The translations under genes were made by a program, and so were the position numbers. 34,625 nucleotides of DNA from Candidatus Uhrbacteria bacterium (GTDB lineage Bacteria; Patescibacteriota; Patescibacteriia; UBA9934; GWF2-40-263), in contig CAIMOJ010000076.1 of assembly GCA_903843045.1 (NCBI GenBank), positions 1 to 34,625 on the forward strand, read 5' to 3'. The first letter of the stretch is position 1. Each line of letters begins with the position of its first letter. The notes beneath the pieces are model-generated. The model made no database searches, had not been told where the DNA came from, and was given only the letters and a program-made list of their open reading frames with translations. Below are positions 1-34,625 of the stretch, piece by piece.

Positions 1-122
1 GGACGCTGGATCGGCGTGTCAATCATAAAAAAGTCTTTTTGCGCGGAGTCGAATTAGATTTTTCCTTCCACGCGATATTTACGGAGGACGCGACCAGGCA
101 TCGTGTCCTTGAAAAAATCACC

Positions 123-208
123 TGGTGCATGTGGAGAGACTCGAACTCTCAAGCCCGTGAAGGCACAGGCTTCTGAGACCTGCGCGTATACCATTCCGCC
201 ACACATGC
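123..208 (-). tRNA. tRNA-Leu (anticodon CAG), class II with long variable arm, CCA encoded
   Basis: Reverse complement folds as GCATGTG...CTCAGAA anticodon loop...GAGAG TTCGAGT CTCTC CACATGC A CCA; 7-bp acceptor stem, 5-bp anticodon stem CAGGT/GCCTG, long variable arm. Confidence 0.93.
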
Positions 209-213
209 GTGAT

Positions 214-233
214 GGGGCCGCCCATGCGGCCCC
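214..233 (-). terminator. GC-rich hairpin (ggggccgc-ccat-gcggcccc) between the SBP gene stop and tRNA-Leu; terminator or processing hairpin
   Basis: Perfect 8-bp stem with 4-nt loop just after the stop of the minus-strand CDS; no clear U-tract, so terminator function is uncertain. Confidence 0.4.
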
Positions 234-243
234 GCGTTGATTT

Positions 244-2034
244 TTATCGGAGCGCCTTCTTTGTCTTAGTGTACCACGTCTCGACTTCCGCGAAACGGTC
301 CGCGGGGGAGATGATCCGGTCGATGTGGACGTTCTTGATCTTCGTGGCGATCGCGTAGGCGTACGTGGACTGGTAGAGGAACACGGCCGGGACGTCCGCG
401 GCCAGGAGGTCCTGGAAGTCTCTGTATGCCTTGGCGCGATCGTCGGTATTCGTAGCCTTCCGGGCCGTTTCCAGGAGGGTGTCGACGTTGCGGTTCGCGT
501 AGAGTGCAAAGTTTAACCCATTTTCCTTTGTTTGGGAAGAGTGCCAGAACGGATACGGGTCCGGGTCGATCCCGAGGAGCGTTCCCGTGAGCAGGATCTG
601 GTAGCTTTTGGGTTGGATCACGTCGGAGTAGAAACTGTCATTTTCCACCGGCTTTACGTCCGTTTTGATGCCGATCGCGTTCAGTTCCGAGGCGATTATC
701 TCGGCCGCGCGGACAAACTCGGGGTTCTGGACGGTGGTGATGGTGACGGCCAGCTCGTTCGGCGTTCCGTCCTTCGGTGCCTTTGCGAGCTGTCGCACGG
801 TCGCGCCGTCGGGGAGGGCGTAGCCGGCGTCCTGGAGCGTCTTTCCCGCGGCGGCCGTGTCGAACGAGATCTTGGCCACGTCCGGGTCCTCGCCGAGCAT
901 TCCCGGTAGGATCGGAGCGTCGATGGTCCGCCCGTGCCCGTTTAGCACGTCGCTCACGAGCTTGGCCTTGTCCACCGCCTGGGCGATGGCCGTGCGGACT
1001 GCCTTGTCCTTCAGCGACACGTTGGACGTCTGGTTGAAGTAGATCGCGACCTCGCGGGGGAGGTCGGGGTGGAGGAGCGTGACCGCGCGGATCGCCGACA
1101 CCTCGTTCTCCATGTCTCCCGGGACGAAGCTCACGCCCTCCACGTTCTTGTTCTCAAGCGCATGGACCGCTTCCGTGGCGCTGGCGTAGAACTTGAAGAC
1201 AAGCTTCTGAAGCTTCGGCGCGTCGCCGTAGTAGGACGGGTTTCGCTCGAGGGTGTAGGAAAGGATGTTGCCCGCCTTGTCCTTCGCGAACTCGGCGAAC
1301 TTGTACGGGCCGCTGCCGACCGCCTCGAGGTTGCGCGAGGCGAGCGGGGTGTTGCGCGCCGCGATGTCGCCCCAGATGCCCGCGGGAAGGATGCCGACGG
1401 TAAGCGTGGAGAGGAACGGCGCGAACGGCTCGTCGAGCGCGAACGCCACGGTCTTCTCATCGACCTCGGAAACCGTCACCCCGCGGAAGCTCACCGCGAG
1501 CGGCGAGCGGTACTGCGGGTCCTGGATCGCCTCCACCGTGAATACCACGTCTCGCGCCCGAACGGCCTCGCCGTTCTGAAACGTCGCGTCGTCGCGAATC
1601 CTGATCGTGTATGTTTTTCCGTCGTCGGATACCTGGACGTCGGACGCGAGGTCGTTCACGAGGCCGTCCTTCTGGTCCCATTTCACGAGCCCCGAGTACA
1701 CCAGTCCCGCCAGGTCCGCGTCCACGTCCGACGCCGACGCGTACAGCGGGTTCACGAACTGCGGCTCGCCGATGAGCGCCTCCGTATAGTCGCCGCCGAC
1801 CGCCGGAATGTCGACGCGGTGCGTGACGACGTACCAGGTTGCAAGGGAGCCGAGAGACAGCGCGCACGCCGCGATCGCCCCGAGCAGAACCTTCCTCTCC
1901 CCGAGCGTCAGCACCCGCGGAAGCTGCTTCCACTGGCTGAGGCTAGGCAACCCCGCGCCCTTGTGGGCGGAGAGCACCTGGAGAAAAGCCAGGTTGCGCT
2001 TTTGGTTGTGTGGTTTGAAGGGGTTGGTTGGCAC
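244..2034 (-). CDS. ABC transporter substrate-binding protein, family 5 (oligopeptide/dipeptide type), with N-terminal cytoplasmic extension and signal anchor
   Basis: 596-aa ORF; motifs 'GEPQFVNPLYASASDVDADLAGLVYSGLVKWD', 'LASDVQVSDDGKTYTIRIRDDATFQNGEAVRARDVVFTVEAIQDP', 'AVRTAIAQAVDKAKLV' are typical of SBP_bac_5; hydrophobic segment at about aa 50-70. Confidence 0.88.
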   Translation of the reverse strand: MPTNPFKPHNQKRNLAFLQVLSAHKGAGLPSLSQWKQLPRVLTLGERKVLLGAIAACALSLGSLATWYVVTHRVDIPAVGGDYTEALIGEPQFVNPLYASASDVDADLAGLVYSGLVKWDQKDGLVNDLASDVQVSDDGKTYTIRIRDDATFQNGEAVRARDVVFTVEAIQDPQYRSPLAVSFRGVTVSEVDEKTVAFALDEPFAPFLSTLTVGILPAGIWGDIAARNTPLASRNLEAVGSGPYKFAEFAKDKAGNILSYTLERNPSYYGDAPKLQKLVFKFYASATEAVHALENKNVEGVSFVPGDMENEVSAIRAVTLLHPDLPREVAIYFNQTSNVSLKDKAVRTAIAQAVDKAKLVSDVLNGHGRTIDAPILPGMLGEDPDVAKISFDTAAAGKTLQDAGYALPDGATVRQLAKAPKDGTPNELAVTITTVQNPEFVRAAEIIASELNAIGIKTDVKPVENDSFYSDVIQPKSYQILLTGTLLGIDPDPYPFWHSSQTKENGLNFALYANRNVDTLLETARKATNTDDRAKAYRDFQDLLAADVPAVFLYQSTYAYAIATKIKNVHIDRIISPADRFAEVETWYTKTKKALR

Positions 2035-2043
2035 AGTGTGAGG

Positions 2044-2209
2044 CGGGGTTGCGAATAACGAATTAGTTACTTATTACACATATGCAACGTATTGCAACGA
2101 ATAGGTACGAATTCGTTTGTCGGCGGACTTTGATCCAATCTCCATCGGGAATACGTGGCAATCAGTTACATATGTGTAATAAGTAACTAATTCGTTATTC
2201 GCAACCCCG
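2044..2209. repeat. Long palindromic element E1: perfect 41-bp inverted arms (2044-2084 / 2169-2209), 84-nt AT-rich centre
   Basis: cggggttgcgaataacgaattagttacttattacacatatg and its exact reverse complement; inner box attgcaacgaat at 2091-2102 and a degenerate mirrored copy (attgccacgtat on the minus strand) ending 6 nt before the right arm. Confidence 0.92.
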
Positions 2210-2238
2210 AACACAAACTATTCCCGCCGAACCATTTT

Positions 2239-2466
2239 CTACACCAACGCGTTCGCCAGCGACACCCCGAAGAACAGGATCGCGATCACGATCGTGCCCT
2301 GGAACAGGCGCTTCTCGACGCCTCGCTTGGTGCGGTACACGTTGCCTTCGCCGCCGAAGGACGCGCCGAGGCCGGCGCCGCGGGCCTGGAGAAGAATCGA
2401 CGTGACGAGCAGGGCGGCAAGAATGAGCTGGGAAACGTTGAGGATCTGTTCGGCGTTGAAGGTCAT
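2239..2466 (-). CDS. secG: Preprotein translocase subunit SecG
   Basis: 75 aa from internal Met: MTFNAEQILNVSQLILAALLVTSILLQARGAGLGASFGGEGNVYRTKRGVEKRLFQGTIVIAILFFGVSLANALV; two TM segments and the GxGLGASFGG...RTKRGVEK SecG signature. The track ORF start is further upstream. Confidence 0.9.
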   Translation of the reverse strand: MTFNAEQILNVSQLILAALLVTSILLQARGAGLGASFGGEGNVYRTKRGVEKRLFQGTIVIAILFFGVSLANALV

Positions 2467-2569
2467 ACGGTACAAGTTCATGTATAGACGAATTGCCAAG
2501 AAACTATCAGATATAAGCTTTTTCGTCAATGTGGCCTCCCCATGATATACTTTCCGAAAGAAAGAAGCT

Positions 2570-3307
2570 ATGCCAGACATCGACCTTCTCGCGCACCCGC
2601 ACCGCAACGTCATCGGCGTCCTCGCGACGGTGGTCGTATTGGCGATGGTCTGCGGATTTTCCTGGCGCGTGTATCATTTCGCGTCGCTCATCCAATCGGG
2701 CACGCTGACCGAGGCCGACCTGACCTTCGCGAAGAACGTGACGTCGAGCGCGAAGATCGCGAACGCCCCGCTTCCGACGGGCACCGTCGACGTCACGAGC
2801 TCCACGGCCCCGTTCCTCGGAAAGAAGGACGCCAAGCTCACCATCGTCGAGTTCGCCGACTTCGGCTGCCCGTTCTCGCGCGAGGAAAGCTTCGTCGTGC
2901 ACGCCCTTGCCCTGGCCTATCCCGACACCGTCCGCTTCGAGTACCGCGACTTCCCAATCGACGAGCTCCACCCAATGGCCACCGCCGCGTCCGAGGCGGG
3001 GAGGTGCGCGAACGAGCAGAACCGGTTCTGGGACTACCACGACAAGATCTACGCCAACCAGGACACCCTTACCGACGAGTCCTTCCCCCGGTTCGCCGCC
3101 GAGCTCAACATGAACGTCGGGGAGTTCAGCCGCTGCCTCGCCAGCGACCGCAACTTGCCGAAGATCCAAGCGGACGTTGAGGCGGGCATCGCCGCGGGAG
3201 TCCGCGGAACCCCGACGTTCTTCTTCAACGGCGTCCGCGTTCCCGGAGCGATCCCGGAGGACACGTTCAAGAAGCTGATCGACCGATTCTTGTCACCCAC
3301 GACCTAG
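2570..3307 (+). CDS. DsbA-family thioredoxin-like oxidoreductase, signal-anchored, with CPFS in place of the CxxC motif
   Basis: 'LTIVEFADFGCPFSREESFVVHALALAYPDTVRFEYRDFPI' and 'AGIAAGVRGTPTFFFNGVRVPGAIP' match DsbA/Thioredoxin_4; N-terminal TM segment. Confidence 0.88.
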   Translation: MPDIDLLAHPHRNVIGVLATVVVLAMVCGFSWRVYHFASLIQSGTLTEADLTFAKNVTSSAKIANAPLPTGTVDVTSSTAPFLGKKDAKLTIVEFADFGCPFSREESFVVHALALAYPDTVRFEYRDFPIDELHPMATAASEAGRCANEQNRFWDYHDKIYANQDTLTDESFPRFAAELNMNVGEFSRCLASDRNLPKIQADVEAGIAAGVRGTPTFFFNGVRVPGAIPEDTFKKLIDRFLSPTT

Positions 3308-3310
3308 CGT

Positions 3311-4921
3311 ATGAGATTCCAGAGACTGATCGCGGTCCCGATGATGCTGGTGGCGGTGTTTGGGTTTGCGACCCCGGTGGCGAGGGCGGAAACGACCGCG
3401 TGCTTTTGTAACGTCACGGACGTCGGGGCAACGAAGATCGAGGGCGCGACGGACTCAACGACGTGCAAAAGCAAGTGCCTGGCAGCATATCCAAGCACCC
3501 TTGCCGCGAATCCATCCCTCTGGGCATTGGATCCGACGGGATATCCGCCGGCAATTCTGCAGTGCTGGGCCAAGGAAACGGCTTGCACGGGATTGGGAGG
3601 GGTCTACTCGAAGGGCGACCAACCGGCGGAGTGCCTTCCGGGGTCGCATTACTGCTACGCGGGCGACAACCTGATGACCACCCTCAACGTATCGATTCCA
3701 ACCCCGAACGGTGACGTCACGCAGGTGGTCAATCTCGCGGATTACCTTGGCGTCATCTATGACTTCTTGATGGGTTTCGCCATGACGATAACCATCGTTC
3801 TCATGATGATCGGCGGCATTCGCTACGTGATGGGCGCGTCGTCCGGAGACGTCGGAAAGGCCAAGGCCATGATCAAGAACGCAGTCGAGGGGTTCGTCCT
3901 CCTTATGTTCGCGTACGTCATCCTCTATACGGTAAATCCGCAATTGCTAAGGCTCCAGGTTCCGAAGCTCCCGAAGCTGCGGGCGGTTCATATCACCGCG
4001 GGCGACGAGTCATGCGAATTTTTGCTCGGCGACAACGTGGTGAGCGTCCAGGGCGAGGAGGACCAGTATACGGGAGACGGCGGCTACGTCGTGAAGTACG
4101 CGGGAAATGAGGCATGCGGAACGTCGGGCGAAGTGATCTCTGACCCGGCCGGCGTCGCCGTGGCCGCGGGAACGACGTGCGACTTCGTCACATGCCCGTC
4201 GGCCGGCCAGTCGTGCTTCAAACCGACCTCGGGAAAGTCGGGATGCCATACGTGCGAGGAATTGACCATGATCAACGCAAACCCCTACATCCCTCCGTCC
4301 GAGGACGTTTGTTCCAATTTCACCTACCCGGCAGGAAACGTAAACGGAGCGTCCGTACCGGGTCTTACGGAGTGTATTCTGACTCACGACTACGATCTTT
4401 CCAATTTTAACCCTCCGGACGTGGGAGTCATGACGATTGGAAATTGTGCAAAGATGGAGATCAACTGTACCAGCGTTACGTCGTGTTTGGGGTATGACAG
4501 CGTTCTGCTGAAGAACGCGGATGAGAATGCCTGTTTGAGTACGCTCTATGGTGATGACAAACAGTTTTTGGACACGTGCGTTGCCGATCCCTGCAAGGCT
4601 GCGCCTTCGGGTCAGTCGTGCGTGGTTATAGGTCTGCCAGGCATAACGAGTACGGCTGGGCAAAGTTGTGTGAACTCAGCTTTTAGGGACGCTCTTATCC
4701 TTGGAATGCAATCGGCAGATGGATATTCCGCGCTTATAAACTCTGGTCAAACCGTGACTTCGGGCGCGTCCTGGCTAAGCTTGTTCGCGTCGAGTCCAGA
4801 AAACGCTGGAAAATTTGCCGGCTTCTTTCTGATGGAGTCTTTGAAATCAACCCTAGCGGATAAGGATGGCCATTATCCTACCGGAGCAGATTTCCAAAAT
4901 GCTGCGTGTAACTTTCAATAG
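3311..4921 (+). CDS. Secreted/membrane protein with TrbC/VirB2 pilin-like two-TM segment and Cys-rich C-terminal extension
   Basis: N-terminal signal peptide; 'DYLGVIYDFLMGFAMTITIVLMMIGGIRYVMGASSGDVGKAKAMIKNAVEGFVLLMFAYVILYTVNPQLL' resembles VirB2-like proteins; about 300-aa Cys-rich C-terminal region. Confidence 0.65.
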   Translation: MRFQRLIAVPMMLVAVFGFATPVARAETTACFCNVTDVGATKIEGATDSTTCKSKCLAAYPSTLAANPSLWALDPTGYPPAILQCWAKETACTGLGGVYSKGDQPAECLPGSHYCYAGDNLMTTLNVSIPTPNGDVTQVVNLADYLGVIYDFLMGFAMTITIVLMMIGGIRYVMGASSGDVGKAKAMIKNAVEGFVLLMFAYVILYTVNPQLLRLQVPKLPKLRAVHITAGDESCEFLLGDNVVSVQGEEDQYTGDGGYVVKYAGNEACGTSGEVISDPAGVAVAAGTTCDFVTCPSAGQSCFKPTSGKSGCHTCEELTMINANPYIPPSEDVCSNFTYPAGNVNGASVPGLTECILTHDYDLSNFNPPDVGVMTIGNCAKMEINCTSVTSCLGYDSVLLKNADENACLSTLYGDDKQFLDTCVADPCKAAPSGQSCVVIGLPGITSTAGQSCVNSAFRDALILGMQSADGYSALINSGQTVTSGASWLSLFASSPENAGKFAGFFLMESLKSTLADKDGHYPTGADFQNAACNFQ

Positions 4922-4930
4922 CGAATCCTA

Positions 4931-4966
4931 GAAACGCGACCCACTTAACGGGTCGCGTTTCGTTTC
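4931..4966 (+). terminator. Rho-independent terminator after the 3311-4921 CDS
   Basis: gaaacgcgaccc-acttaac-gggtcgcgtttc, 12-bp stem, followed by gtttct. Confidence 0.8.
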
Positions 4967-4982
4967 TATCGCCTGTGTTTCC

Positions 4983-5011
4983 TTGACCCTCGCTCCTTCC
5001 CGTGGTAGCAT
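4983..5011 (+). promoter_or_regulatory. Predicted sigma70-type promoter of uvrA
   Basis: TTGACC - 17 nt - TAGCAT, 37 nt upstream of the uvrA start. Confidence 0.5.
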
Positions 5012-5047
5012 CGCAATCGCTTTATCGTGACGTGATTTTTTGACGCT

Positions 5048-7939
<2,892 letters not shown>

Positions 7940-7953
7940 GAGGGATTGAATGG

Positions 7954-7986
7954 AAATTGGATATCACAATTTGTGATATCCAATTT
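7954..7986. repeat. Palindrome P1: aaattggatatcacaa-t-ttgtgatatccaattt
   Basis: Perfect 16-bp arms around a 1-nt centre, 14 nt after the uvrA stop. Confidence 0.95.
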
Positions 7987-8018
7987 GATTTTAGGTCGTT
8001 TTGTCGCTGAGTACAGAT

Positions 8019-8055
8019 AGAAATTGGATATCACAATTTGTGATATCCAATTTCT
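8019..8055. repeat. Palindrome P2: agaaattggatatcacaa-t-ttgtgatatccaatttct, second copy of P1
   Basis: Perfect 18-bp arms around a 1-nt centre; the 33-nt core is identical to P1; lies upstream of the ORF6N gene. Confidence 0.95.
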
Positions 8056-8173
8056 TTGGGGGAGATATCCACATTGAGACGATTGACATTCTGCCGAAAA
8101 TCTGATGAAATGAGGATAGAGAAATGAAGTCCCCACAAACGGTGTAGGGGATTTTATTATTTTATTCGATCGT

Positions 8174-8692
8174 ATGAAAAATGACGAATTGATGGTGCCA
8201 ATGACGGTGATCGAAGGGAAAATTTTTCTGCTTCGGGGCCAAAAGGTCATGGTCGATCGCGATCTTGCGCAGTTGTACGGGGTATCGACGATGGTTTTGA
8301 ACCAGGCGGTGAAACGCAATCGCGAGCGGTTTCCGCCGGACTTTATGTTTCAGTTGACGAAACAGGAGATGGAACATTGGAAGTCGCAGGTATCCGTTAC
8401 AGATTCGGACCGCATGGGCTTGCGCAAGCCGTTTGTCGTCTTCACCGAGCTCGGCGTCGCCATGCTCTCGAGCGTCCTTCGCAGCCCGCGCGCCATCGCG
8501 GTGAACATTCAGATCATGCGAACCTTCTCCCGCCTCCGCGAAATGCTCGCCGAGAACGACGACCTCCGCCGCAAGGTCGAGGCGCTTGAGAAGCAGTACG
8601 ACGAGAACTTCAAGATTGTCTTCGACGCGATAAGGAACATGATCTCGGACGACGAGAGGGGAGGGGCGGAGATTGGGTTTCGGGCGGAATGA
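8174..8692 (+). CDS. ORF6N domain-containing DNA-binding protein
   Basis: 172 aa; 'IEGKIFLLRGQKVMVDRDLAQLYGVSTMVLNQAVKRNRERFPPDFMFQLTKQEMEHWKSQ' is the ORF6N domain, followed by 'RKPFVVFTELGVAMLSSVLRSPRAIAVNIQIMRTFSRLREML'. Confidence 0.9.
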   Translation: MKNDELMVPMTVIEGKIFLLRGQKVMVDRDLAQLYGVSTMVLNQAVKRNRERFPPDFMFQLTKQEMEHWKSQVSVTDSDRMGLRKPFVVFTELGVAMLSSVLRSPRAIAVNIQIMRTFSRLREMLAENDDLRRKVEALEKQYDENFKIVFDAIRNMISDDERGGAEIGFRAE

Positions 8693-8719
8693 AAAAACCG
8701 GACGTGCGGGCACGTCCGG
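8692..8719 (-). terminator. Rho-independent terminator for the minus-strand pentapeptide gene
   Basis: Minus strand ccggacgtg-cccg-cacgtccgg-tttttt; 9-bp stem plus T-tract. Confidence 0.8.
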
Positions 8720-8730
8720 GGTCGGCGCCG

Positions 8731-9465
8731 TCAGTCGGCGTCGGAGAAGGTCTCTGCCATGGCGGCGAGCACCACGGCCTGGGTCTTGCGGTCGAGCCGC
8801 GCGCCGCGGAAGCTGGCGTCCGCGAGGCCGATGACGCCGCTGAGCGCGACGCCCGTGAGGTTCGAGCGATGAAAGCAGGCGCCATGGACGTCATCGAACG
8901 CGCCCGTGTTCGCGCCGGCGAAATGCGCGCCACACAGACGCGAGTTCCAGAACTTCACCCCGTGGAGCTTGGCGCCGCGAAAGTCCGCGTTGTCCGCGTT
9001 CGAGCCAAACAGGAAGACGTGGCTCAGATCCGCGTCCTCGAACTGCGCGTCCCGCATCTCGACGAAGCGCATGGTCGCGCCGCAGAGGTTGGCATCTTCG
9101 AAGTTCGCGCATCGAAGGTCCGTAAAGCCGTGTTCGGGATCGTCGTTGTTCGCGACCCACTCGCCCGGCTCCTCCGCCGTCCACGAGTTCTCGTGGCGAC
9201 CTTGCCCTCGAACCCAGCCCGTCAGGTCACCGCTGTCGAGCGTGGCGTGCTGGAGCCAGGCCTCTTGCAGAAGGGCGTACCGGAGATTGGCGGCCGTAAG
9301 GTTCGCCTCGTGCAGATCTGCGCCGTTCAGGTTCTGGCCATTCAGGTCCGCGTGCGACAGGTCGATCTTCTTTTTCGGATTGCGACGCCTCCACGTGTTC
9401 CACGCCTTGCACTTGTTGTTCTGGGCTGCGGATGCAATGAGAAGCTCGTACTGGGATGCGATCAT
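8731..9465 (-). CDS. Pentapeptide-repeat protein
   Basis: 244 aa from MIASQYELLIAS..., with A(D/N)LxxANL-type repeats (LSHADLNGQNLNGADLHEANLTAANLRYALL...); good SD (aaggagatcacc-ATG). The 1145-aa track ORF is an over-extension of this frame. Confidence 0.88.
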   Translation of the reverse strand: MIASQYELLIASAAQNNKCKAWNTWRRRNPKKKIDLSHADLNGQNLNGADLHEANLTAANLRYALLQEAWLQHATLDSGDLTGWVRGQGRHENSWTAEEPGEWVANNDDPEHGFTDLRCANFEDANLCGATMRFVEMRDAQFEDADLSHVFLFGSNADNADFRGAKLHGVKFWNSRLCGAHFAGANTGAFDDVHGACFHRSNLTGVALSGVIGLADASFRGARLDRKTQAVVLAAMAETFSDAD

Positions 9466-9522
9466 GGTGATCTCCTTTGCGTGGTCCGGTCGGCGACGGA
9501 ACGATTCCAAAGCCGAGGCGGG

Positions 9523-9551
9523 ACGATACCAGGTTTTGGGCCGATTGTCAA
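9523..9551 (-). promoter_or_regulatory. Promoter of the pentapeptide-repeat gene
   Basis: Minus strand TTGACA - 17 nt - TATCGT. Confidence 0.65.
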
Positions 9552-9573
9552 TCGTCAGAGCATTCGGCCGAAT

Positions 9574-9598
9574 AAAAAAAGCGCCCGGTTTCAGGCGC
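9574..9598 (-). terminator. Rho-independent terminator for the 9591-10157 gene, overlapping its stop codon
   Basis: Minus strand gcgcc-tgaaaccg-ggcgc-ttttttt. Confidence 0.65.
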
Positions 9599-10157
9599 AG
9601 TCGTGGTCGTCGTCGAGGTGAGCGGGAATCGGGCCCAGGTACTCGTAGCCGACGGCCTGTCCGTTGAATCCGCGATCCTCCAGCTCGCGGAGCAGGCGCT
9701 CCGCGGTGTACTGCTCGCGCGGGAGCTCGCTGAACGCGAAGCCGTGGCCGGCGCGGTCGACGGAGTCGATGACGTACGATGCGCAGTTCTCGAAGTGGAT
9801 CCGGACGCGGCCCTCGATGGGGACGAACCGGTGCCCGGGGTTGCGGAAGACGATCGCGCGGCCGGTTCCGCTCGCGGGCGCAAAACGGGCGAGCGTGGCG
9901 AGGTCCTGCGCGGGCACGAGGCGGGGAAGCCGGTCGACGAACGAGACATCGCCGCGGCTTGGCCCGTTGACCACGGCGGTTTGCGTCGCGGCCGGCCCGT
10001 CGCTCGGCCCGAAGCCGATGCGGACGGTGAGCCAGTTGGGGTCGATCTGGCGGATGGTCCGCGCGAGAGCGGAAAGGTCCATTGCGCCGAATCTCGCCAG
10101 AAACTCGAGGTTGGATATGCCAAACGGGATGTGCCGGGGCGGCGTCGTTGCTTGCAA
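9591..10157 (-). CDS. Hypothetical protein (188 aa), possible TTG start
   Basis: Open frame with SD-like gggag upstream, own promoter and terminator; no family recognised. Confidence 0.65.
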   Translation of the reverse strand: MQATTPPRHIPFGISNLEFLARFGAMDLSALARTIRQIDPNWLTVRIGFGPSDGPAATQTAVVNGPSRGDVSFVDRLPRLVPAQDLATLARFAPASGTGRAIVFRNPGHRFVPIEGRVRIHFENCASYVIDSVDRAGHGFAFSELPREQYTAERLLRELEDRGFNGQAVGYEYLGPIPAHLDDDHDCA

Positions 10158-10213
10158 GAGATCTCCCAGAGAAGGTTGCCTCGGAACCGAACCTGTTCTG
10201 TTGCCGAGGAGGG

Positions 10214-10242
10214 ACGGTATCAGGTTTTTGACGACCTGTCAA
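10214..10242 (-). promoter_or_regulatory. Promoter of the 9591-10157 gene
   Basis: Minus strand TTGACA - 17 nt - TACCGT. Confidence 0.65.
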
Positions 10243-10295
10243 GAAACCTACCACGATAATTTGCATGAACTCAGCCAAATATTCACTCTCTGCCA

Positions 10296-10324
10296 TTGAC
10301 AAAACCGCCATTTTCTGGTACCAT
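10296..10324 (+). promoter_or_regulatory. Promoter of the 10363-12081 gene
   Basis: TTGACA - 17 nt - TACCAT. Confidence 0.65.
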
Positions 10325-10362
10325 CCTCTCTCAACCTGCATTCCAGGCTTGGGGGAACTCTT

Positions 10363-12081
10363 ATGCATTATTCTCATCTTATGACGAAGAAACTCGTATT
10401 CTCCGTCATCGCTCTGGCGATGGCGATTTCTCCGTTCCTTTCGGTTAATGCCGACAAGGGAAACTGGGACTCTGCCATCACCGCGGCGTCCTGGAATTAC
10501 AGCGGCTATCGCGTCGAGCGCCTTGCGTTCGCGAATGACGCCGTCGGCCCGTACAACCTGGGCAACTTCGCGCTTGTCGCGGAACCCGTGGACAGCTGCT
10601 CGCCGAACCCGTGCGACCTGTACAACGTGTATATGCTCAAGGACGGGCAGAAGATGCTCATGAGCAACGTTCCGGGCGAGGTCCTGGACTCCCACCGCTT
10701 TGCTATCAACGACGGGCGCCTCGTGTTCGTGTCCCAGACCGACTGGAACGGCGACCACTACGCGGTGACCGAGTACGATGAGAACGGCGACTCCTCGCAG
10801 CTGGTGAAGGACGTGTTCTTCAACGGCGTGAAGGACATCGACGTGCTCGCGAACGGCGAGTCGGTGTACTTCAACACCGCGATCGATTACAACGGGTCGA
10901 CGACCGTCGACCAGGCCGCGGTGTACACGTACAACGCCGCCTCGGGCGAAGCCGACATCATCGGCAAGCACTACGAGCTGCGCGACGAGCAGATGCTCGA
11001 CGCCGCCGACGGCGTGGTGCTCGAGAAGCTGACCTTCCCCTCGGGAAACAAGCAGCTCTGGCTCGGCGACACCCACAATTATAACTACAACGGGATGACC
11101 CGCGAGGCCATCGACGGCACGTGGGTGGACCCGCAGGCCGACGTCTACGGCGCGCACTTCACGAACGACTCGGAAATCGAGTTCTTCATGAACTTCGTCC
11201 GCTACACGTACGACCTCGACACAAAGATGCTCTCGAAGCACGACGGCCAGTTCCTGAACTGGAACCGCGACCCGGAGCTTGGCTACCAGATTGCCGGCTC
11301 GCGCATGGCCTGGGTCGACTCGTCCGACACCCTGTCCGTTTCCGATGGCGCCAACGTGGCAACGCTCGGCACGGCGGTGGGCGGTCAGTTCTACCTCGAG
11401 TCCGGCCGCGTGTTCTACGCGACGGCCACGGGAGGGAAGATGTATGACTTCTCGACCCGCGCCACCACGGACCTCGCGTTCGCGGTGACGGACTCCGACG
11501 GCGCCAACGTGATCGTCGGAAACGATGCCACGGGTAACGTCAGGTTCGCGAACCTCGCCTCGAAGGAGTCGTACACGCTGGGCTTCGGCTCGGCCCCGAC
11601 CCTTTCCGACGAGGCGCACGTCTACTGGACCGGCGTGGACGGAAACGTCTATGAGGCCACGGTCTCCCTCCCGTCGGCCGCTTCCCTCGGGACGGTCAGC
11701 GCGATGAAGGTCTCTGGGAGCAAGGCCGTCTACCTGATTCAGGGAGACACGCGGTACGGCATCCCGAGCGAGAAGACGTACTTCACCTGGTTCTCCTCGT
11801 GGAAGAGCGTCCAGACCGTCTCGGCCACGACGCTCGCGTCGTACGTCGACGGCGGCATGGCCACATTCGCCCCGGGAACCAAGGTCAAGATCGCGAACGA
11901 CGCCCGCGTCTACGTGGTCGGCGACGACGGCAAGCTGCACTGGATCGAAACCCAAACGGTCGCCTACTCGCTGTACGGTTCCGACTGGAACAAGAACATC
12001 CTCTCCATCACCCAGCAGGACCTGGTCACGAACGCGCTCGGAACGTCCGTCGCGACCGCGGCGGACCTGCAGTCGATCTAA
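10363..12081 (+). CDS. Secreted beta-propeller-like protein with repeated C-terminal domain of CPR-type surface proteins
   Basis: 572 aa, signal peptide (MTKKLVFSVIALAMAISPFLSVNA); C-terminal 'VSGSKAVYLIQGDTRYGIPSEKTYFTWFSSWKSVQTVSATTLASYVDGG'; repeated propeller-like blades. The start may instead be Met at 10381. Confidence 0.65.
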   Translation: MHYSHLMTKKLVFSVIALAMAISPFLSVNADKGNWDSAITAASWNYSGYRVERLAFANDAVGPYNLGNFALVAEPVDSCSPNPCDLYNVYMLKDGQKMLMSNVPGEVLDSHRFAINDGRLVFVSQTDWNGDHYAVTEYDENGDSSQLVKDVFFNGVKDIDVLANGESVYFNTAIDYNGSTTVDQAAVYTYNAASGEADIIGKHYELRDEQMLDAADGVVLEKLTFPSGNKQLWLGDTHNYNYNGMTREAIDGTWVDPQADVYGAHFTNDSEIEFFMNFVRYTYDLDTKMLSKHDGQFLNWNRDPELGYQIAGSRMAWVDSSDTLSVSDGANVATLGTAVGGQFYLESGRVFYATATGGKMYDFSTRATTDLAFAVTDSDGANVIVGNDATGNVRFANLASKESYTLGFGSAPTLSDEAHVYWTGVDGNVYEATVSLPSAASLGTVSAMKVSGSKAVYLIQGDTRYGIPSEKTYFTWFSSWKSVQTVSATTLASYVDGGMATFAPGTKVKIANDARVYVVGDDGKLHWIETQTVAYSLYGSDWNKNILSITQQDLVTNALGTSVATAADLQSI

Positions 12082-12089
12082 CGAAAAAC

Positions 12090-12124
12090 AAACGACCTCC
12101 CGCATTTCGCGGGAGGTCGTTTTG
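12090..12124. terminator. Bidirectional terminator between the convergent propeller gene and rplS
   Basis: aaacgacctcccgc-atttc-gcgggaggtcgttt, 14-bp stem with A/T tracts on both sides. Confidence 0.88.
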
Positions 12125-12131
12125 ATTTCTC

Positions 12132-12548
12132 TTACTTCTTTTTCTTCTTCCCATCCGTCTTCACCCACACCTCCTTCAGCTTGCGTGCGAAGCGGTACTT
12201 GCGGTCGGTGAGGAAGTTCAGCTTGGCGCGGCGCACGTGCGCGGTCTTTACCAGCTCGATCTTCGATACCACCGGGGAGCTCATCGGGTAGATCTTCTCC
12301 ACGCCGATGCCGTCGGACACCTTGCGCACCGTCATGGTGCGGGAGATGCCGGATCCGCGGATCCCGAGGATGATTCCCTCGAAGATCTGGATGCGCGTGC
12401 GCTTCTCGCCCTTCGGGGTGACGTCCTCGATCTTTTCGTGGACCTTCACCGTCATGCCGGAGCGGAGCTCCAGCGGCTTGACCTCGACCGCGACCGCTTC
12501 CGCGGGTGCAGCGACGACCTCCTCGACCTTCGTTTCTTCGTCGGACAT
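12132..12548 (-). CDS. rplS: 50S ribosomal protein L19 with acidic/Ala-rich N-terminal extension
   Basis: 'LRSGMTVKVHEKIEDVTPKGEKRTRIQIFEGIILGIRGSGISRTMTVRKVSDGIGVEKIYPMSSPVVSKIELVKTAHVRRAKLNFL' is L19; start at MSDEETKVEE. Confidence 0.95.
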   Translation of the reverse strand: MSDEETKVEEVVAAPAEAVAVEVKPLELRSGMTVKVHEKIEDVTPKGEKRTRIQIFEGIILGIRGSGISRTMTVRKVSDGIGVEKIYPMSSPVVSKIELVKTAHVRRAKLNFLTDRKYRFARKLKEVWVKTDGKKKKK

Positions 12549-12641
12549 AGGGTTATCAATAACTTCACCGTGCCAGAGGACCGCATTCACGAGAATCAGC
12601 GTTCATTCGCAGGCTGCTAAATATGGCGGAATAATAGCTGA

Positions 12642-13730
12642 TTGGACGAAAAGGGTCAAGGGATGGACAAAAGCCCAGGTTTCTGGCATGGTTTTCCAGC
12701 CGAAAGGCAAAAGGAGCTTTGCATGCAAGGGATTCTTGATTTCTTTGACAAGCCGGTCGGGTCGGTCGGACTTGGCCAGGATGCGGTTCGATTCCTGTAC
12801 GGCCACGGCGTTCAATACGTGGGCGAGATTCCGAGGCTCAACTGGTCGGATTCGCGATGGTTTGGGATCGACCGGCTGTTCCGGTCGCAACACGTTCTGC
12901 CGACCATTGACCCGTGGGCGCTTGGTTGGAGGCCCGCGTACCTGAGCGACCCGGCGGTCCGCGCAACGCTGGTGCTCCCGAGCACAATGGCGTACCGCGA
13001 CCGCGGCGTCTGGGACCCGCACCCGATGGAGATCGAGTGCAACAACGACTGCGAGATGGAGATGCGGCCGTACGTCGGCCAGTCCATCGCGTGCCTTCCG
13101 AAGGTGAACGGCAGGCTGGAATTCCGGCAGGCGCAGACGATCCAGTACGCGCTCGATCCCGTCCCGGATTTCGCGGGCATCCACGCGGCGATGTACCTTC
13201 CGGAGGACTTTGCTGACGACCGCGGCGAGGAGACGGTTCCCGAGGTCGTCGCGTACCGGGCGCGACAGGCCCGCGCACGCGCGTTGCTTGTGGCGACGTT
13301 CAACCAGGGAAGCTGGGCTCCTGGGCACATGGAAGAGCTGCGTCCGAACTGGGTGGACAGTCTCAAGTATCCGGACCGCTGGATTTCGGGAAAGGCGATG
13401 ATGTTCCACAGGGACGACCACAAGGAGCGCATGATTTTGGCCGAGGGCAAGCGGCGTCGCGAAATTCTCGTTGCCGCGCTCAGGGCGGAGCGGATGAGCC
13501 CGCACTTCTTCGCCCTCGCGACGCGGATCCACAAGGTCTATTTCGGGAAGGCAAGGACGGTCCGCGAGTTTCTCTCCGTTCCGCGGGAAGAGTTCTGGCG
13601 GAAGTGGCTGTCCTCGGATATCCTCCAGCATCTCGAGGCCTGGGGCCTGAAGCTCGGCATGACGAAGGGGGAACTCGACGAGCTCTTTGGCTCGGAGACG
13701 ATTCCGGAAGGAGCGACTGCGACGGCGTAA
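12642..13730 (+). CDS. Hypothetical protein with two helix-hairpin-helix regions resembling the RNA polymerase alpha CTD
   Basis: N-terminal 'PVGSVGLGQDAVRFLYGHGVQYVGEIPRLNWSD' and C-terminal 'ARTVREFLSVPREEFWRKWLSSDILQHLEAWGLKLGMTKGELDELFG' resemble RpoA-CTD HhH modules. Alternative start ATG at 12663. Confidence 0.6.
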   Translation: MDEKGQGMDKSPGFWHGFPAERQKELCMQGILDFFDKPVGSVGLGQDAVRFLYGHGVQYVGEIPRLNWSDSRWFGIDRLFRSQHVLPTIDPWALGWRPAYLSDPAVRATLVLPSTMAYRDRGVWDPHPMEIECNNDCEMEMRPYVGQSIACLPKVNGRLEFRQAQTIQYALDPVPDFAGIHAAMYLPEDFADDRGEETVPEVVAYRARQARARALLVATFNQGSWAPGHMEELRPNWVDSLKYPDRWISGKAMMFHRDDHKERMILAEGKRRREILVAALRAERMSPHFFALATRIHKVYFGKARTVREFLSVPREEFWRKWLSSDILQHLEAWGLKLGMTKGELDELFGSETIPEGATATA

Positions 13731-13747
13731 GCTGTCGTCTTTTTTTG
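13720..13747 (+). terminator. Rho-independent terminator overlapping the stop of the 12642-13730 CDS
   Basis: cgacggc-gtaa-gctgtcg followed by tcttttttt. Confidence 0.6.
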
Positions 13748-13820
13748 TACGGATATGGTTTTGGTACGGAGTACGGATCGTACGGATGTACAGAACTGCG
13801 GATATACGGATGACTTGAGA
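13747..13820. repeat. Irregular cluster of TACGGA(T) repeats
   Basis: gtacggatatggttttggtacggagtacggatcgtacggatgtacagaactgcggatatacggat: several TACGGA units in about 75 nt, another just before gmk. Confidence 0.6.
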
Positions 13821-13821
13821 T

Positions 13822-13849
13822 AAAAAACTACCAACGCTGAGCGTTGGCA
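13822..13849 (-). terminator. Rho-independent terminator for gmk
   Basis: Minus strand gccaacgc-tca-gcgttggtagtttttta. Confidence 0.75.
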
Positions 13850-13860
13850 GTACGGAGAGG

Positions 13861-14418
13861 TTAGTCCTTCCGGTCCATGATCTCTCCGACCGTGCGGACC
13901 GTCTCCGCGAGGGCGCCCTGGGGGTTTACGACGCGGTGGTCGCACTCCAGGCCGTACGCGCGCTCGGCGTCGATGGCGGCGATGCGCTCGGCGCGGTTGG
14001 CGGTGGCGCCTTTGTCGCGGGCTTCCATGCGGGCGACGAGTTCATCCGTGGTCGCGGCGTCGATGAAGATAGTCACGGACTCGGGATGGTCGAGCTTGAC
14101 CTTCCGCGCGCCCTGGACGTCGATGACGAACAGGACGTCGTTTCCCGTCGCGGTGATCGCGTCGACGTCGGACATCCGGCTGCCGTAGACGCGGTCGTAG
14201 ACGCGTGCGGACTCGAACATCTTTCCGTCCGCGATCAGACCTTCCATCGTCTCGGCGTCGAGAAAATGGTAGTCGACGCCGTCCGTCTCGTTCGGACGCA
14301 TCGGACGCGTCGTGCACGTGACGACTTTCCGGAGCGTCGGCCGTGCCTCGAGCAGCCGCGTGGCGACGGTGGTCTTTCCGACGGCGCTCGGGCCGGTGAT
14401 GACGTAGATGCGTGCCAT
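13861..14418 (-). CDS. gmk: Guanylate kinase
   Basis: 185 aa; 'MARIYVITGPSAVGKTTVATRLLEARPTLRKVVTCTTRPMRPNETDGVDYHFLD...' P-loop and TTRPxRxxExxGxDYHF motif. Confidence 0.93.
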   Translation of the reverse strand: MARIYVITGPSAVGKTTVATRLLEARPTLRKVVTCTTRPMRPNETDGVDYHFLDAETMEGLIADGKMFESARVYDRVYGSRMSDVDAITATGNDVLFVIDVQGARKVKLDHPESVTIFIDAATTDELVARMEARDKGATANRAERIAAIDAERAYGLECDHRVVNPQGALAETVRTVGEIMDRKD

Positions 14419-14421
14419 AGC

Positions 14422-15348
14422 CTATGTCCTCGGGAGGGTGGTGAGAATGGCCTTCAGGTCCTTCGGAAGGGGGGACGAGAACGTCTTGCGCTTGCCGTCG
14501 AGAAGCCGAATGGAAAGTTTCTTCGCGTGCAGGAACAGCCGGTCCATCTCCAGCGGCTTGATGTGGACGAGGCGCGTGTGGTAGAGCACGTCGCCCACCA
14601 CCGGGTGGCCGATCGCCTTGAAGTGGGTGCGAATCTGGTGGGTGCGGCCGGTGTGGATGGTCACGTCCACGAGCGTGGTGGTCTTGAACCGGTCGACCAC
14701 GTCGTAGTCCGTGTGCGCGTCCTTGCCCTCCTGTCCCTCCGGGCGCGAGACCATGCGGCCGAGCGTCTTCGAGCGGGCGATCTTGAACAGGATGGAGTCG
14801 TGGTCCTTGGCGATCTTGCCGTACACGAGCGCCGCGTACTGCTTGTCCACCTCGCGCTCGCCGAACTGTCGCTTGAGCTCCTCGAACGCCTTCTGCGTCT
14901 TTGCCACGACCATCACGCCCGACACGGCCTTGTCGAGGCGGTGGACGATTCCCGGACGCAGCTTGCGCGCCGCGGCGTCGCCGACCTTCTTGATCTCGGG
15001 GCGCGTGGCGAGCAGCGATCCGATCACGCTCGTGCGGCGGTCCGTCGCGTTCATCGGGTGGACGATGATGCCGGCCGGCTTGTTGATGACCACCAGGTCG
15101 TCGTTCTCAAAGATGACGGGGATCTCGACCGTCTCCGCGGCCTTGCGCTTCATGGACGGAAGGGGAGGAAACGAAACCGTCTCGCCCTCGTGAAGGGTGG
15201 AGTGCGCCGTGACGTCCTTTCCGTTGACGGTCACCTCGCCCGCCTTGATGAGCTTTTGGATCCGCGCCCGGGACGCCTCAAGGTGCGCGGCAAGCGCGAC
15301 GTCGATTCGGATTCCGGATTGTTCTGGAGAAACGATGAAAGTTTTCAC
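14422..15348 (-). CDS. rluD: RluA/RluD-family 23S rRNA pseudouridine synthase with S4 domain
   Basis: 'NDDLVVINKPAGIIVHPMN', 'GIVHRLDKAVSGVMVVAKTQKAFEELKRQFGEREVDKQYAALVYG', 'TGRTHQIRTHFKAIGHPVVGDVLY'. Confidence 0.93.
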   Translation of the reverse strand: MKTFIVSPEQSGIRIDVALAAHLEASRARIQKLIKAGEVTVNGKDVTAHSTLHEGETVSFPPLPSMKRKAAETVEIPVIFENDDLVVINKPAGIIVHPMNATDRRTSVIGSLLATRPEIKKVGDAAARKLRPGIVHRLDKAVSGVMVVAKTQKAFEELKRQFGEREVDKQYAALVYGKIAKDHDSILFKIARSKTLGRMVSRPEGQEGKDAHTDYDVVDRFKTTTLVDVTIHTGRTHQIRTHFKAIGHPVVGDVLYHTRLVHIKPLEMDRLFLHAKKLSIRLLDGKRKTFSSPLPKDLKAILTTLPRT

Positions 15349-15370
15349 AAATTTGGAAGTCTTTTGATAA

Positions 15371-15408
15371 CCACCCCTAACCCCTCCTTGAAAATGAGGG
15401 GAGACGAG
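15371..15408. repeat. Diverged copy of the C-rich palindromic repeat family (R1-c)
   Basis: ccacccctaacccctccttgaaaatgaggggagacgag, related to 31342-31382 and 32215-32255. Confidence 0.6.
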
Positions 15409-15416
15409 TAGGGGAA

Positions 15417-15596
15417 TTACGCTCCGAATAAAGTCAGTCCCCGATAAAACAGTCCGTAGAGGATGATCAGGATGATTCCGCCGATGATGAGGCCCATCGA
15501 GCCGAGCTCAAAGTCGTGGTTGTGCGTCTTCTTTCCGAGGCGGAACATGAAGAAGCCAAGGAAAAGAATGATGATTCCGAGAAGAAGAAAGGGCAT
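15417..15596 (-). CDS. Small two-TM membrane protein
   Basis: 59 aa from MPFLLLGIIILFLGFFMFRLGKKTHNHDFELGSMGLIIGGIILIILYGLFYRGLTLFGA; two hydrophobic segments. Confidence 0.6.
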   Translation of the reverse strand: MPFLLLGIIILFLGFFMFRLGKKTHNHDFELGSMGLIIGGIILIILYGLFYRGLTLFGA

Positions 15597-15602
15597 AGTG
15601 TT

Positions 15603-15679
15603 TGGTAGGCCCGGATGGATTCGAACCATCGACCATCGAGGTATAAGCTCGACGCTCTAACCAACTGAGCTACGGGCCT
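15603..15679 (-). tRNA. tRNA-Ile (anticodon UAU), CCA encoded
   Basis: Reverse complement AGGCCCG TA GCTC..GAGC G TCGAG CTTATAC CTCGA TGGTC GATGG TTCGAAT CCATC CGGGCCT A CCA; anticodon loop CTTATAC gives TAT. Confidence 0.92.
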
Positions 15680-15735
15680 GTTTTTGAGTTATGACCCTAC
15701 CATGATATCACATTTCGTGCTATCCTGGCTCCACT

Positions 15736-16152
15736 ATGAATGCTGACCTTGGTCTGTTCGCCTGGCTCATCGCCCTCATCTGGTTCCTTGCCTATTGGAT
15801 CCTGGGAGGGGTCTTTTTTGCGGCGATGGCCGTTTTGAAGATGGGAAGCGTTCGAAAGGTGCGATTTAGCTGTCTTTTTACGATCTTGGCGCTTGGGTGC
15901 GCGGCGGGCGCGGCCTGGGGCGGATTGCGGATGGCGAATGACGCGGTGAGCCAGTGCCTGGTGTCGAGCGAGAACAAGGCCGAGGCGATCACGGCGATAT
16001 TCGGCTGCGGGTTCGTTGGGATATTCAGCGCGTTTTTGCTCGGGATGATCGTGCTCGTAGCGGTGGGAACGCTGTTCCTGAAGCTGTCCACGACGAAGAC
16101 GAAGCCCTGGATCGTATTCGAGGAGGGCAACGGCGCGGGGGAGGGGCGTTGA
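15736..16152 (+). CDS. Hypothetical three-TM membrane protein
   Basis: 138 aa, 'LGLFAWLIALIWFLAYWILGGVFFAAMAVLKMG', 'LFTILALGCAAGAAWGGL', 'FGCGFVGIFSAFLLGMIVLVAVGTLF'. Confidence 0.65.
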   Translation: MNADLGLFAWLIALIWFLAYWILGGVFFAAMAVLKMGSVRKVRFSCLFTILALGCAAGAAWGGLRMANDAVSQCLVSSENKAEAITAIFGCGFVGIFSAFLLGMIVLVAVGTLFLKLSTTKTKPWIVFEEGNGAGEGR

Positions 16153-16177
16153 CGGTCGGGCGGATATTCCGTATAGT
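16149..16177 (+). promoter_or_regulatory. Promoter of tRNA-Val
   Basis: TTGACG - 17 nt - TATAGT, 33 nt upstream of the tRNA. Confidence 0.7.
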
Positions 16178-16210
16178 ATGGCCACGTTGCCAGGAACCCG
16201 AGAACATTTC

Positions 16211-16287
16211 GGGCGCATAGCTCAGTTGGTTAGAGCGTCACATTGACATTGTGAAGGTCGGAGGTTCGAATCCTCCTGCGCCCACCA
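16211..16287 (+). tRNA. tRNA-Val (anticodon GAC), CCA encoded
   Basis: GGGCGCA TA GCTC..GAGC G TCACA TTGACAT TGTGA AGGTC GGAGG TTCGAAT CCTCC TGCGCCC ACCA. Confidence 0.95.
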
Positions 16288-16290
16288 AAA

Positions 16291-16319
16291 AACATTCTGC
16301 TTCGGCAGGATGTTTTTTT
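16291..16319 (+). terminator. Rho-independent terminator after tRNA-Val
   Basis: aacattctgc-ttcg-gcaggatgtt-ttttt. Confidence 0.88.
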
Positions 16320-16413
16320 ATGCACAGTTTCCCGGCGTCTTCTTGCGCGAAATGTGCTATACTTTTTCCAATCGCGTATCCGTTTTTTTCGATTTTTTCT
16401 AACGCCCACCCGT

Positions 16414-17193
16414 ATGCAAAAAGCCGGTGTCTTCGTTCTCGGTCTGGCGATCGCGCTTTCGAGCTTCGCGAACGTCCCGCTTGCGCGCGCGGCGGGCGCG
16501 TCCACGTTCTGGCTTTCGTCGTCGAGCGCGGCCCCGGCGGTGGGGAGCACCTTCACCGTTACGATCGCGGTGAACCCGAACGGCGAGTCGCTCGACACGG
16601 CCCGCGCGAACCTGAGCTATCCGCCGACGATTCTCGAGGGCGAGCGGTTCGACCTCGGCGCCCAGTTCACCTCGTTGTCGCCGGGATACTCCATCAACAA
16701 CGCCGCCGGCACCATGTCGTTCGGCGCGTTCCGCTCGAGCGGCCTCGTCACGGCGAGCGGCACGATGGCCACGGTCACCTTCCGCGTCCTTGCCCCCGGA
16801 GCGGCGACCATCGCGATCGGATCGGACTCAAAGCTCATAAACGACGGCGTCGAGAAGGTCAGCGCCGCGGGTTTCGGAAAGATCACGGTGTCCGGCAGCG
16901 GCGACGCCTCCACGAGCAAAGACCTTGAATCGCAGGCTCTCGTCAACTTTGGCGCATTTGCCGGCCACCTTCCGGCCAGTTCCGTCGATTGGGACGCCCT
17001 GCACTGCATGGCGTACGACACCTGCTACCCGATGGATCCCGCCCTGCGCAATGTGAAGCACGAGGCTCAGTCGCTCGTGGTCTTCGGCGCGAAGTATGGC
17101 CACATCCCCGTCACCTCCATGGACTGGAAGGCCCTGCACGCCATCGCCTACACCTCCATCTTTTATGACTGGACCGCGATTGACGCGCAATAG
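16414..17193 (+). CDS. Secreted protein with cohesin-like domain and a duplicated C-terminal motif
   Basis: MQKAGVFVLGLAIALSSFANVPLARA signal peptide; 'SSSSAAPAVGSTFTVTIAVNPNGESLDTARANLSYPPTILEGERFDLGAQFTSLSPGYSINNAAGTMSFGAFRSSGLVTASGTMATVTFRVLAPGAATIAIGSDSKLINDG' cohesin-like fold; C-terminal repeats GHLPASSVDWDALHCMAY / GHIPVTSMDWKALHAIAY. Confidence 0.75.
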   Translation: MQKAGVFVLGLAIALSSFANVPLARAAGASTFWLSSSSAAPAVGSTFTVTIAVNPNGESLDTARANLSYPPTILEGERFDLGAQFTSLSPGYSINNAAGTMSFGAFRSSGLVTASGTMATVTFRVLAPGAATIAIGSDSKLINDGVEKVSAAGFGKITVSGSGDASTSKDLESQALVNFGAFAGHLPASSVDWDALHCMAYDTCYPMDPALRNVKHEAQSLVVFGAKYGHIPVTSMDWKALHAIAYTSIFYDWTAIDAQ

Positions 17194-17202
17194 AACCAGG
17201 GT

Positions 17203-18108
17203 ATGAACACGAAACGTCTTCTGCATCTCGGAGCGCTCCTGCTCCTCGTCGCCTCGCCGACGGGATTCTTGCGTGCCGCGTCGAGCGCCAGCTACACGAT
17301 CGATCCGGCCGACGATGCCGTCTCAAGCGGGAAGACGATTACGTCATCGAGCTACTCGCTGAGCGGCTCGCTCGATCCGATCGGCGGGCATTCCGTTTCC
17401 GCGTCCTATGCCCTTGAGTCCGGTGGCGCCGGCCAGTTCGGTTGCGGTGACGGGTTCGTGGATCCGGGAGAGAATTGTGACTCTGGCGACCTCGGCGGCG
17501 GAACGTGCGTTTCCGAGGGGTTTGATTCCGGTAGCCTTGCCTGCGCGTCCGATTGTTCCTACGATACTTCCGATTGCGCGAATGACGGCGGAGGCGGCGG
17601 TGGGGGCGGCGGTGGGGGCGGAGGAGGCGGCGGAGGAGGAGGCGGAGGAGGTGGCGCGGCAAGCGCATCGACCTCGGGATCGGACTCGTCGGGTCTCGCG
17701 CTCGGCCAGGGCAGCGCCGCGTCCGGCGACGTCAGCTTCAACTCGTCTGAGACGCTGTTTGGCAATCGGCCATCAGGCGCGACGGTTACCGTGAACGGTA
17801 GCACGTACGGCGTCACGTACCCGACGTCCACCACGTGGGTCGCCGTCGTTTTCCTCGACAACGGGGTGAACGACATTACGGTCATGGCCCTGTCGGCGGC
17901 GGGACAGTCGCTCGGTTCGTTTGCGATCTCGCTCGTCGAGCAGGCGGTCGGCGACGTGAACGGGGACGCGGTCATCGACGACTACGACCTGTCCATGCTG
18001 ATTCACGTCTGGAATACGACCTCCTCAAGCGCGGACTTCAACGAGGATAACGTCGTCGACGACTACGACTTTTCCATGCTTGTCTCGCGCTGGAACAAAC
18101 GCTCCTAA
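17203..18108 (+). CDS. Secreted dockerin-containing protein with Cys-rich repeat and poly-Gly linker
   Basis: Signal peptide; 'CGDGFVDPGENCDSGDLGGGTCVSEGFDSGSLACASDCSYDTSDC'; run of more than 20 Gly; C-terminal 'GDVNGDAVIDDYDLSMLIHVWN...ADFNEDNVVDDYDFSMLVSRWN' = two dockerin type I Ca-binding motifs. Confidence 0.8.
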   Translation: MNTKRLLHLGALLLLVASPTGFLRAASSASYTIDPADDAVSSGKTITSSSYSLSGSLDPIGGHSVSASYALESGGAGQFGCGDGFVDPGENCDSGDLGGGTCVSEGFDSGSLACASDCSYDTSDCANDGGGGGGGGGGGGGGGGGGGGGGGAASASTSGSDSSGLALGQGSAASGDVSFNSSETLFGNRPSGATVTVNGSTYGVTYPTSTTWVAVVFLDNGVNDITVMALSAAGQSLGSFAISLVEQAVGDVNGDAVIDDYDLSMLIHVWNTTSSSADFNEDNVVDDYDFSMLVSRWNKRS

Positions 18109-18111
18109 CCT

Positions 18112-19356
18112 ATGAGGCACCGGCTGTTTATCATCCTGATCGGCTCGATTCTCCTTCCGACCCCGTCGTGGGCTCTCGGAGGGGCGGTCTTTTCGCCGGA
18201 CGTTTCCACGGCGGCGGCCACGGTCGGCGAGCGGTTCTCGGTCAGCCTTCTCCTGGATCCGCACGGCGAGAAGATCGACACGGCCCGCGCGCTCGTCACG
18301 TTTCCTCCCGACCTCGTCCGCGTCGAGGGGGTGACGCTCGGGACGCTCCTTCCGCGCCAGGCTCCAGGGAACTCGTTCGACAATGAGGCAGGAACGGTCT
18401 CCGAGGGAGGATTTCTCCTTGGAAGCGCGGTCGAGTCGCAAGGCACGTTCGCGACGATCACGTTCAGCCCGCTGAAGGCCGGCACCGCGAAGATTTCCAT
18501 CGGAGGCTCCTCGAAGCTGATCGCGAACGGAGAGGAGAAGGGAACCGGCGCCTATGGCGAGGAGACGGTGACGATAGCCGACGCGGCCGCCGACACGTCG
18601 CCGACCATGGCGCTCAGCAGCCTTTCCCATCCGAGCCAGGACGCCTGGTACAGGACGAATGTGTTCGTCGGCGATTGGACCAGGCCCGACATGGGAACGG
18701 TCACCGGCTGGCTGACGGCCTTCGACCAGAGCCCGACGACCGATCCGAGCGGCAAGCTTTCTACAAGCATTCTGACCAAGACCATCGAGGGTATTTCCGA
18801 CGGCACCTGGTACTTTCACCTGAAGGGCGTCCTGACCGGGGCGACGTACACGCAAACGATCCATTATCGCGTCCAGGTCGACACGACTCCTCCGAACCCG
18901 ATCGCCCCGACGACCCCGCGTATCCGGTACTTGGAAGGGGAAAGCGCGCTGCTCGCGTTCGGAACGACGGACGAGACAAGCGGGATCGACCACTACGAGG
19001 TCTCATTGAATGACGGAGCGTATGAGACGGCGACGAGCCCGGTGGTCCTCAAAGACCTGAAGGTCGGCGACGCGTTCGTGCAGGTCAAGGCGATTGACCG
19101 GGCAGGGAACGCGACCTTCGGCAAGGCGGCGTTCCGAACGTACGCGAAGGACACGGTCCTCTCGGCGGAAGACACGGCCGCGAGGGACAAGGAGAACGCG
19201 GAGATCGCATCCCTCACGGATTCGCAACATTCGCAGCAATCCGTGTCATATGCAAAATTAGTAAGAAATTCGTTATTCGCAACCGCAGTCCTTGCAGGGG
19301 CTGGCATCCTCGCGGCAATGCGCCGTAAGAAACGGAAATCCATTTCAAAAAAATAA
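18112..19356 (+). CDS. Cohesin-like surface protein with Ig-like region, C-terminal TM helix and basic tail
   Basis: 'AVFSPDVSTAAATVGERFSVSLLLDPHGEKIDTARALVTFPPDLVRVEGVTLG...GTFATITFSPLKAGTAKISIGGSSKLIANGEE'; C-terminus 'LFATAVLAGAGILAAMRRKKRKSISKK'. Confidence 0.75.
   Translation: MRHRLFIILIGSILLPTPSWALGGAVFSPDVSTAAATVGERFSVSLLLDPHGEKIDTARALVTFPPDLVRVEGVTLGTLLPRQAPGNSFDNEAGTVSEGGFLLGSAVESQGTFATITFSPLKAGTAKISIGGSSKLIANGEEKGTGAYGEETVTIADAAADTSPTMALSSLSHPSQDAWYRTNVFVGDWTRPDMGTVTGWLTAFDQSPTTDPSGKLSTSILTKTIEGISDGTWYFHLKGVLTGATYTQTIHYRVQVDTTPPNPIAPTTPRIRYLEGESALLAFGTTDETSGIDHYEVSLNDGAYETATSPVVLKDLKVGDAFVQVKAIDRAGNATFGKAAFRTYAKDTVLSAEDTAARDKENAEIASLTDSQHSQQSVSYAKLVRNSLFATAVLAGAGILAAMRRKKRKSISKK
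19211..19284 (-). repeat. Solo half-element E3 of the E1/E2 palindromic family, in frame inside the cohesin-like CDS
   Basis: 18-nt exact match aattcgttattcgcaacc (19267-19284) to E1 right arm 2189-2206; inner box attcgcagcaat (19229-19240) at the same 44-nt offset as in E1; locally AT-rich with atypical codons (tta gta aga aat tcg tta). Confidence 0.75.
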
Positions 19357-19377
19357 CCGTTCCTCATAACCGCGTAT

Positions 19378-22300
19378 ATGTTGAAAAAACTGCTAAACAT
19401 GACGCTCGCCGTGCTCGTCGTCTTCGGGACGCTCGGCCCGGCCCCGTTTCTCTCGGCCGTCGCGCGTGCCGCCACGCCGGACACGATCTCATACCAGGGC
19501 CGCCTGCGCGACGACGCGGGGGTCGTCGTCGCCGATGGGAGCTACGACTTTACGTTCTCGCTGTACGATGATCCGGGCGCCGGCGCCGTGGATTGGACGG
19601 AAGACCAGGCCGTGACCGTGACGGACGGATATTTTAGCGTACAGCTCGGAGCCGTCGACCCGTTCAACGACAACGCCGGCGAGGAATCCGACCTGAACGC
19701 GGCGCGCTGGCTGTCGGTCGTCGTCGAGGGCGAGACCCTTGCTCCGCGCGTTGCCATCAACTCCGTCGCATACGCCATGACCAGCCGTGCCGTCGAGTCG
19801 CTCGCCGCCGAGCCGGCCGCGGAGGACTCGTACGGCGGACGCATGTACTACAACACCACGGACGGCCAGCTGTACGTCTATGACGCGACCGGCCCGGGCT
19901 GGGTTTCCGCGACCGGGGCGGGTTCGGATACCAACATTGGAACGGACAACCTGACCCTGACGGGAGATCGCGTCCTTGCGATGGACGGAAACTCGCTGAC
20001 CCTCGACGGCTCGACGGGCGACGTCGTGTTCGGCGACGACGGGTCGATCTCGACCGACGGACAGATTGTCACCACCGGCGCGTTGCGGGCAGACGGGGGT
20101 ATCACAACGAACGCCGGAGCGCTGACGATCAATCCGTTCACCTACACGGCCATTGGCCTCGGAATGCCGGGGGTTGCCACCGGTGTGGGAGACCTGTACG
20201 TCACGAATGACTTCGAGGTGGCCGGAACAGCGACCCTCGCCTCGCTCGACGTCGGCGGAGGCTACGGCGACGCGGGCGCGACCATCGGTTCGAACGGCAA
20301 CCTCTCCGCGAACGGCGACCTCACCGTCGACGGAACGTCGAACCTGTCCGACCTGAGCGTCGGCGGAGGATACGGCGACAACGGCGCGGCGATCGACACG
20401 GACGGCAACCTGCGGACGGACGGGACCGTTTCCGCGGACGGAAAGGTCACGGTGAACGGCGGGTTCGAGAGCACGGCCGGCGAGGTGCTGGTGAGCGCGG
20501 GGGACGTCCAGCTGAACACGGGCGTGACGCTGGAGCTCGGATCGACGAGCGAGTTTACGATCGATTACTTCGGCGGGCAGTCGACGATCCGGAGCACGAC
20601 CGGCCCGTTGAACGTCAACGCCTCCGGCGGAGCCATCAATATAGGCGATGCGGCGGACAACCAGGCGATCAACGTCGGAACCATGGGGATCCGGCCGATC
20701 GCCGTCGGCAACGCGGACCCGGACTCCACCCTCGAGCTGACGGGAGGGAACGACTGGAGCGTGGCCGCGGACGGAACCGCGTCCTTCCTTTCCGTCGCCG
20801 TCGGCGGCGGGTACGGCTCCGGAGGGGCGACGATCGCCGACGACGGGTCGGGAAGCTTCGAGGGGATCATCGCCGGGGCCGGAGGACTTGACGTGGACGG
20901 AGGAGACGTTTTCCTAAACAACAACTCGGCATTCGACACGAACATCGGCACCGGAGCCTCGTCCGGAGCGATCACGATCGGCGGAACGGCGGGGAGCGTC
21001 ATTGCCATCGGAACGGACAATGCCGTCGCGGACACGATCGGCATCGGTTCCGCGGTCGATGCGCTGACCATCGCGTCGTCCGGGCTTAACGTGGCGTCCA
21101 CCGGAGCGATCACCGGCGCTCTCTCCGTCGCGGTCGGAGGCGGATTCGGCGACATCGTGGACGGCGGCGCGACGATCGGGGACGAGGGGGATATCCAGAT
21201 GGATGGATTCCTGAGCGTCGGCAGCACGCTCGACGTAAGCGGAAACTCGACGCTTGCCTCGCTCGACGTCGGCGGCGGGTACGGATCGACGGGCGTCACG
21301 CTCGCCTCGAACGGAAACGTCACGGCCAACGGGACGCTGACCGTGGACGGAACAACCAAGCTCGGGGACAGTCTCGCGTTCGCATTTTCAGCCCTGGGAA
21401 ACCGGACGATCGGCATGGATGGAGATGACAGCAACAACGGCCTGTCCGCCCCCAGCCTGACGATTTCCGCGTCGAGCAAGACGAACGAGGAGGATTTTGG
21501 AAACGGGGGAGACCTCGTGCTGAACGCGGGCGCGGGAACGAGCGGGGACGCCGGAACGATCTTTGTCGGCGCCGCGAACACGGACCGCGTGACGATCGCT
21601 CCCGCGACGTCGGTGACCGGTACGCTGACCGCGAACGGAGACCTGCGTGCGAATGGCGTCGTCATCCTCGGCGACAATGGAGACACGGTCGCGATCAACT
21701 CGTCCGACTGGGACATTGACGCGACGGGTGCGATGACCGGCATCGGCGCGCTGACGATGGACGGCAACTTCTCACAGACCGGCGCGACGACGTTCGGCAC
21801 CGGTACGGGCGACGTTTCGCTGAACGGAAACACGGTCGTGACCGGAACGCTTGGCGCCACGGGCAATTCGACGCTCGCCTCGCTCGACGTCGGCGGCGGA
21901 TACGGCTCGACCGGCATCACGCTCGCCTCGAACGGGAACGTCACGGCCAACGGGACGATCACGGTCGACGGCGCGGCGACGATCGGGGGCGACGTGACGC
22001 TTGGCGCGTCGTCGGGACGTTTGATTCGGATCGCGGACGCCTCTGGCGCGTCCAATGCCCCGAGTCTCACGATCAACGCCTCCCAGTACGCGGACACGGG
22101 CGACTTCAACGGGGGCGACCTCGTCCTGAATGCCGGAGGTTCCGACTCGGAGGGGTCCGGCATCGCCGGAAACGTCCTGATCGGCTCCGGTTCGACCAGC
22201 ACGCAGATTTCCGGCGGCTACGGGTCACTCGGCGTGACGATCGCCTCGAACGGCGACATGGAGACGAACGGCACCATCACGGCCGACCAGTCCGCATCCA

Positions 22301-25050
22301 TCGCCGGCGGGTACGGTTCAACCGGCGTGTCGATCAGCTCGATCGGAAACATCCAGACGAACGGAACGCTGACGGTCGACCAGGCCACGGCGCTCAACGG
22401 GAACATGACGCTCGGTGACGCGGCAGGGGACACCCTGACCGTCTCGTCCTCGACGCTCGGTCTCCTGAAGGAGGCGGCGCATATCATCCAGGTCAACGCC
22501 TCGACGACCGCGGATACGGCGGGCGGCGCGCTGACGGTACGCGGCGCGGCAGGAAACGGCACGGGGGACGGAGGCGCGACATCCATTCTTGCTGGCATCT
22601 CCGGAAGCGGCGCGACGGGAAACGGGGGGCTCCTCTCGCTTGCTGGCGGAGCGGCGGCCTCTACGAATGGAAACGGCGGCTCGGTGACCATCGACGCGGG
22701 AGCAAGGACGGGAACGGGGGCCAAGGGCGACATCGCGATCGGCGGAACGAACGCCCAGAACGTCAACATCGGAAGCGGCCTCGGGGTGATCTCCCTGAAC
22801 GACGGGACGATCAACGTCGGCACGACCAGCCCGTCGCAGATCACGATCGGAAGCACGAACAACAACCAGAATACGATCCTCGGACAGTCCACCGACACGA
22901 ACACGATTAGTATCGGCGCCGGCGCGACGGCCGATACGAAGACGCAGACCATCAACATCGGCACGGGCGTCGGCGTTGGAACGGGAAAGTCCGTCATCTT
23001 CATCGGCGAGACGAACGGCGCGTCTTCCCTGACGCTGAACTCGGGAACAGGAAACATCGACATCGGAAAGGGCAACCAGGTTCGAACGATCGGCATCGGG
23101 AACAACACGGCGGGAAACACGATTGCCATCGGAATCAACAACACGACGGCGGACACGATCTCCATCGGATCGGCAATCGACTCCCTGACGATCGCTTCGG
23201 TGGGGTTCAGCGTCTCGGGCGCCGGTGCCGTTACGCTGAGCAATGCCGTTGACGCGGCGTCGGATATAACGACGGGAGCCGGGCAGACGCTGAAGATCAA
23301 CCCGGGGGCTTCCTCCGGGGCTATCGGTGGCAGTCTGACGCTGGTTGGAGGCGTCGGTTCCGCCGGCTTCGCCGGAGGCGTCGCTACCGTGACCGGAGGG
23401 CTTTCCGGCGCGACGGACGGCGACACGGGCGGCGCGGCGCGACTGGTGGGCGGAACTTCCGCGGCGACGAACGGCGTCGGCGGCGCGGTGCAGATGCTCG
23501 GCGGGGCTGGGACGGGCGCGGGCGCGGGAGGCGCCATCCTGATCTCGGGAGGGGCGTCGGCAGGGGCGACCGGAACGGCGGGTGGCGTCTCCATCGATTC
23601 CGGCGCGAGAAGCGGTGGAACGGCCGGTTCCGTGCTCATCGGAACGAACAATGCCAGCGACATTACGCTTGGTAAGACGACGTCAACGAATATCATTACG
23701 ATCGGACAGTCGACGAAGACGAACACGATCAACATCGGCAATAACGGGCTTGATGCCGGTCAGACGCAGTTCATCACCATTGGCGACGGAGGAGGCGGGC
23801 TTGGCGACAACATCACGATCGGTTCGTCGGCAACGACATCGGTTCTGAACTTGAATGCCGGAAGCGGCGGAATTACGGTTACGGCCCCGGTGGGAGTGGA
23901 CGGGACGATGACCGAGCGGGTTTGCACGAACGTCGGAACGGGCGACCATGTCGCACTGACCGGCGTCCAGCTCGGCGACTGCGACAGCACGGGCCAGGCT
24001 GACTTCGCCGAAATGTACCCGGTGGAGACGGGCGCGACCTACGGAGACATCGTCGTGCCGGGTCCGCAGGCCGTGACGACCCAGGATGGAAACACGATTG
24101 CGCTGCTCGTAAAGTCGTCCGTGGCGTACCAGGGTCCGGTTTCCGGAATCCTTTCGGACAACCACCAGGACGGTTCCGTCGCCGGATTCAACGTCGACGC
24201 CTCTGACAACCCGATGCCGGTGGCGCTCGTCGGGCGCGTTCCGGTGAACGTGACGGATGAGAACGGGCCGATCGCGGTGGGGGACTTCGTTACCACCTCG
24301 TCGACGGCCGGAAAGGGAATGAAGGCGACCGAGGCCGGGCGCGTGATCGGCATGGCGCTCTCCTCGTTCGACGGGACGGATGGGCAGGTGATGGTGCAGG
24401 TGGTCAATACCTGGTACCAGCCGGACGCGTCGGAAGCGTCGGCGCTGCAGGGCGGATCGGACAGCCTGCTGAGCGTCGCCTCCGGCGATCTCACGGTTTC
24501 CGGCGACGCCACCTTCGAGGGTTCCGTCCGCGTGGCCGAGCATCTCGTCGGATCGTCCGACATGGCCGGACGCGCGCACATCGTGGCGGGCGACACGAGG
24601 GTCCACGTGGCATTCGAGAACGAGTACGCGGAGCAGCCGATCGTGAACGCCACGCTTCGGTCCGACGTGAACATTCCGGGACACTGGTGGATCGACGAGG
24701 AAAGCTCCACGGGCTTCGACATCGTGCTCGACGGGACGCTTGCCTCCGACGTGGAGTTCAACTGGATCGCGGTTGGCGTGGACGGCGGCGAGGTGAGCGT
24801 GTCCGATGGGTCGACGCGCGACATCGAGCTGTACGTGCTGGACGGGTCGGCTCCGGTTGCGGAAGCCGCTCCGGTCGTCGACGCTCCGGCTGACGTTCCG
24901 ACGGATGAGCCGGTGGTCGCCGACGAGGCTGTCGTCGACGCGGCGCCGGTCGTTGACGAGCCGGTCGTCGACGCGGCGCCGGTGGCGGACGAGCCGGTCG
25001 TCGAGCCGGCCGCGGAAGAGGTTCCGCCCGTTGACGCGGCCGTGGAATAG
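19378..25050 (+). CDS. Giant repeat-rich secreted adhesin/fibre-like surface protein (1890 aa)
   Basis: Signal peptide; 'ISYQGRLRDDAGVVVADGSYDFTFSLYDDPGAGAVDW'; repeated 'SLDVGGGYGSTGVTLASNGNVTANGTLTVDG' and 'INIGTG/ITIG' units; C-terminal 'ADFAEMYPVETGATYGDIVVPGPQAV' domain and (DEPVVDAAPV)n tail. Confidence 0.8.
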   Translation: MLKKLLNMTLAVLVVFGTLGPAPFLSAVARAATPDTISYQGRLRDDAGVVVADGSYDFTFSLYDDPGAGAVDWTEDQAVTVTDGYFSVQLGAVDPFNDNAGEESDLNAARWLSVVVEGETLAPRVAINSVAYAMTSRAVESLAAEPAAEDSYGGRMYYNTTDGQLYVYDATGPGWVSATGAGSDTNIGTDNLTLTGDRVLAMDGNSLTLDGSTGDVVFGDDGSISTDGQIVTTGALRADGGITTNAGALTINPFTYTAIGLGMPGVATGVGDLYVTNDFEVAGTATLASLDVGGGYGDAGATIGSNGNLSANGDLTVDGTSNLSDLSVGGGYGDNGAAIDTDGNLRTDGTVSADGKVTVNGGFESTAGEVLVSAGDVQLNTGVTLELGSTSEFTIDYFGGQSTIRSTTGPLNVNASGGAINIGDAADNQAINVGTMGIRPIAVGNADPDSTLELTGGNDWSVAADGTASFLSVAVGGGYGSGGATIADDGSGSFEGIIAGAGGLDVDGGDVFLNNNSAFDTNIGTGASSGAITIGGTAGSVIAIGTDNAVADTIGIGSAVDALTIASSGLNVASTGAITGALSVAVGGGFGDIVDGGATIGDEGDIQMDGFLSVGSTLDVSGNSTLASLDVGGGYGSTGVTLASNGNVTANGTLTVDGTTKLGDSLAFAFSALGNRTIGMDGDDSNNGLSAPSLTISASSKTNEEDFGNGGDLVLNAGAGTSGDAGTIFVGAANTDRVTIAPATSVTGTLTANGDLRANGVVILGDNGDTVAINSSDWDIDATGAMTGIGALTMDGNFSQTGATTFGTGTGDVSLNGNTVVTGTLGATGNSTLASLDVGGGYGSTGITLASNGNVTANGTITVDGAATIGGDVTLGASSGRLIRIADASGASNAPSLTINASQYADTGDFNGGDLVLNAGGSDSEGSGIAGNVLIGSGSTSTQISGGYGSLGVTIASNGDMETNGTITADQSASIAGGYGSTGVSISSIGNIQTNGTLTVDQATALNGNMTLGDAAGDTLTVSSSTLGLLKEAAHIIQVNASTTADTAGGALTVRGAAGNGTGDGGATSILAGISGSGATGNGGLLSLAGGAAASTNGNGGSVTIDAGARTGTGAKGDIAIGGTNAQNVNIGSGLGVISLNDGTINVGTTSPSQITIGSTNNNQNTILGQSTDTNTISIGAGATADTKTQTINIGTGVGVGTGKSVIFIGETNGASSLTLNSGTGNIDIGKGNQVRTIGIGNNTAGNTIAIGINNTTADTISIGSAIDSLTIASVGFSVSGAGAVTLSNAVDAASDITTGAGQTLKINPGASSGAIGGSLTLVGGVGSAGFAGGVATVTGGLSGATDGDTGGAARLVGGTSAATNGVGGAVQMLGGAGTGAGAGGAILISGGASAGATGTAGGVSIDSGARSGGTAGSVLIGTNNASDITLGKTTSTNIITIGQSTKTNTINIGNNGLDAGQTQFITIGDGGGGLGDNITIGSSATTSVLNLNAGSGGITVTAPVGVDGTMTERVCTNVGTGDHVALTGVQLGDCDSTGQADFAEMYPVETGATYGDIVVPGPQAVTTQDGNTIALLVKSSVAYQGPVSGILSDNHQDGSVAGFNVDASDNPMPVALVGRVPVNVTDENGPIAVGDFVTTSSTAGKGMKATEAGRVIGMALSSFDGTDGQVMVQVVNTWYQPDASEASALQGGSDSLLSVASGDLTVSGDATFEGSVRVAEHLVGSSDMAGRAHIVAGDTRVHVAFENEYAEQPIVNATLRSDVNIPGHWWIDEESSTGFDIVLDGTLASDVEFNWIAVGVDGGEVSVSDGSTRDIELYVLDGSAPVAEAAPVVDAPADVPTDEPVVADEAVVDAAPVVDEPVVDAAPVADEPVVEPAAEEVPPVDAAVE
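24870..25040 (+). repeat. Tandem DNA repeat encoding a D/E-P-V-V-A acidic tail
   Basis: Repeated gacgagccggtcgtcgacgcggcgccggt units. Confidence 0.7.
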
Positions 25051-25062
25051 TGGTCAGGGAAG

Positions 25063-25090
25063 AAGCCAGGGGCAACTGCCCCTGGCTTTT
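25063..25090 (+). terminator. Rho-independent terminator after the giant surface protein gene
   Basis: aagccaggggc-aact-gcccctggctttt. Confidence 0.85.
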
Positions 25091-25153
25091 GATTTCACGG
25101 GCGATTTGATATGATTGTCACAAAATTGATCCTCTGATAATCGCTGTTTTCCT

Positions 25154-25648
25154 ATGGCAATCGAATCGAAGATGCGTCGCCCGACCGCGTTCGGACAGCC
25201 GGCAGAGACGGGGTCGCCGAAGAAGCGGATTCCGTGGCTTGCCGTCGCTCTCATTGCCGTCGTGATCGTCGCGTCGGCATTCGCCTGGTGGTGGTTCCGG
25301 ATGCGCGCCGTGGTTCCCGTCGGCCTTTCGACGGACGCGGCCGCCACGGTCCCGTCGGGTGCGTACCAGGCGGTGTTCCTCGACAACGGACAGGTGTATT
25401 TTGGAAAGCTTGAGACAAGCAAAGGCGAATTCTTCCGCCTGTCGAACGTCTACTACATGCAGCTGCAGGGAAATACGCAGGCCGCGGCGGACTCGGTGCT
25501 CGTGAAGCTTGGAAGCGAGGTGCACGGGCCGGCGGACTTCATGGACATCAACCCGGCGCACATCCTGTTCACGGAGGATCTCACCGGCGACTCGAAGGTA
25601 GCGAGGGCCATCGCGGACTACGTCTCGAAGCGGCAGGCGAAACCCTAA
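25154..25648 (+). CDS. Hypothetical single-TM membrane-anchored protein
   Basis: 164 aa; basic N-terminus, TM 'WLAVALIAVVIVASAFAWWWF', then 'AVFLDNGQVYFGKLETSKGEFFRLSNVYYMQ'. Confidence 0.7.
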   Translation: MAIESKMRRPTAFGQPAETGSPKKRIPWLAVALIAVVIVASAFAWWWFRMRAVVPVGLSTDAAATVPSGAYQAVFLDNGQVYFGKLETSKGEFFRLSNVYYMQLQGNTQAAADSVLVKLGSEVHGPADFMDINPAHILFTEDLTGDSKVARAIADYVSKRQAKP

Positions 25649-25655
25649 TCATCCT

Positions 25656-28124
25656 ATGACAAACACCAACAAGATTTTCTCCGGCGTCACAAGGTGGTCG
25701 ATCTACCTCTCATTCTTCCTCGTCCCGCTTTTCTTCCTCCCATGGACGAATACCGTCCTCGAGACTGGCAAGCAGATGCTCCTCGTGATCCTGGCCCTGC
25801 TCGGCCTGATGAGCTGGCTCGGAAACATGGTCGTGAGCAAGAAGCTGCTGTTCCGGACCGGATGGATCAACGCGCTTCCGGCGCTTTTTATCGTCGCCAC
25901 CCTCGTCGCATCGATTTTTTCTCTGGCAGGCTATCAGACCTGGGTCGGTGACGCGGGCCAGGAGTATGCCAGTTTCCTGACCGCCGCCATGCTCGCGATG
26001 CAGTTTTACGTCCTGCTGAACGGCGCGGACGAGCCGAAGGTTCAGCGCGGCGCATTCCTGGCCACGCTCCTTGCGAGCTCGATCGCCGGGATCGTCGGTC
26101 TGCTCGCGACGTTCAACCTGGTCTTCCTTCCGTTCGACTTCGCCAGGTCCGTCGGCTTTAACACGGTCGGGCCAACGGTCCTGTTCGGGACGTATCTCGT
26201 CACCGTCATGACCATGGGCTTTGCGGCCTGGCTCGTCTCCTCCAAGGCGAAGGACAGCGTGATCCCGTCCGGGTCGCCGGTGGGAATCCTGATGCGCGCG
26301 CTGATCGTCGTCACGTCGCTCGCCGCGGTCGTCACGGCGGTCGTGGTCGACTTCTGGGTACTGTGGATCCTCGTAATCTTCGGCGTCCTGCTGATTGCCG
26401 TGTTCGCGTTCCTTCAGCCGCAGACGTTTCCGGACCAGCGCAAGTTCGCGATTCCGCTGTTCGTCCTCCTCGTGGCCGTCCTCCTTCTGTTCGTCCGGAC
26501 CCCGTTCACCGTAAACATGCCGGTTTCCGTGTCGCCGTCGTATTCCTCCTCGTGGGGAATCGCGCACTCCACCCTGAAGGAGGGGTGGCGCCAGCTGGCC
26601 GTCGGCTCGGGCCCGGGGACATTCGCGTTCGACTATGCGAAATACCGCCCGATGGACGTGAACGGGACCGCGTTCTGGGACACGCGGCTCGATCGCGCGA
26701 AGTCCGACCTGCTCACGCGTCTCGCCACCACCGGCGTCGCCGGGTCGGTCGCCTGGCTTGTCTTGATGCTTTCCGTCGCGTTCCTTTCGCTCTCGCGCTT
26801 GCTCCGATCCGACCGGGACAGCGAGGGGTGGAAGATGACGTACGTGCTGTTCGCGGGGTTCGTGACGCTGTTGCTCGGACACCTGCTCTACGGCTCCGAC
26901 ATGACGCTCTCGTTCCTGCTCTGGGGATTCGCCGGCCTTCTCGCGGCGCAGTCGTCGCGCGGGTCGATGGAGACGGATTTCGCGAAGTCCCCGCGCATGG
27001 GTCTCGGGTTCTCGTTCCTGTTCGTGGTGGCGACGGTGGGCGTGCTTGCTACCCTGTTCGTGACGGGCGGGCGCCTTGCCGCGGAGGTCGCGTTCACGCG
27101 GGCGGTTCGGCTCGACCAGGCGCGCGCGCCGGTTGAGAGGATCGTCGCGCAGCTTGGAACGGCCGTTCGGTATAACGCGCTTTCCGACATCTATTACCGA
27201 AACCTGTCCTCGGCTCTCCTCGCGCAGGCACGGCGCACCATCGCGTCGGCGGCGGGGAAGGACCTGACCCAGGACCAGAAGACCTCGGTGACCAACTCGG
27301 TCGCCATGGCCGTGAACGCCGCGAAGGCCGCCACGGACAGCGAGCCGAACAACGTGGACAACTGGGTGGCGCGCGGATCCATCTACCGCGACGTGATGAC
27401 GTTCGTCGCGAACGCGGAGGACTTCGCGGCCGCCACGTTCCAGCAGGCCGCCGTCCTTGAGCCGGGAAATCCGTCGCACCAGGTGAACCTGGGCCGCGTC
27501 TACCTGGCCGTGGCCGACCGTGCCACGCAGATGAAGGCGGCGGAGAACGCGGAGCTCGCCGCGACGGCCGCCAAGTCCGAGACGGACAACCTCGCTCTCG
27601 CGGAGCAGGCGCTCCTGAAGGCGATCCAGCTGAAGCCCGACTATGCCCCGGCGCACTACTACCTGGCCGCCGCCTACGAGCGACAGGGACGCCTCGCCGA
27701 CGCGGCATCGCGCCTCGCCGCGCTGCGCCAGGTCAGCCCGAGCGACGTCGGCCTCGGCTTCCAGCTCTCGATGCTTTATATCCGCCTGCAGAAGCTGGAT
27801 CTCGCGCAGGCCGAGCTTGAGCGCGTCGTGGCGCTTTCGCCCGATTACTCAAACGCGCTCTGGTACCTCGGGGCCATCTACGAGAAGAACGGGGACAAGG
27901 AAAAGGCGATCGCTGCCATCCGGCACGTGAACGGCCTGAACCCGAACAACGCGGCCGTTGCCAAGCGTCTCGACGAACTGGTGAACGGCAAGTCGGACGC
28001 ATCCATCCCGGTTCCGGTCGAGGATGGCGCGGATGGCGCGACGGACGCGGCGGCGAGCGAGGACGGCTCGGCGGCGACGGACGGGAACGGGGTCGTTCAG
28101 CGGGATACGGGAGCGAACCCGTAG
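25656..28124 (+). CDS. O-antigen ligase/Wzy-like polytopic membrane protein with C-terminal TPR repeats
   Basis: Multiple TMs; 'WRQLAVGSGPGTFAFDYAKYRP' resembles the Wzy_C region; C-terminal TPRs 'ALLKAIQLKPDYAPAHYYLAAAYERQGRLADAASRLAAL...'. Confidence 0.82.
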   Translation: MTNTNKIFSGVTRWSIYLSFFLVPLFFLPWTNTVLETGKQMLLVILALLGLMSWLGNMVVSKKLLFRTGWINALPALFIVATLVASIFSLAGYQTWVGDAGQEYASFLTAAMLAMQFYVLLNGADEPKVQRGAFLATLLASSIAGIVGLLATFNLVFLPFDFARSVGFNTVGPTVLFGTYLVTVMTMGFAAWLVSSKAKDSVIPSGSPVGILMRALIVVTSLAAVVTAVVVDFWVLWILVIFGVLLIAVFAFLQPQTFPDQRKFAIPLFVLLVAVLLLFVRTPFTVNMPVSVSPSYSSSWGIAHSTLKEGWRQLAVGSGPGTFAFDYAKYRPMDVNGTAFWDTRLDRAKSDLLTRLATTGVAGSVAWLVLMLSVAFLSLSRLLRSDRDSEGWKMTYVLFAGFVTLLLGHLLYGSDMTLSFLLWGFAGLLAAQSSRGSMETDFAKSPRMGLGFSFLFVVATVGVLATLFVTGGRLAAEVAFTRAVRLDQARAPVERIVAQLGTAVRYNALSDIYYRNLSSALLAQARRTIASAAGKDLTQDQKTSVTNSVAMAVNAAKAATDSEPNNVDNWVARGSIYRDVMTFVANAEDFAAATFQQAAVLEPGNPSHQVNLGRVYLAVADRATQMKAAENAELAATAAKSETDNLALAEQALLKAIQLKPDYAPAHYYLAAAYERQGRLADAASRLAALRQVSPSDVGLGFQLSMLYIRLQKLDLAQAELERVVALSPDYSNALWYLGAIYEKNGDKEKAIAAIRHVNGLNPNNAAVAKRLDELVNGKSDASIPVPVEDGADGATDAAASEDGSAATDGNGVVQRDTGANP

Positions 28125-28131
28125 GAAAATC

Positions 28132-28165
28132 AAAAGCCTGCCTGAGATTCTCAGGCAGGCTTTTT
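28132..28165. terminator. Bidirectional terminator between the convergent polymerase and DHH-family genes
   Basis: aaaagcctgcctgag-att-ctcaggcaggcttttt. Confidence 0.9.
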
Positions 28166-29284
28166 CGTGAGGCAGGCGACGATCTCCTTTTCGGCCTGGA
28201 CGATCGTTTTGTCGGGGAACGCGACGCGCACCTCCTCGCGGGTTCCCGTAGGCCTGAGCGCGGCGGTCAGCGCAAGAACGTCGGTCGGCCGCTCGGCGCG
28301 GATGATAGCCACGATCTCATGCGCGGCTGTCTCGTAGATCAGCGCGACGACCTTCGCGTCCGGCGTCGAGGCGATGAGCTCCTCGATCACGTCGGGCAGG
28401 TCGGCCTCCTCGGCGCCGGCATGGAGGAAGTCCTGCTGGGAGAGGAGCGTCCAGACGAACGACGACGCGGCGTCGACCTTGAGCCGGGCAAGCGCGCGGC
28501 CCCAGAGCCGGAGCGTCGGGACGGAGCGCGTGCGGTACAAATTGTGCACGATCGCCTCGCGCTTCGCGCCCTTCGCCACGAGCTTGCTCGCAGTCTGAAG
28601 CGTCTTCGGCGAGACATTCTTCGTCTTGAAGCTTTTCGTCTTCGAAATCATCCCGGTGAGCAGCGCGGTCACGACCTCCTCGTCGAGCAGGCCCGGCTCG
28701 ATCGCCTCCACGAGGTCGTGGACGACCTCGCTCACGGAGACCGCGGTGAGGTCGACGACGTTGAGCTGGCCGAAGTGCTCGTTCTCGGCGCGGTGGTCGA
28801 TATTCAAAATGGGCGTGCGATAGAAGAAGTCCGGATGGTCGGAGTACAGGTGCGCGCAGCTCTCGAGGTCGGCGGCGCCGAGGCAGACGATGAGGTCGTA
28901 GCGGTAGCCCGACGACGAGACGTTCAGGTCCTTCGCGTCCCAGAATCCTTTCTTCGGCGACAGGTGGATGATCAGCTTGTCGTCCTTCATCTCGTAGGTG
29001 AGCTCGTCGACCTTGGTTCGCGACGCGTCGATCTCAATGACGAACCGCCGCAGGTTCTCGAGAGCGGGGGAGACCTTCTCGTGGCCGGGGAGAAAATGGA
29101 GGTTCTTTGGGGTCGCGCCGTCGGCCGCCACGATGTCGGCCTTCTTGTCGAGCTTCTCAAGCACGCGCGCGAGGCCGATGGCGGAGGCGTACCCGTCCGC
29201 CCCGGCTGAGCGGGGAACGCAAATAAGCGGTCGACTCGACCGCTTGATCGCCTCCAAAATCTGTTGCGTTTCCCCAAGAGCCAT
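28151..29284 (-). CDS. DHH/DHHA1-family phosphoesterase-like protein (NrnA-like) with degenerate motifs
   Basis: 'NIDHRAENEHFGQLNVVDLTAVSVSEVVHDLVEAIEPGLLDEEVVTALLTGMISKTKSF' aligns by eye with the DHH motif III region; motif I region 'CVPRSAGADGYASAIGLARVLEKLDKKADIV'. Confidence 0.78.
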   Translation of the reverse strand: MALGETQQILEAIKRSSRPLICVPRSAGADGYASAIGLARVLEKLDKKADIVAADGATPKNLHFLPGHEKVSPALENLRRFVIEIDASRTKVDELTYEMKDDKLIIHLSPKKGFWDAKDLNVSSSGYRYDLIVCLGAADLESCAHLYSDHPDFFYRTPILNIDHRAENEHFGQLNVVDLTAVSVSEVVHDLVEAIEPGLLDEEVVTALLTGMISKTKSFKTKNVSPKTLQTASKLVAKGAKREAIVHNLYRTRSVPTLRLWGRALARLKVDAASSFVWTLLSQQDFLHAGAEEADLPDVIEELIASTPDAKVVALIYETAAHEIVAIIRAERPTDVLALTAALRPTGTREEVRVAFPDKTIVQAEKEIVACLTKKPA

Positions 29285-29367
29285 GCTTTTCTATGAAAAA
29301 AATGTGTCAATAACCCTCAACAAGCATGGGAAGGGGCCATAATACTTGGGGTTTGCGGGTGCGTCAA

Positions 29368-29499
29368 GGGCTGCTAATAACGTATGAGCTGCATATCTTA
29401 CAAATTGCTAGGGATTGCAACGAATGGTTCGGATGGAAAATATCCGTAGAAATATGTAGCAATTTGTAAGATATGCAGCTCATACGTTATTAGCAGCCC
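29368..29499. repeat. Long palindromic element E2: perfect 43-bp inverted arms (29368-29410 / 29457-29499), 46-nt centre
   Basis: gggctgctaataacgtatgagctgcatatcttacaaattgcta and exact reverse complement; inner box attgcaacgaat at 29414-29425 identical to E1, degenerate mirrored copy atttctacggat on the other strand. Confidence 0.92.
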
Positions 29500-29539
29500 C
29501 ATTGCCTCCGGCCATTTTTTCCCCTACACTGCCTACATT

Positions 29540-32209
29540 ATGGCAAAATCCGAAATCCCCAAGGCATACGATGCGACAAACTACGAGGACGGCATCTACG
29601 CCGCCTGGGAGGCGAGCGGCCTCTTTAACCCAGACAACCTGCCCGGCGACCGCCCCGAGGCGTTCTCCATCGTGCTTCCCCCTCCGAACGTGACCGGCAC
29701 CCTGCACATGGGGCACGCGGTGATGCTTGCGATCGAAGACATCATGGTGCGCTTCGCGAGGATGCGTGGCAAGAAGGCCCTGTGGATACCTGGGACCGAC
29801 CACGCGGCGATCGCCACCTCCACGAAGGTGGAGAACATCCTGTTCAAGACGGAAGGGAAGACGCGCCACGACGTCGGACGCGAGGATTTTTTGCGACGCG
29901 TGGAGAAGTTCGCGCAGGACAGCCATGACACCATCGTGAACCAGGCCAAGAAGATGGGCGCGTCGCTCGACTGGAGCCGCGAGGCGTACACACTCGACGC
30001 GAAGCGGAACCACGCGGTGAACGTCGCGTTCAAGAGGATGTACGACGACGGTCTCATCTACCGCGGCCACCGCGTCATCAACTGGGACCCGGTCGGTCAG
30101 ACGACGATCTCCGACATCGAGATCGTGTACAAGGAGGTGGAGGCGACGCTGTACACGTTCCGGTACGCGAAGGATTTCCCGATCGCGATCTCCACGACGC
30201 GCCCCGAGACGAAGGTGGGCGACACGGCGGTGGCGGTGCATCCGGACGACGAGCGGTATGCGGCGTTCATCGGGAAGACGTTTGAGAACATCCCGTTCGC
30301 AGGGACGACGATCTCGATAAAAGTCGTCGCGGACAAGGAGGTCGACCCGACGTTCGGTACGGGCGCGCTTGGCGTGACTCCGGCGCACAGCCTCATCGAC
30401 GCGGACATCGCGGCGCGGCATGGGCTGGCGATGAAGCAGGTGATCGGCGCGGACGGCCGCATGACGGTCGACGCGGGAACGCTCGTCGCGGGACAGACGA
30501 CGAAGGAAGCGCGCGGGTCCGTCGCGGCATGGCTTCGCGAGCAGGGACTGATTGAGAGGGAAGAGAAGACGATGCAGAACCTCGCGACCGCCGAGCGCTC
30601 GGGCGGCACCGTCGAGCCGATCCCGATGCTGCAGTGGTTCATGGCCGTCCGCAAGGAGTTCGAGCGCAACGGAAAGACCGTCACGATGTGCTCGATGATG
30701 CGCGACGCGGTCGAGTCGGGGAAGACGAAGATCGTCCCGGAGCGTTCAGAAAAGACTTTTTTTCAGTGGGCTGACAATCTCCGCGACTGGAACATCAGCC
30801 GCCAGCTTTGGTATGGACACCGCGTCCCGGTGTGGTATCGAAACGACGAGACGTTCGTCGGAATCGAGGCTCCGGAAGGCGACGGATGGACGCAGGACCC
30901 GGATACGCTGGATACCTGGTTTTCCGCGGGAATGTGGACGTTTACCACGCTTGGCTGGCCCGAGAAGACCGCCGACCTCGCGACGTATCATCCGACGTCG
31001 ATCCTCGAGACCGGATACGACATCCTGTTCTTCTGGGTCGTCCGCATGATGCTCATGACCACGTACCTGATGGACGAGGTCCCGTTCAAGCTCGTCTATC
31101 TCCACGGCCTCGTCCGCGACGAGCAGGGACGCAAGATGTCCAAGTCGCTCGACAACATCATCAACCCGCTCGACATGATCGCCAAGTACGGCGCCGACGC
31201 GACGCGTCTTTCGCTTGTGATCGGATCGACTCCGGGGAACGACTCGAAATTGTCCGAGGAGAAGGTCGCGGGATATCGCAATTTTACGAACAAACTGTGG
31301 AACATCTCACGGTTCATTCTGTCGTCCGTCGACGACAACCACGTTCCCCCTCCTGATAGGCAGGAGGGGACAGGGGTGGTCGTCGCGTCGACTCTCGCCG
31401 ACCGCTGGATCCTCTCTCGCCTCGATGCGGTCGTCGCCTCCGTCACGCGCAAGCTCGAGGCGAACGAGCTCTCCGCCGCGGGCGAGGAACTGCGGGACTT
31501 TACGTGGAACGACTTCGCGGACTGGTATCTTGAGATCGCGAAGGTGCAAAAGGGTTCGGAGGTTGAGAGGGACGAAGGTTCGAAGGGGACTGATGCGATT
31601 TTGATGACCGTCCTCGAGACTCTGATGAAGCTCTGGCACCCGTTCATGCCGTTCGTGACTGAGCAGATCTGGTCGTCGTTCAAGGGAACGACGCTCATGG
31701 TCGAGGCGTGGCCGACCGTCGCAGGGAACTGCGACGAGTCCGTCGAGCGAGACTTCGATCTCGTCCGTGACGTGACCACCGCGATCCGAACGATCCGTTC
31801 CGAGCGCCGCGTCGAGCCGAAGGCCGAGATTACCGCGTCGCTCGGCGTCGCGGACCGTCGCGAGCTTCTCGTCGACCAGGCGTCGGTCATCTCCCAGCTC
31901 GCGCGCCTCTCCAGTCTCTCGTTTGACGGCGCATTACCGGACGCCGGAATTCCGATCGTAAACGTCCAGGTCGCATCGATCCTCGTGTCCGTGGAGACTC
32001 CCGGGACGACGGTCGATCCTGAGAAGGAAAAAGCCCGTCTCGAAGCGGAGCGCGATCAGCTCGATGCCTACGTCGCGTCGACCGACGCCAAGCTCGCGAA
32101 TGCCGAGTTCGCGTCGAAGGCTCCCGAGAAAGTCGTCGCGGGAATGCGCGCCAAGCGCGACGAGGCGAAGGCGAAGCTCGACGCGATCCTGACTCAGCTC
32201 TCGTCCTAA
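29540..32209 (+). CDS. valS: Valyl-tRNA synthetase
   Basis: 889 aa; 'PPPNVTGTLHMGHAVMLAIEDIMVRFARMRGKKALWIPGTDHAAIAT', 'QWFMAVRKEF', 'GRKMSKSLDNIINPLDMIAKYGADATR', C-terminal coiled coil. Confidence 0.97.
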   Translation: MAKSEIPKAYDATNYEDGIYAAWEASGLFNPDNLPGDRPEAFSIVLPPPNVTGTLHMGHAVMLAIEDIMVRFARMRGKKALWIPGTDHAAIATSTKVENILFKTEGKTRHDVGREDFLRRVEKFAQDSHDTIVNQAKKMGASLDWSREAYTLDAKRNHAVNVAFKRMYDDGLIYRGHRVINWDPVGQTTISDIEIVYKEVEATLYTFRYAKDFPIAISTTRPETKVGDTAVAVHPDDERYAAFIGKTFENIPFAGTTISIKVVADKEVDPTFGTGALGVTPAHSLIDADIAARHGLAMKQVIGADGRMTVDAGTLVAGQTTKEARGSVAAWLREQGLIEREEKTMQNLATAERSGGTVEPIPMLQWFMAVRKEFERNGKTVTMCSMMRDAVESGKTKIVPERSEKTFFQWADNLRDWNISRQLWYGHRVPVWYRNDETFVGIEAPEGDGWTQDPDTLDTWFSAGMWTFTTLGWPEKTADLATYHPTSILETGYDILFFWVVRMMLMTTYLMDEVPFKLVYLHGLVRDEQGRKMSKSLDNIINPLDMIAKYGADATRLSLVIGSTPGNDSKLSEEKVAGYRNFTNKLWNISRFILSSVDDNHVPPPDRQEGTGVVVASTLADRWILSRLDAVVASVTRKLEANELSAAGEELRDFTWNDFADWYLEIAKVQKGSEVERDEGSKGTDAILMTVLETLMKLWHPFMPFVTEQIWSSFKGTTLMVEAWPTVAGNCDESVERDFDLVRDVTTAIRTIRSERRVEPKAEITASLGVADRRELLVDQASVISQLARLSSLSFDGALPDAGIPIVNVQVASILVSVETPGTTVDPEKEKARLEAERDQLDAYVASTDAKLANAEFASKAPEKVVAGMRAKRDEAKAKLDAILTQLSS
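31342..31382 (-). repeat. C-rich palindromic repeat R1-a embedded in valS
   Basis: Reverse complement cgaccacccctgtcccctcctgcctatcaggagggggaacg matches 32215-32255 at nearly every position; encodes in frame HVPPPDRQEGTGVV. Confidence 0.9.
31549..31590 (+). repeat. GGTTCGAAGG-type repeat R2-a embedded in valS
   Basis: aaaagggttcggaggttgagagggacgaaggttcgaaggggac; shares cgaaggttcgaaggg with argS 33663-33708; encodes KGSEVERDEGSKG. Confidence 0.7.
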
Positions 32210-32214
32210 CGCGA

Positions 32215-32255
32215 CGACCACCCCTGACCCCTCCTGCCTATCAGGAGGGGAAACG
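32215..32255 (+). repeat. C-rich palindromic repeat R1-b between valS and argS
   Basis: cgaccacccctgacccctcctgcctatcaggaggggaaacg; internal hairpin cccctcctg-cctat-caggagggg. Confidence 0.9.
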
Positions 32256-32264
32256 TATGAACAT

Positions 32265-33974
32265 ATGACGACGTTGCAACAAGCCAAACAACTGATCCTC
32301 ACCGAGCTCAAGAAAGCCGTCGGCAAGGAATATACGCCGAGCGTCGACGATCTCTCCTACCCGCCGGACGCGAAGCTGGGCGACCTTTCGTTCGCCTGCT
32401 TTTCGTTGGCGAAGGGACTGAAGCGCAACCCCGTCGAGATCGCGACCGAGATCGCGGCGAAGATCGGACCGAAGGGGTTCATCCGGGCGATCGCGTCGGC
32501 CGGGCCGTACGTGAACTTCTCGCTCGACGACGCGGCGTTCTGCGGCGCGGTCGTGGCGGAGGTCGCGGCGGAAAAGAAGGCGTACGGCACGAGCGAGGTC
32601 GGGGCGAAGAAGCGGATCATGGTGGAGTATGCCAACCTGAACACGCACAAGGACGTGCACATCGGTCACCTGCGCAATATGCTGGTGGGCCAGACGGTCA
32701 TCGATGTCCTTCGGGTGAACGGGTACGACGTCATTCCGACCTCGTACATCAACGACCTCGGCGCAAACGTCGCGCTGTGCGTCTGGGCGGTGAAGAACCT
32801 CGCGCACGGGGCTATCCCCGAAGGCGAGGAGCGGATCTCCTTTTTGCAGAGGATGTACGTGGAGGCGACCGCGCTCAGCAAGGCGGACGAGAAGGTCCAC
32901 GCGGAAGTCTCTCAGGTGCAGCGCGACCTTGAGGCGGGGAAGGGACCGATGCTGTCTACGTGGAAGAAGACGCACGCCTGGTCGGTCAAATACCTGAAGG
33001 CCGTCTTCAAGGAGTTCAACTTGCCGATCGACGTCTGGTACTTTGAGAGCGACCTGATCAAGGACACGAAGCGCACGATCGAGGATCTCATCGCTCGCGG
33101 AATCGTTACCTCGAGCCAGGGCGCGTGGATCGTCGATCTCGAGGAGGAGAAACTCGGGGCGAATCTGCTCGTGAAGACGGACGGCACGTTCCTGTACAAC
33201 GCGAAGGACATCGCGCTGGCCATGAAAAAGGAGGAGGACCACCATCCGATGCGATCGATCTATGTGATCGACGCGCGCCAGTCGCTTCTGATGCAGCAGC
33301 TGTTTGCGACGCTCAAACGCATGGGCTTCACCAAGGATCTCCAACATCTTTCCTACGAGTTCGTCACGCTCAAAGAGGGCGCCATGTCGAGCCGGACGGG
33401 AAACATCGTTCGCTGGGAGCCGTTCCGTGACGAGATGTTCAAGATCGCGACGGAAGAAACGGCAAGGCGCCATGCGGACTGGGACGCGAAGAAGGTCGCG
33501 AAGGTCGCTCGGGCCGTCGCGTTCTCGGCGATCCGGTTCGGGATGCTCAAGCAGGACCTCGACAAGAAGATCACCTTCGACATGGCGGAGGCGATGAGCT
33601 TCGAGGGGTTTACCGGGCCGTACCTGATGTATTCGTTCGCGAGGATGAGGAGCATTCTGAAGAAAGGGTCGAAGGGGCGGAGGGTCGAAGGTTCGAAGGG
33701 CCGCGAGTGGGTTCCGGCGGAGCATGCGTTGGTCCTGGCGCTGGCGAAGTATCCGGAGGTTGTGTTTGCCGCGGGGCAGACGCTGCGGATCTCGACGGTG
33801 TCGCAGTACCTGTTCGATCTGTGCCAGGCGTTCTCGACCTTTTATGAGAACGCGCCGGTGATTTCCGCCGAGCCCGACGTGCAGGCGTCGCGACTGGCGA
33901 TCGTCGAGGCGGCCGCGCAGACGCTTAAGAACGGCCTCGCGCTGCTTGGGATCGAGACGGTCGATGAGATGTAA
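32265..33974 (+). CDS. argS: Arginyl-tRNA synthetase
   Basis: 569 aa; 'MVEYANLNTHKDVHIGHLRNMLVGQTVIDVLRVNGYDV', 'LSYEFVTLKEGAMSSRTGNIV', DALR-type C-terminus. Confidence 0.96.
   Translation: MTTLQQAKQLILTELKKAVGKEYTPSVDDLSYPPDAKLGDLSFACFSLAKGLKRNPVEIATEIAAKIGPKGFIRAIASAGPYVNFSLDDAAFCGAVVAEVAAEKKAYGTSEVGAKKRIMVEYANLNTHKDVHIGHLRNMLVGQTVIDVLRVNGYDVIPTSYINDLGANVALCVWAVKNLAHGAIPEGEERISFLQRMYVEATALSKADEKVHAEVSQVQRDLEAGKGPMLSTWKKTHAWSVKYLKAVFKEFNLPIDVWYFESDLIKDTKRTIEDLIARGIVTSSQGAWIVDLEEEKLGANLLVKTDGTFLYNAKDIALAMKKEEDHHPMRSIYVIDARQSLLMQQLFATLKRMGFTKDLQHLSYEFVTLKEGAMSSRTGNIVRWEPFRDEMFKIATEETARRHADWDAKKVAKVARAVAFSAIRFGMLKQDLDKKITFDMAEAMSFEGFTGPYLMYSFARMRSILKKGSKGRRVEGSKGREWVPAEHALVLALAKYPEVVFAAGQTLRISTVSQYLFDLCQAFSTFYENAPVISAEPDVQASRLAIVEAAAQTLKNGLALLGIETVDEM
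33663..33708 (+). repeat. GGTTCGAAGG-type repeat R2-b embedded in argS
   Basis: gaaagggtcgaaggggcggagggtcgaaggttcgaagggccgcgag; encodes KGSKGRRVEGSKGRE. Confidence 0.7.
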
Positions 33975-33990
33975 ATCGAATCGCGTAACG

Positions 33991-34022
33991 AAAAAGAGCG
34001 CCTATTCGGCGCTCTTCGTTTT
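33991..34022. terminator. Bidirectional terminator between argS and the convergent membrane protein gene
   Basis: aagagcgcc-tattc-ggcgctctt with A/T tracts on both sides. Confidence 0.85.
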
Positions 34023-34622
34023 GATCAGGTGCATGCGGAGCTGGATGAGGCCGAGCGCCATCAGGAAGTAGGCGGCGAGATAGACGAGGTCGCCATACCC
34101 GCTCACTCCCCAGGTGCCGTTTGCCGCCTGGTAGAGGAAGTTGTAGTCGGCGAGGTACTGGACCGCGAGGGCGGCGAGGATGAACAGCACCTTGTTCTTC
34201 ATCACTCCGCCGAGCGTCTTGCGCGACAGCACGTAGGCGAGCAGCGCGACGGAGACGTAGAATGCCTGGCCGAGCGGATAGCCGAAGTCGAGGAACGTCT
34301 TGAGCGGCGCGGACCAGTCGAATTCGTATCCGACGAGGAAGTTGTAGTAGGAAAGGCCGAGTATGACGACCGGGATGATCGTGTACTGGATCTGGCCGAC
34401 GAAGGACTTCAGCGAAAGCTTGATTCCGGACGCCTTCGCCAACATCAGGATGCCGTACGCGTACAGCGGGATGCTGCCGAAGTAGCCGAGGTCGGCAAGC
34501 GACGGATAGGGCATCTCGACGCCCGCGAACAGGTTGTAGTAGCTGAACACGCTTTGTCCGAGTACCTGGAACAGCAGTCCCGCGGCAAGCGCTCCGATCG
34601 CGCGGCCCATGACGCTTCTCAT
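34002..34622 (-). CDS. Polytopic membrane protein, about 6-7 TM, probably N-terminally truncated by the window edge
   Basis: 206 aa in window; 'YPSLADLGYFGSIPLYAYGILMLAKA' and several further TM helices; function unknown. Confidence 0.6.
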   Translation of the reverse strand: MRSVMGRAIGALAAGLLFQVLGQSVFSYYNLFAGVEMPYPSLADLGYFGSIPLYAYGILMLAKASGIKLSLKSFVGQIQYTIIPVVILGLSYYNFLVGYEFDWSAPLKTFLDFGYPLGQAFYVSVALLAYVLSRKTLGGVMKNKVLFILAALAVQYLADYNFLYQAANGTWGVSGYGDLVYLAAYFLMALGLIQLRMHLIKTKSAE

Positions 34623-34625
34623 CCC

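Follow-up and report, generated by a model that had tools for sequence, protein, structure and literature searches.

Inverted repeats in a Candidatus Uhrbacteria genome share their arms with the gene of a predicted GxxExxY nuclease

The hairpin-forming element E2 in a Candidatus Uhrbacteria genome (G000) is probably a gene-less doublet copy of a repeat system that resembles REPIN/RAYT and is run by an unrelated nuclease, GxxExxY. Repeat arms of the same family surround the GxxExxY gene of this genome, and in a sister species (G003) nuclease and arms have switched together. E2 and a second element, E1, were described in a stretch of 34,625 nucleotides, referred to here as the window, and were compared with copies elsewhere in the genome and in the related genomes G001 to G005.

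E2 comprises positions 29369–29499 of the window (131 bp, GGCTGC...GCAGCCC) and contains no ORF of its own. It lies between a forward-strand ORF at 29540–32209, which we take to encode valyl-tRNA synthetase (valS) from its HMGHA and KMSKS motifs, and a divergent reverse-strand ORF at 28151–29284, probably a DHH-type phosphoesterase, that is kept upstream of valS in relatives. A predicted valS promoter region, read by consensus on the forward strand (29500–29539; TTGCCT, 17 nt, TACACT), starts directly after the element. As the initial annotation had claimed, the outer arms of the left half-element (29368–29410, forward strand) and the right half-element (29457–29499, reverse strand) are perfectly complementary over 43 bp, and the inner words are mirrored, with ATTGCAACGAAT at 29414–29425 on the forward strand and ATTTCTACGGAT at 29442–29453 on the opposite strand. 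Folded as ssDNA, E2 is predicted to reach −55 kcal/mol, whereas its dinucleotide-shuffled versions have −12.1 ± 2.6 (z = −16). The Rfam search of the whole window at gathering score returned tRNAs only, so that a known RNA family was rejected for both E1 and E2.

The element is present only in G000. G001, G002 and G003 lack it at the corresponding orthologous position, and the region before valS in G004 showed no such element either. Removing 29369–29499 yields GCGTCAAGCATTGCCTCC, which is the exact undisturbed junction of relative G005, and comparison of the two sites shows no target-site duplication. Since the relatives do not carry E2 and the G005 junction matches the empty site exactly, sequence comparison indicates that E2 is a recent insertion just upstream of valS. 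At a second empty site, the element at G001:C54:3036–3205 corresponds in G000 to TAG directly followed by CCCTATG, again without duplication. At the E2 site of G003 (L184) the valS upstream region holds GATCCGGGA, flanked by GCGTCAAG and CATTGCC. The GGATCC formed in this way may be a footprint left by excision of a GGATAC...GTATCC element. Two further candidates were discarded: a Tn3-like TIR, suggested by the GGGG start, because the empty sites show no 5-bp duplication, and an integron attC site, because reading of the sequence revealed neither a pair of boxes in the required orientation nor a cassette array.

E1 (2044–2209), located between a secG-like ORF (2239–2613) and ORF 244–2034, both on the reverse strand, has 41 perfect outer bp. 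The outer box and the identical inner 12-mer are indeed common to E1 and E2, and the 25 nt reported to differ between them do differ, but they can be aligned with each other, allowing a 1-nt indel, as a single homologous half-element. The difference between E1 and E2 is that of two subfamilies and not of private arms for each element: subfamily A comprises the E1 type (TTGCGAATAACGAATTAGTTACTTATTACACATATG...) and subfamily B the E2 type (CTGCKAATAACGTATGAGCTRC...), and both align over their full length. E1 and E2 are just two among about 18 pairs in the genome, and comparing those two alone was therefore misleading.

With up to 3 mismatches allowed, the 1.28-Mb genome contains about 50 occurrences of the outer 18-mer, 27 forward and 23 reverse; its reversed control gave zero matches in the same genome at the same tolerance. 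With a model of the half-element, which is about 57 bp long, 48 strong copies were found in G000. They make up a dispersed family, specific to this lineage, of about 18 inverted pairs and 12 solos, with copies in intergenic positions; the partner of C3:4746 was taken from this genome-wide model search. Lengths of the inverted pairs are mostly 116–203 bp and reach 386 and 520 bp in the longer ones. Each half-element is a polarised array of short words and ends in ACGAAT or ACGTAT. The 386-bp composite on C4 and its counterpart G001:C37 enclose inside their arms a 49-aa ORF that is conserved in both species, and no transposase was found in either interior. At a lexA-like site (L045, L088) a 49-aa ORF (MSTIALRHHAFTFAF...) conserved in G000 and G001 lies between the arms, its stop codon adjoining the arm or falling within it. 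Several half-elements, solo or paired (L035, L039, L040, L042, L044, L032), come directly after a terminator T-run and a small hairpin, the loop of which is TACG, CACG or TGCG and the stem of which varies in sequence (e.g. CGGGCTACGGCCC, GTAGCTACGGCTAC). A third, weakly related pair (GGGTTACGAAGTACGAAT...) was seen in G000 at about 828–920 of L043, and the window contains at 7953–8054 a near-perfect 34-bp palindrome, AAATTGGATATCACAATTTGTGATATCCAATTT, in two direct copies about 67 bp apart.

The arms of E1 and E2 had been read in the initial annotation as covarying, which was taken to imply structural selection, arm-to-arm gene conversion or inverted duplication of a half-element, and as unlike those of a MITE with shared repeats. 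The observation itself is real; its stated reading is mostly wrong. Arms are common to copies, the sequence being the same over 34 nt in 21 of 47 halves, and mismatched arms occur in other copies: outer-arm identity drops to 0.81–0.86 in three B elements and to 0.76 in the hybrid C4:13589–13974, which combines an A arm with a B arm. Outer arms of subfamily A are 99.5% alike within an element and 96.7% between elements, those of subfamily B 89.2% and 86.7%, respectively. Pairing within a subfamily hardly exceeds random re-pairing, with 0.995 observed versus 0.993 for A (p = 0.09) and 0.892 versus 0.870 for B (p = 0.07) in the outer 37 columns, and over the whole half-element the observed pairing was no better than random (p = 0.98 for A, 0.85 for B). 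Re-pairing over all pairs gave p = 0.000, a value which reflects the A/B split alone.

Six aligned B elements were checked for covariation. In these, 90.1% of cells are paired, 26 of 43 pairs are invariant, 6 of 43 carry changes in both arms, and broken cells are numerous; 8 of 500 shuffles reached the observed covariation score, and such a score can come from relatedness alone. The proposed covariation thus shrinks to a weak signal, and the alignments suggest that arm-to-arm coupling within elements is weak at most. A hairpin of RNA or DNA kept by selection, with compensatory mutation of the arms, would agree with the very stable fold of E2 and with the B pairs changed on both sides. We nevertheless regard it as quite improbable, as arms are shared between copies, pairs are mismatched, a hybrid exists, pairing is close to random and neither E1 nor E2 matches Rfam. 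Solo halves, which have no partner arm to compensate for, also change their arm type at orthologous sites.

The longer pair of 520 bp (G000:C40:6388–6907) has arms of subfamily A that enclose an ORF whose product matches TIGR04256 (GxxExxY) with 98 bits (cut-off 35) and PF13366 (PDDEXK_3) with 99 bits (cut-off 22). It is the only GxxExxY gene of G000. Contigs were searched with a profile built from a closer subset of GxxExxY relatives. The catalytic D...ExK, E and Q are invariant among 16 relatives, and the AlphaFold model (pLDDT 96) has its best PDB fold match in Cas4 SSO0001, followed by MGME1 and alkaline exonuclease. A PDB sequence search with the GxxExxY profile gave nothing convincing, whereas the fold search did match; Padloc returned weak Cas4/DRT resemblance only. 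Judging from the model, GxxExxY is a small PD-(D/E)XK protein with a predicted fold of the Cas4/RecB kind, closest to that of Cas4. G001 carries an equivalent gene inside arms at the same place, and the gene of G003 lies inside its own arm type. G002 has neither a GxxExxY gene nor matches to the half-element model. G004 has two GxxExxY genes, the arms of which differ from the half-elements that the model detects in this genome. A GxxExxY gene with B arms was found in neither G000 nor G001, and subfamily B, to which E2 belongs, having no nuclease-bearing copy is the weakest link of the proposed model.

Comparison of orthologous sites shows that arm type differs between sister species. At the gspF-like, dnaJ-like and C59 sites the subfamily differs between G000 and G001 with identical boundaries. 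Of the initial annotation this leaves the hint at conversion, from arm to arm or from copy to copy, and not the structural selection offered beside it. The E1 site is occupied by A arms in G001 and by different arms in G003; in G002 and G004 it is empty. At the syntenic GxxExxY locus, G000 and G001 are 89% identical; the G003 protein is 46% identical to that of G000 and the DNA 54%, with neighbouring genes at about 80% DNA identity. The arms of the G003 gene are of another, new type (GGATACGAA...), to which the arms at the G003 sites C45 (the E1 site), C4, C19 and C58 also belong; these match the gene-bearing G003 copy in 29–33 of 40 nt versus 19 of 40 nt for the G000 arms. A solo half of the new type sits in G003 at the same gene end as G000:C3, and decayed A-like relics remain at C60 and C7. 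Since inner parts are preserved in solo halves, a switch by conversion is favoured over renewed insertion at the same sites. In the window, a solo half-element on the reverse strand (19229–19284; half-element model, 48.5 bits) is positioned in frame within the C-terminal linker of the forward-strand ORF 18112–19356. In the orthologs of G001 and G003 (L312, L313) this position is filled by an unrelated sequence of exactly equal length, which suggests that the solo half replaced existing sequence and was not inserted. One might also regard the repeats as protein-binding or architectural sites serving nucleoid, chromosome or replication, with GxxExxY incidental. The word arrays resemble arrays of binding sites and lie in intergenic positions, but their presence differs between sister species and their type is linked to that of the nuclease, which makes this explanation scarcely credible.

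The association extends beyond this lineage. Within the phylum, 45 of the 287 genomes contain GxxExxY. In the phylum set the inverted-arm score has a median of 21.5 compared to 10 for cross-paired flanks (p = 4e-19), 29 of 38 loci being above the 95th percentile of cross-paired flanks and 9 of 38 not. In Bacteroidota and other phyla (79 loci) the median is 23 versus 10 for distant flanks (p = 2e-17). The arm words are arranged in tandem with a period of 8–10 and have a strong polarity running inwards (ACGAA 80 vs 1 and TGATT 220 vs 20, the second count being that on the opposite strand). Similarity of arm words correlates with that of the protein (Mantel r = 0.68, n = 64; within the phylum 0.40, n = 27; both p = 5e-4), whereas control flanks 700 nt away give r = 0.10 for the set of 64 and 0.08 for the phylum and leave the partial correlation unchanged. 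Coupling of arm type to nuclease type across bacteria is thus well supported by sequence comparison. Hairpins with GxxExxY-type arms and no gene are also common in Bacteroidota genomes.

These data bear on the possibility that the elements are ordinary MITEs, i.e. TIR derivatives moved by a conventional transposase encoded outside the assembly, with GxxExxY as a passenger. Like MITEs and Correia elements they are short, gene-less and intergenic and have terminal inverted repeats shared between copies. The assembly consists of 76 contigs and is 96% complete, so that an insertion sequence could be missing, and catalysis by GxxExxY is a prediction. A genome-wide search of G000 for PF01797 (Y1_Tnp), the sole transposase search at this scale in the draft assembly, gave zero matches, and no transposase with matching ends was seen among the repeat copies read. 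Unlike MITEs and Correia elements, they have arms that are word arrays and two empty sites without target-site duplication. Given as well that arms correlate with the GxxExxY sequence across phyla and that gene and arms switch jointly in G003, we consider a conventional MITE unlikely.

TIGR02436 four-helix-bundle genes (L150–L179) also lie between inverted arms, which are built of different words with a period of 7. G000 has four TIGR02436 genes, three of which were read (C23, C27, C69) and have inverted word-like flanks. The intervening sequence (IVS) of Coxiella 23S rRNA likewise has tandem GACAGAT heptamers, inverted repeats and a four-helix-bundle (S23) protein (PMC4990558). The elements described here share with such IVS a layout in which a short ORF is enclosed by inverted ends that carry short words in tandem. 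They differ in protein and words and are intergenic rather than located in rRNA, and E2 has no S23p ORF. An RNA-level element of this kind, in which the transcribed hairpin is the unit that spreads through RNA and the ORF is secondary, would account for the same architecture with 7-nt words around S23/IVS genes and for the Coxiella IVS. It is very doubtful for E2, which is located upstream of the promoter; no link to a reverse transcriptase was seen, and the predicted fold of GxxExxY is that of DNA nucleases.

The closest likeness is to REPIN/RAYT, where hairpin doublets coexist with decayed singlets and each repeat class has one enzyme gene (PMC3116915, PMC3686654). Here, too, inverted hairpin-forming doublets occupy intergenic space and the enzyme gene is flanked by its own repeat class. 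Singlets are more diverged in subfamily A (doublets 0.990, solos 0.901), an extra divergence not seen in subfamily B (0.874 versus 0.876). Syntenic RAYT genes are flanked by different repeat classes in related strains (PMC3686654), and the switch at the GxxExxY gene between G003 and G000 follows this pattern. The enzyme, however, is of the PD-(D/E)XK and not the HUH/Y1 transposase type, and the halves are about 57 bp of tandem words, whereas a REP is a palindrome of 20–40 bp with a GTAG-type foot, which is absent here. Having no Y1 transposase and a different repeat anatomy, the G000 system is therefore not a member of REPIN/RAYT. The foldback transposons of eukaryotes (FB, Galileo) have long inverted arms of short tandem subrepeats. 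The arms in G000 are likewise built from short tandem subrepeats, but the elements are bacterial and far shorter and their nuclease is unrelated to the FB and Galileo transposases.

In the GxxExxY-driven system that we propose, the nuclease would recognise the word array of the arms and cut hairpins that are extruded or single-stranded. Cutting would drive insertion of doublets without target-site duplication as well as copy-to-copy conversion of arms, with host repair placing copies of doublets at new positions and copying arms onto existing elements. In this scheme, the solo halves would represent remnants. The nuclease by itself offers no obvious activity for strand transfer, and joining would be left to host repair or replication.

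The coupled nuclease/repeat system appears to be undescribed. Literature on CPR MITEs, PDDEXK_3, bacterial foldback elements and S23 with inverted repeats, with subscription papers largely outside its scope, contained no description of a linkage between nuclease and repeat, and in 5.39 million open-access full texts GxxExxY is mentioned twice, both times in passing. We tentatively suggest, with a little less than even confidence, that GxxExxY genes and in parallel S23/four-helix-bundle genes represent unrecognised classes of prokaryotic foldback elements. In these, a small protein would recognise inverted polarised word arrays, spawn gene-less hairpins and, upon a change of nuclease, enforce concerted replacement of arms throughout the genome.

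GxxExxY is a curated family named merely for its motif, and the link to cognate inverted repeats provides it with a testable role. If true, the arrangement would be a second independent invention of that found in REPIN/RAYT, here with a Cas4-like nuclease. How rRNA intervening sequences move is still open (PMC4990558), and the parallel with S23/four-helix-bundle genes bears on this question. The sister species allow the joint switch of an enzyme and its genome-wide repeats to be followed.
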